Assembly (NCBI RefSeq): GCF_000069225.1
Contig: NC_010407.1
Location: forward strand, 1,922,001-1,986,000
Reading direction: 5' to 3'
Source of the DNA: Clavibacter sepedonicus
GTDB lineage: Bacteria; Actinomycetota; Actinomycetes; Actinomycetales; Microbacteriaceae
DNA length: 64,000 nt
Part shown: piece by piece, positions 1 to 64,000 of the stretch
Layout: every line of letters starts with the position of its first letter
Numbering within the stretch: the first letter of the stretch is position 1
Made by a program: the position numbers and the translations under genes
The notes under the pieces: model-generated
Told to the model about the DNA's origin: nothing
The model's input: the letters and a program-made list of their open reading frames with translations, nothing else
Databases searched by the model: none

Positions 1-599
1 GCGATGTCGGGGGCCTGGAAGAACACGGAGAGGGACGGCACGGTGCGGGCCGGGGCGGCGGGCGCCTCGACGACGGGCTCCGTCGCGGCGGGCTCGTCGA
101 CCGCGGGCTCGGCGACCGCGGCGTCGGGGATGCCGACGTCCGGATCGGGGATGCCGGACACGGGCGCGTCCTGCTCGACGTCCGCGGCGACGGCGGCCTT
201 GCGCGGTGCGCGCTTCCGGGGTGCGCGCGCGGCGGGAGCCGCGGGAGCCTCCGTGTCGGCGTCGTCCGTGGACGCGGGTGCCGAGGCGGACGCGTCGACG
301 CTGGCGTCGTCCGGCTGGGCGACCGCGGGCGCGGATGCGGCGGTGCTCGCGCGGCGGGAGCGACGGACGACCGGCGCCTCCATCTCGTCGGGCATGGACT
401 GGGTGTCGTCGTTCTCGTTCAGGGTGTGGCCCTTCGCTTCGGAGGCGGCGGACGTGCCGCTCGCCTCGGGGGTCGCGGTCGCGGGGAGGGCGGGCGTGCC
501 GCCGGTCCCCGTCGCCGCGGTCGGCTCGGCGCGGCGGCCCGTGAGCCGCTCGAAGAGGCTGGGACGCCTCCTGCCGGTGTTCTCGTCTCTCTCCACCAT
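1..599 (-). CDS. rne: Ribonuclease E/G, N-terminal part (cut by window edge)
   Basis: About 199 codons are visible on the minus strand, starting at ATG 599 with a GAGGAG ribosome site about 10 nt upstream, and the frame stays open to the window edge. The visible part is a disordered Ala/Pro/Glu/Asp-rich region with short basic patches (RRSRRAS, RKRAPRKA), and at the edge it turns into a segment reading FFQAPD, which matches the start of the conserved part of actinobacterial RNase E. The catalytic S1 and DNase-like domains lie outside the window. The neighbourhood (ndk, folC, ileS on the other side) is the usual actinobacterial location of rne. The role, endonucleolytic mRNA decay and rRNA maturation, is inferred from family and context since no catalytic residue is visible here. 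Confidence 0.72.
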   Translation of the reverse strand, partial: MVERDENTGRRRPSLFERLTGRRAEPTAATGTGGTPALPATATPEASGTSAASEAKGHTLNENDDTQSMPDEMEAPVVRRSRRASTAASAPAVAQPDDASVDASASAPASTDDADTEAPAAPAARAPRKRAPRKAAVAADVEQDAPVSGIPDPDVGIPDAAVAEPAVDEPAATEPVVEAPAAPARTVPSLSVFFQAPDI

Positions 600-904
600 C
601 TCTGGTGCACTCCTCAACCGGTCGGTACGGCCGCGCCGTACCCCGGTAGCTCTCCGAGTGGATCCCCGCGTGCGCGGTTCTCCGTCGATCCTGGTCTGCG
701 ACGTCCGGCCCGAGGCTTCGGTCGTGCGCACTGGTACGGAACTGGCTATCCGCCGCCGGACGTGCCGTGCGGCCCGGGTCTGCCCCGGGAAAGACTCTTC
801 ATGGTGGTCGTCCCGCGCGGCGGGTCGACCTGCCTGCCAGTATCGCACGCCGACGCCCACCGGGCCGTCAGGGTCGGCGCTCCCCCGTCTGCCATGATCG
901 CCGC
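600..904. other. Divergent intergenic region rne / VKOR gene
   Basis: A 305-bp gene-free stretch between the minus-strand rne start and the plus-strand VKOR start. It must hold both promoters. On the plus strand CATGAT at 893-898 lies 6 nt before the ATG at 905, the spacing seen for leaderless genes elsewhere in this window, but the match to a -10 box is imperfect. No RNA gene, repeat or attachment site was seen. Confidence 0.4.
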
Positions 905-1513
905 ATGACCGCCACCCGGGCCCCCGCGCACCCCCGTTCGCTGGCCGTCCTGCTCGTCGTCACGGGCGTCGTCGGCTGGATCGGCGCGTTCGTCCTCGTG
1001 CTCGACCGGCTGCACCTCCTCGAGAACCCGGGCGCGTCGCTCTCCTGCGACGTGAACCCGTTCATCTCCTGCGCCACCGTGATCGAGTCGCCGCAGGGCT
1101 CGCTGTTCGGCTTCCCCAACCCGCTCATCGGCGTGGCCGCGTTCGTGGTGCCGATCGTGATCGGCATGGCGCTGTTCGCGGGTGCCCGGTTCGCGCGCTG
1201 GTTCTGGACCCTGTTCGCGCTGGGGACGTTCGCGGGCTGGGTCTTCGTGACGTGGCTCTTCGCCCAGAGCGTCTTCGTCATCGGCGCGCTCTGCCCCTAC
1301 TGCCTCCTGGTGTGGAGCGCGATGATCCCGCTGTGGTGGGGCACGCTGTCGGCGACCGCACGCGCGGGGCTGCTGCCGCTGCCCGCCGGGATCCGCCGGG
1401 CCGCCGATGCCGTGGCGCCCTACACCTGGGCGGTCGTGGTGCTCGACTACGCGATCATCGTGGTCGCGATCGTCTCCACGTTCCCTGCCCTCATCCCGAC
1501 GCTCCTCGGCTGA
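905..1513 (+). CDS. Vitamin K epoxide reductase (VKOR) family membrane protein
   Basis: A 202-residue integral membrane protein. Bacterial VKOR homologues reoxidise DsbA-like partners and pass electrons to menaquinone, supporting disulfide formation outside the cytoplasm. The sequence shows several hydrophobic helices, a CPYC redox motif at residues 130-133 and the loop cysteine pair Cys48 and Cys56, which are the four cysteines expected for the family. The start at ATG 905 is chosen because the hydrophobic segment begins about residue 13 and upstream codons look non-coding. No DsbA partner is next to it. It converges on ndk, with a strong terminator hairpin between the two genes. Confidence 0.9.
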   Translation: MTATRAPAHPRSLAVLLVVTGVVGWIGAFVLVLDRLHLLENPGASLSCDVNPFISCATVIESPQGSLFGFPNPLIGVAAFVVPIVIGMALFAGARFARWFWTLFALGTFAGWVFVTWLFAQSVFVIGALCPYCLLVWSAMIPLWWGTLSATARAGLLPLPAGIRRAADAVAPYTWAVVVLDYAIIVVAIVSTFPALIPTLLG

Positions 1514-1522
1514 GCCGCCGGG

Positions 1523-1568
1523 ACGACGAGAGGGGCCGACCGGTCATCCGGTCGGCCCCTCTCGTCGT
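1523..1568. terminator. Bidirectional terminator hairpin between VKOR gene and ndk
   Basis: A perfect 21-bp inverted repeat (arms 1523-1543 and 1548-1568) with a 4-nt TCAT loop lies between two convergent genes, 9 nt after the VKOR stop and 7 nt from the ndk stop. No long T-run follows, as is common in GC-rich actinobacteria. Confidence 0.88.
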
Positions 1569-1575
1569 GCGGACC

Positions 1576-1995
1576 CTAGAACCAGAGGGCGAGCTCGCGC
1601 GCGGCGGACTCGGGCGAGTCGCTGCCGTGCACGAGGTTCTGCGTGACCGCGAGGCCCCAGTCGCGGCCGAGGTCGCCGCGGATCGTGCCGGGAGCGGCGC
1701 CCGTCGGGTCGGTCGTGCCGGCGAGCGAGCGGAAGCCCTCGATGGCGCGGTTCCCAGCGACGCGGACCGCGACGATCGGGCCCGACTCCATGAACTCGAC
1801 GAGCGGCTCGTAGAACGGCTTGCCCTGGTGCTCCTCGTAGTGCTGCTCGAGCAGCGCGCGCTCGGCCTGCACCATGCGGAGGTCGACGATCTGGTAGCCC
1901 TTGGCCTCGATGCGGCGGAGGATCTCGCCGGTGAGGCCGCGGGCGACACCGTCGGGCTTGACGAGGACGAGGGTCTCCTGGACGGGAGCGGACAT
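1576..1995 (-). CDS. ndk: Nucleoside diphosphate kinase
   Basis: A 139-residue cytoplasmic enzyme that transfers the gamma-phosphate of ATP to other (d)NDPs by a phospho-histidine intermediate. The catalytic histidine is His123 in the motif NLVHGSDS (residues 120-127), and the N-terminal TLVLVKPDGV strand is typical. Length matches the family. A very good AGGAGG ribosome site stands 6 nt before the ATG. It lies just downstream of the DUF4233 gene (gap 9 nt), so it is probably the last gene of the ileS-folC operon or is expressed with it. Confidence 0.97.
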   Translation of the reverse strand: MSAPVQETLVLVKPDGVARGLTGEILRRIEAKGYQIVDLRMVQAERALLEQHYEEHQGKPFYEPLVEFMESGPIVAVRVAGNRAIEGFRSLAGTTDPTGAAPGTIRGDLGRDWGLAVTQNLVHGSDSPESAARELALWF

Positions 1996-2004
1996 GGGTG
2001 CCTC

Positions 2005-2508
2005 CTACGGGGTGGGAGCCGGCGGCTCGGTGGTCGGTCGGTGGGCGGTCGGGCGGTCGTCGCCGGGGCGGTCCGCTGCGTCGGGCTGCGTGGCGGCCTG
2101 CTCGTCGAGCATGGCCTGCTCCCACGCGCCGCGCGCGGCTGCCTTCTCGCGGTCGATGCGGGCCCCCTGCACCATGGCGTAGATCCACAGCAGCAGGAAG
2201 AACCCGCCGACCGCGAACATCGCGGGCAGCACGAAGCCGGTGAGGACGACCAGCACCTGCACGACCCAGCCGGCGCGGATGCCGAGCGGCGTACGGAGCG
2301 TGCCGACCACGGCGAGCATCGCGAGCACGAGCAGCGCGCCGCCGCCGAGCGCCGGCATGGCGGGCAGCGCCGCGAGGCCGAACGCGACGAGGCTCGCCAG
2401 GAACACGACGATGACCTGGAAGCCCATGACGATGGACCCGAGGATCTCGACCGTCGTGCGGGGCGGGCGCGGTCGGCGCGTGCGGGCCGGACGGCCGTCG
2501 GCGCTCAC
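2005..2508 (-). CDS. DUF4233 family membrane protein
   Basis: A 167-residue protein starting at a GTG that overlaps the folC stop codon (GTGA, 4 nt), so translation is coupled to folC. After a basic N-terminus rich in Arg and Pro it has about four hydrophobic helices (residues ~20-130) and a polar, Ala/Asp-rich tail. Proteins of this type follow folC in many Actinobacteria and carry the DUF4233 label; no biochemical role is established. Identification rests on position, size and helix pattern. Confidence 0.75.
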   Translation of the reverse strand: MSADGRPARTRRPRPPRTTVEILGSIVMGFQVIVVFLASLVAFGLAALPAMPALGGGALLVLAMLAVVGTLRTPLGIRAGWVVQVLVVLTGFVLPAMFAVGGFFLLLWIYAMVQGARIDREKAAARGAWEQAMLDEQAATQPDAADRPGDDRPTAHRPTTEPPAPTP

Positions 2509-4079
2509 GCGGTCTTCCAGCCCTCGTCGGCGGCGTGCGCGATGGCCTCGCCGACGAGGAGGATCGAGCCGGAGACGAGCGCCGCGCCCTTCTCGGTCTC
2601 GCCCGCGGAGTCGCGCGCGTCCTCGAGGGCGGTGCGGAGGTCGGGCTCGACCGTGACGCGGTCGCGGCCGACGACGCCGACGACGACGCGGGCGAGCTCG
2701 TCGGGATCCACCGAGCGCTCGGACGTGGAGCGCGTGACGATGAAGTGGTCGACCACGGGCGCGAGCTCGCGCACGATGCCCTCCGCGTCCTTGCCCTCGA
2801 GCACGCCGATGACGGCGGTCACGCGGTCGAAGGTGAAGTAGACGGGCAGCGCGGCCGCGAGCGATGCGGCACCGGCGGGGTTGTGCGCCGCGTCGACCAG
2901 CACGGTCGGCTCGGTGCCGACGACCTGCAGGCGGCCCGGGCTCGTCGCGGTGGCGAGGCCCTCCGCGAGCACGTCGTCGTGGATGGCGTGGTCGCCGCCG
3001 CCGAGGAACGACTCGACCGCGGCGATCGCGACCGCGGCGTTCTGCGCCTGGTGCGCGCCGAACATCGGCAGGAACACGTCGCGGTACGTGCCCGCGAGCC
3101 CCTGGACGCTGATGACCTGGCCGCCGACCGCGAGGGTGGTGTCGAGGAGGCGGAACCGCTCGCCCTCGATCGACCACGTCGACTCGGTGAGCTCGGCCGC
3201 GCGCGTGAGCTCGGCCACGACCTCGGGCAGCTGGGCGCTCGAGACGACGTCCGCGGCGGGCTTCACGATGCCGGACTTGGTGCGCGCGATCTCCGCGACG
3301 GTGGATCCCAGCCGCTGCGTGTGGTCGAGCGACACGGGCGTGAAGACCGCGACCTGGCCGTCGCCGACGTTGGTGCTGTCCCACTCGCCGCCCATGCCGA
3401 CCTCGATCACGGCGACGTCGACGGGCGCGTCGGCGAAGGACGCGAACGCGAGCACCGTGAGCGCCTCGAAGAAGGTGACGGGCTCCTCCCCCGCGGCGAC
3501 GAGCTCCCGGTCGACCAGGTCGATGAAGGGCTCGACGTCGGCCCAGTTGCGGCTGAGCGCCTCGTCGCTGATCGGCAGGCCGTCGACGACGATGCGCTCG
3601 TTGAAGCGCACGAGGTGCGGGCTCGTGAAGAGGCCCGTGCGGAGGCCGGCCGCGCGCAGGATGCTCTCCGTCATCCGGCTCGTCGACGTCTTCCCGTTGG
3701 TGCCCGTGACGTGGACGATCGGGTAGGCCCGCTGGGGGTCGCCGAGCAGCTCCACGACGCGGCGGGTCGCGGACAGGCGCGGCTGCGGCGCCTGCTCCCC
3801 CACCCGCGCGAGGAGCGCCTGGTACACGGCGTCGCCCTCGCGCTCGAAGTAGTTCTCGTCGTCGACCTCGCGGCCGGCGACGATCGACTGCTCGGCCTCG
3901 CGGCGGAGCTCGGCCGCGTCGTCGGCGAAGAGCTGGTCGTCGCTCAGGCCGTCGACGTCGGGATCGAGCGCGCGCGCCGCGGCGTCGACGCCCTCGTCCG
4001 TCTCGGGCTCGAAGTCGTCGTCGCGCCGGACGTCGTCCGGGTCGTCGTCGAAGGGGCGTCCGCCCTGCTGGTCGCTCAT
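2505..4079 (-). CDS. folC: Bifunctional folylpolyglutamate synthase / dihydrofolate synthase
   Basis: A 524-residue ATP-dependent ligase that adds glutamate to dihydropteroate and to folates. The Mur-ligase-type P-loop GTNGKTS is at residues 126-132, followed by the [12 protein letters not shown] folate-binding segment and the C-terminal [13 protein letters not shown] motif. It is longer than most FolC proteins because of an acidic, probably disordered N-terminal extension of about 70 residues rich in Asp and Glu. Its ATG overlaps the ileS stop codon by 4 nt (ATGA) and its own stop overlaps the next gene, so ileS, folC and the DUF4233 gene form a tightly coupled unit. Confidence 0.96.
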
Positions 4080-7000
4080 GCTCGTTCCACCTCGATGTAC
4101 AGGGGCGATCCGCCGCCGACGGTGATGCCGGGGTCCGGATCCGCCGGTGCGTCCGCGTCGATCCGCAGCGCCACCGCCAGGGTCTCACGGGCGATGAGGT
4201 CGCGGAACCGCTCCGCCTGCTCCGCGCCCGCCGCGTCCAGCCGGATCACGAGGGAGATGCGGTCGCTCACGTCGAGGCCCGCGCCCTTCCGCGCGTCCTG
4301 GACGTTGCGCACCACGTCGCGCGCGAGCCCCTCGGCCTCGAGCTCGGGCGTGAGCGCGGTGTCGAGCAGCAGGTACCCGCCGCCCGGCAGGAGCGCGAGC
4401 GCCTGGTCGGCGCGGTCACCGGCCACCTCCAGCACGAGCTCGTACTCGCCGGCCACGAGCGGCGTGCCGCCCGCGACGACCTCGCCGTCGACTTCCGTCC
4501 AGTCGCCCTCGCGGGCGGCCTGGATCACCTGCTGCACGCCCTTGCCGAGGCGGGGCCCGGCGACGCGCGCGTTCACCGTGAGGCGGCGCGTGATGCCGGC
4601 GTCCGCCGCGCTCGTCGGCGTCAGCTCCTCGACGGCCACGGCCTTGACGTTGAGCTCGTCGCGCAGGATGTCCTCGAAGCGCGCGAGGCCGTCGGCGTCG
4701 TCGCTCACGACCGTCAGGCGCGCGAGCGGCTGGCGCACGCGGAGGCCGGACTGCTTGCGGAGCGAGAGCGCGGTCGAGGCGACCTGACGGACCCGGTCCA
4801 TCACCTCGACGAGGCGGTCGTCCGCGGGCAGGTCGTCGGGTTCGGGCCAGTCCTCCAGGTGGACGCTGCGCCCGCCCGTGAGGTCCTTCCAGATCCGCTC
4901 GGACACGAGCGGCAGCAGCGGCGCGGCGACGCGCGTCACGGTCTCGAGGACCGTGTACAGGGTGTCGAACGCGCGCGTGTCGCCGGCTTCCGTACCCGCC
5001 CAGAAGCGGTCGCGGCTGCGGCGCACGTACCAGTTGGTGAGCACGTCGGCGAAGTCGCGGAGGGAGGCCGCGGCCAGCGTCGAGTCGAGGGCGGTCATGT
5101 GCTCCGTGACCTCGGTGACGAGGCGGCGGGTGCGGGCCAGGACGTAGCGGTCCAGCACGTCGTCGCTCGTCGTGTCGCGGTGCGCCTCGTAGCCGCCGGG
5201 CTGCGCGGAGTTGGCGTAGAGGGAGAAGAAGTACCAGGTGCTCCAGAGCGGGAGCAGCACCTGGCGGACGCCCTCGCGGATCCCCTCCTCGGTGACGACG
5301 AGGTTGCCGCCGCGGAGCACGGGGCTCGCGAGGAGGAACCAGCGCATGGCGTCGGATCCGTCGCGGTCGAACACCTCGTTCACGTCCGGGTAGTTGCGGA
5401 GCGACTTCGACATCTTCTGGCCGTCGTTGCCGAGCACGATGCCGTGGCTGACGACGCTCGAGAACGCCGGCCGCCCGAACAGCGCGGTCGACAGCGCGTG
5501 CAGCGTGTAGAACCAGCCGCGGGTCTGGCCGATGTACTCGACGATGAAGTCCGCCGGGCTGTGCGCGTCGAACCACTCGCGGTTCTCGAACGGGTAGTGC
5601 ACCTGCGCGAAGGGCATGGATCCCGAGTCGAACCAGACGTCGAGCACGTCCTCGATGCGGCGCATGGTGGAGCGACCGGTCGGGTCGTCGGGGTTCGGGC
5701 GCGTGAGCCCGTCGATGAACGGGCGGTGCAGGTCGGTCGGCCGCACGCCGAAGTCCGCCTCGAGCTCGTCGAGGCTGCCGTACACGTCGATGCGCGGGTA
5801 CGCGGGGTCGTCGCTCTTCCACACGGGGATGGGGCTGCCCCAGAACCGGTTGCGCGAGATGGACCAGTCGCGGGCGTTGCCGATCCACTTGCCGAACTGG
5901 CCGTCCTTGACGTTCTCCGGCGTCCACTCGATGTCCTGGTTGAGGCGCACCATGTCGTCGCGGAAGTCGGTGACGCGCACGAACCAGCTGGAGACCGCCT
6001 TGTAGATGAGCGGGTTCTTGCAGCGCCAGCAGTGCGGGTAGGAGTGCTCGTAGCTGGCCTGGCGGATCAGGCGGCCCTGCGCCTTGAGCATGCGCGTGAG
6101 GGTCCTGCCGGCGTCCGACCACAGCTCGCCCGCGACCTCGGGGACGCTGTCGACGAAGCGGCCGCCCTCGTCGAGCGACAAGATCACGGGGATCCCGGCG
6201 GCGGCGCAGACCTGCTGGTCCTCCTCGCCGTAGGCCGGTGCCTGGTGGACGATGCCGGTGCCGTCGGTGGTCGTGACGTAGTCGGCGACGAGCACCTGCC
6301 ACGCGTTCTCGGTGCCGAAGACCTCGGTGTCGGCGTAGAAGTCCCAGAGCCGGTCGTACGCGACGCCCTCGAGCTCGCGGCCGAGCACGGTGCGGGAGAC
6401 GGCGGCGCGGGCATCCTCCGCGGACGCGTAGCCGAGGTCCTTGGCGTAGTTCCCCACCAGGTCCTGGGCGATGAGGTACTCGGATCCGAGCACCTCGGCC
6501 GCGAGCCGCACCGACGACTCGCGGGGCAGCGCGTCGGGCGCCTCGGAGTCGGGCGCGCCCGCGGGGCCGGCGGGGACGACGGCGTAGACGATGTCGGGCC
6601 CGACCGCGAGCGCCATGTTCGTCGGGAGGGTCCAGGGCGTGGTCGTCCAGGCGAGCGCGCGCACGGCGGTGAGGCCGAGCGACTCCGCCTTGGCGCCGAC
6701 GAGGGGGAACGTGACCGTGACGGACTGGTCCTGGCGCATGCGGTAGACGTCGTCGTCCATCCGCAGCTCGTGGTTGCTCAGGGGGGTCTGGTCGTGCCAG
6801 CAGTAGGGCAGCACGCGGAAGCCCTCGTAGGCGAGGCCCTTCGTGTGCAGCTGCTTGAACGCCCAGATGACCGACTCCATGAAGTCGAGGTCGAGCGTCT
6901 TGTAGTCGTCCTCGAAGTCGACCCAGCGGGCGGAGCGGGTGACGTAGTCCTCCCACTCGCCCGTGTACTCGAGCACCGAGCGGCGGGCGACGGCGTTGAA

Positions 7001-7381
7001 CTCCTCGACGCCCATCTCCTCGATCTCGCTCTTCTCGGTGATCCCGAGCTGGCGCATCGCCTCGAGCTCGGCGGGGAGGCCGTGCGTGTCCCAGCCGAAG
7101 CGGCGGTGGACCTGCTTGCCGCGCATGGTCTGGAAGCGCGGGAAGGCGTCCTTCGCGTAGCCGGTCAGCAGGTGCCCGTAGTGCGGCAGGCCGTTGGCGA
7201 AGGGCGGGCCGTCGTAGAAGACCCACTCGTCGCACCCCTCGCGGCGCTCGACGGAGGCGCGGAACGTGTCATCGCGCTTCCAGAACGCGAGGATGCCCTT
7301 CTCGACGTCCGGGAAGCGCGGGCTCGCGGCGACCTGGTCGGGGGCGCTCGGGTCGTCAGGGACGGGACGGGGGTAGGTCAT
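4076..7381 (-). CDS. ileS: Isoleucyl-tRNA synthetase
   Basis: A 1101-residue class I aminoacyl-tRNA synthetase. It has the HIGH-type motif HYGH at residues 67-70, the KMSKS motif at about residues 656-660, a long CP1 editing domain in between, and a C-terminal anticodon-binding region. Size and the HYGH variant fit the long, eukaryote-like IleRS found in many Actinobacteria. ATG 7381 is preceded by AGGAG with 5-nt spacing. The gene is preceded by an isoleucine T-box leader and by an IS481 copy that abuts its predicted -10 box. It heads the ileS-folC-DUF4233 operon. Confidence 0.97.
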
Positions 7382-7575
7382 GGCATCTCCTGCGGCGATG
7401 GGGATCTCCGCGAGGACGCCCGGATCCCCGAGCGCGGTACCACCCCGCTTGCCGCGCGATGCGCGACCACTCTCCTGAAGGCGATGACGGGCCCGACCCG
7501 TTCGGTTCTACTCGCCCGGTCGTCCCGGGCTTTCTTCCGAAGGCTCCCCGGTGATGGCCGGATCGGCGCCTGTGC
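7382..7575 (-). promoter_or_regulatory. Isoleucine T-box leader of ileS (translational type, ultrashort stem I)
   Basis: Read on the minus strand, the roughly 195-nt leader contains the hallmark T-box sequence GGGGTGGTACCGCG within 7433-7450, where the NCCA end of uncharged tRNA pairs. Upstream are the conserved segments GGAGCCTTCGGAAGAA and AGTAGAACCGAACGGG (7497-7512), and a short stem I presents an ATC isoleucine specifier at 7553-7555. Downstream of the T-box, arms at 7400-7406 and 7423-7429 (GGGGATC/GATCCCC) form a hairpin just before the ribosome site AGGAG at 7387-7391. There is no U-run terminator, so control is expected at translation: uncharged tRNA-Ile frees the ribosome site. This matches known actinobacterial ileS T-boxes. 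Confidence 0.9.
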
Positions 7576-7580
7576 CGTCG

Positions 7581-7586
7581 ATCCTA
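7581..7586 (-). promoter_or_regulatory. Predicted -10 box of ileS (TAGGAT)
   Basis: TAGGAT read on the minus strand, placing the start of transcription near 7574, the 5' end of the T-box leader. The same hexamer type precedes several other genes in this window. Its first TAG belongs to the CTAG at 7584-7587 that serves as target duplication of the IS481 copy, so the element begins 2 nt upstream of this box. Confidence 0.55.
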
Positions 7587-7597
7587 GCTGTACTGGG

Positions 7598-8545
7598 TCA
7601 TGACGTTGGTGACACTCGGGCCGCGGGCGTGAGCCCGTGGCTTGAGTGGATTCGTTCAGTGTTGTAGTGCTCGATGAAGGGGTCAAGCGCGTCGGCCCGG
7701 TGTTGGTTGCTGGTGAAGGGTTGCCGGTAGGCCCACTCGGTGGCGAGGGTGCGGTTGAAGCGCTCGACCTTCCCGTTCGTCTGGGGCCGGTACGGGCGGG
7801 TGCGTGTGTGGGCGATGGTGCCGAGCGCCTCGGTGAAGGCGTGGGAGCGGTAGCAGGAGCCGTTGTCCGTCAGGACACGGATCACGGTGATGCCCGCGGC
7901 GGTGAAGAACGCGTTCGCGCGGGCCCAGAACGCGGCAGCGGTCTCCTTGCGCTCGTCGGTGAGGATCTCGGAGTACGCCAGTCGGGAGTGGTCATCCACG
8001 GCGTGGTGCAGGAACGCGTACCCCCGTCCGGTCCGGGGGTTGTTCTTCCGGCCGGCCTGTCGGCCGAGGACTCGGTGCCCGCCGCCGTCCGGGATACGGC
8101 CGAGCTTCTTGATGTCGACGTGGACCAGATCTCCCGGCGAGGAGTGCTCGTAACGTCGCGCGGGCGAGCGTCGGACGGGGAGTCCCGTCGCGGAATCCAG
8201 GTGCGTGAGCAACGGCATCCGGTAGCGACGGAGGACCCGCTCGACCGTGGAACGGGGGATACGCAGGTGGTAGCTGATGCGGTGCGGGCCCCACCGGCGA
8301 GTGAATCTCAGCGCGACGATCCGCCGCTCCCGACGCCGACTCGTGCGCCCGGGCTGACGGTGCGGACGGGATGACCGGTCCGTCATCGGCAACCCGGCCC
8401 GATACCGGCGAGCCCATCTCGACGCCGTCGCCGGCGAGCACTGGAACCTCTCCGCCGCACGCCGGACCGGCCACCCGTCCTCGATGATCAACCGGGCAAG
8501 CCGAAGCCTGCCCGCGGGAGTGAACGGGGCGTTAGCGTGAGTCAC
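7598..8545 (-). CDS. IS481 family transposase (copy A)
   Basis: A 315-residue DDE transposase. The N-terminal helix-turn-helix covers about residues 10-60 (ERFQCSPATASRWARRYR), followed by the rve integrase core with HVDIKKLGRIPDGGGHR, an acidic DDHSR motif, VLTDNGSCY and the glutamate-bearing NGKVERFNRTL. It starts at GTG 8545, right after a 12-bp hairpin arm (8546-8557 pairing with 8589-8600) that contains its only ribosome site. Compared with copy B it is near-identical up to TLATEWAY, then has an unrelated C-terminus ending GLTPAARVSPTS, with its own TGA inside the terminal repeat. All catalytic residues appear present. Confidence 0.93.
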   Translation of the reverse strand: MTHANAPFTPAGRLRLARLIIEDGWPVRRAAERFQCSPATASRWARRYRAGLPMTDRSSRPHRQPGRTSRRRERRIVALRFTRRWGPHRISYHLRIPRSTVERVLRRYRMPLLTHLDSATGLPVRRSPARRYEHSSPGDLVHVDIKKLGRIPDGGGHRVLGRQAGRKNNPRTGRGYAFLHHAVDDHSRLAYSEILTDERKETAAAFWARANAFFTAAGITVIRVLTDNGSCYRSHAFTEALGTIAHTRTRPYRPQTNGKVERFNRTLATEWAYRQPFTSNQHRADALDPFIEHYNTERIHSSHGLTPAARVSPTS

Positions 8546-8600
8546 GAAGACCTCCGGTGATGACGTGTGCTTGGTAACTCACATCGTCCCGGAGGTCTTC
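8546..8600 (-). promoter_or_regulatory. Hairpin hiding the transposase ribosome site (copy A)
   Basis: A perfect 12-bp inverted repeat (GAAGACCTCCGG / CCGGAGGTCTTC) with arms 8546-8557 and 8589-8600 ends directly at the GTG start. The only Shine-Dalgarno (GGAGG) lies within the arm next to the start codon. An mRNA reading into the element from outside would fold this hairpin and block translation. Confidence 0.65.
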
Positions 8601-8756
8601 GCTATCCGCTCACGCGTTCACAACCTCCCGAGGAACTACAGCTAGCCGCGGCGGCTGCGGGCCCCGTCCGACGGAGCCGCGAGCACCGGTCGCGTCGCGT
8701 CCTCCGCGCTCCCCGTCGCGGGATCCTTTGCGCCCAAACCCCTGGCGCCGTCCCGA

Positions 8757-8762
8757 TAGGAT
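8757..8762 (+). promoter_or_regulatory. Predicted -10 box (TAGGAT) of the TetR gene at 8770
   Basis: TAGGAT ends 7 nt before ATG 8770 and no ribosome site intervenes, implying a leaderless transcript starting at or next to the A of ATG. No good -35 match was found. Confidence 0.5.
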
Positions 8763-8769
8763 CGGGCGC

Positions 8770-9675
8770 ATGGAGCGGCGAGCCGGTCGGGTCGGGAGGC
8801 CCGCGCGCGTCTCGCGGAGGCTGATCGCGGAGGCGGCCCTCGAGGTCGGCCTCAGCACCCTCACCCTCACCTCCCTCGCCCATCGCCTCGGCGTCGACCA
8901 CTCGACGCTGTACCGTCACGTCGCCAACCACGACGACATCGTCCTCCTCGCCTGCGACACCGCCATCGCGCGGATGGAGTGGCCGGAGGTCCCCGACTCC
9001 CCCGCCGCCGTGCTCACCGCGCCGGACGACACCTCGTGGCGCACCTACCTCGAGCAGGCCGTCGAGAGCGTCTGGGACATGTACGACCGGCACCCGGGCC
9101 TCGCGAGCGCGATCCGCCACCTCGACACGGCCCCCGACCAGGCCGTCCTGCGCTTCACCGGGTCGATCCGCGACCTCTCCCGGATGGGGTTCGCCGAGGC
9201 GGATGCGGTGCTGGTGCTCGACCTCGTGCTCGACATCGCGGTCGAGTCTTACGTGGGGTGGGAGCGCGTGCTCGCCGCAGGAGGCGCCGCCGCGGACCCG
9301 CCCGCGTCGTCCGCGCCCCTCGCGGACGCGCTGCTGCCGGCCGCCAGGGGTCGCGGGCTGCTCAGCCTCGCCGCCGACGGGATCGCCGCCGACCAGGCGG
9401 CCGATGCCGACGCGGATCCGGAGGCGGCGTCCCGTGCGTCGCGGCGCGGCGGCCCCGCGCACTCCGCGGGCGCACCGGACGCGATGCACGCGCGCGAGGA
9501 GCGAGCCCAGCGCGACGCGCTGGGCACGGTGGACCGCGTCACCGCGCGGTTCGCGGGCGAGGTGTCGACGGGATCAGCCGCGACGCCGCGCGACTGGTGG
9601 CGACGCAAGCTCGGCGTGATCCTCGCGAGTGTCGGCTCGCTGCGCTCCCCCGGACCGGACGCGTCGGACCGCTAG
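8770..9675 (+). CDS. TetR family transcriptional regulator
   Basis: A 301-residue DNA-binding regulator. The N-terminal helix-turn-helix is at about residues 14-60, with SRRLIAEAALEVG and the recognition part VDHSTLYRHVANHDDI; the rest would be the ligand-binding domain, which is long and contains Ala/Asp-rich low-complexity stretches after residue ~170. ATG 8770 is chosen over an in-frame upstream ATG because it starts exactly at the TetR fold and sits 7 nt after a TAGGAT -10 box. It overlaps the convergent SGNH hydrolase gene by 4 nt. Ligand and targets are unknown. The IS481 element lies just upstream. Confidence 0.85.
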   Translation: MERRAGRVGRPARVSRRLIAEAALEVGLSTLTLTSLAHRLGVDHSTLYRHVANHDDIVLLACDTAIARMEWPEVPDSPAAVLTAPDDTSWRTYLEQAVESVWDMYDRHPGLASAIRHLDTAPDQAVLRFTGSIRDLSRMGFAEADAVLVLDLVLDIAVESYVGWERVLAAGGAAADPPASSAPLADALLPAARGRGLLSLAADGIAADQAADADADPEAASRASRRGGPAHSAGAPDAMHAREERAQRDALGTVDRVTARFAGEVSTGSAATPRDWWRRKLGVILASVGSLRSPGPDASDR

Positions 9676-10316
9676 GAGCGGGCCGGACCCCCCGCGTCCG
9701 CGTCGGCGCCAGCGTCGGCGTCGGCGTCGGCGGAACCGTCGTCGTCGTGGTCGTCGTCGTGCTCGTCGTCCCGCGCGGCGAGCACGGGTGCGAGCACCGC
9801 GCGGACCGCCGCGGCCCCGTCGTCGTTCAGGTGCAGTCGGTCGTCCGTGAGGGTGGGAGCGAGCTCGCCGTCGCCGAAGCCGAGGGCGGGCCACAGGTCC
9901 ACGTGCTCGGCGCGGACGGCGCGCGCGTACTGGCGGGTGTGGACGTTGACGACGCGGATCCGCTCGGCGTGCTCACGCTGGCGTGGCGGCACCGAGAGCA
10001 CGACGATCCGGGCCGCGGGCAGGTCGCGTCGCAGGTGCGCGAGGATCGTCTCCAGCCCGCGGACCGTCTCCTCGGGACCGCGCCGCGCGGATCCCAGGTC
10101 GTGCGTGCCGCAGGACACCACGACCGTCGAGGGATCGGCGGCCACGGCCTCCGGCAGGAGCCCGAGCACGTCGTCGGTCCGCTGGCCTGGCCGGCCGAGG
10201 TCCACGATCCGCGCCCCGTCCGCGTCGCCGTCGGGCCCGGGGACGATGCCGCCCCAGCCGCCGTCCCCCGTCAGGCTGTCGCCCAGGAGGACGGTCGTGC
10301 GTTCGCGCGGTGCCAT
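9672..10316 (-). CDS. SGNH/GDSL-type hydrolase
   Basis: A 214-residue probable esterase or lipase without signal peptide. It shows the block I motif LLGDSLTGDGG (residues ~10-20) with the nucleophile serine in GDSL, a block III-like CGTHD, and the C-terminal DRLHLNDDG with the catalytic Asp and His three residues apart. The tail is an acidic Asp/Ala repeat (DDEHDDDHDDDGSADADADAG), probably disordered. Substrate cannot be told from sequence. An AGAGG ribosome site lies about 8 nt before ATG 10316. Confidence 0.82.
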   Translation of the reverse strand: MAPRERTTVLLGDSLTGDGGWGGIVPGPDGDADGARIVDLGRPGQRTDDVLGLLPEAVAADPSTVVVSCGTHDLGSARRGPEETVRGLETILAHLRRDLPAARIVVLSVPPRQREHAERIRVVNVHTRQYARAVRAEHVDLWPALGFGDGELAPTLTDDRLHLNDDGAAAVRAVLAPVLAARDDEHDDDHDDDGSADADADAGADADAGGPARS

Positions 10317-10383
10317 GGATCCGCCTCTCGTCGTGCCCATCATGGTCCCCGCGCCCGCGGAAGTCACCGGATCCGGGCCGACC

Positions 10384-10833
10384 TCAGCCGCGCTGCCGGC
10401 GCGCCACGCGTCGCCACCTCCGGCGCTGGCGCGGGGACAGGACGAGCACGGCGACGGCGATGAGGAGCGGGAGGGACAGGATCGTCGCCACGAGGGCGCC
10501 CGCCTGCCCGGGGTTGAGCGGGATGCCGAGCACGTCGATGGTGACGCGCGACGCGGCGCAGTCGGTGAGGTCGGTGACGCCGCGGTCGTCGGCCGCGTCC
10601 ACCGGCACGGGCTTCCACGCCTCGGAGGCCGCCGGGTCGGGCGTGCCCTTCGCCGACGGCGTCCGGCCGGCCGCGGACCCGTCACCCGAGATGATCGCGA
10701 GGTCGGCCCGCGCCTGCACGGGCGCCGACACGCTCATCGTCACCGCGGTCGCGAGGCCGGCCGACGCGAGGGCGATGCCCACGAGGGTCAGGAGGATCAG
10801 GCCGATGCGCGGGGCCCCGATCCGCCGGCTCAC
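10384..10833 (-). CDS. Hypothetical membrane protein with extracytoplasmic loop
   Basis: A 149-residue protein that I do not recognise. It has an N-terminal helix (residues ~9-32), a polar loop of about 80 residues with one cysteine, and a second helix (~115-137) followed by a strongly basic tail (RQRRRWRRVARRQRG), which predicts both ends in the cytoplasm. The GTG start overlaps the stop of the SDR gene upstream (GTGA), so the two are co-translated. Function unknown. Confidence 0.7.
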   Translation of the reverse strand: MSRRIGAPRIGLILLTLVGIALASAGLATAVTMSVSAPVQARADLAIISGDGSAAGRTPSAKGTPDPAASEAWKPVPVDAADDRGVTDLTDCAASRVTIDVLGIPLNPGQAGALVATILSLPLLIAVAVLVLSPRQRRRWRRVARRQRG

Positions 10834-12356
10834 CGCGCGGCCCCCTCGAGAGCGCGCTCGGCCTCGCGGCGCTTCGTCGCGGCGAGCGCCTTCGCGGTGA
10901 TCCGGGTGGCCATCGACGTGAAGATCACGCCGTGGAAGGGCAGGATCGAGAACCAGTACAGGCGGCCGGCGAGCCCGGAGGGGAAGAAGATCGCGCGCTG
11001 CCGGTAGTCGCTGCCGCCGCCCTCGCGGGGCGTGGAGCTCAGCTCGAGCCATGCCTCGCCGGGCACCTTCATCTCGGCGCGCAGCCGCAGCGAGGATCCG
11101 CGCTCGATGTTCTCGACACGCCAGAAGTCCAACGCGTCGCCCGTCTGCAGGGTCGTCGCGCTGCGTCGGCCGCGACGCAGGCCCACGCCGCCGGCGAGCT
11201 TGTCCATCCAGCCGCGGGCGGCCCATGCGACCGGCAGCGAGTACCAGCCGTTCTCTCCGCCGATCGACTCGATCACGGCCCAGAGGTCCTCGGGCGCCGC
11301 GTCGGTCGAGCGCTCCTTGAGGTCGAGGTACACGGTGTGGCCCGACCAGTCGGGGTCGCTCGGCAGCAGGTCGCTGGGCGCGCCGACCACGGCCGAGTCC
11401 TTCCAGCTGGTCTCGACGACGCCGTCGCGCATCCGGCCGAGGGCGAGGCGCACGGAGCGGCGGTAGCCGGTGAGGCCGCCCTCGGGATCCGGGATGTAGC
11501 TCGAGATGTCGTGCTCGCCCATCACGCAGTCGTACTGCAGCGACTCGATGATCGGCACCGCGAGCGACCTCGGGATGGGCGTGACGACGTTGACCCAGTG
11601 CGCGGCGAGGCGCGGGGCGAAGACCGGGATGGAGGCGATGGGCCGCTGCGGCAGGCCGGCCTCGACCGCGTAGCCGTTCATCATCTGCCCGTAGCGGAGC
11701 ACGTCGGGCCCGCCGATGTCGAAGGTGCGGTTGAGGCCGTCCGGCAGGTCGGCCGCGGCGACGAGGTAGTACAGCACGTCGCGGATCGCGATGGGCTGGA
11801 TGAAGTTGCGCACCCACCCGGGCGCGGGCATGAAGGGCAGGACCTCGGTGAGGTGGCGGATCATCTCGAACGACGTAGAGCCGGATCCGATGACCACGCC
11901 CGCCTGCAGCGCGATGGTCGGCACGCCGCTCGCGAGCAGCACGTCGCCCACGGCCTTGCGGCTCGCGAGGTGCTTCGAGAGCTCCGGGGTGTCGGGGTGC
12001 AGCCCGCCCAGGTAGACGATGCGGCCCACGCCCGCGGCCTTCGCCGCGGTGGCGACGTGCTCGGCGGATGCGCGCTCGGACGAGGCGAAGTCGCCCTTCG
12101 ACCCCATGCCGTGCACGAGGTAGTAGAGGACGTCGACGCCGTCGACCGCGGGCACGAGGGTGGCGGCATCCGACAGGTCGCCCTGCACCACCTCCACGTC
12201 GTCGCGCCAGGGGACGTCGGTGAGGCGGCGGGGATCGCGCACGAGCACGCGCACCCGGAATCCGGCGTCGAGCAGGCGGGGCACGAGCCGACCGCCGATG
12301 TAGCCCGTCGCTCCGGTCACGAGGGCGAGACGGGAGGCGGCGCTCGGCGAAGTCAT
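10830..12356 (-). CDS. NAD(P)-dependent SDR family protein fused to DUF2867
   Basis: A 508-residue protein. Residues 10-300 form an atypical short-chain dehydrogenase / NAD(P)-binding Rossmann domain with the dinucleotide motif TGATGYIGG near the N-terminus, and the C-terminal ~180 residues resemble the DUF2867 domain, a START-like fold. Such fusions are common in bacteria and are annotated as NAD(P)H-binding or epimerase-like proteins of unknown substrate. ATG 12356 follows a TAGCGT -10 box by 6 nt, so the mRNA appears leaderless. It is co-translated with the small membrane protein downstream. Confidence 0.82.
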   Translation of the reverse strand: MTSPSAASRLALVTGATGYIGGRLVPRLLDAGFRVRVLVRDPRRLTDVPWRDDVEVVQGDLSDAATLVPAVDGVDVLYYLVHGMGSKGDFASSERASAEHVATAAKAAGVGRIVYLGGLHPDTPELSKHLASRKAVGDVLLASGVPTIALQAGVVIGSGSTSFEMIRHLTEVLPFMPAPGWVRNFIQPIAIRDVLYYLVAAADLPDGLNRTFDIGGPDVLRYGQMMNGYAVEAGLPQRPIASIPVFAPRLAAHWVNVVTPIPRSLAVPIIESLQYDCVMGEHDISSYIPDPEGGLTGYRRSVRLALGRMRDGVVETSWKDSAVVGAPSDLLPSDPDWSGHTVYLDLKERSTDAAPEDLWAVIESIGGENGWYSLPVAWAARGWMDKLAGGVGLRRGRRSATTLQTGDALDFWRVENIERGSSLRLRAEMKVPGEAWLELSSTPREGGGSDYRQRAIFFPSGLAGRLYWFSILPFHGVIFTSMATRITAKALAATKRREAERALEGAAR

Positions 12357-12362
12357 TCCCTC

Positions 12363-12368
12363 ACGCTA
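12363..12368 (-). promoter_or_regulatory. Predicted -10 box (TAGCGT) of the SDR/DUF2867 gene
   Basis: Located 6 nt upstream of ATG 12356 with no room for a ribosome site; implies a leaderless mRNA. Confidence 0.45.
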
Positions 12369-12430
12369 GGCAATCAGCCTGGCAAGCGGCTCCCAGCAGC
12401 CGGGACGAGCGGTGGACGCCGCCTGCGGGA

Positions 12431-13192
12431 TCAGCCCTCGGCGGACTCGAGCTCGGCCAGGTACCGGCGCCAGGTGGCACCGTGCTCGACCTCGCACGTC
12501 GCCCAGTCCACCGGGCTGCCGTGGACCAGGTCCTCGAGCAGGTCGAGGTGCAGGCGCCAGCTGGCTTTGAGCATGGTGGCGACGCCCGTGGGGATGAACC
12601 CGGAGACGGTGACGACGATCTCCGTCTGCCGGTCGCGCGGGCCGCCGGGCACCTCATGCAGGCGGAGGAGGAAGCGGGCTGAGACCTCGTCCTCGTGCAG
12701 GAAGGTGAAGTCGATCGCCCGCCCCTCCTCGAAGCGCGTGATGACGCCGCCGGATGCGGAGGCGAAGCCGCGGTCGGGCACCGTCATCCACTCGAACCAG
12801 AACTCACCGCCGTCCGCCGCGTCCATGGACGCCTCGGCGAGCCAGCCGGAGAGCATGTCGGCGTCGGAGACCGCGTCCCAGACGATGAGCGGAGGCAGGT
12901 CGATGAGCCGACGGAAGACGAACTCGTACGGGAGGAAGACGGTGGACTCCCGGGCCTCCGCGAGGAAGGCGCCGGGCAGGGCGGGGAAGCGCGTGCGGAT
13001 GTCGGCGTGCTCGTCCTCGAGGCCGACGGAGGCCGGCATGCCCTCGTCGAGCTCGCGGGAGGCGCGGCGCGCCTCGGCGGCATCGGTGTGCTCGAGGGCG
13101 GGGGCGCCCCCGCGGCGGGAGGGCGGGACGTCGTCGGCGCGCGGGTCGGATGCCTCGCGCGGGGGTCGTCCAGGGGTGTGATCGGGATCCAC
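12431..13192 (-). CDS. SRPBCC (START-like) domain protein
   Basis: A 253-residue protein. The first ~80 residues are polar and disordered; then an AHSA1/SRPBCC-type fold is suggested by VFRRLIDLPPLIVWDAVSDADMLSGW, a EFWFEWMTVPDRGF strand region and a C-terminal helix with WRLHLDLLEDLVHG. Members bind hydrophobic ligands or act as activators; the ligand here is unknown. The GTG start is 6 nt after a TAGGCT -10 box (leaderless). It lies head-to-head with the ROK kinase gene. Confidence 0.72.
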   Translation of the reverse strand: MDPDHTPGRPPREASDPRADDVPPSRRGGAPALEHTDAAEARRASRELDEGMPASVGLEDEHADIRTRFPALPGAFLAEARESTVFLPYEFVFRRLIDLPPLIVWDAVSDADMLSGWLAEASMDAADGGEFWFEWMTVPDRGFASASGGVITRFEEGRAIDFTFLHEDEVSARFLLRLHEVPGGPRDRQTEIVVTVSGFIPTGVATMLKASWRLHLDLLEDLVHGSPVDWATCEVEHGATWRRYLAELESAEG

Positions 13193-13198
13193 GTGCCG

Positions 13199-13204
13199 AG
13201 CCTA
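13199..13204 (-). promoter_or_regulatory. Predicted -10 box (TAGGCT) of the SRPBCC gene
   Basis: Six nt before GTG 13192 on the minus strand, consistent with leaderless transcription. Confidence 0.45.
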
Positions 13205-13373
13205 GATGCCGACCGCCGGTCGGGTCAGTGAATTCCACACAGGTGACACGGTGATCTGCGTCGAGGCGACGCGGACCACGGACGGCGGGCCGCGCGTCCC
13301 GCGGACGGCCCGCCCACCGCCCGTATCCTGGACGCCGGTCGACGGGCGGATCCGGGACCGGGACAGGACGAAG

Positions 13374-14312
13374 ATGCCTCGCACGCTCGCGCTCGCCATC
13401 GACTTCGGCGGCACCAAGGTCGAGTCCGCGCTCGTGGACGATGCGGGCCGCGTGCTCGAGGGCAGCCGCTTCCGCGGGCCGACGGGGCCGGAGCGATCCG
13501 CCGACGAGCTGCTCGACGCCGTCCTCGGGGTGGCCCGGCAGGCGCTCGCCGCCCTGCCCGACGACGCGGAGCTCGTCGGCACGGGCCTCGCGGCAGCCGG
13601 CCCCGTCGACGTGCCGCACGGCCTCGTCTCGCCGCTCAACGTGCCCGCGTGGCGCGACTACCCGCTGCGCGACCGCGTCGCCGAGCTCACGCCCGGCGTG
13701 CCCACCACCCTGCAGATGGACGGCCTCGCGATCACGCTCGCCGAGCACTGGGTCGGCGCCGGCCGGGGCCACGACCACATGATGGGCATGATCGTCTCCA
13801 CGGGCATCGGCGGCGGGCTCGTGCTGGGCGGCCGCACCGCCGCGGGATCCACGGGCAACGCCGGCCACATCGGCCACGTCGAGGTCGCCGGGTTCGACGA
13901 CCCGTGCACCTGCGGCGGGCAGGGCTGCGTGGAGGCGATCGCGTCGGGACCGAAGAGCGTCGCGTGGGCGCGCGCGCAGGGGTGGACGGGATCCACCGGC
14001 GAGGACCTCGCGGCCTCCTACCGCGACGGCGACGAGACGGCCGTGGCTGCGGTACGGCGCGCGGGCCTCGCAATCGGCCGCGCCATCGCGTCGGCCAGCT
14101 CGCTCGTCGACCTCGACGTCGTCGCGATCGGCGGCGGCTTCAGCCGCGTCACGCCCGACCTCTTCGACATGATCCGCGAGCCCATCGCCCTCCGCCAGCA
14201 GTTCGGCTTCGTGACCAAGACGCGCGTCGTGCCCTCCGGCCTCTCGGCGGACGGGCCGATCATCGGCGCGGGCGCGCTCGTGCACCGCCGGGAGATGGTC
14301 CCGAGCTTCTGA
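13374..14312 (+). CDS. ROK family sugar kinase
   Basis: A 312-residue cytoplasmic kinase of the ROK family (glucokinase or other hexose kinase, or a kinase-like regulator without HTH). It has the phosphate-binding motif DFGGTK at residues 10-15, the TGIGGGLVL loop, and the zinc-binding signature GHIGHVEV followed by CTCGGQGCVEA, so all ROK signatures are complete. There is no N-terminal winged helix, so it is an enzyme rather than a repressor. ATG 13374 is preceded by AGGA; a TATCCT box at 13324-13329 is a possible -10. Sugar specificity cannot be set from sequence. Confidence 0.9.
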   Translation: MPRTLALAIDFGGTKVESALVDDAGRVLEGSRFRGPTGPERSADELLDAVLGVARQALAALPDDAELVGTGLAAAGPVDVPHGLVSPLNVPAWRDYPLRDRVAELTPGVPTTLQMDGLAITLAEHWVGAGRGHDHMMGMIVSTGIGGGLVLGGRTAAGSTGNAGHIGHVEVAGFDDPCTCGGQGCVEAIASGPKSVAWARAQGWTGSTGEDLAASYRDGDETAVAAVRRAGLAIGRAIASASSLVDLDVVAIGGGFSRVTPDLFDMIREPIALRQQFGFVTKTRVVPSGLSADGPIIGAGALVHRREMVPSF

Positions 14313-14330
14313 GCTCGCCGCCGGAGCGCG

Positions 14331-15596
14331 TCAGCGCTCGCGCACGGCCTCGCGGGGTGCCCGGTCCCACGTGTCCTCGAGCATGCGGGGCTTCGCGAGG
14401 TAGAAGCCGGAGGCCGACGCCACCGCGACCATCGCGAACAGCATCAGCAGCGGCGCGGTCCAGCTGTCGGTGATCTCGTGCAGCACGCCGAACATGAGCG
14501 GGCCGATCGCGCCGACCGAGTAGCCGATGCCCTGCACGAAGCCGCTGAGGGCGACCACTCCCCCGTGCGTGCGGGTGCGCAGGTTGATCAGCACGAAGAC
14601 CAGCGGGAACAGCAGCGGGCCGGATCCGGCGGCGGCCACCCAGAGCAGCGGAGCGGCGGCGGGTGCGACCAGCAGCCCGACGTAGCCGACGACGAAGAAG
14701 AGCACGCCGACCTGGATGAGGATTCCGACGTTCCGCATGCGCGCCGCGAGGATCGGCATGATGATCGCCGCCGGCAGCCCCATGAACCCGAACACGGCGA
14801 GCAGCGCGCCGGACGCGACGGGCGGCTGCCCCGCGGTGTCCTGCAGGAGCGCGGGCAGCCACGCGAACATCGCGTAGGCGTTGAACGACGAGGCGGCCTG
14901 GATCCCGACGAGCGCCCACGCGACCGGCGAGCGGAACACGCGGCCCGTGATGGCGGCGGGCACCTCGTCCACCTGGTCGAGCGCGGCCGCTGCCGCGCGC
15001 TCGCGTCGGGTGTCGCGGCGGTGCTGGACGAGGAGCGCGACCCACGGCACGAGCGCGACGACCGCGACGGCGGCCCACGCGCCGATCGCCACGCGCCAGC
15101 CCGCGCCGTCGGCCAGGGGCGCGGCGACGAGCGAGGGCACGCCCGTGCTGATCGACATCATCACGGTCGTGAGCGACGTGAGCGGCCCGATCCGCCCGGG
15201 GAAGTACTTCTTCACGAGCGGCGGCAGGAGCACGTTGCCGAGGCCCATGCCCGCGAGCGACAGGATCGTGCCGAGGCCGAAGACGACCACGGTGTCGGAT
15301 CCGGCGCGCAGCAGGTGCCCGACCACCATCGCGACGAGCCCCACCACGACGGTGAGCTCGAGGCCGAGCCGGCGGGAGATCGCGGGCGCGAGCAGGCCGA
15401 ACAGCGCGAAGCAGACCGGCGGCAGCGCGCCGAGCACGCCGATGGAGACGCTGTCGAGCGGCACGTCGCGGCCGATCTCGTCCACGATCGGCGAGAAGAC
15501 GGCGACGGCGGTGCGGAGGTTCAGGGCGACCAGCACGATGCCGACCAGGGCGAGGAGCGCGCCCGCACGGGGAGCTGCGGGAGTCGTCGTCACCAC
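14331..15596 (-). CDS. CynX/NimT-type MFS transporter
   Basis: A 421-residue integral membrane protein with about 12 hydrophobic segments. The signature NLRTAVAVFSPIVDEI near residues 26-41 is typical of the CynX/NimT (cyanate or nitroimidazole transport-like) branch of the major facilitator superfamily. Substrate unknown. It converges with the ROK kinase (18-bp gap) and is divergent from the mycothiol-fold protein gene, 34 bp apart. Confidence 0.85.
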   Translation of the reverse strand: MVTTTPAAPRAGALLALVGIVLVALNLRTAVAVFSPIVDEIGRDVPLDSVSIGVLGALPPVCFALFGLLAPAISRRLGLELTVVVGLVAMVVGHLLRAGSDTVVVFGLGTILSLAGMGLGNVLLPPLVKKYFPGRIGPLTSLTTVMMSISTGVPSLVAAPLADGAGWRVAIGAWAAVAVVALVPWVALLVQHRRDTRRERAAAAALDQVDEVPAAITGRVFRSPVAWALVGIQAASSFNAYAMFAWLPALLQDTAGQPPVASGALLAVFGFMGLPAAIIMPILAARMRNVGILIQVGVLFFVVGYVGLLVAPAAAPLLWVAAAGSGPLLFPLVFVLINLRTRTHGGVVALSGFVQGIGYSVGAIGPLMFGVLHEITDSWTAPLLMLFAMVAVASASGFYLAKPRMLEDTWDRAPREAVRER

Positions 15597-15617
15597 CAGA
15601 TTCTACGGCGGCCGGAA

Positions 15618-15623
15618 TAGGCT
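15618..15623 (+). promoter_or_regulatory. Predicted -10 box (TAGGCT) of the gene at 15631
   Basis: Ends 7 nt before ATG 15631; no ribosome site is visible, consistent with a leaderless mRNA. Confidence 0.5.
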
Positions 15624-15630
15624 CTCGGCC

Positions 15631-16332
15631 ATGAGCGAGATCTCCCGGCACCTGCCCCTCAGCCAGCGCGCGTCCGAGCCCGAGGCGAAGGTCACCGGGG
15701 TCTGGAGCGACGAGATCGCCGACGTGCTCGACCGCACCGCCGACCTCCTCGCGTCCCTCGACGCCGCCGGCTGGGAGGCCGCGAGCATGTGCGAGGGCTG
15801 GACAGTGCGCGACGTCGCCGGCCACATCGTCTGGCGCGTCGGCGCGAGCAACGCCGCCATGGTGCGCACGGCCGTGGGCTCGATGCGCCGCCGCCCGCAC
15901 CTCAACCCCATGCACGTGATGGACGACCTCAGCGCCGACGAGGCGGCCCGCTCCCCCGAGGAGATCCTCGCCCGGATCCGCGCCATCGCCGCCCACAAGC
16001 GCGCGGGGAAGGGCCGCAAGCGCCTCCCCGAGCTGCTCGAGGTGGTCGTGCACGCGTACGACATCGCGCACGCGCTGAAGGCCGACCTGACGCTCGACCC
16101 CCGCTCGACCGGCGCCGTCGCGGTGGCGCGCGCGGCGATCGCACCGGCGCAGATCCGCGGGGTGCTCCGGGCGCGCACGCTGCGCGCGTCGGACGCCGGC
16201 TGGAGCGTCGGCCACGGTCCCGCGATCGAGGCGACCGCATCCACGCTGATCATGTACCTCTTCGGCCGCACGCCCCGCCCCGAGGGCGACGCCACAGCGC
16301 TGCCGGAGGACGGGGCCGACGGCGCCGCCTGA
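15631..16332 (+). CDS. Maleylpyruvate isomerase family mycothiol-dependent (DinB-like) protein
   Basis: A 233-residue protein of the actinobacterial MDMPI/DinB-like four-helix fold. The N-terminal helix carries LASLDAAGWEAASMCEGWTV followed by RDVAGHIV, the family signature in which the histidine of GH and later acidic and histidine residues (EVVVHAYDIAHAL) bind a divalent metal. Many family members are mycothiol-dependent enzymes whose substrates are unknown. Start ATG 15631 is supported by the -10 box 7 nt upstream. The C-terminus is Asp/Ala-rich. Confidence 0.8.
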   Translation: MSEISRHLPLSQRASEPEAKVTGVWSDEIADVLDRTADLLASLDAAGWEAASMCEGWTVRDVAGHIVWRVGASNAAMVRTAVGSMRRRPHLNPMHVMDDLSADEAARSPEEILARIRAIAAHKRAGKGRKRLPELLEVVVHAYDIAHALKADLTLDPRSTGAVAVARAAIAPAQIRGVLRARTLRASDAGWSVGHGPAIEATASTLIMYLFGRTPRPEGDATALPEDGADGAA

Positions 16333-16362
16333 ACGACGGGGATCCCCCGACACGACGGCGGA

Positions 16363-17176
16363 CTACCGCCAGGTCGCCGTGTCGGGGTCGATGCCGTGGG
16401 CACGCGCGCTGGCGTCGATGCTGCGCCGCAGCCAGGCGGCGAGTCCGGTGCGCACCCCGTCGTAGTGCGCGGCGAAGGCGGGATCGGCCTCGTACATGCG
16501 GCCGAGGACGACCTGCATCTCGCGTGTGAATCGGGAAGTACGCCGAGAACACGGCACGGTGCCGGTCGACGAGCGCGTCCGCGGCGGGACTGCCCGGCTC
16601 GATGCCCGCGTCCAGCGCCTCGGCGATGCTCCGGTCGAACGCCGACGCCGCGTCGGCGACGTCCTTCCAGTCCGCCGCGGTGAGTGAGGCGGAGCGCTCG
16701 GCGTACTGCTGCCACTCGGCGGTGTCGCCGTAGCGCTGCCGCGCCTCGACCGGCCACCGCGGGTTCCATCCCGGCCCGAACGTCGCGGTCTGCTCCTCGG
16801 CGCTGAGGAGCAGACCGTGCTCGTGCGCGTCGACCATCCGATCGAGGCCATCGCGCAGCGACTCCAGATGGCGGATCCGCTCGACGACCTGCGTCCGCTG
16901 GTCCCGGAGCGCGGCGACGGTCGGGGTGCCCGGGTCGTCGATGACGCGTCGGATCTCGTCCAGCTCCAGCCCCAGCTCGCGGTAGACGACGATGCGGCGC
17001 AGCCGGTCGAGGTCGCTCGCCGCGTAGAGCCGGTATCCGGCAGCCGATCGGGAGGACGGGCTCGCGAGGTCGATCTCGTCCCAGTGGTGCAGCGTCCGGA
17101 CCGTCAGGTCGAGGAGGGCAGCGGCCTGACCGACGGTCAGGTCCGCGGCATCGCGGTCATCGGGCACGGCCACCAT
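16363..17176 (-). pseudogene. MerR family regulator with TipAS domain, frameshifted
   Basis: From ATG 17176 the product begins with a MerR helix-turn-helix (LTVGQAAALLDLTVRTLHHW, then GYRLYAASDLDRLRRI) and a dimerising coiled coil, followed by a TipAS antibiotic-recognition domain. About residue 215 the frame is lost: after FSAYFP the original frame runs into Arg-rich shadow sequence, whereas the +1 frame continues with REMQVVLGRMYEADPAFAAH, which is the conserved end of TipAS, and stops at 16363. The break maps to the GGG run at 16533-16535 (plus strand), best explained by one extra G. TipA-type proteins activate drug-efflux or stress genes on binding thiopeptides. It overlaps the VOC gene upstream by 20 nt. 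A sequencing error is possible. Confidence 0.8.
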
Positions 17177-17693
17177 CCTCCACGACGCCGGGGCCGCGTG
17201 CGGTGATGCCGATCGCCTCCAGGTTCCGGGCCGCCTCGCTGGCCGGATCGAAGGGCTTCGCGGCGGTGAGGACGACCCGCGCCCTCTCCGGCGTGATCAC
17301 CTCGACATCCCGCGTGCCCCATGGCGTGTCCCGCGGCTCGCCGACCGCGCTCGGGTCCAGCGCCCGGCAGGCATCCGCGATCGCGTGGATCTGGTCCAGC
17401 ACGCACGCGAAGCTGACGCTCAGCGCAGGCACCTGCGCCGGCGCCGACGTGGTCGGGATCAGCAGCACGTCCTGGAAGGCCCAGCGGCGCAGATGGACGA
17501 GCCGCGTCGGCACGCTGAACAGCTCGAAGAAGTCCAGGCCACGGGTCCAGAAGTTGACGGAGGCGGCCAGGTCGGTCGTGGGGATCGTCACGAAGGACGG
17601 CATCCCGTAGATCCCCCGGAACGGCTCAGGCGCGACCGCGTCGGGTCCGGGAGCGGGAACAGGGCTCACCTCGAAGGCGTCGTAGTACGTCAT
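17157..17693 (-). CDS. VOC (glyoxalase/bleomycin resistance) family protein
   Basis: A 178-residue protein with two beta-alpha-beta modules: PSFVTIPTTDLAASVNFWTRG in the first half and TPWGTRDVEVITPERARVVL in the second, as in VOC metalloenzymes and resistance proteins. Start at ATG 17693 is preferred over an in-frame start 7 codons upstream because conserved sequence begins later. The gene end overlaps the start of the TipA-type regulator by 20 nt, so the two form an operon; the regulator may control this protein, a typical arrangement. Substrate unknown. Confidence 0.8.
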   Translation of the reverse strand: MTYYDAFEVSPVPAPGPDAVAPEPFRGIYGMPSFVTIPTTDLAASVNFWTRGLDFFELFSVPTRLVHLRRWAFQDVLLIPTTSAPAQVPALSVSFACVLDQIHAIADACRALDPSAVGEPRDTPWGTRDVEVITPERARVVLTAAKPFDPASEAARNLEAIGITARGPGVVEDGGRAR

Positions 17694-17760
17694 GCGCCCA
17701 CGATCGGGCCTCACGCAGCGTGAGGGTCAAGCCGGGAAGCCGCGTGGCGGCCGGCACGAC

Positions 17761-18693
17761 CTAGGCCCCGAGCAGCGCCCGGGTGCGCACCACGTCGTCG
17801 GTCATCTGGGCGATGAGCGGCTCGCGGCCCTCGTAGGCGACCATGCCGCGGATCCGGGCGACGAACACGACCTCGACCTCGTGGTCGTAGAGGTCAAGCG
17901 TCTGGTCGAGCACGAAGGCCTCGACAACACGCGGCCGGACGCCCGCGAAGGTCGGGTTGGTGCCGACCGAGATGGCGGACGGGTAGGTGCGGTCGCCGTC
18001 GCGGAGCCAGCCCGCGTAGACGCCGTCGGCGGGGATGAGGCCCTCGGCCTCGGGAGACAGGTTCGCGGTCGGGAAGCCGAGCTCGCGGCCGCGCTTCTCG
18101 CCGTGCACGACGACGCCTCGGACGGCGGGCGCGCGGCCGAGCAGCTCGGCGGCGGCCTCGACGTCGCCGCGGTCCATGAGGTCGCGGATCCACGTGGAGG
18201 AGACCTTGCGGCTGCCGTCGGGCATGACGTCGCCGACGACGACCGTGCGGAAGCCGTGCACCTCGCCGAGGCGCGTGAGCGTGGCGGCGTCGCCCGCGCC
18301 CTGCGCGCCGAAGCGAAAGTCCTCGCCCACGAGCACGACGCGGGCGCGGAGGGCGTCGACCAGCACCGTGCGGACGAACTCCTCCGGGCTCAGCCGCTGG
18401 AGACGCTCGTCGAAGGGGAGCATGAGGGTCGCGTCGACGCCGAGCTCGGCGAGCAGCTCGATCTTCTGCCGGTTGCTGACGAGGCTCTGCGGCCGCGCGG
18501 CGGGCGCGAGGAGCGCGGCGGGGTGCCGGTCGAACGTGACGACGGCCGAGGACAGGCCCTCCTCCTCCGCGATGCCGAGGAGTCGCCGGATCACCGCGCG
18601 GTGCCCCGCGTGCACGCCGTCGAACTTGCCGATGGTGACGGCGCTCGGCCCGAAGCCGCCCGGCACGTCGGCCGGGTCGTGGACGACGAGCAC
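17761..18693 (-). CDS. ribF: Bifunctional riboflavin kinase / FAD synthetase
   Basis: A 310-residue enzyme that phosphorylates riboflavin to FMN and adenylates FMN to FAD. The nucleotidyl-transferase domain has GKFDGVHAGHRAVI and the SSTWIRDLM motif; the C-terminal kinase domain has GRELGFPTANLS and the late GREPLIAQM segment. GTG 18693, 2 nt after the stop of the upstream membrane protein gene, gives normal family length. It lies downstream of truB, the standard truB-ribF neighbourhood, here with two small membrane protein genes placed between them. Confidence 0.96.
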   Translation of the reverse strand: MLVVHDPADVPGGFGPSAVTIGKFDGVHAGHRAVIRRLLGIAEEEGLSSAVVTFDRHPAALLAPAARPQSLVSNRQKIELLAELGVDATLMLPFDERLQRLSPEEFVRTVLVDALRARVVLVGEDFRFGAQGAGDAATLTRLGEVHGFRTVVVGDVMPDGSRKVSSTWIRDLMDRGDVEAAAELLGRAPAVRGVVVHGEKRGRELGFPTANLSPEAEGLIPADGVYAGWLRDGDRTYPSAISVGTNPTFAGVRPRVVEAFVLDQTLDLYDHEVEVVFVARIRGMVAYEGREPLIAQMTDDVVRTRALLGA

Positions 18694-18695
18694 GG

Positions 18696-19157
18696 TCAGC
18701 GGTCCCCGCGCACGGGGCGCTCGTCGACGGCGCTCACGCGGGATCGGCCGCCGCGGCGCAGCCACAGCAGGCCGAGCACCGGCAGCACGAGCGGGATGAC
18801 CCCGTAGCCGTAGCCGTAGCCCGACCACACGCTGTCGTGCGGGAAGAGCTGGGCGTCGATGAGGCTGAGCGTGCCGACGACGAGCACGCCGACGAGCTCG
18901 AACGCGATGGTGGCGAAGGCGATCCGGTACCAGCGCCGCGCGGCCTCCGGGGTGCGCGCCGGGGCGACGAGCGCGACGGTCGCGACGATGTAGACCACGG
19001 CGGCGAGCGCGGAGAGCGTGTACGCGACGGGGGCCTCGTCGTACTTGGTGAGGATCTGGGTGACCGAGCGGCCCGTCGCGGCGAGGGCCAGCAGCCCGTA
19101 GAAGAAGACCAGGACCCGTCCGAGACCGGTCATGCGCGAGGTACGGGAGTCAGTCAT
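18696..19157 (-). CDS. Small four-helix membrane protein
   Basis: A 153-residue protein with four predicted transmembrane helices (about residues 12-30, 44-64, 78-99 and 118-137) and a YGYGYG aromatic motif before the last helix. Such proteins occur between truB and ribF in Microbacteriaceae but have no assigned function. It is 2 nt from ribF, so the two are co-expressed. Confidence 0.72.
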   Translation of the reverse strand: MTDSRTSRMTGLGRVLVFFYGLLALAATGRSVTQILTKYDEAPVAYTLSALAAVVYIVATVALVAPARTPEAARRWYRIAFATIAFELVGVLVVGTLSLIDAQLFPHDSVWSGYGYGYGVIPLVLPVLGLLWLRRGGRSRVSAVDERPVRGDR

Positions 19158-19195
19158 GGCACCTGCGATTATCCCCTACCCGAGGGAGAGGGCGG

Positions 19196-19564
19196 TCACG
19201 CGGACTGCACGTTCCAGATGACGTCCATCCGGTAGACCATGATCGCGATGGCGAGGCACGAGGCCCCGAGGATCACGGTGCTCCAGCGCGTGCGCTCCAC
19301 GAGCGCCCAGAACATGGCGAGCGGCGGGATCAGCAGCCCGCTCAGCAGGTACGCGTAGTACTCGATGAGGCTGCCGGAGGGCGGGTTGTCGACCGCGGGC
19401 GCGACGATCGCGACCACGAGCTGGCCCACGAGGAGCACCTCGACGAGCGCGGTCGGGCCCATCGACAGGTCGCTGGGCTTGCGTCCCACGGCGCCGAGCA
19501 CGAGGCACAGCACGCCCGCGACCACCGCGACGGCGATCTGCGCGACCGTGAACCAGCCGATCAC
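19196..19564 (-). CDS. Small membrane protein downstream of truB
   Basis: A 122-residue protein with four hydrophobic helices. The GTG start overlaps the truB stop codon (GTGA), so it is co-translated with truB. The first helix starts at residue 4. I do not recognise the family; similar small proteins are described only as hypothetical membrane proteins in related genomes. Function unknown. Confidence 0.7.
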   Translation of the reverse strand: MIGWFTVAQIAVAVVAGVLCLVLGAVGRKPSDLSMGPTALVEVLLVGQLVVAIVAPAVDNPPSGSLIEYYAYLLSGLLIPPLAMFWALVERTRWSTVILGASCLAIAIMVYRMDVIWNVQSA

Positions 19565-20520
19565 GACGCGCCCGCCTCGTCCGCCGGGAAGTTGACGATG
19601 GACGTGCCCGTGCGGCCGCGGAAGCCGACCAGCCCCACGAGCCGGCCGTCGGGCGCGACCGCTGCGAGCGGATCCTCCGTGGGCGCCTCGTCGGGCGTCG
19701 TGAGCTTCTTGCCGTGCCCGAGGTCGACGGCCTCCTGGTCGGTGAGGTGGAGCACGTCGAAGAGGCGCGCGGCGGCGTCCGCCGGCGGGATCAGCCGGTC
19801 GGCGACCACCATGTCGTCGATCGCGACGGCGTCGTCCACGTGGAAGGGGCCGACGCGCGTGCGGCGGAGCGCCGTGAGGTGGCCGCCGACGCCGAGCGCG
19901 CGGCCGAGGTCCCGCGCGAGGGCGCGCACGTAGGTGCCGGAGGAGCAGGTGATCCGCACGGAGAGGTCGAGCTGCGCGCCGTCCTCCTCGCCCTCCTCCG
20001 CCTCCACCGCGTCGAAGCGCAGCACGTCGAACGCGGACACCGTGACCTCGCGCGCGGCGAGCTCGACCTCCTCGCCGGCGCGGACGCGGGCGTACGCGCG
20101 CTTGCCGTCGACCTTGATGGCGCTGACTGCGCTCGGCACCTGCGAGATGGTGCCGCGGAGGTCCGCGATGGCGCGCTCCACGTCGGCGACGGCGAGGTCG
20201 CGGATGCGGCCGGGCTCGGCGCGCGAGACGACCTCGCCCTCCCGGTCGTCGGTGGTGGTGGCGCGGCCGAGGCGGATGGTCGCCAGGTACTCCTTGTCGA
20301 GGCCGACGAGGTAGGTGAGCAGGCGCGTGGAGCTGTTGACGCCGAGGATCATGAGGCCGGTCGCCATCGGGTCGAGCGTGCCCGCGTGCCCGACCTTGCG
20401 GGTGCCGGCGAGGCGGCGCGTGCGGGCGACGAGGTCGTGGCTCGTCCACTCCCCGCGCTTGTCGATGAGGAGCAGGCCGCTCGCGGTGGACGGAGCGGCA
20501 CGGGGGGTCGGGGTTTCCAT
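19561..20520 (-). CDS. truB: tRNA pseudouridine(55) synthase
   Basis: A 319-residue enzyme that makes pseudouridine 55 in the T-loop of tRNAs. The catalytic aspartate is Asp50 within GHAGTLDP (residues 44-51); SGLLLIDKRGEWTSHDLV at the N-terminus and ITCSSGTYVRALARDLG in the middle are family signatures. The C-terminal part carries an actinobacteria-type extension. It heads the truB - membrane proteins - ribF unit and diverges from the panE-like gene. Confidence 0.96.
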   Translation of the reverse strand: METPTPRAAPSTASGLLLIDKRGEWTSHDLVARTRRLAGTRKVGHAGTLDPMATGLMILGVNSSTRLLTYLVGLDKEYLATIRLGRATTTDDREGEVVSRAEPGRIRDLAVADVERAIADLRGTISQVPSAVSAIKVDGKRAYARVRAGEEVELAAREVTVSAFDVLRFDAVEAEEGEEDGAQLDLSVRITCSSGTYVRALARDLGRALGVGGHLTALRRTRVGPFHVDDAVAIDDMVVADRLIPPADAAARLFDVLHLTDQEAVDLGHGKKLTTPDEAPTEDPLAAVAPDGRLVGLVGFRGRTGTSIVNFPADEAGAS

Positions 20521-20578
20521 GGCCTGACCATCATGCCGTGCCCGGGCCCCCGCCCGGCTCCCTCGGAGACGTCCGGCC

Positions 20579-20584
20579 TAGGAT
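20579..20584 (+). promoter_or_regulatory. Predicted -10 box (TAGGAT) of the panE-like gene
   Basis: TAGGAT lies 22 nt before GTG 20607. Unlike the leaderless genes, a clear GGAGGAGG ribosome site (20595-20602) separates it from the start. Confidence 0.45.
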
Positions 20585-20606
20585 CGGTGGGGTCGGAGGA
20601 GGACGC

Positions 20607-21602
20607 GTGCGGATCGGTGTCTTGGGGGCGGGCGCGGTCGGCGGCACCATCGCGGCGCTCCTCGAACGGGCCGGCCATGAGGTCGACGTCACGGCCCGCG
20701 GCCCGCACCTCCGGGTGATCCAGGACCGCGGCCTGCACCTCGTCGGCGGCTACGGCGACCACGTCGCGCGCGTCGCGGCGGCGGAGCGGCTGGGACGCCC
20801 GCCCGAGCTCGCGATCGTCGCCACCAAGATCGCCGACGCCCGCGACGCCATGACGGAGAACGCGGGCTGGCTCCGCGGGATCCCCGTGCTGGTCGTGCAG
20901 AACGGCCTCGCCGCGATCACCATGGGCGTCGAGTGTCTCCCTCGCTCGCAGGTCGTCGGCGGGCTCGCGCTCGCGGCGGCGTCGCTCACGGAGCCCGGGC
21001 TCGTCACGGTCACGTCGGCGGCGGGCATGCAGATTGGCTCCGCGGACGGTCCTGCCGGCGCCGGCATCGCCCTCGTTCGCGATGTGCTCGATCCCGTCGT
21101 CCCCGTCACGGTCGCGGACGACTTCCTCGGGGCCCAGTGGACCAAGCTCGTCATCAACGGGATCAACGCGGTGCCGGCGATCACCGGCCTCAGCGTGCAG
21201 GCGGTCATCGCCGAGCCCGTGCTCCGGCGCATCGTCGCGCGCGCCATGCAGGAGACCGTGCGGACGGGCCTCGCGCGCGGCGTGACGTTCGGCCGGCTCG
21301 GCGGCCTCACCCACCGCAGGCTCCGGTTGTTCGCGTCGGCGCCGCTCCCCCTCGCCGAGCGCCTGCCGGTGTCGCTCGCCCGGAACATGGGCCAGGTGCC
21401 GAATCCCGGGTCGACGCTGCAGAGCATCCGCCGCAACCGCCCGACCGAGGTGGATCACCTCAACGGCGCGGTGTCGGCCCTCGCGCCCGGTGCCGGGGTG
21501 GACGCCCCCGTCAACGCCGCGCTCGCGCAGCTCGTGCACGGCCTGGAGGCCAGCGGACGGCACGTCTCCCCCGCAGAGCTCGCGCGGCTCATCCCGCGCT
21601 GA
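20607..21602 (+). CDS. 2-dehydropantoate 2-reductase (ketopantoate reductase) family protein
   Basis: A 331-residue oxidoreductase. The N-terminal Rossmann motif is GVLGAGAVGGTIA (residues 4-16). The ApbA/PanE C-terminal domain is recognised by the catalytic lysine region AQWTKLVINGINAVPAITG and by EVDHLNGAVSALA near the end. Family members reduce ketopantoate with NADPH in pantothenate synthesis, but paralogues with other substrates are common. GTG 20607 has a very strong GGAGGAGG ribosome site 4 nt upstream. It is divergent from truB and not near other pan genes, so the physiological role is uncertain. Confidence 0.85.
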   Translation: MRIGVLGAGAVGGTIAALLERAGHEVDVTARGPHLRVIQDRGLHLVGGYGDHVARVAAAERLGRPPELAIVATKIADARDAMTENAGWLRGIPVLVVQNGLAAITMGVECLPRSQVVGGLALAAASLTEPGLVTVTSAAGMQIGSADGPAGAGIALVRDVLDPVVPVTVADDFLGAQWTKLVINGINAVPAITGLSVQAVIAEPVLRRIVARAMQETVRTGLARGVTFGRLGGLTHRRLRLFASAPLPLAERLPVSLARNMGQVPNPGSTLQSIRRNRPTEVDHLNGAVSALAPGAGVDAPVNAALAQLVHGLEASGRHVSPAELARLIPR

Positions 21603-21660
21603 TCCGCCGGCGAGCCGAGGCGGACGGGTTGCCGGACGGGTTGCCGGACGCCGTCGGGCC

Positions 21661-22227
21661 TCAGCAGCTGTCGGCGAAGACGCGGCGCGGGAGGTCGGGG
21701 TGGGTGACGTCGACGATCATGGTCGCCGCGCGTCGCGGGTTCACCGCGCGGATGTAGCGGGCGTGGGCCTCCTGCGCGGCGGATCCCGCGTCGCCGCCGG
21801 AGGTCGCGAGCGGCTCGTCGGGCAGCAGCAGGTAGACGACGGCGTTCCACAGGCCGCGCAGCTCCGCCGTCTGCAGGGCGTCGCCCGCCACGATCAGCAC
21901 CGCGTCGTCGGGGGCGTCCGTCACGGCATCGCCGTCGGGCCGCAGCGCGAACGGCGTGCCCGCACGGCGGAACGGCCGCACGAGCCTGTCGCGGAGGGCG
22001 GCGGCGTCCGGAGCGCCGCCGTCGGGCGCGGAGTCGGCGGCCGCGGCGACGTACGCCCCGTGCCCGTCCGCGCGCAGGACGTCGGCGAGGTCGCGGGCGA
22101 AGGCGACGGGATCCGCGAGCGGCCCGCCGTCGACGGCGAGGAACGCGCGCCCCCGCCCGTAGTTGTGCAGGAACTCGTCAGCGAGCGAGGAGAGGACCTC
22201 GGCGCGGGAGGCGCGGTACAGGGACAT
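21661..22227 (-). CDS. Uridine kinase-like protein with degenerate P-loop
   Basis: A 188-residue protein resembling the short uridine kinase-like NTPases of Actinobacteria: a hydrophobic strand FLAVDGGPLADPVAFARDLA stands where the P-loop should be, and the C-terminus has the family-like ATMIVDVTHPDLPRRVF. The GxxxxGK[ST] lysine is missing, so kinase activity is doubtful. The start is 6 nt downstream of a TAGGCT box (leaderless). It is divergent from mutY. Function unknown; family call is tentative. Confidence 0.55.
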   Translation of the reverse strand: MSLYRASRAEVLSSLADEFLHNYGRGRAFLAVDGGPLADPVAFARDLADVLRADGHGAYVAAAADSAPDGGAPDAAALRDRLVRPFRRAGTPFALRPDGDAVTDAPDDAVLIVAGDALQTAELRGLWNAVVYLLLPDEPLATSGGDAGSAAQEAHARYIRAVNPRRAATMIVDVTHPDLPRRVFADSC

Positions 22228-22233
22228 GGGCCG

Positions 22234-22239
22234 AGCCTA
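22234..22239 (-). promoter_or_regulatory. Predicted -10 box (TAGGCT) of the gene starting at 22227
   Basis: Six nt from the ATG on the minus strand. It is 14 bp from the mutY -10 box, so the two promoters are back-to-back. Confidence 0.45.
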
Positions 22240-22253
22240 GGCTCATCATCTCG

Positions 22254-22259
22254 TACGCT
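22254..22259 (+). promoter_or_regulatory. Predicted -10 box (TACGCT) of mutY
   Basis: Six nt before ATG 22266, implying a leaderless mutY transcript. Confidence 0.45.
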
Positions 22260-22265
22260 GGCCGG

Positions 22266-23144
22266 ATGCCGGAGACCGCCCTCGCCCGAGACGTGAACGC
22301 GTGGTTCCGGGAGAACGCGCGCGACCTCCCCTGGCGGCGCGAGGGGTTCGGATCCTGGGGCATCCTCGTCAGCGAGTTCATGCTGCAGCAGACGCCCGTG
22401 GTCCGGGTGATCCCACGGCTGGAGGAGTGGCTGGCGCGCTGGCCCGTGCCCGCGGCGCTCGCCTCCACCCCCGCGAGCGAGGCCGTCCGCGCGTGGGGCC
22501 GCCTCGGCTACCCGCGGCGCGCGCTCAACCTGCACGCGTGCGCGGTCGCGATCGTCGAGCGGCACGGCGGCGAGGTCCCGGAGGACGTGGACGCCCTGCT
22601 CGACCTCCCCGGCATCGGCCCGTACACGGCGCGCGCGGTCGCGGCGCTCGCCTTCGGCCACCGCCACCCCGTCGTCGACGTCAACGTGCGGCGGGTGCTC
22701 GCACGCGCGGTCGCCGGGCAGGGCGATCCCGGGCCCGCGCGCACGACCGTCGACCTCGCCGCCATGGAGGCGCAGCTGCCCGACGACGTGGCCGAGGCGC
22801 GCGTCTTCAACGCGGGCGCCATGGAGCTGGGCGCGGTGGTCTGCACGGCCCGCGCGCCGCGCTGCGACGACTGCCCGATCCGCGACCTGTGCGCGTGGCG
22901 GGCCGCCGGCTACCCGGCGTACGACGGGTCGGCGCGCGTGACGCAGAAGAGGTACGAGGGATCCGACCGCCAGGTGCGCGGCCTCCTGCTCGCCGAGCTG
23001 CGGTCGAGCCACTCCCCCGTGAGCGCGGCCGACCTCGCCACGGCGTGGCCGGAGCCGGTGCAGCGGGGGCGCGCGCTCGGCGGGCTGATCGCCGACGGGC
23101 TCGCGGTGCGCCAGCCCGACGGCACGTACGCCCTGCCGAGCTGA
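22266..23144 (+). CDS. mutY: A/G-specific adenine DNA glycosylase
   Basis: A 292-residue base-excision repair enzyme that removes adenine opposite 8-oxoguanine. The catalytic Glu37 sits in SEFMLQQT, the helix-hairpin-helix is LLDLPGIGPYTARAVAAL (residues 111-128) with the catalytic Asp138 in VVDVNVRRVL, and the iron-sulfur loop has Cys193, Cys200, Cys203 and Cys209 (C-X6-C-X2-C-X5-C). It is short: the C-terminal MutT-like 8-oxoG recognition domain of E. coli MutY appears reduced or absent, as is usual for actinobacterial homologues. Confidence 0.94.
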   Translation: MPETALARDVNAWFRENARDLPWRREGFGSWGILVSEFMLQQTPVVRVIPRLEEWLARWPVPAALASTPASEAVRAWGRLGYPRRALNLHACAVAIVERHGGEVPEDVDALLDLPGIGPYTARAVAALAFGHRHPVVDVNVRRVLARAVAGQGDPGPARTTVDLAAMEAQLPDDVAEARVFNAGAMELGAVVCTARAPRCDDCPIRDLCAWRAAGYPAYDGSARVTQKRYEGSDRQVRGLLLAELRSSHSPVSAADLATAWPEPVQRGRALGGLIADGLAVRQPDGTYALPS

Positions 23145-23189
23145 CGCGCGGCGGCCGGCACGCGGAGGCGAGCCGCCCGACGCGGTGGA

Positions 23190-23702
23190 TCAGTGCGCGG
23201 GCTCGTACCCGGGCGCCGAGCGGTCGACGTCGTCGCCGTCCTCGTCGCCCTCCTCATCGTCGTCGTCCTCGTCCTCCCCGATCACGCGGGGCTTGACGTA
23301 CGGGTCCTCGTCGCCCGCGTAGACGCCGGCCTTCGCCTGGGCCTGCACGTCCGCGTCGCGGCGGCGCGCCTCCTCGAGGAGGGCGTCGATCGCGGCCGCG
23401 TTCTCGGGCACGCCGTCGAGGATGAACTCGAGCGACGGCGTGAGGCGCGCGGTGATGTTCTTGCCGACCTCGCTGCGCAGCATGCCCGTGGCGGACTTGA
23501 GGGCGGCGGCCGTGTCGGCGCGCTCCTCGTCGGTGCCGTAGACCGTGTAGAAGATGCTGGCGTGCTGCAGGTCGCCCGTGACGCGCACGTCGGTGACGGT
23601 CACGAATCCGAGACGCGGGTCCTTGATCCCCCGGTCGAGCTTGCGCGCGACGATCTCCTTGATGCGGTCGGCCATCTTCCTGGCCCTCGCATGATCGACC
23701 AT
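23190..23702 (-). CDS. rbfA: Ribosome-binding factor A
   Basis: A 170-residue KH-type protein that binds the 30S subunit during late 16S rRNA maturation and cold adaptation. The core (residues 1-125) has RARKMADRIKEIVARKLDRG, KDPRLGFVTVTDVRVTGDL and LRSEVGKNITARLTPSLEF. The C-terminus is an acidic, Asp/Glu-rich tail of about 30 residues. It follows infB in the classic nusA-ylxR-infB-rbfA order, but is separated from infB by 331 bp with a terminator and a 51-bp tandem repeat, so it may have its own transcript. Confidence 0.95.
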   Translation of the reverse strand: MVDHARARKMADRIKEIVARKLDRGIKDPRLGFVTVTDVRVTGDLQHASIFYTVYGTDEERADTAAALKSATGMLRSEVGKNITARLTPSLEFILDGVPENAAAIDALLEEARRRDADVQAQAKAGVYAGDEDPYVKPRVIGEDEDDDDEEGDEDGDDVDRSAPGYEPAH

Positions 23703-23756
23703 GGTCGACGTCCTTCCGTGACGCTGCTCGCCGGGCGTGCTCGTCCGGCTGGAGTG

Positions 23757-23982
23757 CTGGTGTCCCGCTGGTCGCGGGTACTGCCGGACGCGAGCGCCCG
23801 GGTCATGCTGGTGTCCCGCTGGTCGCGGTACTGCCGGACGTGAGCGCCCGGGTCATGCTGGTGCCCCGCTGGTGGCGGGTACTGCCGGACGTGAGCGCCC
23901 GGGTCATGCTGGTGCCCCGCTGGTGGCGGGTACTGCCGGACGTGAGCGCCCGGGTCATGCTGGTGTCCCGCGGGTGGCGGGA
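23757..23982. repeat. 51-bp tandem repeat array, about 4.4 copies
   Basis: Units at 23757-23807 (51 bp), 23808-23857 (50 bp, one G missing), 23858-23908, 23909-23959 and a partial unit from 23960. Units 3 and 4 are identical; the others differ at a few positions. Each full unit contains a small palindrome of the type CCCGC-TGGTG-GCGGG and ends GCGCCCGGGTCATG. The array fills the gap between the infB terminator and rbfA. Copy number may vary between strains. It lacks CRISPR-type spacers. Confidence 0.9.
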
Positions 23983-23988
23983 CGGGGA

Positions 23989-24020
23989 GGGCCCCGCTCC
24001 CCAGGAGGGGAACGGGGCCC
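23989..24020 (-). terminator. Terminator of the nusA-ylxR-infB transcript
   Basis: Fourteen-bp arms 23989-24002 and 24007-24020 around an AGGA loop, with one mismatched pair, 13 nt after the infB stop codon. No U-run. Confidence 0.75.
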
Positions 24021-24033
24021 GGATCGGCCGGGG

Positions 24034-26868
24034 TCAGCCCCGCGGCTTCTCCTTCATCTCGATCGTCTCGATCTCGTCGCCGATCTGGATGTCGTTGAAC
24101 TTGCCGAGCCCGATTCCGGCCTCGAAGTCCGTGCGGACCTCGGACACGTCGTCCTTGAACCGGCGGAGCGACTCGATGGCCAGGCTGTCGCCCACCACCA
24201 CGCCGTCGCGGATGACCCGCGCCTTGGCGTTCCTGGTGATGGTGCCCGAGCGCACGATGACACCCGCGATGTTGCCGAACTTGGAGGAGCGGAACACCTC
24301 GCGGATCTCGGCGACGCCGGACTGCACCTCCTCGAACTCGGGCTTGAGCATGCCCGTGAGGCTCGACTCGATCTCCTCGAGCGCCGAGTAGATGACGCTG
24401 TAAAAGCGGATGTCGACACCCTCTCGGGCCGCGCGGGCGCGGGCCTTCGGGTCGGGGCGGACGTTGAACCCGATGATGATCGCGTTGTCGATCGTCGCCA
24501 GGTTGACGTCGCTCTCGGTGACCGCTCCGACGCCGCGGTGGATGATCCGCAGCTGCACGGAGTCGTCCACCTCGATCTTCATGAGCGACTCCTCCAGCGC
24601 CTCGACGGCACCGGACACGTCGCCCTTGATGATGAGGTTGAGCGACTCGACCTTGCCCTCCTCCAGCGCACGCGTGAAGTCCTCGAGGCTGATGCGCTTG
24701 CGGGCCTTGGCCAGCTGGGCGTTGCGCTCGACGGCCTCGCGCTTCTCGGCGATCTGACGGGCGGTGCGGTCCTCCTCGGTGACGAGGAAGGTGTCGCCCG
24801 CGCCGGGGACCGATGAGAGGCCCTGGACCTGGACGGGTCGCGAGGGGTAGGCCTCGTGGACCGCGTCGCCGTTCTCGTCCATCATCGCCCGGACGCGGCC
24901 GTAGGCCGTGCCCGCCACGATGGCGTCGCCCACGCGGAGCGTGCCCGACTGGATGAGGACGGTCGCGACCGCACCGCGGCCCTTGTCGAGGCGCGCCTCG
25001 ATGGCCACGCCGCGCGCGTCCTTGTTCGGGTTGCTGCGCAGGTCGAGCCCGGCGTCGGCGGTGAGCAGGACGGCCTCGAGGAGGTCCTCCACGCCCTTGC
25101 CGGTGAGCGCCGACACGTCGACGAACATGACGTCTCCGCCGTACTCCTCGGCGACCAGGCCGTACTCGGTGAGCTGCTGGCGCACCTTGGCGGGGTTGGC
25201 CCCCTCCTTGTCGACCTTGTTGACCGCGACCACGATCGGCACGTTCGCCGCCTGGGCATGGTTCAGGGCCTCCACCGTCTGCGGCATGATGCCGTCGTCG
25301 GCCGCGACCACGAGGATCGCGATGTCGGTGACCTGCGCACCACGGGTTCGCATGGCGGTGAACGCCTCGTGACCCGGGGTGTCGATGAAGGTGATGGCGC
25401 GCTCGTAGCCCTCGTGCGGCGCCCAGACCTGGTACGCGCCGATGTGCTGCGTGATGCCGCCCGCTTCGCCCTCGATGACGTTGGCGTTGCGGATGGCGTC
25501 GAGCAGGCGCGTCTTTCCGTGGTCGACGTGGCCCATGACGGTGACGACGGGCGGCCGGATCTCCAGCACGTCGTCGTCCTCGTCCTCGAGCTCCTGGTCG
25601 AGGTCGATGTCGAAGCCCTCGAGCAGCTCGCGGTCCTCGTCCTCCGGGGAGACGACCTGGATCTTGTAGCCGAGCTCGGTGCCGAGCACCTCAAAGGTGG
25701 CCTCGTCGAGGGACTCGGTCGCCGTGGCCATCTCACCGAGGTGGAACAGCACGGTCACCAGGTTGCCGGGGCTCGCGTCGATCTTGTCGGCGAAGTCCGA
25801 GATGGACGCGCCGCGACGCAGGCGGACGACCGTGTTGCCGTCGCCGCGGGGGACGCTGACGCCACCCAGCGACGGGGCCTCGCGCAGCTCGAATTCGGCC
25901 CTCTTCGTCCGCTTCGACTTGCGCGACTTGCTCTTGCCGCCGCCGCGCCCGAAGGCACCGGCGGTGCCGCCACCGGGGCCGCGACCACGGCCGCCACCAC
26001 CGGGACGACCGGCGAAGCCGCCGGCCGGACGCTGGAAGCCACCCGCGGCGGGGGCGCCGGGGCGTCCCGCTCCGCCGGGTGCGCCGCCGGGACGACCCGC
26101 ACCCGCGGGACGCTGGCCGAAGCCGGCCGGGCGCGCGCCCTGGCCGACGCCGCCGGGACGCGGGGCGCCGGGGCGGGGGGATCCGGGACGGGGAGCGGCC
26201 GGACGGGGGCCTGCGGCTCCCGCGGCGGGACGCTGGCCCATGCCCTGGTTGCTCGCGAACGGGTTGTTGCCCGGGCGGGGCTTGGTGCCCATGCCCTGGT
26301 TGCTCGCGAAGGGGTTGTTGCCGGGGCGCGGGGCCGCCGGACGCGGGATCCCGGGACGCGGGATGCCGTTGGAGGGCGCGGGGGTGCTGCCGGCGTCCGG
26401 GCGCGGGGCGCTCGGGGTCTCGACGGCCGGGGCCTCGGGGGTGGCGGACGCGGCCGACTTCTCGGCCTGCGCCTTCTCCTCCGCGGCGGCCTTGCGGCTC
26501 GCCTCGGCCTGCGCCTGGCGCTCGGCGACGGTCAGCGGCTTCGCCGGGACCGGCACGTCGGACGCCTCGGGCGCCTCGACCTCGGGAGCAGCCGTGGGCT
26601 GCGGGCCGGGGGTGGGGCGGCCGCCGGGCTTCGGGGCCGACGAACGGGCCCCGGGCCGCGGGGCGGACGATGCCGCGGCGGCGGGAGCCGCCGCCTGTCC
26701 GGTGACGCCGGCGGCCTCGAGGGCGGCCTTGAGCTTGCGGGCCACGGGGGGCTCGATGCTCGACGACGGTCCCTTGACGAACTCGCCCATCTCCTTGAGC
26801 TTGGCGAGTGCGGTCTTGCTGTCGACGCCGATCTCGGCGGCGATCTCGTGTACGCGTGGTTTAGCCAC
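24034..26868 (-). CDS. infB: Translation initiation factor IF-2
   Basis: A 944-residue GTPase that brings initiator tRNA to the 30S subunit. The N-terminal IF2_N domain ([20 protein letters not shown]) is followed by about 250 residues of Ala/Pro/Gly-rich disordered sequence, with two near-identical copies of [14 protein letters not shown] and a Gly-Arg-rich stretch ending in a basic [18 protein letters not shown]. The second IF2_N domain follows, then the G domain with GHVDHGKT at residues 446-453, DTPGHEAF and NKVDKEGA, and the C-terminal tRNA-binding domain. It is the last gene of the nusA-ylxR-infB unit, with a terminator just downstream. Confidence 0.97.
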
Positions 26869-26964
26869 TGTTCTCCTGTCTGGGGGTCCTCTCCCAGGCA
26901 GGAGGGGACCGCTAGTGCTGGACGGGTCTCATTTCGAGCCGCTCATTAGTTGTCCATGTGCCGT

Positions 26965-27258
26965 TCAGCCTGTTCTCTCGGATGCTCGCGCGCTCGGCTG
27001 GGCCGCGAGCCGCTCTCGTAGTCCCCCAAGAGCTGCGGGGTCGAGCGCCGTGTCGCTCCGCAGGGCCCGCCCGAAGGCGCGCCGCGCGATCGCTCTGTCG
27101 ATGCACTCGATGGTCGGATGGATCCACGCGCCCCTGCCGGCCATCACCGCGCGCTCGTCGATGATGAGGGAGCTGGTGGGGGGATCGGCGACGATCCGCT
27201 GGAGAGCGGACCTCGGGGCACGCCGACGACAGCCGACGCACGTTCTTACCGGCTCCAT
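26965..27258 (-). CDS. ylxR: YlxR (DUF448) RNA-binding protein
   Basis: A 97-residue protein between nusA and infB, the standard position of ylxR. It carries the signature RTCVGCRRRAPRSALQRIV near the N-terminus and GRGAWIHPTIECIDRAIARR later. YlxR/RnpM proteins bind RNA and in Firmicutes modulate RNase P. ATG 27258 is chosen because the conserved motif starts at residue 5. Confidence 0.9.
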   Translation of the reverse strand: MEPVRTCVGCRRRAPRSALQRIVADPPTSSLIIDERAVMAGRGAWIHPTIECIDRAIARRAFGRALRSDTALDPAALGGLRERLAAQPSARASERTG

Positions 27259-27308
27259 ACTACCCCCTCCGTCCGGCGGCGCGGAGGCCGGGTCCCGGCG
27301 GGCGGCGC

Positions 27309-28316
27309 TCAGTCGTCGCCCTCGAGGATCGAGTCGGGCTGGATGTCGATCTTCGCGCCCGTGAGCTTGGCGGCGAGGCGGGCGTTCTGGCCCTCCTTGC
27401 CGATGGCGAGCGAGAGCTGGTAGTCGGGCACGAGCGCGCGCACGGCCTTGGTCGCCTGGTCGATGACGAACGAGCTCGTGACCCGGGCGGGCGAGAGCGC
27501 GTTGCCGACGAAGACGGGCAGCGACTCGGAGTAGTCGACGATGTCGATCTTCTCGTCGTTCAGCTCCGCCGTGACGGCGCGGACGCGCTGCCCCAGCTCG
27601 CCGATGCACGCGCCCTTGGCGTTGATGCCGGGCTCGGTCGCGCGCACCGCGATCTTCGTGCGGTGCCCGGCCTCGCGGGCGAGCGAGACGATCTCGACGA
27701 GGCCGGACGCGATCTCCGGCACCTCGAGCGCGAAGAGCTTCCGGACGAGCGACGGGTGCGTGCGCGAGACCGTGATCTGCGGCCCCTTGGCGCCACGGGA
27801 GACGCTCGTGACGTAGACGCGCAGGCGCGAGCCGTGCACGTACTTCTCGCCGGGCACCTGCTCCTCGGGCGGGAGAATCGCCTCGATGGTGCCGAGGTCG
27901 ACGTGGATCATGCGCGGGTTCGGGCCCTGCTGGATGACACCCGCGACGATGTCGCCCTCGCGGCCCTTGAACTCGCCGAGGATGCGGTCGTCGCCGATGT
28001 CGCGCAGGCGCTGGTTGATGACCTGCCTGGCGGCGAACGCGGCGATGCGGCCGAAGTCGCTCGGGCTGTCCTCGGACTCGCCGATGACGAGGCCGTCCTC
28101 GTCGAGCTCGGGGACGTGCACGGAGACATGGCCGGACTTGCGGTCCAGGTGCACGCGCGCGGGGGGCACCCCGTCGGCGACGGGCTTGGCGTCGGCCTGG
28201 TCGGTGTGCTTGAGGTAGGCGGTGAGGATGGCCTGCTCGATGATCGAGACGAGCTCCTCGAACGGGATCTCGCGCTCGCGCTCCATCAGGCGCAAGACGC
28301 TCAGGTCGATGTCCAC
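27309..28316 (-). CDS. nusA: Transcription termination/antitermination factor NusA
   Basis: A 335-residue RNA polymerase-binding factor with the N-terminal RNAP-binding domain, an S1 domain ([21 protein letters not shown]) and two KH domains, the second with [20 protein letters not shown]. It lacks the C-terminal acidic repeats of the E. coli protein, as is usual for Gram-positives. rimP, usually next to nusA, is absent here: the upstream gene is proS, separated by a terminator hairpin, so nusA needs its own promoter. Confidence 0.96.
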
Positions 28317-28345
28317 GGTGCGACTCCTCTATTCGGTTGGAAACA

Positions 28346-28385
28346 CTCGAGGCTACCCGACCGGGAGGGGTCGGGCAGCCTCGAG
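28346..28385 (-). terminator. Terminator after proS
   Basis: Arms of 17 bp at 28346-28362 and 28369-28385 with one mismatch and a GGGAGG loop, 17 nt after the proS stop and upstream of nusA. Confidence 0.8.
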
Positions 28386-28401
28386 GGCGGTGCGGAGGGG
28401 A

Positions 28402-30174
28402 TCAGCGGGCGGCGGTGAGCGCGCCCGCGACGTCGGCGAGCGCGACCGGGGTGCGCTCGTTCGTGCGGCGGTCCCAGAGCTCGGCCATGCCGTCGACGGC
28501 GCCGCGGCCGACGATGACGACGGTCGGGACGCCGATGAGCTCGGCGTCGCCGAACTTGACTCCGGGCGACACCTTGGGGCGGTCGTCGAACAGCACGTCG
28601 AGGCCCGCGGCGTCGAGCGCGTCGACGAGCTCCTCGGCGGCCGTTCCCACAGCGGGATCCTTGCCGGTCATGACCACGTGCACGTCGAACGGGCTGATGG
28701 ACGCGGGCCAGAGGAGGCCGCGACCGTCCTGCGTGGCCTCGGCGACGAGCGCGAGGTTGCGCGTGATGCCGATGCCGTACGAGCCCATCGTGACGGTGAC
28801 GAGCTTGCCGTTCTCGTCGAGCACCTTGAGGCCGAGGGCCTCCGCGTACTTCCGGCCGAGCTCGAAGACGTGGCCGATCTCGGTGCCGCGCGCGGTGCTG
28901 ATGGGGCCGGATCCGTCGGGCGCGGGATCGCCGTCGCGCACGTCGGCCGCCTCCACCACGCCGTCGGGCGTGAAGTCGCGGCCGGCGACGAGCGAGAGCA
29001 CATGCTTCCCGGCGACGTTGGCGCCCGTGATCCACGAGCTGCCGTCGACGACGCGGGGGTCGACGACGTAGCGCACCTTCGTGCTGGACGTGGATCCGAG
29101 CACGGGGCCCTCGGGCGACCACGGGCCGATGTAGCCCTTCACGAGACCAGGGTTCTTGGCGAGGTCGCCGTCGTTCGCGGCCTCGACCTCGGCGGGGAAG
29201 AAGGCCACCTCGGCGCGCTTGAGGTCGATGTCGCGGTCGCCGGGGATCCCGACGACGACGAGCTCGCGCGTGCCGTCGAGGTGGGTGAGCGCGAGCACGA
29301 TGTTCTTCAGCGTGTCGGCGGCGGTCCAGGCGCGGCCGTCCTCGCGCGGCTCGCGGGCGTTCGCGAGGTCGACGAGGGTCTGAATGGTGGGGGTGTCGGG
29401 CGAGTCGAAGACGCGCGCGGCGGGCTGGCCCTCGATGGGGATCGACTCGGGCACGAGCGTCGTGAACGCCTCGACGTTGGCCGCGTAGCCGCCGGGCGAG
29501 CGAACGAAGGTGTCCTCGCCGATGGGCGTGGGGTGCAGGAACTCCTCGCTCTTGGACCCGCCCATGGCGCCCGCGTCGGCCGCGACGATGACGTACTCGA
29601 GGCCGAGGCGCTGGAAGATCCGCTCGTAGGCGTCGCGCTGGGCCTGGTAGCTGACGGCGAGGCCGGCGTCGGTGTGGTCGAAGGAGTAGGCGTCCTTCAT
29701 CGTGAACTCGCGACCGCGGAGGATGCCGGCGCGGGGGCGGGCCTCGTCGCGGTACTTGTCCTGGATCTGGTAGATCGACAGGGGCAGGTCCTTATAGCTG
29801 GAGTAGAGGTCCTTCACGAGCAGCGCGAAGAACTCCTCGTGCGTGGGCGCGAGCACCATGGGCGCGCGCTTGCGGTCCTCGAGGCGGAACATGCCGGGGC
29901 CGTACTCGTCGTAGCGGCCGGTGGCCTGGTACGGCTCGGCGGGCAGGAGCGCGGGGAAGTGCACCTCCTGGGCGCCGATGCGCTCCATCTCCTCGCGGAC
30001 GATGGCCTCCACCTTGTTCTTGACCCGGAGGCCGAGCGGCAGCCAGGCGAAGATGCCGGGGGCCTGGCGGCGGATGTAGCCGGCGCGCACGAGGAGGCGG
30101 TGGCTGGCCACCTCGGCGTCGACGGGGTCTTCCCGGAGGGTGCGGACGAAGAGCTTAGAGAGGCGTGTGGACAC
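28402..30174 (-). CDS. proS: Prolyl-tRNA synthetase (bacterial type)
   Basis: A 590-residue class II synthetase. The N-terminal catalytic core has [19 protein letters not shown], motif 2 with [20 protein letters not shown] and motif 3 ending [17 protein letters not shown]; an editing insertion domain lies in the middle, which defines the bacterial type, and an anticodon-binding domain closes the protein. GTG 30174 starts right at conserved sequence. It lies 31 nt after oleD on the same strand. Confidence 0.96.
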
Positions 30175-30205
30175 CGGATCAGCCTAGCGATCCGCCCGGG
30201 TCGGC

Positions 30206-31219
30206 TCAGCGCGCGGCGGGGCGCTCGGCCGCGTACGCGAGGCGGAGGCGCGCGAAGCCCTCGTCGAGGGAGACGGCCGGGGTCCAGCCGAGCGCGCGGC
30301 GGGTCTCGCGCTGGTCGAACCAGTGCGCGGTGGAGAGCTGCTCGGCGAGGAAGCGGGTCATGGGCGGCTCGTCGGATCCGGGGCGCACGGCCCAGACGCG
30401 CTCGACCGCTCCCCCGGCGGCTCGGGCGAGGGCGGCGGGCACGCGGATCCGCGGCGCGGGCACCCCGGCGGCGCGGCACATGCCCGCGAGCAGCTCGGCG
30501 ACCGGACGCGGCTCGCCGTTGGTGACGACGTAGGCGCGTCCGTGCGCGGTGTCGGCCGCGTCGAGCGCGGCGACGATGGCGTCGGCGGCGTTGTCGCGGT
30601 AGACGGTGTCGATGAGGGCGGCGCCGTGGCCGAGGAGCGGGAGGCGCCCGCGAGAAGCGCGGTCGACGATGCGCGCGACGAGCTGCGTGTCGCCCGGGCC
30701 CCAGACGAGGTGCGGGCGCACGGCGAGCACGCGCATCGCGGGGTCGTCGGAGGCCAGCGCGATGAGCTCGCCCTCGGCCTTGGTGCGGGCGTAGTCGCCG
30801 CGCGCGCGGACGGGATCCGCGGGGCCTGCGCCGTCGCCCGTGATGGAGAGGCCCGTGTGCGCGACCGACGGCGAGGAGACGTGGACGAAGCGCGTGACGC
30901 CTGCCGCGCGCGCCGCCTGGAGGAGCCCGCGCGTGCCCTCGACGTTGACGGCGCGGAAGTCGGCCGGATCCCCCGCGAGCGAGACCTTGGCGGCGAGGTG
31001 CACGACGGCGTCGACGCCCGCGACCGCGCGGAGGACGGCGGCGGGGTCGGTGACGCTGCCGCGGAGGTCGACGACGGAGCCCGGCACCGGATCCGTGCCG
31101 CTCGACGCGAGCCCGGACGGCTGGCGCTGGAAGGTGCGGACGGCGTGGCCCGCGGCGGCGAGGCGCTCGGCGACGGCGCGGCCGAGCATCCCGCTCGCGC
31201 CCGTGACGAGGACGATCAC
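30206..31219 (-). CDS. oleD: NAD(P)-dependent 2-alkyl-3-oxoalkanoate reductase, OleD-like
   Basis: A 337-residue SDR of the 3-beta-hydroxysteroid dehydrogenase type. The nucleotide motif TGASGMLG is at residues 6-13 and the catalytic YxxxK is Tyr143-Lys147 (GDYARTKAEG), with the serine in VHVSSPS. In head-to-head hydrocarbon biosynthesis OleD reduces the beta-keto acid made by OleA to a beta-hydroxy acid. The GTG start overlaps the oleBC stop codon (GTGA), so expression is coupled. Function is assigned from the oleA-oleBC-oleD order; alone it would be a generic epimerase-like protein. Confidence 0.85.
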   Translation of the reverse strand: MIVLVTGASGMLGRAVAERLAAAGHAVRTFQRQPSGLASSGTDPVPGSVVDLRGSVTDPAAVLRAVAGVDAVVHLAAKVSLAGDPADFRAVNVEGTRGLLQAARAAGVTRFVHVSSPSVAHTGLSITGDGAGPADPVRARGDYARTKAEGELIALASDDPAMRVLAVRPHLVWGPGDTQLVARIVDRASRGRLPLLGHGAALIDTVYRDNAADAIVAALDAADTAHGRAYVVTNGEPRPVAELLAGMCRAAGVPAPRIRVPAALARAAGGAVERVWAVRPGSDEPPMTRFLAEQLSTAHWFDQRETRRALGWTPAVSLDEGFARLRLAYAAERPAAR

Positions 31220-33897
31220 GGCGCGCTCACCCGGCCGCCCGAGAGGATCCCGGCGGCCCAGCGGCCGAGGCGCGCGCGGTCGACCTTGGAGTTGTGCCGC
31301 ACGTCGGTCGGCAGGACCGGGACGACGATCACCGCGGCGACGGGGTGGCCGACGGCGGCGCGCACCGCGGTGGCGAGGTCCGGATCCGCGAGGCCGACCC
31401 GGCGCGCGGTCGGCACGGTCTCGACGACGAGCACCAGCTGCTGCACGCCGGCCGGCCCGACGCCCACGGCAGCGGCGCGGCCGACGCCCGGGGCGGACTC
31501 GGCGCGCTGCTCGGGGCCGACGGGCGTGAGCACGCCGTCGGCCGTCGTGATCACGTGCGGCAGGCGGCCCTCGACCCAGAGCGCGCCCGTGGCGTCGAGG
31601 TGGCCGACGTCGCCCGTGCGGTGGCGGCGGATCCCGTCGTCCGAGTCGCGGCGGGCCGCCCGGTCGGTGACGTGGAGGCGGTCGTAGCGGTCGTGGACGT
31701 GCGGCGCGGCGGCGACGATCTCGCCCGTGACGCCGGGCTCCGCGGTGAGCGCGCCCGTCGCGGCGCCGTCGGCGTCGAGCGGGCTGATGCGGATGGCGAC
31801 GGGGTCGACGGGGGCGCCGACGCAGACGCCGGCGTCGCCGCGGAGGGCCGCCTGGCGGATCCCCTCGAGCGTCACGTCGGTAAGGAGCAGCCCCTCGGTC
31901 ATGCCGTAGGGCGTGTGCACCTCGGCGGCCGGCACGAGCGCGGCGGCGCGCGTGAGCAGGGCCTCCGAGAGCGGCGCCCCGGCGGAGAGCAGCGAGCGGA
32001 CGCGGCCGAGCGCGGCGCGGTCGTCGGAGGTGAGCGCGTCCTCGGTCGCCACGACGTTGGCGAGAGCGGCGGGTGACGCGAAGACGACCGTGGCATCGGC
32101 GGCACGGGCCGCGGCAGCGAGGGCGGATGCGGTGAGGTCGTGCGGCCGGGTCACGTCCATGTCGGGCGTGACGCTCGTGGCGCCGAGCGCGGGGCCGAGC
32201 AGGGCGAACGGCGCGAATCCGGCGACGAGACCGGTGCCGACGCCCACGTCGAAGCGGCCGCCGAGCATGTCCCGGAGGGCGGCGAGCTGGCGGTGCGTGT
32301 ACACGACGCCCTTCGCGGGGCCGGTGGATCCCGAGGTGAAGAGGATCGCGGCGTCGTCGTCGGCCGCGGGCTCCGGCGGCAGGACCTGCGCCCGGCCGTC
32401 GCGGGCGATCTCCGGCAGGCTCGCGGCGACGCCGAGCGCGCGGGCGACGGGCGGCGCGAGCGTGGTGACGGAGATCCGCTCGCCCGGCCAGCCGAGGGCC
32501 CGCGCGAGGGCGAGGCCCGCGGGGATCCCGACGACCATGTCGGGGCGGGATCCGGCGACCGCGCGCCCGAGGCCCTTCGCGCCGAGGCCCGCGTCGGCGA
32601 CCACCACGATCGCGCCGATGCGGAGGCACGCGTAGAGGAGGGCCGTGAGGTCGGCGCCGGGCGGCACGAGCAGGGAGACCCGGTCGCCCGCGCGGAGCCC
32701 GCGGGCATGGAGGCCCGCCGCGATCTCGCGGACGCGGCGCGACAGCAGGCGCCAGGAGACGGTGCGCGGCGAGCCGCCGCCGCGCGGGGCCATCTCCACG
32801 AGCACGGGGTCGTCGCTGTCGCGCAGCTCCTCGAGCAGCGCGCCGAGCGAGCGGACGGGCGCGGCGTCGGCGACAGCGGGGACGGCAGGCGCGGCGGCGG
32901 CGGGTGCCGACCCCGGCGCGACCCGATCCGCCAGCCAGTCGAGCGCAGCGGAGGCGTAGTCGTGGTCCTCGGTGACGAGGTGCCCGGCGCCCTCGACACG
33001 GTGCACGTCGGCGTGCGGCAGGCGCTCGAGGAGGTCGGAGAGGTACACGTCGCTGAAGATCGGGTCCCGCGGGCCCCAGACGAACAGGGCGGGCAGGTCG
33101 AGGTCGCGCAGCCCCTCCGCGATGGAGGTCAGGGTCGCGTGGCTCGGGTGCGCGGGGCCCACCGGGATGTCGGCGACGAAGCCGCGGATCCCGGCGCGGC
33201 GGGACGCCCCGCGGTACGGCGCCGCGAACGCGCGACGCACGGTCGGGTCGAGCGGCGGGTGCGCGAGGGCGAGCGTGGTGGCGAGGAAGCCAGGGGTGCC
33301 GCGCGTGGCGGCATCGTGGATCCCCGTGGCGAGCGCCAGGCGCAGCGGCCACGGGATGGGCACGCCCTCCTCCTGGTGCACGGCCGTGTTGAGCGCCATG
33401 ACGCCCGCGAGCACGTCGCGGTTGCGGAGCGCCCAGCCGAGGCTGACGACGCCGCCCCAGTCGTGGCCGAGGGTGACCACGGGCCCGGTCGCGCCGGATC
33501 CGCTGAGCCCCAGCTCGTCGGTGAGCGCCTGCAGGTCGGCGAGCCTTGTCGGCAGCGTGCGCGCGACGCCCGTGCGCTCGGAGAAGCCCATGTCGAGCTG
33601 GTCGACGGCGACCACGCGCCAGGCCGGCCGCGACGGATCTCGCTCGGCACGCGCCAGCGACTCCGCCGCGATGCGACGCCACAGGTACGACCACGTGGGG
33701 TTGCCGTGGACGCAGAGGATCGTGCCGGCGACGGGCGCACCCGTGGCCGCGAGCCGCTCCCCTGTGTCGAGCAGGTGCCAGCCGTGGCCGCCCGCGCGCA
33801 CGACGCGCGACCAGGCCGGGTGGAGTCCGGGCAGCGGCTGGCCGTCGGGGCCTGCCACGGGGACGGTCGCCGGGGCGACCGCGGCCGATGCGCTCAC
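31216..33897 (-). CDS. oleBC: OleB-OleC fusion: alpha/beta hydrolase joined to beta-lactone synthetase
   Basis: An 893-residue two-domain protein. Residues ~1-320 are a haloalkane dehalogenase-like alpha/beta hydrolase (OleB) with HGNPTW at 64-69 and the nucleophile Asp146 in GHDWGG. Residues ~340-893 are an acyl-CoA ligase-like enzyme (OleC) with ILFTSGSTGPAKGVVYTH around residues 515-533. OleC turns beta-hydroxy acid and ATP into a beta-lactone and OleB decarboxylates it to a cis-olefin. Fusion into OleBC is known from olefin-producing actinobacteria. It starts 7 nt after the oleA stop. Confidence 0.9.
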   Translation of the reverse strand: MSASAAVAPATVPVAGPDGQPLPGLHPAWSRVVRAGGHGWHLLDTGERLAATGAPVAGTILCVHGNPTWSYLWRRIAAESLARAERDPSRPAWRVVAVDQLDMGFSERTGVARTLPTRLADLQALTDELGLSGSGATGPVVTLGHDWGGVVSLGWALRNRDVLAGVMALNTAVHQEEGVPIPWPLRLALATGIHDAATRGTPGFLATTLALAHPPLDPTVRRAFAAPYRGASRRAGIRGFVADIPVGPAHPSHATLTSIAEGLRDLDLPALFVWGPRDPIFSDVYLSDLLERLPHADVHRVEGAGHLVTEDHDYASAALDWLADRVAPGSAPAAAAPAVPAVADAAPVRSLGALLEELRDSDDPVLVEMAPRGGGSPRTVSWRLLSRRVREIAAGLHARGLRAGDRVSLLVPPGADLTALLYACLRIGAIVVVADAGLGAKGLGRAVAGSRPDMVVGIPAGLALARALGWPGERISVTTLAPPVARALGVAASLPEIARDGRAQVLPPEPAADDDAAILFTSGSTGPAKGVVYTHRQLAALRDMLGGRFDVGVGTGLVAGFAPFALLGPALGATSVTPDMDVTRPHDLTASALAAAARAADATVVFASPAALANVVATEDALTSDDRAALGRVRSLLSAGAPLSEALLTRAAALVPAAEVHTPYGMTEGLLLTDVTLEGIRQAALRGDAGVCVGAPVDPVAIRISPLDADGAATGALTAEPGVTGEIVAAAPHVHDRYDRLHVTDRAARRDSDDGIRRHRTGDVGHLDATGALWVEGRLPHVITTADGVLTPVGPEQRAESAPGVGRAAAVGVGPAGVQQLVLVVETVPTARRVGLADPDLATAVRAAVGHPVAAVIVVPVLPTDVRHNSKVDRARLGRWAAGILSGGRVSAP

Positions 33898-33904
33898 GCC
33901 GCGG

Positions 33905-34936
33905 CTACCAGAGGATCTCGGTCATGGCCGTGTTGAGGCCCGAGCCCACGCCCATGCAGAGCACGCGGTCGCCGCGGCTCAGGCTGTCGGCCTGGTCGGC
34001 GAGCGTGATGGGGATGCTCGCGGGCCCGACGTTGCCGTAGCGCGGGTACGTCAGCGGCACGCGCGACTTGTCGAGCTTCGCGGCCTTGACGATGGCGCTG
34101 GTGTGCACGTCCGACACCTGGTGGAGGATGTAGCGATCCATGTCCGACCACTCCCAGTCGTCCTGGGCGGCTTCCTTCCACGCGTCGACGACGAGCTCCA
34201 TGCCGCCGCGGAGGAGCTCCTTGGTGTCGGTGAACATGCCGTCCACGTCGCCGATGCAGAGCTCGTGGTGCTGGGTGGCCGCGCGCGTGACGCCGCCGAG
34301 GATCCGGTGCCCCTCCGGGTGGTCGCTCGTGCGCCCGAGGACGGCCGCCGCGGCGCCGGCGCCGAGCGTGAGGCTGGGGAACTCGCTGAGGAAGTCGGCG
34401 CGCGTGGTCTCCGGGCGGAGCAGGCGCGCGACCGTGTTGTGGCGGATCTCGCCGGCGTCCTCGCCGTCGACGATCATCGCGTAGTCGATCTGGCCCGAGT
34501 CGATGAGGTGGCCCGCGAGCGTCATCGCGTTGACGAAGCCGAGGCACGCGTTGGCGATGTCGAAGTTGAGGGCCGACGACGGCAGCCCGAGCCCGTTGTG
34601 GATGCTGACCGCGACACTCGGCTCGAGGTGCGCCCGCGTGACCGAGGTGTTGATGAGCAGCCCGATCTGCGACGGCTCGATGCCCGCCTGCGCGAGCGCC
34701 TTGCGTCCGGCCTCGGTGGCGGCCGCGTCGAACGACATCGACGCGTCCCAGTTGCGGCGCTCGAGCACGCCGGCGACGCGCTGCAGGAGACCGGTGGGGA
34801 GGCGGAGCCGGGACAGCACGGGCTTCAGCCGGTCGTCGATCTCGACCGACGTCACGGTGTGGGGCGCGAGGACGCTGGCGAGGCCGAGCAGGGAGGTGTT
34901 CCGATGCCGGAAAGTGGCGTTACCGTTCAACAGCAT
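33905..34936 (-). CDS. oleA: OleA: thiolase-fold enzyme of head-to-head acyl-CoA condensation
   Basis: A 343-residue KAS III-like enzyme. It has Cys131 in DIANACLGF, His272 in YILHQVS and Asn302 in YGNVGPASIP, the Cys-His-Asn triad, plus Glu105 in HLEPS, which matches the active-site glutamate that distinguishes OleA from FabH. OleA joins two fatty acyl-CoAs to a 2-alkyl-3-keto acid, the first step of long-chain olefin synthesis. ATG 34936 has a GAGG immediately upstream, unusually close, so a slightly different start is possible. It heads oleA-oleBC-oleD. Confidence 0.9.
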   Translation of the reverse strand: MLLNGNATFRHRNTSLLGLASVLAPHTVTSVEIDDRLKPVLSRLRLPTGLLQRVAGVLERRNWDASMSFDAAATEAGRKALAQAGIEPSQIGLLINTSVTRAHLEPSVAVSIHNGLGLPSSALNFDIANACLGFVNAMTLAGHLIDSGQIDYAMIVDGEDAGEIRHNTVARLLRPETTRADFLSEFPSLTLGAGAAAAVLGRTSDHPEGHRILGGVTRAATQHHELCIGDVDGMFTDTKELLRGGMELVVDAWKEAAQDDWEWSDMDRYILHQVSDVHTSAIVKAAKLDKSRVPLTYPRYGNVGPASIPITLADQADSLSRGDRVLCMGVGSGLNTAMTEILW

Positions 34937-34977
34937 CCTCAGTTCGTGGGGCAGTCCGCCGGGCGGACGACTTCGAG

Positions 34978-34983
34978 AGCCTA
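34978..34983 (-). promoter_or_regulatory. Predicted -10 box (TAGGCT) of the ole operon
   Basis: TAGGCT on the minus strand about 41 nt upstream of the oleA start, between ispG and oleA. It gives the ole genes their own promoter. Confidence 0.4.
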
Positions 34984-35042
34984 CGCCGGGCCGGCGCGCG
35001 CGGATGCACGGCCGCCACCCGGGGCGGGAAGGGAGTAGGGGT

Positions 35043-36188
35043 CTAGACCAGGATCTCGGGGCTTCCGATGGATCCGGCGGGCATCTCCGCGGCGAGGCGG
35101 TTGGCCTCCTCGATGAGGGTCTGGACGATCTCGGACTCGGGGACGGTCTTGATGACCTCGCCCTTGACGAAGATCTGCCCGCGGCCGTTGCCGGACGCGA
35201 CGCCGAGCTCGGCCTCGCGGGCCTCGCCGGGACCGTTCACGACGCAGCCCATGACGGCCACGCGCAGCGGCACGTTGACGTGCTTGAGGCCCTCGGTGAC
35301 CTGCTCGGCGAGCGAGTACACGTCGACCTGGGCGCGGCCGCAGCTCGGGCAGGAGACGATCTCGAGCTTGCGCTCGCGGAGGTTGAGGGACTGCAGGATC
35401 TGCAGGCCCACCTTCACCTCCTCGGCCGGCGGCGCGGAGAGGGAGACGCGGATGGTGTCGCCGATCCCCTCGGAGAGCAGGATCCCGAACGCCGTGGCGC
35501 TCTTGATGGTGCCCTGGAACGCGGGGCCGGCCTCGGTGACGCCGAGGTGCAGCGGCCAGTCGCCGCGCTCGGCGAGGAGGCGGTAGGCCTTCACCATGAT
35601 GACGGGGTCGTTGTGCTTGACCGAGATCTTGAAGTCGTGGAAGTCGTGCTCCTCGAAGAGGCTGGCCTCCCACACGGCGGACTCGACGAGCGCCTCGGGC
35701 GTGGCCTTGCCGTACTTCTGCAGCAGGCTCGGGTGCAGGGATCCGGCGTTGACGCCGATGCGGATCGAGGTGCCCGCGGCCTTGGCGGCCTTCGCGATGG
35801 CGCCGACCTGGTCGTCGAACTTGCGGATGTTGCCGGGGTTCACGCGCACCGCGCCGACGCCGGCGTCGATGGCCGTGAAGACGTAGCGAGGCTGGAAGTG
35901 GATGTCCGCGATGATCGGGATCTGGCTCTTCTTCGCCAGGATGTGCAGCACGTCCGCGTCGTCCTGGTGGGGCACCGCCACGCGCACGATGTCGCAGCCG
36001 GTGGCCGTGAGCTCGGCGATCTGCTGGAGCGTCGCGTTGATGTTGGTCGTCTGCGTGGTCGTCATCGACTGGACGCTGACCTGGGCGTTGCCGCCCACCT
36101 TCACCTTGCCGACGCTGATCTGACGGGTCTTGCGGCGGGGCGCGAGGACCTCAGGGACCTTCGGCATTCCGAGATTGACTGCTGGCAC
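35043..36188 (-). CDS. ispG: 4-hydroxy-3-methylbut-2-enyl diphosphate synthase
   Basis: A 381-residue iron-sulfur enzyme of the MEP isoprenoid pathway (MEcPP to HMBPP). Conserved parts are [19 protein letters not shown] near the N-terminus, a TIM-barrel region, and the cluster ligands in [16 protein letters not shown] and [13 protein letters not shown]. The GTG start at 36188 is 6 nt after a TAGGCT box, suggesting a leaderless mRNA. Order dxr-rseP-ispG is the usual actinobacterial arrangement, though here dxr is separated by two plus-strand genes. Confidence 0.96.
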
Positions 36189-36194
36189 GGGAAG

Positions 36195-36200
36195 AGCCTA
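36195..36200 (-). promoter_or_regulatory. Predicted -10 box (TAGGCT) of ispG
   Basis: Six nt before GTG 36188; leaderless arrangement. Confidence 0.45.
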
Positions 36201-36283
36201 CGTCCGATTCCTGCGCGCCCGGTGCGTCGGGGGCGCGCGGCCCCGCTGTCGCGGGCCGGCCCCGCATCAGGCGCTGGGCGATG

Positions 36284-37708
36284 TCAGGTCAGCCGGACCG
36301 GGTTCACCAGGTCGGCGAAGATCAGCAGCGCGCTCATGGCGCCGAACACGATCACGACCACGAAGGTCAGCGGCATGAGCTTCGCGACGTCGACGGGCCC
36401 CGGATCGCGCCGACCGAACAGCCGGGCGAAGAAGCGGCGGACGCCCTCCACGATCGCGCCGAGCACGTGCCCGCCGTCCAGCGGGAGGAGCGGCAGGAGG
36501 TTGATCATGCCGAGCGCCACGTTGAGCGACGCCACGAGGCCGATCATGGCGGAGGCGCGCGAGGCGACGGGCGTCTCGTCGAGGCTGGCGATCTCGCCCG
36601 CGACGCGGCCGACGCCCACGACGCTCATGGGGCCGTTCGGGTCGCGCTCGCCGCCGCCGAAGGCCGCGCGGCCGACGTCGACCAGGCGCTGCGGGAGGTT
36701 GAGGATCAGGTTGCCGACCGCGGCCATGTTCTCGCCCGTGGTGGTGAACGCGGCCGAGAGCGGCTGCTGCTGCACGGCCTGCGTGGGGCTGAAGCCGATG
36801 AGGCCGACCTCGCGGGTTACCGGGTTCCCCTGCTCGTCGACCTCGGGGGCGCCGCGGGATCCGGGGACGGCCTGCTCCGAGAGGACGGGCGTGATGGCCA
36901 GCGTCTGCTGCGCGCCGTCGCGCTCCACGACGACGTCGAGCTCCTTCCCGGCGGAGGCCTGGACCGTGCTCGTGACCTGGTCCCACGCCGTGACCGGCGA
37001 GCCGTCGATGCTGACGATCGTGTCGCCGGGCTGGAGGCCGGCCGCCGCGCCGGGCGCCTCGGGAGCGCCGGCGGGGCAGGTGGCGGCGTCGGCCGACGCG
37101 GTGGATCCGGCGGGCACGATGCACGCGTTCACCTGGCCGACCGTCGTGGTGGGCGTCGTGACGCCGAAGCCGCAGAGCACCACCGCGAACAGCAGGATCG
37201 CGAGCAGGAAGTTCATGGCCGGCCCGCCGAGCATGATCACCATGCGCTTCGGCACGGACAGCTTGTAGAAGGCGCGGTCCTCCTCGTCGCCGACGCTCTC
37301 GGCGCTGGCCTGCCGGGCGTCCTGCACGAGGAGGTCGAAGAAGCCGCGGCCGGCGCGGTCGTCGGCGTCGGGGGCGGCCGGGGACCCGGCGTCGGCGGCG
37401 CCGCGGCGGGAGTCGGGCCCGACGAGCTGCGCGATCCCCGTGCTGCTCGTGCCGGCCCGGGAGCTCTGCGGCGGGAACATGCCGATCATGGAGATGTAGC
37501 CGCCGAGCGGGATGGCCTTCACGCCGTACTCGGTCTCGCCCTTGCGGCGGCTGAAGATCGTCGGCCCGAAGCCGATCATGTACTGCGTGACGCGCACGCC
37601 GAAGAGCTTCGCGGGCACCAGGTGACCGACCTCGTGGAGGCCGATGGACACGGCGACGCCGACCACGATGATGAGCACCCCGAGGATGTAGAGGAAGACG
37701 CCGTCCAT
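36284..37708 (-). CDS. rseP: Site-2 protease family (M50) membrane metalloprotease, RseP-like
   Basis: A 474-residue intramembrane zinc protease that cleaves anti-sigma factors after a first cut. The zinc motif HEVGH is at residues 25-29 in the first helix, the second zinc motif LDG is at about 409-411 (LPLLPLDGGHVLG), and a PDZ domain lies between (AAAGLQPGDTIVSIDGSPV). The last helix is near the C-terminus. A TAGCCT box lies 8 nt upstream of ATG 37708. Neighbours ispG and dxr agree with the Rv2869c-type locus of Mycobacterium. Confidence 0.93.
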   Translation of the reverse strand: MDGVFLYILGVLIIVVGVAVSIGLHEVGHLVPAKLFGVRVTQYMIGFGPTIFSRRKGETEYGVKAIPLGGYISMIGMFPPQSSRAGTSSTGIAQLVGPDSRRGAADAGSPAAPDADDRAGRGFFDLLVQDARQASAESVGDEEDRAFYKLSVPKRMVIMLGGPAMNFLLAILLFAVVLCGFGVTTPTTTVGQVNACIVPAGSTASADAATCPAGAPEAPGAAAGLQPGDTIVSIDGSPVTAWDQVTSTVQASAGKELDVVVERDGAQQTLAITPVLSEQAVPGSRGAPEVDEQGNPVTREVGLIGFSPTQAVQQQPLSAAFTTTGENMAAVGNLILNLPQRLVDVGRAAFGGGERDPNGPMSVVGVGRVAGEIASLDETPVASRASAMIGLVASLNVALGMINLLPLLPLDGGHVLGAIVEGVRRFFARLFGRRDPGPVDVAKLMPLTFVVVIVFGAMSALLIFADLVNPVRLT

Positions 37709-37845
37709 GGTGGGAGAGGCTACCTCCCGCACCCTGGGCGGACGCCGCCGTGGCGCGGATCCGCAGGCTGGCCGCCGACCGCGCCGGGCGGGTGCCGCCC
37801 AGGAGCCCCGGGCTATTCTGGGGGACCGTGACGAGAGGTGCGCCC

Positions 37846-39093
37846 ATGCCCGGAGAACGGCCCGACCCACTCGCCGGCACGCTGCTGGCCGGTCGCTACC
37901 GCATCAGCGGACTGCTCGGACGCGGCGGCATGGCCACCGTGTACCGCGCCGCCGACGAGATCCTCGGCCGCGAGGTCGCGGTCAAGGTCTTCGCGACCGA
38001 CTCCGCCGACCCGGGCGAGGTCGAGCGCCAGGAGGGCGAGGTGCGCATGCTCGCGGGCCTCAGCCACCCGGGCCTCGTGACACTGTTCGACGTGGGCGAC
38101 GACGTCGTCGGCGACCGCGTGCTCGCGTTCATCGTGATGGAGATCGTCGACGGCACCACGCTCGCCGACCGCATGAAGGAGGGGCCGCTGCCCGGGCCCG
38201 AGGTCGCGCGCATCGGCGGGATCCTCGCCGACGCGCTCGGCTACATCCACCGCCGCGGGGTCGTGCACCGCGACGTGAAGCCCGCCAACGTGCTGCTGGC
38301 CCAGGCGGAGGACGACGAGCCGGCCGTCGCCAAGCTCACCGACTTCGGGATCGCGCGCCTCGTGGACGGCACGCGGCTCACCTCGACCGGATCCATCATC
38401 GGCACCGTCAGCTACCTCAGCCCCGAGCAGGCGCTCGGCGAGGAGGTGGGCGCGCCGACCGACGTGTACGCGCTCGGCCTCGTGCTCCTCGAGTGCCTCA
38501 CCGGCCGCCGCACCTTCCCCGGCACGGCCGCGGAGTCGACCATGGCGCGCGTGGTGCGCGACCCCGAGATCCCCGCCCGGCTCGGTGCCTCGTGGGTGGA
38601 CCTCCTCTCCCGCATGACCCGGCGCGATCCCGAGACCCGGCCGACCGCGCGCGAGGTCGCCGCGGAGCTGCGGACCGGACGCGCGCCCGCCTCCGCCGTG
38701 GGCGAGCCGACCGCGACGTCGACGCGCGTGATGCCCGCCGCGGCAGCTGCTGCCGGGTACGGCGCGGCGGCGGCTGCGCCGGCCGCGGATCCGGACGCCC
38801 GGACCGAGCGGTTCGCCGCCGCGCCGACGACGCCTGCCCCGCGCGGCGAGGACCCCACGGCCAGGACCTCGCCGTCCGGTGCCCGTCCCCCGGCGGATCG
38901 CGCCCCGGCCAAGCGCCGCGGCAGCCGGGCGCTCAGCATCGCCGTCGTCTCCGTGCTGATCGCCGCTGCCGCCGTCGTGGGCGTCGTGACCGTCAACGCC
39001 ATGCAGACCCACGACACCTCGTACCCGTCCGTCCCCGGACCCCTCGGGGCCAGCCTCGAGGAGCTGCAGAAGAGCGTGGAGGACGCCCCGTGA
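37846..39093 (+). CDS. Transmembrane serine/threonine protein kinase
   Basis: A 415-residue PknB-type kinase. The kinase domain (residues ~15-275) has the Gly loop GRGGMATVY, Lys47 in VAVKVF, HRDVKPANVL with Asp143, and DFG at 166-168, so it should be active. A Pro/Ala-rich linker leads to one transmembrane helix (~363-385) and a very short external tail of about 28 residues ending SLEELQKSVEDAP; no PASTA domains. ATG 37846 has a GAGAGG ribosome site; GTG 37828 after a TATTCT box at 37814-37819 is an alternative leaderless start. The stop overlaps the lipoprotein gene (GTGA). Confidence 0.9.
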   Translation: MPGERPDPLAGTLLAGRYRISGLLGRGGMATVYRAADEILGREVAVKVFATDSADPGEVERQEGEVRMLAGLSHPGLVTLFDVGDDVVGDRVLAFIVMEIVDGTTLADRMKEGPLPGPEVARIGGILADALGYIHRRGVVHRDVKPANVLLAQAEDDEPAVAKLTDFGIARLVDGTRLTSTGSIIGTVSYLSPEQALGEEVGAPTDVYALGLVLLECLTGRRTFPGTAAESTMARVVRDPEIPARLGASWVDLLSRMTRRDPETRPTAREVAAELRTGRAPASAVGEPTATSTRVMPAAAAAAGYGAAAAAPAADPDARTERFAAAPTTPAPRGEDPTARTSPSGARPPADRAPAKRRGSRALSIAVVSVLIAAAAVVGVVTVNAMQTHDTSYPSVPGPLGASLEELQKSVEDAP

Positions 39094-39767
39094 TCCGCAC
39101 ATCGACCCGCCCGATCCCCGGCACCCCGCGATCCGCCGTGACTCCCGACCGGCGCTCGCTCCGCGGGCGTGCCGTCGTGGGCCTCGCGGCCGCGACCACG
39201 GCCGTGCTCCTGCTCGCGGGCTGCGCGGGATCGTCGACGCCGGAGGACCGCGCGCTCGACGACCTCCAGCAGCGCACGCAGTCCGTCACCCGGTCGTCCG
39301 CGGACGGGGACTACGCCAAGGCGCTCGCCCAGCTCGAGGAGCTGCGCGCTGCCGTCGAGGCGGACCTCGCGGACGGGTCCATCGACCAGGCGCGGCGCGA
39401 CGAGATCATCGCGCGCATCGACGCGGTGCGGGCGCAGCTCGAGGCCGCCCGGGATGCGGCGAAGGCCACGCCGACGCCCACTCCCTCGCCGTCCACGAGC
39501 CCCTCGCCGTCGCCCACCCCCTCACGGACGCCGACGCCCTCTCCCACGCCCAGCCCGACCCGCACGGCGACGCCCCCGGCCCCGGCCACCCCGAGCCCGG
39601 CACCGGGCGACGATGGTGGTGGGTCGGGAGGGAACGGCGGCGGCAACGGGAACGGCGGCGGCGGCGGCAACGGGAACGGGATCGGCAACGGCAACGGCAA
39701 CGGGAACGGCAACGGCAACGGGAACGGCGGAGCCGGGAACCCGGGGAACGGGAACGGGGACGGCTGA
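39090..39767 (+). CDS. Predicted lipoprotein with coiled coil and Pro/Thr and Gly/Asn repeats
   Basis: A 225-residue secreted lipoprotein. A signal peptide (VVGLAAATTAVLLLAGCAGSS) ends in a lipobox LLAGC. Then comes a helical segment of about 80 residues (LDDLQQRTQSV, ALAQLEELRAAVEADL, VRAQLEAARDAA), a wall-spanning Pro/Thr/Ser repeat region and a Gly/Asn-rich tail made of GN repeats. The GTG start overlaps the stop of the kinase gene. The helical part resembles the short external tail of the kinase (LEELQKSV), suggesting a partner or sensor for the kinase (inference). No known family. Confidence 0.78.
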   Translation: MIRTSTRPIPGTPRSAVTPDRRSLRGRAVVGLAAATTAVLLLAGCAGSSTPEDRALDDLQQRTQSVTRSSADGDYAKALAQLEELRAAVEADLADGSIDQARRDEIIARIDAVRAQLEAARDAAKATPTPTPSPSTSPSPSPTPSRTPTPSPTPSPTRTATPPAPATPSPAPGDDGGGSGGNGGGNGNGGGGGNGNGIGNGNGNGNGNGNGNGGAGNPGNGNGDG

Positions 39768-39850
39768 GGCCGGCCTGCCCGGATCGCCAGCCGACCTGCG
39801 GCACCGCGTCCGCGGTGGCACCGCGCCAGCGGTGGCCGGCTCCGGCTGCG

Positions 39851-39924
39851 GTCCGGCGGGCGGCGGCGGCCCGACGGGCGGCAACGGCGGTCCAGCGGGC
39901 GGCGGCCCGACGGGCGGCAACGGC
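39851..39924. repeat. Two direct repeats of about 35-39 bp in intergenic DNA
   Basis: A unit of the form GTCCGGCGGGCGGCGGCGGC followed by CCGACGGGCGGCAACGG is at 39851-39889 and again, 4-5 bases shorter or changed, at 39890-39924. It sits in the gene-free gap (39768-39964) between the lipoprotein gene and dxr. It may be a decayed coding repeat or slippage product. Confidence 0.6.
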
Positions 39925-39964
39925 CGGGCGGCGGTCCTTCCTGCCGGTGGTCCGGCCGGGTCGG

Positions 39965-41047
39965 TCAGACCCCGAGCACCCGGTCGGCCTCGGCGCGCGT
40001 CCAGCGCTCCGCCTCGGCCAGCGACTCGCGCGTGAGGGGGCCAGACGCCGGCTCGTGGGCGTCGACGACGCGACGGATGGTGTCCACGATGTCGAGGAAG
40101 CCCGCCCGACCCGCGTGGAACGCCTGCACGGCCTGCTCGTTCGCCGCGTTGTAGACGGCCGGGTACGTGGATCCGGCCGTGCCGACCTGCTTGGCGAGCA
40201 GCACGGCAGGGAACGCCTCGTCGTCGAGCGGTTCGAAGGTCCACGTCGCGGCGCGGGTCCAGTCGATGGGCACGCCGACGTCGTGCATGCGGTGCGGCCA
40301 GTTCAGGCCGAGGGCGATGGGGAGGCGCATGTCCGGCGGGGACGCCTGGGCGAGCGTCGACCCGTCGATGAACTCCACCATGGAGTGCACGAGCGACTGC
40401 GGGTGCACGACGACGTCGATGCGCTCGTAGGGCACGTCGAACAGCAGGTGCGCCTCGATGACCTCGAGGCCCTTGTTGACGAGCGTCGACGAGTTCGTGG
40501 TGATGACGAGGCCCATGTCCCACGTGGGGTGCGCGAGCGCCTCGCGCGGGGTCACGTGCTCCAGCTCGGCGCGCGAGCGACCGCGGAAGGGACCGCCGGA
40601 CGCCGTGACGACGAGGCGCCTGACCTCCTCGGCCGTCCCCCCGCGGAGCGCCTGCGCGATGGCGGAGTGCTCCGAGTCGACGGGGACCAGCTGCCCGGGC
40701 GCCGCGAGACCGCGGACCAGCTCACCGCCGACGATGAGCGACTCCTTGTTGGCGAGGGCGAGGGTGCGGCCCTCCTCCAGCGCGGCGAGCGTGGGACCGA
40801 GCCCCACGGATCCGGTGATGCCGTTGAGCACGACGTCGGCGTCGACCGAGCGGATGAGCTGCTCCGCCTCGTCGGCGCCGAGGGCCGTGTGCTCGACGCC
40901 CGCGGCGCGCGCCTGCTCGGCGAGCGCCTCGCGCTGGGTGCCGGCGCCGAGCCCCACCACCTCGAAGAGCTCCGGGTGCCGCGCGACGACCTCGAGGGCC
41001 TGCACGCCGATGGAGCCCGTGGATCCGAGGACGATGACGCGGCGCAC
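39965..41047 (-). CDS. dxr: 1-deoxy-D-xylulose 5-phosphate reductoisomerase
   Basis: A 360-residue NADPH-dependent enzyme of the MEP pathway (DXP to MEP). It shows the NADPH motif [37 protein letters not shown] and the metal/substrate-binding region ASGGPFRGR, then [23 protein letters not shown] 41047 has an AGGAG ribosome site and follows the FKBP gene by 8 nt. The family is the fosmidomycin target. Downstream partners rseP and ispG lie beyond the kinase and lipoprotein pair. Confidence 0.96.
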
Positions 41048-41055
41048 GGCTGCTC

Positions 41056-42078
41056 CTACTGGCCTGCGGCGGCGGGCTGGGTGCCGAGGATGTCGACCAC
41101 GAACACGATGGTGTCGCTGCCGCCGATGTCCTCCCCGGAGCCCTTCTCGCCGTAGCCGTCGGCCGGCGGGATGATCGCGATGACCTGCGAGCCGACCTTC
41201 TGGCCGACGAGCGCCTTCGTGAAGCCGGGGATGACCTGCGACGTGACGAAGGTGGCGGACTGGCCGCGGTCCCAGCTGGAGTCGAAGACCTTCTTGGTGT
41301 TCCAGTTGATGCCCGTGTACTGCACGGTGACGCTCGCGCCGTCGGTGACCTCGGCGCCGTCGCCGACCTTGAGGTTCGCGATCTTCGTCTCCGTCGGCGG
41401 GGCGGCGTCCGGGATGGTGATGGTGGGGGCGCCGTTGTCCGCCAGCGTGACCGCCGGGAAGCCCTCGGGCGCGGGCTGGTCGACGCCGTCGGCGCGCGTG
41501 GCGGCCTGGCTGAGCACGTCGACCACGATGACGATCGGGTCGTCGGCGCCGAGGCCGAGCGTCGTGGCCTGCTCGGCGGCGAAGCCGTCGGCCGCGGGGA
41601 CCACCGCGACGATGCGGGATCCGACCGTGGTGCACTCGACCGCGCGGACGACGCCGGGGACCAGCGCGCCGTCGTTCATGGTGGCGGGCAGCGGCGAGTC
41701 GGCGTTGTAGGCGAGCTGCGAGATCGCCTCGCCGGTCTTCCCGTTGTAGGCCGCGAGCGCGATGTTCGCGGTGGCGCCGGCCGCGATCTCCGCGCCGTCG
41801 CCCTCGGTGACGACCGTGCGCTCTGTCGTGTCGACCGTGAGCGGGGCGTCGACAGTGACCTCGGGGGCCTTCCCGAAGTCGCCGGAGACCTTGACCGACT
41901 TCGACGCGTCGCCCGACGGGGTGTCGATGCAGGAGGCCCCCGCGGTGCGCGCGCCGGCCGTCGGGCTCGCCGACGGGTCCGCGTTCGGCGTGCCGCTGCC
42001 GGAGCAGGCGGACAGGGCCAGGACGGCGGCCGCGGCCAGGGTGAGGGGGATGCGTCGCTTCACGTGAGTCGCTTTCAT
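41056..42078 (-). CDS. FKBP-type peptidyl-prolyl isomerase lipoprotein with two FKBP-like domains
   Basis: A 340-residue extracytoplasmic folding factor. The signal peptide ends in a lipobox ALSAC, giving a lipid anchor. A first domain (~residues 80-190) is FKBP-like but degenerate; the second (~225-340) is a normal FKBP domain with [33 protein letters not shown] and [12 protein letters not shown]. It precedes dxr by 8 nt. Start ATG 42078 is used; a GTG six codons later is also possible. An IS481 copy lies about 170 bp upstream. Confidence 0.88.
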
Positions 42079-42247
42079 CGGCGCGCCGGACGCACCAGGT
42101 AGGTGGGAGGGACTCGCACAGTCTGCCCGACCCGGCCGGGGAGCGCCTGACAGGGGCGCGAGGCGGGCACCGGGATCCGGGCAGGTGGACGCTGGGGAGG
42201 AGCGCCGGTAAGGCGCGGAAGAGGACGTGGGAAGGCGCGGCGGCCTG

Positions 42248-43302
42248 GTGTAGTTCCTCGGGAGGTTGTGAACGCGTGAGCGGATAGCGAAGACCTCCGG
42301 GACGATGTGAGTTACCAAGCACACGTCATCACCGGAGGTCTTCGTGACTCACGCTAACGCCCCGTTCACTCCCGCGGGCAGGCTTCGGCTTGCCCGGTTG
42401 ATCATCGAGGACGGGTGGCCGGTCCGGCGTGCGGCGGAGAGGTTCCAGTGCTCGCCGGCGACGGCGTCGAGATGGGCTCGCCGGTATCGGGCCGGGTTGC
42501 CGATGACGGACCGCTCATCCCGCCCGCACCGGCAACCGACCCGCACGAGTCAGCGTCGGGAGCGGCGGATCATCGCGCTGAGATTCACTCGCCGGTGGGG
42601 CCCGCACCGCATCAGCTATCACCTCCGCGTTCCGCGTTCGACGGTCGAGCGGGTGCTGAACCGGTATCGGATGCCGTTGCTCGAGCACGTCGATCTGAGC
42701 ACCGGGCTCCCTGCCCGGCGGTCTCCTGCCCGACGCTACGAGCACTCCTCGCCGGGAGATCTGGTCCACGTCGACATCAAGAAGCTCGGCCGCATCCCGG
42801 ACGGCGGCGGGCACCGAGTCCTCGGCAGAGCGGCCGGCCGGAGGAACACTCCCCGGACCGGGCGGGGATACGCGTTCCTGCATCACGCCGTGGATGACCA
42901 CTCCCGACTGGCGTACTCCGAGATCCTCACCGACGAGCGCAAGGAGACCGCTGCCGCGTTCTGGGCCCGCGCGAACGCGTTCTTCACCGCCGCGGGCATC
43001 ACCGTGATCCGTGTCCTGACGGACAACGGCTCCTGCTACCGCTCCCACGCCTTCACCGAGGCGCTCGGCACCATCGCCCACACACGCACCCGCCCGTACC
43101 GGCCCCAGACGAACGGGAAGGTCGAGCGCTTCAACCGCACCCTCGCCACGGAATGGGCTTACGCCCATCCCTATCGCACCGACGAGGCCCGCGCCGCGAC
43201 CTACCCTGCCTGGCTGCATCACTACAACCACCACCGCCCCCACACCGGCATCGGCGGACTCACGCCCGCCGAACGCGTTCACAACCTCACTGGGAACTAC
43301 AC
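42248..43302 (+). mobile_element. IS481-type insertion sequence, copy B
   Basis: A 1055-bp element with well-matched inverted repeats beginning TGTAGTTCC and both containing GAGGTTGTGAACGCGT. Its right end meets CTAG at 43303-43306, but the left flank is CCTGG, not CTAG, so there is no perfect target duplication; the left copy may have mutated or the flanks recombined. The 5' half is almost the same as copy A at 7588-8641, the 3' end is not. It lies between the FKBP gene and the end of the broken XRE-cupin regulator gene. Confidence 0.9.
42289..42343 (+). promoter_or_regulatory. Hairpin hiding the transposase ribosome site (copy B)
   Basis: Arms 42289-42300 and 42332-42343 are a perfect 12-bp inverted repeat ending at the GTG start; the GGAGG ribosome site (42334-42338) is inside the second arm. 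Same design as in copy A. Confidence 0.65.
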
Positions 43303-43306
43303 CTAG
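42344..43306 (+). CDS. IS481 family transposase (copy B)
   Basis: A 320-residue DDE transposase with HTH (residues ~10-60) and rve core: HVDIKKLGRIPDGGGHR, VDDHSRLAYSEI, RVLTDNGSCYRSHAF and NGKVERFNRTLATEW, followed by the typical HHYNHHRPHTGIGGLTPAERV. The frame runs through the right terminal repeat, and its TAG stop (43304-43306) lies in the CTAG next to the element, so the target site supplies the stop codon. Appears intact. Confidence 0.93.
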   Translation: MTHANAPFTPAGRLRLARLIIEDGWPVRRAAERFQCSPATASRWARRYRAGLPMTDRSSRPHRQPTRTSQRRERRIIALRFTRRWGPHRISYHLRVPRSTVERVLNRYRMPLLEHVDLSTGLPARRSPARRYEHSSPGDLVHVDIKKLGRIPDGGGHRVLGRAAGRRNTPRTGRGYAFLHHAVDDHSRLAYSEILTDERKETAAAFWARANAFFTAAGITVIRVLTDNGSCYRSHAFTEALGTIAHTRTRPYRPQTNGKVERFNRTLATEWAYAHPYRTDEARAATYPAWLHHYNHHRPHTGIGGLTPAERVHNLTGNYT

Positions 43307-43947
43307 CCCTCCGCCGGGCCGTCGTCCCCGGACGGCTCGTGCGGGTGCGCCTCGTGCGACGCGGGGCCCGTCCCCGTCGTCCGCAGGTGCGCCCGCTGCC
43401 CGTCGCGGTCGAGGATCGTCAGGATCTCCGTGACCCCGCGATGCGCGCTGATCCCGTGCGGCACCATCGTCGAGAATTCGGCCGCGTCGCCCTCTGCCAC
43501 GAGGATCGTCCGCTCCCCCAGCTGCAGGCGCGCCGTCCCGGACAGCACCGTGAACCAGTCGCGGCCGGGGTGCACGCCGAGCGCGTCCACGGGCAGGGGC
43601 TGCGTCGGCGTCATGCGCATCTTCGCGACGAACGAGCCGGATCCGCTGCCCCCGCCGCGCGACAGGATCCACGTCGTGCGCCCCGCCTGCGCGTCCTCCT
43701 GCGGCCGGATCACGACGTCGGCGTCGTCGCCCGACTCGATGAGCGCGTCGAGCGATGTCTCGAGGGCCTATGCGATGGGCACGAGCTGGTCGAGCGCGAT
43801 GCGCCGGTGACCCGTCTCGATCCGGCTGAGCGTCGACGGGCTGAGGAAGCACCGGGCGGCGAGCACGTCGAGCGACCAGCCGCGGGCCTCGCGGAGGCTG
43901 CGGATGCGCTGGCGGACGAGGGCGTCGAGATCCGGCTCTTGCGTCAT
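43303..43947 (-). pseudogene. XRE-cupin transcriptional regulator interrupted by TAG
   Basis: From ATG 43947 the frame encodes a helix-turn-helix (VRQRIRSLREARGWSLDVLA, then RCFLSPSTLSRIETGHRRIA), then meets an in-frame TAG at 43768-43770 after LDQLVPIA. The same frame continues without shift into a cupin domain (DWFTVLSGTARLQLGERTIL, then VAEGDAAEFSTMVPHGISAH) and ends at a TAG at 43303-43305. The combined product, about 214 residues, is a classic XRE-cupin repressor; the stop replaces a codon where related proteins usually have Arg (PIARAL). It is divergent from a methyltransferase gene, 47 bp apart, its likely target. The final TAG coincides with the CTAG of IS copy B. Confidence 0.82.
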
Positions 43948-43954
43948 GGGCAAG

Positions 43955-43960
43955 ATCGTA
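43955..43960 (-). promoter_or_regulatory. Predicted -10 box (TACGAT) of the XRE-cupin gene
   Basis: Seven nt upstream of ATG 43947; leaderless arrangement, inside the 47-bp divergent promoter region shared with the methyltransferase gene. Confidence 0.4.
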
Positions 43961-43994
43961 TGCGCGACGAGCAGGGGTGCGCCAGCCTGGATCC

Positions 43995-44849
43995 ATGCCC
44001 CACCACCACCCGCACGGCACCGCCGACCCGTCGCTCGCCCGCATGCTCGACCTCGACGCCCGGATCCTGCACCGCCACCAGCGCGAGCTGACCGCCTGGA
44101 TCCGCCGCCTCGCCCGCGACACCCCCGGCCGCGTCGTCGTCGACCTGGGCGCGGGGACCGGCACCGGCACCGTGGCGCTGGCGCGGAGCTTCGGCCGCGC
44201 CGAGGTGCACGCCGTCGATGCGAGCGCCGCCATGCTCGACCGGGTCGCCGAGCGCGCGGTCGTCGACGGGCTCGCCGACCGGATCCGCACCGTGCAGGCC
44301 GACCTCGACGCGGGCTGGCCCGCGCTGCCGCCCGCCGACCTGGTGTGGGCGTCGCTCATGCTGCACGAGGTCGCCGACCCCGCGCGGCTGCTCGCCCGCG
44401 TCCACGACGGCCTCGCGCCCGGCGGGATCCTCGCCGTCGTCGAGATGGACGGCCCGCCGCGCTTCCCGCCCGACCGCCTCGATCCCGCGCTCGGCCGGCC
44501 CGGCCTCGCCGACCGCCTCGACGACGCCGTCACCCACGGCGGCACGGGCGGGCCGTCGCACCCGGACTGGACGCCGTGGCTGCGCGACGCCGGGCTGGTG
44601 GACGTCGTGACGCGCACCTTCTCCATCGACCCCGACCCCGCGGATCCGATCGCCGCCGCCGCGACCCTCCCCTACGCCCGCGCATGGCTGGCCCGCGTGC
44701 GCGACCGCTCCGCCGACCGCCTCGACGCCGACGACCGCGCCGTCCTCGACGCGCTCCTCGACGACGACGGTCCGCACGCCCTGGCGCGGATCCCCGGCCT
44801 CGGCCTCCGCAGGACCCGCACCGCGTACGTGGGTCGCCGCCTGCGCTGA
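43995..44849 (+). CDS. SAM-dependent class I methyltransferase
   Basis: A 284-residue enzyme with SAM motif I VVDLGAGTGTGTVAL (about residues 48-62), acidic motif II VHAVDASAAML, and post-motif LDAGWPALPPADLVWASLML. The N-terminus is His/Pro-rich. Substrate unknown. It is transcribed divergently from the broken XRE-cupin regulator, a common pairing in which the regulator represses the enzyme gene; if so the enzyme may now be constitutive (inference). Confidence 0.85.
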   Translation: MPHHHPHGTADPSLARMLDLDARILHRHQRELTAWIRRLARDTPGRVVVDLGAGTGTGTVALARSFGRAEVHAVDASAAMLDRVAERAVVDGLADRIRTVQADLDAGWPALPPADLVWASLMLHEVADPARLLARVHDGLAPGGILAVVEMDGPPRFPPDRLDPALGRPGLADRLDDAVTHGGTGGPSHPDWTPWLRDAGLVDVVTRTFSIDPDPADPIAAAATLPYARAWLARVRDRSADRLDADDRAVLDALLDDDGPHALARIPGLGLRRTRTAYVGRRLR

Positions 44850-44874
44850 CCCGGCCCGCCGCCAGCCGGGCGGA

Positions 44875-45657
44875 TCACCCGGCGGACGAGGACCGGGCCC
44901 CGCGCCGGATCACCGGCACGGCGAGCGCCGCCAGCAGCACCGCGGCCGCCATCGCCGCGCCGCCGCGGGTGATGGCCACGAACACGATGCCGCGGAGCGC
45001 GTCGAGGTCGCGCGGCACGCCGTCCATCGCGACCGGGACCAGCACGGACAGCACGACGACGGCGAGCAGCGCCGCGGCGAGCGCGCGCCGCAGCGTCCGC
45101 TCGGCCGGCGCGCGGCCCGGCCGTGGCACGGGTCCCGGCGTCGCACGCCGGAACCAGCGGACCGCGGCGACCCCGAGCACGACCAGCCCGCCGACGGACG
45201 ATGCGTACTGGATCCACCGGAAGCCGGGCAGCGCGCCCCACGGCTCGGCGAGCACCGGGAGGATCGCGGATCCGAGGCGCCCCTCGTGCGTGAACGCGTC
45301 CCAGGCCACATGGGTCAGCACGCCGAGGAGCAACGCGGCCAGCGCGAGGAGCGTCCCGCGCCAGGTCGGCCGCGGTCGCAGCGTCCAGGCGGAGGGCAGC
45401 CGGGATCCGACGGAGGCAGGGAGGAGCGCGCCGGCGGCCGGCCGCAGCAGCACGAGCCAGACCGCCAGCATCACGGCGGCGACGGGCAGCGCGGTCACCA
45501 GGAGGCTCGGGAACCCGTGCGTCTGCGCGTACGAGAGGCCGCCGGGGAGGAACAGCGGCACGTCGGGGGCTATGGCGCCCGCGGCGACGGCGGCGGCCGG
45601 CAACGGCCCGCGGACGGCGGGCAGGGCGACGACGGCGTGGCTGACGGTGAAGGGCAC
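44875..45657 (-). CDS. DUF4184 family membrane protein
   Basis: A 260-residue integral membrane protein beginning MPFTVSHAVVALP with an early histidine, then APDVPLF, and later LLGVLTHVAWDAFTHEG, the H-x3-D-x3-H pattern of the YdjM/DUF4184 metal-dependent hydrolase-like membrane proteins. About six hydrophobic helices are visible. Function not established. GGAG lies just before the GTG start. Confidence 0.8.
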   Translation of the reverse strand: MPFTVSHAVVALPAVRGPLPAAAVAAGAIAPDVPLFLPGGLSYAQTHGFPSLLVTALPVAAVMLAVWLVLLRPAAGALLPASVGSRLPSAWTLRPRPTWRGTLLALAALLLGVLTHVAWDAFTHEGRLGSAILPVLAEPWGALPGFRWIQYASSVGGLVVLGVAAVRWFRRATPGPVPRPGRAPAERTLRRALAAALLAVVVLSVLVPVAMDGVPRDLDALRGIVFVAITRGGAAMAAAVLLAALAVPVIRRGARSSSAG

Positions 45658-45785
45658 GCTCCATCCTGTCGCGGGGCCGGGCGACAGCGCACGCCGAGGT
45701 CGCCGTGCTCGTCCGCCGACGCCGCACAGGGTGGCGGAGTCCGCCTCTCCCGCCCGGCGCGGGGCCCGGGACGCCCGCGACCCCC

Positions 45786-45791
45786 TACCGT
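45786..45791 (+). promoter_or_regulatory. Predicted -10 box (TACCGT) of the DEAD-box helicase gene
   Basis: Six nt before ATG 45798; leaderless arrangement. Confidence 0.45.
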
Positions 45792-45797
45792 TGAGGC

Positions 45798-47555
45798 ATG
45801 AGCACTGACGAAACCGCCTCTCCTTCCGAGACGGACGCCCCCCGCACGACCTTCAGCGACCTCGGTCTCTCCGACCAGGTGCTCAAGGCACTCAAGGACG
45901 TGGGCTACGAGACGCCCTCCGCGATCCAGGCCGCCACGATCCCCTCCCTCCTGTCCGGCCGCGACGTCCTCGGCGTCGCGCAGACCGGCACCGGCAAGAC
46001 GGCCGCGTTCGCGCTGCCGATCCTCTCCAACCTCGACGTCGCGCAGAAGACGCCGCAGGCCCTCGTCCTCGCCCCCACCCGCGAGCTCGCGCTCCAGGTG
46101 TGCGAGGCGTTCGAGCGCTACGCGTCCGGCATGCGCGGCGTGCACGTGCTGCCGGTCTACGGCGGCCAGGGCTACGGCGTGCAGCTGTCGGCGCTCCGTC
46201 GCGGCGTGCACGTGGTCGTCGGCACCCCCGGCCGGATCATGGACCACCTCGACAAGGGCACCCTCGACCTGTCGCAGCTGAAGTTCCTCGTGCTCGACGA
46301 GGCCGACGAGATGCTCAAGATGGGCTTCGCGGAGGACGTGGAGACGATCCTCGCCGATACCCCGAAGTCGAAGCAGATCGCGCTGTTCTCGGCCACGATG
46401 CCCGCGCAGATCCGCCGCATCTCGGGCAAGTACCTGCAGGACCCCGAGGAGATCACGGTCAAGAACAAGACCACGACCTCCGCGAACACCACGCAGCGGT
46501 ACCTGATGGTGTCGTACCCGCAGAAGGTCGACGCCCTCACGCGCATCCTCGAGACCGAGAACTTCGAGGGCATGATCGTGTTCGTCCGCACCAAGAACGA
46601 GACGGAGACGCTCGCCGAGAAGCTGCGGGCCCGCGGCTACGCGGCCGCCGCCATCTCGGGCGACGTCGCGCAGGCCCAGCGCGAGCGCACGGTCGAGCAG
46701 CTGAAGAACGGCAAGCTCGACATCCTCGTGGCCACCGACGTCGCGGCGCGCGGCCTCGACGTCGACCGGATCAGCCACGTCGTCAACTACGACATCCCCA
46801 TCGACACCGAGTCGTACGTGCACCGCATCGGCCGCACGGGTCGCGCGGGCCGCAGCGGCGCGGCGATCAGCTTCGTGACGCCGCGCGAGCGCCGCCTCCT
46901 CACCGCCATCGAGAAGGCCACGCGCCAGCCGCTCACCGAGATGCGCATGCCGAGCGCCGAGGACGTGAACGTCACGCGCCTCTCCCGCTTCGACGACGCG
47001 ATCACCGCGGCCCTCGCCGACCGCGAGCGCCTCGACGCGTTCCGCGACATCGTGGGCCACTACGTGAACCACCACGACGTCGTTGAGTCCGACGTGGCCG
47101 CCGCGCTCGCGATCGTGGCGCAGGGCGACACCCCGCTCCTCCTCTCGGCCGACGACCTCCGTCCGCCGCGCGTCGAGCGCGAGCGCCGGGACGACCGCCC
47201 GGGCCGCGACGGCGACGACCGCGGCGAGCGTCGCGCCCGCCCCGCCCGCGGCAGCGGCAACATGGCGACGTACCGCATCGACGTTGGCCGCCGCCACCGC
47301 GTCGAGCCCCGCCAGATCGTCGGGGCGCTCGCCAACGAGGGCGGCTTCAGCCGCGAGGACTTCGGCCACATCGACATCCGTCCCGACTTCTCGCTCGTCG
47401 AGCTGCCGGCGGCCACGTCCGACGACCAGCTGCGCAAGCTCGCGAACACGCTGATCAACGGCCGCCCGATCGACATCCGCCCGGACCGCGGCGGCCCCCG
47501 CGCCGCCGAGCGCGGTGCGGCCCCGGAGCGTCGCGGACGGAAGCCGCGCGACTGA
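45798..47555 (+). CDS. deaD: DEAD-box ATP-dependent RNA helicase (CsdA/DeaD type)
   Basis: A 585-residue RNA helicase. Motifs in order: TFSDLGLSDQVLKALKDVGY (Q motif), AQTGTGKT at 61-68, PTRELA at 93-98, DEAD at 167-170, SAT, and HRIGRTGRAGRSG. The C-terminal ~100 residues are an RRM-like DbpA-type RNA-binding domain (NMATYRIDVGRRHRVEPRQI) after a basic Arg-rich linker. CsdA-type proteins help ribosome assembly and mRNA decay in the cold. Its terminator is split by the IS30 element downstream. Confidence 0.94.
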   Translation: MSTDETASPSETDAPRTTFSDLGLSDQVLKALKDVGYETPSAIQAATIPSLLSGRDVLGVAQTGTGKTAAFALPILSNLDVAQKTPQALVLAPTRELALQVCEAFERYASGMRGVHVLPVYGGQGYGVQLSALRRGVHVVVGTPGRIMDHLDKGTLDLSQLKFLVLDEADEMLKMGFAEDVETILADTPKSKQIALFSATMPAQIRRISGKYLQDPEEITVKNKTTTSANTTQRYLMVSYPQKVDALTRILETENFEGMIVFVRTKNETETLAEKLRARGYAAAAISGDVAQAQRERTVEQLKNGKLDILVATDVAARGLDVDRISHVVNYDIPIDTESYVHRIGRTGRAGRSGAAISFVTPRERRLLTAIEKATRQPLTEMRMPSAEDVNVTRLSRFDDAITAALADRERLDAFRDIVGHYVNHHDVVESDVAAALAIVAQGDTPLLLSADDLRPPRVERERRDDRPGRDGDDRGERRARPARGSGNMATYRIDVGRRHRVEPRQIVGALANEGGFSREDFGHIDIRPDFSLVELPAATSDDQLRKLANTLINGRPIDIRPDRGGPRAAERGAAPERRGRKPRD

Positions 47556-47567
47556 TCCTCTGCGCGT

Positions 47568-47590
47568 CACGACAGACGGCCCGTCGCCTC
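47568..47590 (+). terminator. Left half of the helicase terminator, split by IS30
   Basis: The left arm (47568-47590) would pair with 49058-49079 on the far side of the IS30 element. Rejoined, they form a hairpin of CACGAC, GACGGCCCG and CCTC blocks with their complements around a CTCG loop, 12 nt after the helicase stop codon and between two convergent genes. With the element present the arms are about 1.47 kb apart. Confidence 0.7.
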
Positions 47591-47595
47591 CTCGG

Positions 47596-49052
47596 GCGGA
47601 TTCTCGTGGTCCCCGCAACACCCTGAGTTCAGGGGGTTGCGGGGATCGTGGTTTCGGGTGAGTTGCGGCGGGAGTTCTTCGAGGTACTGGACCGGGTCGA
47701 TGGCAGCATCACGGCTGCTGCGGCTGTGGTCGGGGTGAGTCGGAACACCGCGTACGGGTGGGCGCGCACGGCTGGTGTGCGTGGGCGCGGGAAGTCCGGT
47801 ACAGCGGGGCATCCAGGGCGTGGCGAGTACGAGCGGCTCCGCGTGGAGGGGATGTCCCGGCGGGTAGCCGCGTCGCGGGTCGGTGTGCATGAGCGCACTG
47901 CGCAGGACTGGGACCGCGGCTGGATGAAGCGGGGCAGTGTTCGGATTCATGCTGATGGTCGGCGGATCGAGTACAACACCGGGATGGCTACCATCACGGG
48001 ACCGCGTCTGCCCGCTGTCGACGCTGTTCTGCATCCGCGGTTCCTGACCGTGATCGAGCGGGAGACGATCGCGGATCTGCGCCGTCAGGACCTGTCGCTG
48101 CGCGCGATCGGGCGGGTTCTGGGTCGGCCGGCATCGACGATCAAACGCGAGCTCGATGCCCGCACGGTCGCGGGGACCTACCAGCCCCACGCGGCGCACC
48201 GGGCCTGGGCAGCGAGCCGCTCTCGTCCGAAGCGGGCGAAGCTCGCTCAGGACGGGCCGCTGCGGGACTACGTCGCACGCAAGCTGATGCTGCGCTGGTC
48301 ACCGGAGCAGATCTCCCGCCTGCTGGTTCGGGAGTTCCCGGGCGAGGAGAGTATGCGGGTGAGCACGGAGACGATCTACCAAGCGATCTACGTCCAGGCC
48401 CGCGGCGGACTGCGCCGCGAAGTCGCCGACGCGTTACGCACCGGCCGCACCCGCCGCAGACCCCGCACCCGCCCAGAGCATCGCACTCAACGGTTCGTGG
48501 ACCCGATGGTCATGATCGCTGACCGGCCCGCGGAGATCGAGGACCGGGCAGTCCCTGGGCATTGGGAGGGTGATCTGATCGTCGGCACGAGCTCACAGTC
48601 CGCGATCGTGACTCTGGTCGAACGCACCACCCGCTACGTCATGCTCGGCCATCTCCCCGGCGGGCATACCGCCGAGGAAGTCCGTGACGTGCTCGTGCCC
48701 TTGATCAGCACCCTGCCTGCACACCTACGTGGATCGTTGACCTGGGACCAGGGCGCTGAGATGGCGAGCCACCGCCAGATCAGCATCCAGGCCGGAATCC
48801 CGGTCTATTTCTGCGATCCGCACTCACCCTGGCAACGCGGCAGCAACGAGAACACCAACGGACTCCTGCGCCAGTACTTCCCTAAGGGCACCGATCTCGC
48901 CGCCCATACCTCCGCCGACCTCGAACATGTCGCTCAGCAGCTCAACGGCCGACCACGCAAAACGCTCGACTGGGACACCCCAGCCGAGCGAATGCGTGCT
49001 CTACTGACAACCATCTAAATCATCAGGTGTTGCGACGACCACGAGAATCCGC
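47596..49052 (+). mobile_element. IS30 family insertion sequence
   Basis: A 1457-bp element with inverted repeats GCGGATTCTCGTGGTC (left, 47596 onward) and the same at the right end (to 49052), matching at 25 of the first 27 positions. It is flanked by the direct repeat CCTCGG (47590-47595 and 49053-49058), the apparent target duplication, although the exact boundary could shift by 1-2 bp. It encodes one transposase and sits in the loop of a terminator hairpin. Confidence 0.88.
47648..49018 (+). CDS. IS30 family transposase
   Basis: A 456-residue transposase. An N-terminal HTH (ITAAAAVVGVSRNTAYGW) is followed by the IS30-type HTH LTVIERETIADLRRQDLSLR, then the DDE core with GHWEGDLIVG, RTTRYVMLGHLPGGH, LTWDQGAEMASHRQ and SPWQRGSNENTNGLLRQYFP and a LNGRPRKTLDWDTPAE end. 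All acidic residues are present, so it may be active. It starts at GTG 47648. Confidence 0.94.
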   Translation: MVSGELRREFFEVLDRVDGSITAAAAVVGVSRNTAYGWARTAGVRGRGKSGTAGHPGRGEYERLRVEGMSRRVAASRVGVHERTAQDWDRGWMKRGSVRIHADGRRIEYNTGMATITGPRLPAVDAVLHPRFLTVIERETIADLRRQDLSLRAIGRVLGRPASTIKRELDARTVAGTYQPHAAHRAWAASRSRPKRAKLAQDGPLRDYVARKLMLRWSPEQISRLLVREFPGEESMRVSTETIYQAIYVQARGGLRREVADALRTGRTRRRPRTRPEHRTQRFVDPMVMIADRPAEIEDRAVPGHWEGDLIVGTSSQSAIVTLVERTTRYVMLGHLPGGHTAEEVRDVLVPLISTLPAHLRGSLTWDQGAEMASHRQISIQAGIPVYFCDPHSPWQRGSNENTNGLLRQYFPKGTDLAAHTSADLEHVAQQLNGRPRKTLDWDTPAERMRALLTTI

Positions 49053-49057
49053 CCTCG

Positions 49058-49079
49058 GAGGTGGCGGGCCGTCGTCGTG
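49058..49079 (+). terminator. Right half of the helicase terminator, split by IS30
   Basis: Right arm that pairs with 47568-47590 when the IS30 element and one copy of CCTCGG are removed. Confidence 0.7.
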
Positions 49080-49116
49080 AACGGACCGCGCGCGTGTCGC
49101 TGGACGCGCCTCGCGC

Positions 49117-49311
49117 TTAGCGGTCCGTCCGCCTGCGCTGGACAAGCCGCACGACGACGTAGCTCATCCCGATCCCGGTAGCCGCGAAGCAGAGGCCCCG
49201 CCCTCGGAGGTCATCGACGCCGGAGGTGGCGAACAGGATCACACCGGCTGTCAGCAGCCCTGAGGTGACGATGAGGGTGATGACAAACACAATGCGGTTT
49301 CGCGCTCTCAT
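49117..49311 (-). CDS. Small two-helix membrane protein
   Basis: A 64-residue protein with two hydrophobic helices (about 6-27 and 40-56) and a basic C-terminus (RLVQRRRTDR). It lies 71 nt downstream of the secreted protein gene at 49383-50033 on the same strand, so the two may be a pair, for example a secreted peptide and its membrane protector; this is speculation. No family recognised. Confidence 0.5.
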   Translation of the reverse strand: MRARNRIVFVITLIVTSGLLTAGVILFATSGVDDLRGRGLCFAATGIGMSYVVVRLVQRRRTDR

Positions 49312-49382
49312 TCAAGCCACGCTTCCTTGCTCGACGGTCAGATCTTGAGCGCACAGGCGAACGCGTTCCCAAGAAGATGCTT

Positions 49383-50033
49383 TCACTGGCCTGCACACCA
49401 CGGAGCACCGGTCCAGGACTGGTCGACGATCACCCCGTTGCCGTCGGCAGCGCAGAACGCGATAGCCCCCGCGCCGATGGAAAGCAGTGCGGCTATCACT
49501 CCGCCCGCGATTGCACCGACACCCGTCTCCGCGGTGACGATGGCGGCAAGGGTGGCGATTCCCGCGCCCACAGCCAGAGCAGCGATGAGGCGACTCGTGT
49601 CGCAGGAATTCAGCTTCAGCTGCCGTCCGAACCACTGGGTGGAGTAGTTCGTCACGCCCGCACAACGAGAGTCGAGGACGATGCGCGTGACGTCGAGGAC
49701 CTTCGAGTCGTCTACGGTGATCCCAGATACGGCCCCGCCGCCGGCAACGATGCCGACCGCCACCTCGCGAACGGTCACGGGTGCTGCGCCGCGTTCGAGC
49801 GCGAGGGCCGCATCGAAGTGCACGGAGCCGTGAATCGTGGTGAGGGCGTCCCCGAGATCGCGGATCTTCGCGATCGAGGCGTCGCCTGCAGCGATGGCCG
49901 CTGTGGTCAATGGAGATCCGTAGCGACGTTCAGGGCCGGGATGCGAGTCCGCCATGGCCGGGCTCGCGACGAATGTGCCCGCTACAACGGCGAGCGAGGC
50001 GGCCATTGCGATCAGCCGCCGATTTACCTTCAT
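49383..50033 (-). CDS. Secreted protein with hydrophobic Gly/Ala-rich C-terminal region, unknown
   Basis: A 216-residue protein. A signal peptide (residues 1-28, ending SPAMADS) is followed by a polar domain of about 100 residues, then a long Gly/Ala/Ile-rich hydrophobic region (ALAVGAGIATLAAIV, then AIAGGVIAALLSIGAGAI) and a short tail with two cysteines (AFCAADGNGVIV ... PWCAGQ). Two further cysteines occur before (SRCAGV, NSCDTS), so disulfides are likely. The upstream region is more AT-rich than its surroundings, hinting at transfer. The hydrophobic end resembles membrane-active secreted peptides in general, but I recognise no family. Confidence 0.65.
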   Translation of the reverse strand: MKVNRRLIAMAASLAVVAGTFVASPAMADSHPGPERRYGSPLTTAAIAAGDASIAKIRDLGDALTTIHGSVHFDAALALERGAAPVTVREVAVGIVAGGGAVSGITVDDSKVLDVTRIVLDSRCAGVTNYSTQWFGRQLKLNSCDTSRLIAALAVGAGIATLAAIVTAETGVGAIAGGVIAALLSIGAGAIAFCAADGNGVIVDQSWTGAPWCAGQ

Positions 50034-50230
50034 GCGTAAACTCTTTTCTGGGTAAATATACCCTCGAATGTGGTCGATGCGGCAGACCCTCCTCCCTACT
50101 CGAACCCTTGTCAAGGCTGCGATGAACTATTCTGATAAATCGATAGTGTGGTAGGCACATAGTCGGATGACCGACAAGGTCGCCCCCCACACGAGGAATT
50201 CGATACACAGCCCTCCGGTAGCGTGGCCCG
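50034..50230. other. AT-richer divergent intergenic region
   Basis: A 197-bp gap between the secreted protein gene (minus) and the GNAT gene (plus). On the minus strand TTGACA and TATATT occur but not at normal promoter spacing. Its AT content is clearly above the window average. A TAGCGT box near its end serves the GNAT gene. Confidence 0.4.
50219..50224 (+). promoter_or_regulatory. Predicted -10 box (TAGCGT) of the GNAT gene
   Basis: Six nt before ATG 50231; leaderless arrangement. Confidence 0.45.
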
Positions 50231-50797
50231 ATGGATCCTGTGACGCTCCGCACCGCGCGCCTGACGCTCCGCCCGCCCGCCCTCGACGACGTCGACGCGA
50301 TCCAGGCCGCCTGCCAAGATCCGGCGATCCAGCGGTACGTGCCCGTCCCCGTCCCGTACGCGCGCGAGGACGGCGTCGCGTATGTCACCGGGTTCTCCCC
50401 CGACGGCTGGACGTCGGGCGACCGCCTGACCTGGGCCGTGCTCGAGGGCGGCGGGCTCGTCGGCACCGTCGGGCTGCACGCCATCGCGGACGGTGCCGCC
50501 GAGATCGGGTACTGGCTCGCGCCGGGAGCACGCGGTCGCGGCCTCATGCGGGAGGCCGCCGCGGTGGTCGTCGACCACGGCTTCGACACGGGATCCGGGC
50601 TCGGGCTCGTCCGCATCGGCTGGCGCGCCTACGCCGGGAACACCGGATCCGCCGCCGTCGCGCAGAGCCTCGGCTTCCGCTTCGAGGGCGTGGCCCGCCT
50701 CGGCGCGATGGGCCGCGACGGCCGCGAGGACGACTGGCTCGCCGGGCTCCTGGCGACCGACGACCGGACGCCGCCGCCGTGGCCGGTGCTCGGGTGA
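50231..50797 (+). CDS. GNAT family N-acetyltransferase (RimJ/RimL-like)
   Basis: A 188-residue acetyltransferase. LRTARLTLRPPALDDVDAI at the start, EIGYWLAPGARGRGLMREAA (acetyl-CoA motif, R-G-R-G) and NTGSAAVAQSLGFRFEG near the end mark the RimJ/RimL branch, which acetylates ribosomal protein N-termini or small substrates. Its stop overlaps the start of the alpha/beta hydrolase gene (GTGA). Confidence 0.88.
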   Translation: MDPVTLRTARLTLRPPALDDVDAIQAACQDPAIQRYVPVPVPYAREDGVAYVTGFSPDGWTSGDRLTWAVLEGGGLVGTVGLHAIADGAAEIGYWLAPGARGRGLMREAAAVVVDHGFDTGSGLGLVRIGWRAYAGNTGSAAVAQSLGFRFEGVARLGAMGRDGREDDWLAGLLATDDRTPPPWPVLG

Positions 50798-51657
50798 CGG
50801 ACGACGGTCTCCTCGGCCGCGACGTCACGATCACGACCTCCGACGGCCGCCGCCTCCGCGCGATGGTCGCGGGCGAGGGCGACGACCTCGTGGTGCTGGA
50901 GGCGGGGCTCGGAGGAAGCGGGCTGACCTGGGGGCTCGTGCACGGGATCCTCGCGCGCACCCACCGCGTCGTCGCCTACGACCGCGCAGGGCTCGGCGAC
51001 AGCGACCCGGATCCCGCGCCGCGCGACCTCGACCGGCTCGCCGACGACCTCGAGGCGGTCGTCGCGGCGTTCCCGCATCGCCGGCTGGTGCTCGTCGGGC
51101 ACAGCTGGGGCGGGCCGATCGTGCGCGTGGCGGCGGCGCGGCGGATCGCGCGCGGGATCCCCACCGCGGGCGTCGTGCTGGTGGATCCGAGCGACGAGCG
51201 CGCCCGCGCCTACGCTTCCCCCGCCGCGCGCGTCGGCTTCGGCGTGCAGGCGGCCCTGCTCGTCCCGCTCGCGCGGCTGGGGATCCTGCGTCGGCTGCAC
51301 CGGATCGCTCTGGCGGGCCTGCCGGAACCGCTCCGCACCGCGGCCGTCGGCGCCGCCGGGTCCGTGCGCGCGGCGCGCGCCACCGCCGCTGAGCAGCGGC
51401 ACCTGCTGCCCGGCCTCGCCGGCATCGCGGGGATCCTCGGCTCGGCGGCCCCGCTTCCCGGCATCCCCGTACGGGTGATCTCGGGCACGACCTCGAGCGC
51501 GCTCACCCGCGGCCAGCGGCGCGACCTCGTGCGCGCGCACCGCGTGTCGGCGGCTGCCGTCGAGCAGGGCGAGTGGATCCCCGCCGCGCGGTCGGAGCAC
51601 ATGGTCCCGGTGACGGACCCGGACGTGGTCGCCGCCGTGGTCACCGCGCTGCTCTGA
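50794..51657 (+). CDS. Alpha/beta fold hydrolase
   Basis: A 287-residue hydrolase. The nucleophile elbow GHSWGG (VLVGHSWGGPIV) follows the oxyanion and strand motif VVAYDRAGLGDSDPD; an acid residue and a late histidine (ARSEHMVPVTDPDVV) complete the triad. Substrate unknown. The GTG start overlaps the GNAT stop, so the two are co-translated. Confidence 0.87.
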   Translation: MTDDGLLGRDVTITTSDGRRLRAMVAGEGDDLVVLEAGLGGSGLTWGLVHGILARTHRVVAYDRAGLGDSDPDPAPRDLDRLADDLEAVVAAFPHRRLVLVGHSWGGPIVRVAAARRIARGIPTAGVVLVDPSDERARAYASPAARVGFGVQAALLVPLARLGILRRLHRIALAGLPEPLRTAAVGAAGSVRAARATAAEQRHLLPGLAGIAGILGSAAPLPGIPVRVISGTTSSALTRGQRRDLVRAHRVSAAAVEQGEWIPAARSEHMVPVTDPDVVAAVVTALL

Positions 51658-51673
51658 GCCCCGCGGGTGACCG

Positions 51674-52990
51674 TCAGCCCCGCACGCGCCGCAGCTCCAG
51701 CACGCCCGGGATCAGCTGCCGGGTCGGGAACCGGCCGCGCGCGAAGTCGCCCCACACCTGTCGCACGCGGCGGGCGTCGCGCTGGATCCCCTCCCAGTCC
51801 GCGCCCGCGAGCAGCCCCGCGCCTCGCCACGCGTCCTCGTCGCCGAAGAGCAGCGGCAGGTCGACGGTGTGCGCGGCGCCGAACGGGCTGCCGGGCGCGG
51901 ACCAGCGGATGACGTAGCGGTGGGCCGTGCCGCCCGCGAGCGCGTGGCGGCGGGCGAAGCGGCGGGCGGGGATCCCGTAGATGATGCCCGTGACGGCCGC
52001 GACGGCCGCGCGGCGTACGAGCGGGCCCACGATCGGGAGCCGCGTGAGGCGCGCGAGCCATGGGATCCCCGGCAGGAACAGCCGCGCCTCCTCCGCCGTG
52101 TTGCCGATCAGAACGTCGACGCCGGGCGCGGCCGCATCCCACGCCGCGTCGATCCCGGCCTCGGGCGGGAGCGGCGCATGCCCGTACTGCGTGCCGAACG
52201 GCATGGCGCCGAGCAGCCCGTACGGGGCGGCGACGCGCTCGACCCCGGCCTGGCGGGCGATTACGTCCTCGACGGGCATGTCGGCCGTGAGCCCGCGGGA
52301 GGCGCGCGCCATCGCCGCGTTCATGCGCCGTCTGCCCCGCGAGATGCCGAGCGGCGCGCTCTGGATGATCGCCCGCCGGAAGAGACCGGCCGCCTCGGGC
52401 ACGGCCATCAGGTGCGCGACCGCGTCGCCGCCCGCCGACTGGCCGAACGCCGTGACGCGGTCCGGGTCCCCACCGAAGGCGTGGATGTTGCGCGCGACCC
52501 AGCGGAGCGCCTCCAGCTGGTCGAGGAGGCCGAGGTTCGCCGGCCGGTCGCCGCCGTCGCCGAGGTAGCCGAGGAGACCGAGCCGGTAGGTGATCGTGAC
52601 GACGACTACGCGCTGCTCGGCGACGAGGGCGGGCGGATCCATGATCGGCACGTCGCCCGCGCCCGAGACGTACGAGCCGCCGTGGATCCACACCATCACC
52701 GGCAGCGCGTCGTCCGGCCGCACGTCGCGCGGCATCGTCACGGACACGCGCAGGCAGTCCTCGTCCACGGCCAGTCCGGAGAAGCTCCCGAGCACCGCGT
52801 CGAGCTCCTCCATGGGCGGCTGCGGGCACGCGGGCGCCCACGTGGTCGCCGCGCGGGGCTCCGTCCAGTCGGGGTGCGGGACCGGCGCCGCGAAGCGGGC
52901 GGCGGTCGCGTACGGAATGCCGGTCGCGCGGACGACGTCGCCGTCCGCCCAGCCGACGACGGGGCCGCATGGCGGCGAGAAGGCGCTCAC
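51674..52990 (-). CDS. Type-B carboxylesterase/lipase family protein
   Basis: A 438-residue esterase. It has the N-terminal region GIPYATAARFAAPVP, ACPQPP, EDCLRVSVTMPRD, the HGGSYVSG oxyanion motif and the nucleophile serine in TAFGQSAGGDAV. It is shorter than the usual ~500 residues. There is no signal peptide. GTG 52990 is 7 nt after a TAGCGT box (leaderless). It is divergent from a TetR gene 77 bp away, its probable regulator. Confidence 0.87.
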   Translation of the reverse strand: MSAFSPPCGPVVGWADGDVVRATGIPYATAARFAAPVPHPDWTEPRAATTWAPACPQPPMEELDAVLGSFSGLAVDEDCLRVSVTMPRDVRPDDALPVMVWIHGGSYVSGAGDVPIMDPPALVAEQRVVVVTITYRLGLLGYLGDGGDRPANLGLLDQLEALRWVARNIHAFGGDPDRVTAFGQSAGGDAVAHLMAVPEAAGLFRRAIIQSAPLGISRGRRRMNAAMARASRGLTADMPVEDVIARQAGVERVAAPYGLLGAMPFGTQYGHAPLPPEAGIDAAWDAAAPGVDVLIGNTAEEARLFLPGIPWLARLTRLPIVGPLVRRAAVAAVTGIIYGIPARRFARRHALAGGTAHRYVIRWSAPGSPFGAAHTVDLPLLFGDEDAWRGAGLLAGADWEGIQRDARRVRQVWGDFARGRFPTRQLIPGVLELRRVRG

Positions 52991-52997
52991 CCGATCG

Positions 52998-53003
52998 ACG
53001 CTA
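52998..53003 (-). promoter_or_regulatory. Predicted -10 box (TAGCGT) of the carboxylesterase gene
   Basis: Seven nt before GTG 52990 on the minus strand. Confidence 0.45.
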
Positions 53004-53055
53004 CCGTTCGCCAGGCGTTCGTCGCGCCGCCAGCGGAGGGGCCGGATCCCGGTGC

Positions 53056-53061
53056 TACCGT
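53056..53061 (+). promoter_or_regulatory. Predicted -10 box (TACCGT) of the TetR gene at 53068
   Basis: Six nt before ATG 53068; leaderless arrangement within the 77-bp divergent promoter region. Confidence 0.45.
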
Positions 53062-53067
53062 GACGCC

Positions 53068-53694
53068 ATGCCCCGCCTGATCGACCACGCCCGTCGCGAG
53101 GACGAGCTCGCGGAGGCGGTCTGGCGGGTCATCCACCGGGACGGCGCGAGCGGCGTCTCGGTCCGCACGGTCGCCGCGGAGGCGGGCCTCTCCACCGGAT
53201 CCCTGCGCCACAGCTTCCCCAGCCGCATCGACCTGATGACCCACGCCACGGCGCTGGTCGCCGCGCGCATCGACGGCCGCATCCGCAGCCGGCGCACCGA
53301 TCCGGACGCGCGGCGGCGGGCCGTGCGGATCCTCGCGGAGCACCTGCCGCTGGACGATTCCCGCCGCGCCGAGGCCGAGGTCACGGCCGCGCTCCTCGCC
53401 GACGCGGCATCGCACCCGCGGCTGCGCGAGGTGCGCGCCGCGGCCCATGCGGCCGCGCGGGAGACGTGCCTCGAGCAGCTCGCGCAGCTGCGCGCGGCGG
53501 GCCTGCTGCGGCCCGATGCGGACCCCGAGATCGAGGCCGACCACCTGCAGGCGCTCCTCGGCGGCCTGGCGCTGCAGCTGCTCGTGGAGGAGCCGGATCC
53601 GGCCCGCAGCGCCCGCGCGCTCGGCGTGCTCGAGCGGCACGTGGATGCGCTCGTGGCCCGTCGCGTGGACCGCCCGGCGCGCATCGACGCCTAG
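53068..53694 (+). CDS. TetR family transcriptional regulator
   Basis: A 208-residue regulator with an N-terminal HTH (VWRVIHRDGASGVSVRTVAA, then AEAGLSTGSLRHSFPSRIDL) and a TetR_C-type ligand domain. It is divergent from the carboxylesterase gene and likely controls it. The stop overlaps the convergent ArsC gene by 4 nt. The start agrees with the -10 box 6 nt upstream. Confidence 0.87.
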   Translation: MPRLIDHARREDELAEAVWRVIHRDGASGVSVRTVAAEAGLSTGSLRHSFPSRIDLMTHATALVAARIDGRIRSRRTDPDARRRAVRILAEHLPLDDSRRAEAEVTAALLADAASHPRLREVRAAAHAAARETCLEQLAQLRAAGLLRPDADPEIEADHLQALLGGLALQLLVEEPDPARSARALGVLERHVDALVARRVDRPARIDA

Positions 53695-54128
53695 TCGGCG
53701 GCCGGGGCGTCCCCGGCGCCGCGGAGCCGGCCGCGCAGCTCCTCGACGCGCGCCCCGATGTCGTCGCGCACGAGCCGCATCCGTTCCATGCCGTCGATGC
53801 CGCGCTCGGACGGCTCGTCGGTGATCCACGTCTCGACCGCGACGTCCTGGTCGCCGTCGACGTGCGCCTCCGCGCCGAGCACGACCACGAGGTCGGCGGC
53901 GCGCACCATGTCGTCGGTGAGCGGCTTCGGCCGCTCGCCGCCCACGTCGATACCGAGCTCCGCGAGCGACTCCACCGCGAGCGCGTTGAGCGAGGGGCCG
54001 GGATCCGTGCCCGCCGACGTGACGGCGACGGCGTCACCGGCCGTGTGGCGCATGAGCGCCGCCGCGAGCTGGGACTTGCCGCCGTTGCGGGCGCAGACGA
54101 AGACGACGTGCGGGATGCGCTCGGCCAT
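53691..54128 (-). CDS. Arsenate reductase / low-molecular-weight phosphatase family protein
   Basis: A 145-residue protein of the LMW-PTP fold. The active-site loop is FVCARNGGKSQLAAALM with Cys12, in the CX5KS form found in the mycothiol-dependent actinobacterial ArsC enzymes rather than the CX5RS of true phosphatases. The late motif expected to carry the catalytic Asp of the phosphatase is not obvious. GGAGG precedes ATG 54128. It is divergent from a CmtR-like metal sensor gene (109 bp), together with a cation efflux gene. Confidence 0.85.
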   Translation of the reverse strand: MAERIPHVVFVCARNGGKSQLAAALMRHTAGDAVAVTSAGTDPGPSLNALAVESLAELGIDVGGERPKPLTDDMVRAADLVVVLGAEAHVDGDQDVAVETWITDEPSERGIDGMERMRLVRDDIGARVEELRGRLRGAGDAPAAD

Positions 54129-54225
54129 GGATCCTCCGGTCGGGATGTCGGCCGCATGTCGGCGCGTCCCTCGATCCTGGCAGACCGCGGTGGCAGGACG
54201 TTCGCCCTCGGTACAGCCGACGCTG

Positions 54226-54231
54226 TATCCT
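54226..54231 (+). promoter_or_regulatory. Predicted -10 box (TATCCT) of the CmtR-like gene
   Basis: Six nt before GTG 54238; leaderless arrangement. Operator sequences for the encoded repressor would be expected around it. Confidence 0.45.
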
Positions 54232-54237
54232 CGTCGC

Positions 54238-54591
54238 GTGCCCACCCTCGCTCCCCGCCTCGACGTCATGACCCGCCTCGGCCGCGCGCTCGCGGACCCC
54301 ACACGGTCCCGGATCCTGCTGGAGCTGCTCGACGGGCCCGCCTACCCCGCGCTGCTCGCCGAGCGGCTCGGCCTCACGCGGCAGAACGTGTCCAACCACC
54401 TCGCCTGCCTGCGCGGCTGCGGCATCGTCCGCACGGTGCCCGAGGGGCGCAGCACGCGCTACGAGATCGAGGATCCGCGCATCGCCCGCGGCATCGGCGC
54501 GCTCGTGGAGGTCGTGCTCGCGGTGGACGACGACCGGGAGTGCGCGGATCCGGCCCTGTGCGACCCCGGCTGCTGCGAGGCGGGGGCGTGA
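54238..54591 (+). CDS. cmtR: ArsR/SmtB family metal-sensing repressor, CmtR type
   Basis: A 117-residue winged-helix repressor. RLGRALADPTRSRILLELLD and LTRQNVSNHLACLRGCGIV resemble CmtR of Mycobacterium tuberculosis, which senses Cd(II) and Pb(II). With GTG 54238 as start, cysteines fall at positions 57, 61 and 102, the same numbers as the metal ligands of CmtR; extra cysteines follow (ALCDPGCCEAGA). It probably represses itself and the overlapping efflux gene (GTGA overlap). Confidence 0.9.
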   Translation: MPTLAPRLDVMTRLGRALADPTRSRILLELLDGPAYPALLAERLGLTRQNVSNHLACLRGCGIVRTVPEGRSTRYEIEDPRIARGIGALVEVVLAVDDDRECADPALCDPGCCEAGA

Positions 54592-55298
54592 GCGGCCTCG
54601 CCTCGGCGGCCCCGGCACCCGCTCCCCGCCTGACGGTCGCGCGCCGGGACCTGCTGCGCCGCCGCATCCGCTGGATCGTCGCGGGCACCATCGCCTGGAA
54701 CGCGGTCGAGGCCGTGGTCGCCCTCGCCGCGGGCGCCGTGGCGTCGTCGACCGCGCTCGTGGCCTTCGGGCTCGACTCGATCGTGGAGGTGCTCGCCGCG
54801 TCCGCCGTCGCGTGGCAGTTCTCCGCGCCGGATCCGGAAGCGCGCGAGCGCGCGGCCCTCCGCCTGATCGCGGTGTCGTTCCTCGGGCTCGCCGCCTACG
54901 TGAGCGTGGACGCCGTGCTCGCGCTCGCGGGCGGAAACGAGGCGCGCCCGAGTCCGACCGGCATCGTGCTCGCCGCGCTGAGCCTCGCGGTGATGCCGGT
55001 CCTCAGCCTGCTTGAGCGACGCACCGGCACCGAGCTCGGCTCCGCGAGCGCCGTCGCCGACTCGCGGCAGACCCTCGTGTGCGCCTGGCTGTCCGCCGCG
55101 CTCCTCATCGGGCTGCTGCTCGACGCCGGGCTCGGCTGGTGGTGGGCGGATCCCGTCGCCGGGCTCGCGATCGCCGCCTTCGCGGTCCGCGAGGGCGTCG
55201 AGGCGTGGCGCGGCGACGCGTGCACCGTCCCCGTCGGCGCGCTCACGGGCGAGCGGGTGCACGACGAGCACGACGCGAACGACGACGCCTGCTGCTGA
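54588..55298 (+). CDS. Cation diffusion facilitator family efflux transporter
   Basis: A 236-residue membrane protein with about five or six helices. TALVAFGLDSIVEVLAASAV and WWADPVAGLAIAAFAVREG match the CDF family; the HxxxD site of zinc transporters is replaced by DSxxE-type residues as in related small actinobacterial members. The C-terminus is His/Asp/Cys-rich (HDEHDANDDACC), a metal-binding tail. It overlaps the CmtR-like repressor gene, so it is likely a cadmium, lead or zinc exporter controlled by it. Confidence 0.86.
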   Translation: MSGLASAAPAPAPRLTVARRDLLRRRIRWIVAGTIAWNAVEAVVALAAGAVASSTALVAFGLDSIVEVLAASAVAWQFSAPDPEARERAALRLIAVSFLGLAAYVSVDAVLALAGGNEARPSPTGIVLAALSLAVMPVLSLLERRTGTELGSASAVADSRQTLVCAWLSAALLIGLLLDAGLGWWWADPVAGLAIAAFAVREGVEAWRGDACTVPVGALTGERVHDEHDANDDACC

Positions 55299-55306
55299 AT
55301 CCGCGA

Positions 55307-55341
55307 GGAGCACGGCCGGGCATCGCGCCCGGCCGTGCTCC
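55307..55341. terminator. Bidirectional terminator between the efflux gene and the SASA esterase gene
   Basis: A perfect 15-bp inverted repeat (55307-55321 and 55327-55341) with a 5-nt loop between convergent genes. Confidence 0.88.
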
Positions 55342-55343
55342 GC

Positions 55344-58300
55344 TCACTTCGACAGCTGCACCGCGCCCGTCGCCCGCTGGTAGGCGGCGAAGTACTTGTC
55401 ACCCATGGCCCGGGCGCCTGCCGCCGTGTAGTGGATCGAGTCCTCGGCCCTGCTGTACCCCGCGGCTCCCGGGATGTACGACACGTTCGACCGCAGCGCG
55501 GGCATGCCCTGCTGCGCGGTGTCGATGGCCTGGCGCTGCGACGACACGTTCAGCCACTCGGGCACCATGCCGCCGATGAGGAACGGCACCGCGCCGTACC
55601 GGGTGTTCAGCCGGTCGACGAGGTCGAGCAGCATCGACTGGTATCCCGCCGCGTTCGTGCGGGTCGCGTCGGACTCGCCCTGGGCCCAGACGACCGCGAC
55701 GAGGCGGTTGTCGGGATCCTGCGCGAGCGCGGCGTCGATCTGGCCGAGCGCGCGCGTGAACAGGTTGATGCGCGAGCGCGTGTCCGCCGGGTTCCACGCG
55801 TAGGTTCCGTCCCCGGTCATCGACGTGGACGCCATCGCGGCGGGGACGAGCAGCACCTTGCGACTCGGGCGGGCGTCGGCGAGCATGTGCCGACCGAGCT
55901 CCATCCCGGGGCCGACGGCCTGGACGCCGCCGGAGGTCGTCCAGGTGGTCACGTGGCTCAGCGAGTCCTTGGCGGGCACGATCTGCCCGGCCTTGGCACC
56001 GCTGCCGGCGAGCTGGTCAAGCCCGGGCACGCTCACGTCGATCGACGGATCCCATCCGGTGCCGACGCCCTGCGCGTTCGACTGGCCGAGGACCACGACG
56101 ACGTCGTAGCCCTCCCCGGTCGACGCGATCTGGCACGGCACGGAGGTGCGGGACGTCGGCGCGTAGCCGTCGGCCCGACCGGTGACGGTCACGGTGATCT
56201 GCGATCCCGCGTCGCGCGGCGCCGGCACGTAGGTCGATGCGGTGCGGCCGGGCACGACCACGCCATTGCGCTGCCAGACGTAGGAGTACGAGGTGGCGAC
56301 CGGGGTCCATCCGGGCGTCTCGGCCGTGAGGGCGGATCCGACGGCGGCCTCGCCCGTGATGGTCGGGCTCGGCGCGTCCGCGAACGGCTGGTCGTCGGGC
56401 GACGGTGCGGGCTGGGCGGGCGGCACGTCGAGGGCGTCGACCACGACGGCGGTCGGCTCGCTCGTCACGCTCGTCGCCTTGTAGCCCGTGCGCGTGCCGG
56501 TGACGGTCACGGTGATCCGCGACCCGGCGTCCGCGCGGCGCACGGCGTACGTCGCGTCGGTCGCGCCGAGCACGGTGACGCCGTCCCGGGCCCAGGCGTA
56601 GGCGTAGGCGGTGGCCTCCGGCGTCCACGCGGCCGTCTCCACCCGCAGCGAGCCGCCGGCGACGGGCGGTCCCTGGATCACCGGCGCGGTCGTCGCCTCG
56701 AACGGCACGGCCGGGGCGGGCGGCGGCGGAGTCACCGGCGTCACGACGACGGCGACGCCCGGGCTGGTCACGGTCTGCGTGACGTAGCCGGTCTTCGTGC
56801 CCGTGACGGCGACGGAGATGCCCGTGCCGACGTCACCCGCCACGACGCGGTAGCTCGGGCCGGTCTGGTCGGGGATCACGACGCCGTCGCGCAGCCACGC
56901 GTAGGAGAAGGACGGCCACGGCGACCAGGTGCCGGACTTGGCCGTGAGCGTGTAGTCCACGCGACCGAGTCCGGTGATGGACGGCGTGCCGGCCGTCTCG
57001 AACGCGACGTCGGGGGCGGGCGTCGGGTCGGGCGTGGGCACGGTCGGCTCGGGCGTCGGCTCGGGCAGCGGCACGAGGAGCCCGGCGCTGGTGAGGGACT
57101 GCGTGACGTACCCGGTCTTCGTGCCGGTGACGTTCACGGCGATGGTGGTGCCCTGGTCGCCCTCCTGCACGCGGTAGGTGACGGCGGTCTGGTCGGCGAT
57201 GGCGACGCCGTCGCGGGTCCACTGGTAGGAGAAGGCGGGCCAGGGGGTCCACACCCCGGCGCGCGCGGACAGCGTGAAGCCGACGCGGGCGGTGCCGCCG
57301 ATGGTCGGGGTCGCGGCGGCCGAGAACGGCGCGTCCTCCTGCGGCGGGGTGGTGGGATCCGGGGTCGGCGTGCCGGGGGTAGCGGTGGGCGTGGGCGTCG
57401 GCGTGCTCGCGGCGGGGACCTGGAGCTCCGCGCTCGTCAGGGACTGCGTCGCGTACCCGGTCTTCGTGCCGGTGACGGTGACGCTGATGCGGGATCCGGC
57501 ATCCCCGGCCTGCACGCGGTAGGTGACGCCGGTCTGCCCGGCGATCACCACGCCGTCGCGCAGCCAGGCGTAGGAGAACGTGGGCCACGGGGTCCAGACG
57601 CCGGCGCGCGCGGAGAGCGTGAAGCCGACGCGCGCGGTCCCGGCGATGATGGGCGTCGCGGCGGCCGTGAAGGGCGCTGCCGCGGGCATGGTCGGCGCGG
57701 GGGTCGGGGCGGTGGTCGGCGCGACGGTGGGCGTCGGCGTGGGGGTCGGCGCCTGCGTCGGCGTCGGCGTCGGCGTGGGCGCCGTCGTCGGAGCGGCGGT
57801 CGGCGTGGCCGTGGGCGCCGCGGTCGGCGTCGGGGTCGGGGTAGCGCCCGGCACGGTCATCGGGTCGCTCGTCCGGGTCGTCGTCGCGTACCCGGTCTTC
57901 GTGCCGGTGACCGTCACGGCGAGGGCCGCCCCGCGGTCCTGCTCGGTGACGCGGTAGGTCACGCCGGTCTGCCCGGCGATGAGCACCCCGTCGCGGGTCC
58001 AGGAGTAGGAGAACGTCGGCCACGGGGTCCAGGTGCCGGCCCGCGCGGTGAGCGTGAAGCCGACCTGCGGGGATCCGGCGATGGTGGGCGTCGGGGCGGA
58101 CGAGAACTGCGCGACGACGGGCGTCGGGACGGTCGCGGTCGGCACGCTCGTCTGCGTGCTGGTGTCGTACCCGGAGCGGCTGCCCGTGACGGCGACGGTG
58201 ATGACGGATCCCGCGTCGGCGGCGCGCACGGTGTACGCGGTGCTCGTCTACCCGCTCACGGGCACGCCGTCGACGAGCCACGCGTACGTGCTCGTCGTCG

Positions 58301-58634
58301 CGGCCGGGGTCCAGCGCGCGGTGGTGGCGAGGAGGCGCTGGCCGATCACGGCCTTGCCGGTGATCACGGGCGCGGGCGTCGCGGTGAACGGCGCCGCGGC
58401 GGCCGTGGCCTGCAGGATGCGCATCATCGATGCCGCGGTGGGCGTGCCGTCGGTCGCGGCCGGCGGCACGACGCTCGTGGTCGGCGCGATGACGCGCGCC
58501 GACGACGCCGCGGTGCCTGCCGACGCGGCCTCGGCCGGAGCGGCGCCCGGCTCGACGGCGACGAGCAGCGTCACCCCGAGGCTCAGCCCCGTGATGGCGG
58601 CGATGAGTCGTGCGCGTGCGGATGCGCTGCGCAT
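55344..58634 (-). pseudogene. Secreted SASA-type carbohydrate esterase with seven repeats, interrupted by one TAG
   Basis: From ATG 58634 the frame encodes a signal peptide (residues ~1-34), seven repeats of about 75-85 residues with the pattern PxIxGxxxVGxxL, WTPxxxFSYxWxRDGxxIxGQT, YxVxxxDxG and VTVTGTKTGY, joined by Pro/Thr linkers, then a C-terminal SGNH/SASA esterase domain of about 260 residues (VVVLGQSNAQG, VVWAQGESDA, DSIHYTAAG). In repeat 1 an in-frame TAG at 58248-58250 stands where the other repeats have Gln in GQT or DQT, so one C-to-T change of CAG explains it. Without it the product would have 1096 residues. Such esterases deacetylate plant cell-wall or bacterial glycans. The part after the TAG could be made only by readthrough or an internal start. 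Confidence 0.82.
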
Positions 58635-58960
58635 CCTTCGTGTCGAGGCACGGCGGACGGCAGAGTGGTGCTCCCCCAATTGATCCCCCCAGATCGTCGA
58701 GGCGAATTCCACCTCATGTGGAAATGCTTGCACACCGCGCAGGTGATGCGTGACACGTGTCCGGCGAGGACCCCGCTCACGCCCGGCTCACAGGCGTTGC
58801 ACATGCCACGTGCACGCCGCCGTCCGCGCAGGTGGACGCGGACGCCGGCGCCCGCCCTCTGCTCGCGTCCACAGCTCGTACCCGATGGCGCCCCGTACCC
58901 TGGGCGGCGACCTGCCCCGCCCGTCGGATCCCCGAGGATCCCCCCGCCCCGGAAGGCCCC
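58635..58960. other. Divergent intergenic region
   Basis: A 326-bp gap between the SASA esterase gene (minus) and the DUF3817 gene (plus). A CTCATGTGG/AATGC-like AT-richer stretch at 58700-58735 may hold promoter elements. Short in-frame starts upstream of the DUF3817 gene exist but look non-coding. No RNA gene or repeat was seen. Confidence 0.35.
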
Positions 58961-59431
58961 ATGACGAACGCCCCGCATCCCGACGCCGCCCCGCCCGCCG
59001 AGCCTGGGGCCCGCCCTGCGGGGTCGCCCGCCTCCCACGCCGTTACCGGCTCAGCGCCGACCGTCGGCTTCGCCGCCCTCGTCCGCGGCACGCGCGACCG
59101 CTCCGACCGGCCGTCGCGTCTCGGCCGCCTGTTCGCCGTGATCGCGGTCATCGAGGCGATCACGTGGACCGGGCTCCTCGTGGGCATGTTCCTCAAGTAC
59201 GTGACGGAGACGACCGAGCTCGGCGTGTACGTCTTCGGCCGCCTGCACGGCGCCGCGTTCGTGCTCTACGTAATCGTCACGGCCGTCGCCGCGATCCCGC
59301 CGCTCGCCACGCTCCCGCTCGAGGTCGGGCTGCGGCGCCGCGGGTACCTGCGGCAGCCGGCCGATGCCGCCGATGGAGGGGCACGCACGACCGCGGTGTC
59401 GACGTCGGACAGCGCGAGCGCGCGGGGCTGA
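58961..59431 (+). CDS. DUF3817 domain membrane protein
   Basis: A 156-residue protein. A Pro/Ala-rich N-terminus (residues 1-50) precedes a DUF3817 domain of three helices: RLFAVIAVIEAITWTGLLVG, MFLKYVTETTELG and VFGRLHGAAFVLYVIVTAVA, followed by a C-terminal polar tail. DUF3817 proteins are common in Actinobacteria and of unknown function; they occur alone or at the end of MFS proteins. Confidence 0.82.
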   Translation: MTNAPHPDAAPPAEPGARPAGSPASHAVTGSAPTVGFAALVRGTRDRSDRPSRLGRLFAVIAVIEAITWTGLLVGMFLKYVTETTELGVYVFGRLHGAAFVLYVIVTAVAAIPPLATLPLEVGLRRRGYLRQPADAADGGARTTAVSTSDSASARG

Positions 59432-59441
59432 ACGCCCCGGA

Positions 59442-60104
59442 TCAGATCCCGGTGTAGCGCCCCGGCCGGTGGTTGAGCGCGAGCACCAGGTTGAGCAGCA
59501 CCGCGCCGAGCGCCGACCACACGACGCCCTCGAGCGGCACGACCGTGAGGCCGAGCAGGATCACGATCACGTCGAGGATCATCTGCGCGTACCCGGCGGG
59601 GAAGCCGAACCGCTCCTGCACGATGAGCGCGACGATGTTGAAGCCGCCGAGGCTGGATCCGTGGCGGAAGACCACCAGCAGCCCGATCCCCACGAGCAGG
59701 TTCCCCGCGAGCACGCCGTAGACCGGCTGCAGCTCGAGCCCGGTGACCATGGCGGGATGCAGCGTCGAGAACAGCGACACGAGCGCGACCGAGATGACCG
59801 TGCGGATCGTGAACCGCCACCCCTTCTTCCACACCGCGAGCGCGAAGAACGGCGCATTGACCACGAAGAACAGCACCCCGAACGGCAGCACGCCCGTGTA
59901 GCTCAGCAGCAGCGCGAGCCCCGCGGTGCCGCCCGTGACGGCGCCGGCGTCCCGCAGCAGGTACAGCCCGAACGAGGCGACGAAGGTGCCGGTGAGGATC
60001 CCCAGCACGTCCTCGATGACCGAGTGCGGGATGCCGGCGGTCGTCGGCTCGTCGGGCGAGGGGGCGATCGGCGTGGGCAGGGGCTCGGACGCGGAAGCGG
60101 TCAT
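59442..60104 (-). CDS. YitT family (DUF161) membrane protein
   Basis: A 220-residue membrane protein with five or six helices. VLGILTGTFVASFGLYLLRD, GAVTGGTAGLALLLSY, FGVLFFVVNAPFFALAVWKKG and RHGSSLGGFNIVALIVQERF are YitT signatures. The usual C-terminal DUF2179 domain is missing. Function unknown, probably transport. ATG 60104 is chosen over an upstream start with Pro-rich sequence. Confidence 0.85.
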   Translation of the reverse strand: MTASASEPLPTPIAPSPDEPTTAGIPHSVIEDVLGILTGTFVASFGLYLLRDAGAVTGGTAGLALLLSYTGVLPFGVLFFVVNAPFFALAVWKKGWRFTIRTVISVALVSLFSTLHPAMVTGLELQPVYGVLAGNLLVGIGLLVVFRHGSSLGGFNIVALIVQERFGFPAGYAQMILDVIVILLGLTVVPLEGVVWSALGAVLLNLVLALNHRPGRYTGI

Positions 60105-60230
60105 GGCGGTCTCCGGGGTGGGGGGGGACGGGATCCGCGCGGGCGGTCGTGCCGCATCACGCGCAGGGAACAGCATGGCGGATCGGCGGGGTGGCGGAGG
60201 ACGGGGCCGCCGCCCCAGGCGCTCGCGGGC

Positions 60231-60755
60231 TCAGATCGGGCCGTCGAAGGGGTCGACGTCGAAGTACCCCTGGGAGGTTCGCCGCCTCCGCCTCCCGACG
60301 AGGCGTTCGATGGATCGGCGCTCCCCCGTCATCATGCTGTCCCAGCGTCGCTCCGAGTCGCGGACGAACCACGCCCGCGCCTCCTGCCACGCCTCCGGCG
60401 ACGCGTCCCACTCCACCTCGAGCACGGTCGTGACGACGTCGATGATCGACCCCTCGGGTGCGGGCGCGAACGCCCCCTCGGCGGTTCCCACCGTCCAGTC
60501 GTACTCGCCGTCGCCGTACCGGAGCACGTCCTCCGGGAGCTTCAGGCGGTAGGCGTCGTCACGGAGGAAGAAGTCGTTGCCGTTGCGCCGCGCCATCACC
60601 CACGGGTGCGGGTACCCGGAGAGACGGATGCAGCCTGCGATCCCGGACGGCAGCCAGTCGTCGTACGCCGGGACGGCGGGGTTGCGGAGGAACGAGCGAG
60701 CGGGGTAGGGCGACTCCGGCTCGACAGGCGGGCGGCGGCGCCGGAGGCGGATCAC
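60231..60755 (-). CDS. Hypothetical protein, third gene after the Rhs toxin
   Basis: A 174-residue soluble protein with a basic N-terminus (IRLRRRRPP) and no membrane segment. Features are an acidic, Trp-rich middle (RYGDGEYDWTVGTAEG, VLEVEWDASPEAWQEARAWF) and a basic stretch near the end (RLVGRRRRRTS). The GTG start overlaps the stop of the preceding gene. Its position as the last member of an Rhs-linked string suggests an immunity or accessory role, but no family was recognised. Confidence 0.62.
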   Translation of the reverse strand: MIRLRRRRPPVEPESPYPARSFLRNPAVPAYDDWLPSGIAGCIRLSGYPHPWVMARRNGNDFFLRDDAYRLKLPEDVLRYGDGEYDWTVGTAEGAFAPAPEGSIIDVVTTVLEVEWDASPEAWQEARAWFVRDSERRWDSMMTGERRSIERLVGRRRRRTSQGYFDVDPFDGPI

Positions 60756-61261
60756 GACGGCTGCCTGCGCCCGGCCAGCGGGCCGAGCCCTCGGGAGCGG
60801 ACGCGACCACCGAGCCGGCGCAGCCGGGAGCCGATGCCGCGCCGCTCCCGGCCCACGGTGCTGACGATGTCCCAGCAGGCCCCCGCCGCGTCGAGCCGCC
60901 ACTGCGGATCGATGTCATGCGGCAGGTGGATCAGCTCGTGCCTCAGCTCCGTGAACGTCGTCGCGCTCGAGATCGGCGCGAGGAGCTCCACCGGGATGGG
61001 CTCCTCGACGAAGGCTGTCTGATCGGCCCATGCTTTCATCTCGTGCAAGCGATCGCTGATGTCGGAGAACGTGTCCATCACATTGCGCATGAGCGCGCGG
61101 TAGGTGGCACCCGGTACCAGGTGCAGCGCGCGCGACGCCTCGTCCGAGAGCAGGTCGCGGGCGCCCCACAGGTACTCGACGTGGAACACCCCGTCGTCAG
61201 CGACCCACATGCGCGCTCCTCCCAATCCCTGCGCGCCGGTGCGTGGCCGCAGGACGATCAC
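60752..61261 (-). CDS. Hypothetical protein, second gene after the Rhs toxin
   Basis: A 169-residue soluble protein starting at a GTG that overlaps the stop of the preceding gene; ATG 61210 is an alternative start. The middle is helical with FTELRHELIHLPHDID, where the two histidines and acids could bind metal but no protease signature is complete. Function unknown. Overlaps at both ends show that the three genes 60231-61833 are one transcript. Confidence 0.62.
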   Translation of the reverse strand: MIVLRPRTGAQGLGGARMWVADDGVFHVEYLWGARDLLSDEASRALHLVPGATYRALMRNVMDTFSDISDRLHEMKAWADQTAFVEEPIPVELLAPISSATTFTELRHELIHLPHDIDPQWRLDAAGACWDIVSTVGRERRGIGSRLRRLGGRVRSRGLGPLAGRRQPS

Positions 61262-61833
61262 GACGCATTCAGATACTCCAGGAAGTCCTCGATGAGGCCG
61301 GACCGCAGCTCCTCGTTGCAGATGCGCGCATCCGCTGACATCAGGAGATCGCGCAGGGACAGATCGGATCCGCGCAGGAATATGTAGACGCAGACCTCGC
61401 TCGGGTCGAGCACCTCTGCCCGGTCGCCGTGGGGCAAGCGATTGATGATCCCCGAGAGCATGGAGGCCGCCCGTCGACCCGGGAGCATGGGAACCACGTA
61501 GGCCGGGAACATCTCGTCCGCGCGAGCGTCACCGGCCGGCTCGCCCACCTCTCCGGCGCCGGACGTCAGTCGATCACCGAGGGCGCGGATGATCTCCATC
61601 CGGATCTCGTCCTGGGCATCGTCGCGGTCAGCGCCCAAGGGATCCCTCAGGGCGCCGACCAACGCATGCACTTCCTGGCGTCGCAATGCGATGACCGTGC
61701 CACTCGACGGCGAGAGGATCGTGCCCCTGTGCCGCTCAGCGACTGCCACCAGCGCACGAGTGACCCATGACGGTCTTGCTCCCCTTGGCCGGATCCAGAT
61801 GTGCCACTCTGCTTCCGGCTCGTCCCGTGACAC
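61258..61833 (-). CDS. Hypothetical protein directly after the Rhs toxin, immunity candidate
   Basis: A 191-residue acidic soluble protein. Its GTG start immediately follows the TGA that ends the Rhs toxin frame, with no gap, which is the place of the cognate immunity gene in polymorphic toxin loci. Notable parts are EWHIWIRPRGARPSWVT and the helical C-terminus SLRDLLMSADARICNEELRS. No immunity family was recognised, and the link is by position only. Confidence 0.62.
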   Translation of the reverse strand: MSRDEPEAEWHIWIRPRGARPSWVTRALVAVAERHRGTILSPSSGTVIALRRQEVHALVGALRDPLGADRDDAQDEIRMEIIRALGDRLTSGAGEVGEPAGDARADEMFPAYVVPMLPGRRAASMLSGIINRLPHGDRAEVLDPSEVCVYIFLRGSDLSLRDLLMSADARICNEELRSGLIEDFLEYLNAS

Positions 61834-62187
61834 TCAGTCCCCAATCCGCTTGGTCAGATATTTGTCCCACGTGCCGCCGCGGGTCGTCTTGCTATTGAGG
61901 CCGGCAACAGAATTAGCCCTTTTCCAGTAGCCGCCGTTGTGACCACCGGTCGGGTCACTTCCACGATCATAGGTGATGTAGTCATTCTTCCCCTTCTTGA
62001 AGATCGCCCGACCCTTGGCCGAACGTGCCTTGATCTTTGTATAACCTTTCTCCTTTGCGACTTCAGCCGCTTCTTTGTCTGTTACCGCGTGCCCCTTGCC
62101 AGCATTAGGATTCTTCGGCTTACTGAACGTCTGGCGTATCCAGGGAAATGCGGTCGTCTTGATCCAAGAGCCGATCTGCTGCCCTAT
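61834..62187 (-). pseudogene. Toxin tip (RNase-like, Ntox21-type) cut off from the Rhs frame by TAG
   Basis: A 117-codon open stretch in the same frame as the Rhs core, just after an in-frame TAG at 62188-62190. There is no ATG or GTG to start it alone. It encodes a basic domain with HAVTDKEAAEVAKEKGYTKI, then DYITYDRGSDPTGGHNGGYW and KTTRGGTWDKYLTKRIGD. The HNGGxWK and SKTTRxGTWD pattern resembles toxin domains at the end of CdiA/Rhs-type proteins (Ntox21-like, thought to be RNases); recognition is by eye. Its base composition is near 50% GC, much lower than the rest of the locus, so it was probably acquired separately. Confidence 0.65.
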
Positions 62188-64000
62188 CTACCACGCGCCC
62201 AGGACTATGGCGGTAGCGAGGACCGCAAGACCGAGGGCAACGACGAGGAGGACAGCGAGGGGGATCAAGAACGCGAATTGCCCGGTCAGGTCGAACGAGT
62301 TGACCGGATCGTTCGGATACGCGTAGTCGTCATCCGTCCCACCCAGCACCGGATCCACCTGCAGGAACCGACCCAGCGCCGCGACGTACTGCCTCGCACC
62401 CATCTCGATGGTCGCGATGCCACCCAGGTGCTCCGACAGCTTCTGGTGCTGACCCAGCCACCCGTAGTCCGCGTTCCCCTGCTGCGTGTCCAGACCCGAC
62501 TGGTTCGCCGCCACCGTGCCCAGCGCACCCGTCTTCGGATCCTCGACCTGACCGAACGGGTCGTACACCGCGAGCCCCGGCGCACGCGTCCCGGCCTGAT
62601 CCGCCGTGACGAGGATGTCACCGTGGATGCCCGGGTACGACCACACGGCCGACCCGTTGCGGAACTCCGCCGTCACCCCACCCGGCAGCGGCAGATCCCA
62701 CTCGGTCGCCGTGCTCGAGACGTCGAGCACGAAGTCCGGCGCATCGCCGCTCCCCGTGAAGCCGTAGCGCGTGACCGTCGTCACGCCCGCCGCGGTCACC
62801 TCCGTCCGCTGCACGATCCGGTCGGTCGCGTCGCGCATGTAGGAGACCGACGCACCGTCGGCCAGCTTGGTGGCCGTGTGCCGGTCCCCGCCGTCGTACG
62901 ACAGGGTCTCGTCGGCGAGCTGCACCGTGTTGCCGTGCGCGTCGTAGACGAGCTGCGCCGCGCTCAGCGAGCGGTTCACCGGTGATGCGTCCGCCGGGGC
63001 GTTCGTCACCGTGGTGCCCAGGAGCCGGTCCGCGCCATCGTAGCAGGACGCCACCGTGGTGGGCGTCCCGCCGTCGAGCACGTCGGACGAGGCCGTCCGG
63101 TTGCCGTTCCGACCGGCCGCCGCGACCGCGCCGGCCTGGGTGCACGCCGAGGATCCGGCGAGCGCATCGAACCCGTAGGTCAGACGGTGGTGCGGGATCA
63201 CCGCGGTAACGAGTCGCCCGGCGGCGTCGTACGAGTACGTCGAGACGTTGCTCGTCGTGCCGTCGCTCGTGGTGTCCTGGAGCACGTCGCCCGCCTGCGA
63301 GCGGATGACCCGATCGGTGACGGCGGTCTGCTTCCCGGGGAACGACCAGCCGATCCCGGTCACCGCGCCTGCGCCGTTCCGCGTGATCTCGGAGAGCGAC
63401 GAGTCGTTGCCGGCGCCGTTCGCACCCGACGGGTAGGAGATGCCCGTGAGCTCGCCCTTCGCGTACGTGGGATCGGCGATGACCTTGCCGTCCACGCGCA
63501 TCACGTCGACCCGGGAGTCGATGTCGTACTCGTAGGAGGTGGTGTGCGCGGTGCCGGAGGGCGGCGTCGCGACCGTCGAGGTGACCCGGCCCGCCGCGTC
63601 GTACGACATGGTCGTGACCGTGCCCCAGACGTCGGTGTACTTGACAGCCTGCCCGAGGAGGTTCGCGACCGTCGTGACGGTGCCACCACTCGTGGATCCG
63701 GTGACAGATCCGTCCGAGACCGCTCCGGTGAGCGGATCCCCGCCGACCGCGTAGTCCGTCTTCTCCGTGCGCGCCGCGACCGACCCGAAGGCGGCCGTGG
63801 TGCTCGAGGTGGCGCGCCCGCGGGCGTCGTAGCTCGTGCACGACCAGTCGGCGTCGCCGGAGCGTTTGGATCCGATCGCGCGCCCCATCACGTCGTAGAC
63901 GAACGAGGTGACGATGGCGTCGCCCGATGCGGGCTTCGCTCCGGTGGTGGTCTTCGTCCCCCCGTACTGCGGCGTGGAGGCGTCGACGCCGCAGACCTTG
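62188..64000 (-). CDS. RHS repeat-associated core protein, 3' part (continues beyond window)
   Basis: About 604 codons of a large Rhs/YD-repeat protein are visible; the 5' part lies beyond 64000. YD repeats such as YDAAGRVTST, YDVMGRAIGS and YDAAGRLVTA, many GRxT-type turns and the closing core motif GRFLQVDPVLGGTDDDYAYP, then DPVNSFDLTG, are present. After it a hydrophobic stretch (FLIPLAVLLVVALGLAVLAT) ends at TAG 62188-62190, and the toxin tip continues in frame. Rhs proteins form a cocoon that carries the C-terminal toxin; in Gram-positives they are exported and act on neighbouring cells. Confidence 0.9.
   Translation of the reverse strand, partial: KVCGVDASTPQYGGTKTTTGAKPASGDAIVTSFVYDVMGRAIGSKRSGDADWSCTSYDARGRATSSTTAAFGSVAARTEKTDYAVGGDPLTGAVSDGSVTGSTSGGTVTTVANLLGQAVKYTDVWGTVTTMSYDAAGRVTSTVATPPSGTAHTTSYEYDIDSRVDVMRVDGKVIADPTYAKGELTGISYPSGANGAGNDSSLSEITRNGAGAVTGIGWSFPGKQTAVTDRVIRSQAGDVLQDTTSDGTTSNVSTYSYDAAGRLVTAVIPHHRLTYGFDALAGSSACTQAGAVAAAGRNGNRTASSDVLDGGTPTTVASCYDGADRLLGTTVTNAPADASPVNRSLSAAQLVYDAHGNTVQLADETLSYDGGDRHTATKLADGASVSYMRDATDRIVQRTEVTAAGVTTVTRYGFTGSGDAPDFVLDVSSTATEWDLPLPGGVTAEFRNGSAVWSYPGIHGDILVTADQAGTRAPGLAVYDPFGQVEDPKTGALGTVAANQSGLDTQQGNADYGWLGQHQKLSEHLGGIATIEMGARQYVAALGRFLQVDPVLGGTDDDYAYPNDPVNSFDLTGQFAFLIPLAVLLVVALGLAVLATAIVLGAW

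What the first reader, a model, noticed from the sequence alone, without database searches (positions are those of the whole stretch)
61834..64000. Rhs toxin whose RNase-like tip is separated by an in-frame TAG
The Rhs core ends ...LGAW-TAG, and the next 117 codons, in the same frame, encode an AT-rich basic toxin-like domain with no start codon of its own. The following gene begins at the very next base. Either a nonsense mutation disarms the toxin, or the TAG is read through at low level, which would be a novel way to ration a toxin. The AT-rich tip against a GC-rich core is the known pattern of tip exchange.
Basis: partly seen in the sequence, partly recalled or inferred. Interest (0 to 1): 0.75.

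Follow-up and report, generated by a model that had tools for sequence, protein, structure and literature searches.

The report
Rhs toxin gene with two stops
A gene predicted to arm a plant-pathogenic Clavibacter (very likely the potato ring rot bacterium) with a toxin against rival bacteria carries two in-frame stop signals, not one, so it is likely a recently broken gene in a decaying genome rather than a toxin rationed by leaky stops.

Summary
On the minus strand a TAG (62188-62190) interrupts an Rhs gene, and the 117 in-frame codons after it match Ntox21 (PF15526, 71.2 bits). The rest of the gene, fetched from the same genome, has a second in-frame stop: a TGA after codon 1103, 1,341 bases past the window end. 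Making the tip from the gene's own start would need both stops to be passed. Five of five related Clavibacter loci are open at the TGA, and three of three with an alignable junction are open at the TAG. No stop-reading tRNA was found among 45. The pieces keep low dN/dS against the nearest relative (0.09-0.14), so the breaks look recent. A 717-aa protein on another contig ends exactly at the TAG, so a base-call error there is unlikely. Verdict: a recently inactivated Rhs/Ntox21 gene, its tip probably exchanged by the known orphan-cassette route. Readthrough rationing is not supported. The tip's family includes a known 16S rRNase toxin.

The parts
61834..62187 (-). Ntox21 tip piece: neck plus toxin domain, 117 codons and its own TGA stop (61834-61836)
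   Evidence: PF15526 71.2 bits over residues 43-117; translation; neck and toxin identities
62188..62190 (-). In-frame TAG, second of two stops in the gene
62191..62277 (-). Hydrophobic 29-codon segment before the toxin, part of the exchanged tip
   Evidence: identity to relatives falls to 71-78% from this point
62278..64000 (-). Rhs core with RHS/YD repeats, the part inside the window; the gene runs on to window coordinate 68652 (G000:C2:1990652) and carries an in-frame TGA at window coordinates 65341-65343
   Evidence: PF05593, TIGR01643, TIGR03696
61258..61833 (-). 191-aa gene right after the tip, open; predicted immunity gene by position, no family match
   Evidence: relatives in the same 5 other genomes that hold the Rhs locus, one of them partial
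60752..61261 (-). 169-aa gene of the same array; diverged second copies lie beside Rhs cassettes in G003 and G012
60231..60902 (-). 223-aa gene of the same array; diverged second copies lie beside Rhs cassettes in G003 and G008

Best explanation
The gene has two in-frame stops, a TGA after codon 1103 (beyond the window) and the reported TAG at 62188-62190, so it is likely a recently inactivated Rhs toxin gene whose intact ancestor would have delivered a predicted ribosome-cutting Ntox21 tip into rival bacteria. Shown: both stops, open frames in relatives at both places, the Ntox21 match, the core/tip identity boundary and the low dN/dS of every piece. Inferred: the ancestor was a secreted Rhs protein with its immunity gene directly downstream. 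In two relatives (G001, G008) this tip sits on a separate cassette downstream of a main Rhs gene, so the window's arrangement probably arose by recombination between shared core sequences. Later the lineage, described as confined to plant vascular tissue and accumulating pseudogenes, likely lost the need for the weapon, and two nonsense mutations became fixed. The downstream gene is still open and may still protect against neighbours that carry the same tip.
For: Two in-frame stops in one 2272-codon frame. Open at the TGA in 5 of 5 relatives and at the TAG in 3 of 3 with an alignable junction. Main gene is a single frame of 2253, 2284 and 2263 aa in G001, G008 and G012. Ntox21 at 71.2 bits; Rhs core above cut-off. 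dN/dS window-G008: 0.093 before the TGA, 0.133 between the stops, 0.139 in the tip. No stop-reading tRNA among 45 detected, and no tRNA-Sec above cut-off. P0126 (717 aa, 100% identical) ends exactly at the TAG on a 46,488-base contig. Same locus broken by other lesions in G003 and, within the Ntox21 tip, in G009 and G008.
Against: dN/dS shows no relaxation in any piece, which a recent break explains but so would continued use. The TGA was seen in one assembly only. P0003, a 101-aa tip-only protein on 13 contigs, is recorded with a start at tip residue 17, which could mean that some annotation treats the tip as a gene. The immunity role of the 191-aa gene has no family support.
Confidence: 0.93

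Rival explanations
1. The stops are leaky and ration the toxin: rare readthrough yields a little full-length Rhs-Ntox21.
For: The frame after each stop is open and keeps low dN/dS.
Against: Two stops in series; sense codons in relatives at both places (5 of 5, 3 of 3); no stop-reading tRNA found among 45 and no tRNA-Sec above cut-off; relatives are broken by other lesions, frame changes included.
Confidence: 0.02
2. One or both stops are sequencing or assembly errors in this genome, and the gene is whole in the living organism.
For: Low dN/dS everywhere; no other lesion in 2272 codons; the TGA was seen in one assembly only.
Against: P0126 on another contig ends exactly at the TAG, and the tip is recorded as a separate protein on 13 contigs. 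Two independent base errors that both give stops are unlikely.
Confidence: 0.03
3. The tip is a gene of its own, started inside the neck, and the stop simply ends the Rhs core protein.
For: P0003 is listed as a 101-aa protein starting at tip residue 17; short Ntox21 proteins P0004 and P0005 are listed in other Clavibacter.
Against: The codon at that place in the window is ATA; no ATG/GTG/TTG-started ORF of 60 aa or more lies in the tail; no sigma-70-like promoter at 61700-62400 (a weak test). Short records can be gene-caller output from broken or orphan cassettes.
Confidence: 0.02

Closest known systems
Rhs polymorphic toxins with orphan Rhs-CT/RhsI cassettes (PMC3150448, passages; PMC3967940, abstract)
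   Same: Conserved core, exchanged tip, small gene directly downstream, and downstream orphan cassettes with core fragments in relatives. Main-orphan recombination is reported in Salmonella.
   Different: The main gene here carries two in-frame stops; the downstream gene matches no immunity family; the host is a Gram-positive actinobacterium.
Ntox21 toxins; founder CdiA-CT of Enterobacter cloacae ATCC 13047, PDB 4NTQ, tabulated as a 16S rRNase (PMC9086364 and PMC7033585, passages)
   Different: Carried by Rhs rather than CdiA; cut off from its carrier by stops; the His-containing loop is longer than in P0009, P0016 and P0082; activity untested.
Pseudogenes of C. sepedonicus (PMC9190974 and PMC5358740, passages)
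   Same: Nonsense mutation in a gene that relatives keep open; niche restriction with low competition is the explanation given there.
   Different: This gene is not named in the passages that I saw; the word Rhs occurs in neither main text.

Membership tests
Rhs polymorphic toxin | RHS/YD repeats and Rhs-associated core domain | tested here: met
   PF05593 47.9 bits (cut-off 22), TIGR01643 42.1 (15.8), TIGR03696 37.2 (32.5)
Rhs polymorphic toxin | Exchanged C-terminal tip behind a conserved core | tested here: met
   Identity step at 62277/62278; the same tip lies on orphan cassettes in G001 and G008
Rhs polymorphic toxin | Cognate immunity gene directly downstream | tested here: inconclusive
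   191-aa gene at the next base, conserved beside the locus, but no family match
Rhs polymorphic toxin | One open frame from start to tip (a working gene) | tested here: not met
   TGA and TAG in frame: filed as a pseudogene of this family, not as a working member
Ntox21 | Match above the curated cut-off | tested here: met
   71.2 against 25 bits
Ntox21 | Fold of CdiA-CT ECL (BECR-like) | tested here: inconclusive
Ntox21 | Catalytic residues (D203, D205, H207, K214 in ECL) | tested here: inconclusive
   Asp, His and Lys conserved among 7 compared tips, with a longer loop before the His in the Clavibacter tips and P0006; not aligned residue by residue to ECL
Ntox21 | RNase activity | not testable with these tools
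   Reported for the E. cloacae member, not for this one
Programmed stop codon readthrough | Stop kept at the same place in relatives | tested here: not met
   Sense codon in 5 of 5 (TGA) and 3 of 3 (TAG) relatives
Programmed stop codon readthrough | A single stop in an otherwise open frame | tested here: not met
   Two stops
Programmed stop codon readthrough | A tRNA able to read the stop (one route only; near-cognate reading needs none) | tested here: not met
   45 of 45 tRNAs typed as sense; the 11 tRNA-Sec matches are below cut-off and lie on tRNAs already typed
Pseudogene | Lesions in a frame that relatives keep open | tested here: met

The most novel reading that the evidence does not exclude
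Both stops are leaky checkpoints in a still-used gene: readthrough of a TGA and a TAG in series makes a tiny dose of full-length Rhs-Ntox21, a two-lock rationing of a toxin.
Probability: 0.02. Interest if true: 0.85.

Novelty: new member of a known kind. Interest (0 to 1): 0.18.

Why it matters
It replaces a tempting readthrough story with a plain one: the next stretch of the same gene holds a second stop. It likely adds a weapon against competitors to the genes lost by a pathogen thought to live with little competition. It also shows, in one genus, a main Rhs gene, orphan cassettes and several independent breaks of Rhs/Ntox21 genes. That is useful for dating niche restriction, but it is not a new mechanism.

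Tried and rejected

Papers, what I saw: PMC9190974, PMC5358740, PMC3482391, PMC3150448, PMC9086364, PMC7033585 and PMC6256548: passages found by term. PMC3967940: abstract and outline. Others: search listings only. That the species stands on a crop-pathogen control list is recalled and comes from no call.

Full report
What is there. On the minus strand the window ends inside an Rhs gene. Its frame stops at a TAG (62188-62190) and stays open for 117 more codons to a TGA at 61834-61836; a 191-aa gene starts with GTG at 61833. The tail matches Ntox21, PF15526, at 71.2 bits (cut-off 25) over its residues 43-117; the part before the TAG matches the Rhs-associated core and RHS repeats.

The rest of the gene. 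The window is G000:C2:1922001-1986000 of a genome of 3,403,786 bases in 3 contigs. That total is the size printed for Clavibacter michiganensis subsp. sepedonicus ATCC 33113 (now C. sepedonicus) in Table 2 of PMC5358740, with 114 pseudogenes, the most of five subspecies (passages). Past the window (L025), the upstream part of the gene is a 1103-codon frame that ends in a TGA at C2:1987341-1987343, 1,341 bases beyond the window end. After six codons it is followed in the same frame by the 1044-codon piece that ends at the TAG. From the ATG to the codon before the final TGA there are 2272 codons, two of them stops. The tip cannot be made from the gene's start without passing both.

Relatives. 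Of 18 genomes of the genus searched, 6 hold this Rhs locus, the window's own included. At the TGA position the frame is open in 5 of 5 relatives (L026-L030). At the TAG position the junction could be aligned in 3 relatives and is a sense codon in all 3. The main gene is one frame of 2253, 2284 and 2263 aa in G001, G008 and G012; whether their own tips are whole was not tested. Not all relatives are intact. G003 changes frame near codon 303 and has an in-frame TAG at another place. In G008 the Ntox21 copy is a downstream orphan cassette with a stop at the fourth codon of the tip piece and a frame change in its core fragment. In G001 the orphan cassette is open over the tip. P0006, a 2268-aa protein of unnamed source with an Ntox21 domain, shows that uninterrupted main Rhs proteins with such a tip exist.

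When it broke. dN/dS between the window and G008 is 0.093 before the TGA (1103 codons), 0.133 between the stops (1015 of 1044 codons compared) and 0.139 in the tip (116 codons); for G001-G008 it is 0.091 and 0.106 in the first two, and undefined in the tip. Synonymous:nonsynonymous changes assigned to the window lineage with G001 as outgroup are 47:6, 86:30 and 6:0, against 27:7, 40.5:10.5 and 11:1 on the G008 side. The gene was thus under selection for most of its history and the breaks look recent. These values cannot exclude that some piece is still used. dS in the tip (0.70) is far above that of the core pieces (0.10 and 0.20), which fits separate ancestry of the tip.

Is the TAG real? P0126, a 717-aa protein identical to residues 328-1044 of the piece between the stops, ends exactly at the TAG and lies on a 46,488-base contig, so presumably in another assembly. 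P0003, the tip alone, is recorded on 13 contigs. I could not read those contigs, and they may come from the same or closely related strains. P0003 starts with M where the window has ATA, which I cannot explain. The TGA was not checked in a second assembly.

Readthrough. All 45 RF00005 matches in the genome were typed, 30 through loci and 15 through fetched stretches; none has an anticodon for TAG, TGA or TAA. A tRNA-Sec search gave 11 matches, all below cut-off and all on tRNAs already typed. Near-cognate readthrough would need no such tRNA, so this is a partial test. With two stops in series, sense codons in relatives and frame changes among the relatives' lesions, I give readthrough rationing 2%.

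Anatomy of the tip. DNA identity to relatives is 89.5-98.3% in the last two core blocks and 71.3-78.2% in the 29 codons before the TAG, where only three loci match. The exchange boundary is therefore at 62277/62278, and the TAG lies inside the exchanged tip, between a hydrophobic segment and a neck that G003 carries in front of a different end. The toxin part is 54% GC, the neck 55%, the adjoining core blocks 65-71%. In G001 and G008 this tip sits on an orphan cassette downstream of a main gene with another end; in the window it sits directly on the main core. Recombination between main gene and orphan, as reported for Salmonella in PMC3967940 (abstract), is the likely route; it is inferred here.

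Why it broke. PMC9190974 (passages) describes C. sepedonicus as almost entirely restricted to plant vascular tissue, with low competition, with pseudogenes making up 3.4% of predicted coding sequences, most by nonsense mutation, frameshift and partial deletion. Loss of a weapon against bacterial rivals fits that picture; this last step is inference.

Verdict. A real but ordinary feature: a doubly stopped Rhs/Ntox21 pseudogene with its predicted immunity gene still open.

Noticed in passing
L027 (G003), oriented positions about 3303 and 6483-6485: The main Rhs gene of this relative is broken by other lesions: a frame change near codon 303 and an in-frame TAG elsewhere.
   Followed up: partly
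L028 (G008) 10626-10976 and L029 (G009) about 10189-10411: Two further Ntox21 tips in the genus are broken: a stop at the fourth codon of an orphan tip in G008, a frame change inside the domain in G009.
   Followed up: partly
window 61882-62187, tip residue 17: The database protein P0003 begins with M at tip residue 17, where the window has ATA; either a non-standard start in annotation or an allele with a different codon.
   Followed up: partly
window 60752-61261 and 60231-60902: Two genes without family match that have diverged second copies beside Rhs cassettes in G003, G008 and G012; they may be left-over immunity genes of lost tips.
   Followed up: no
window 59442-60176: YitT-family gene: its first 18 residues match all five relatives in another frame than the rest, so the window's ORF may have a frame change or a later true start.
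   Followed up: no
window 55344-58229: 961-aa protein with several similar Ig-like-looking repeats (by eye) and low-complexity linkers; one below-cut-off match, NF040485 at 50 bits against 100.
   Followed up: no
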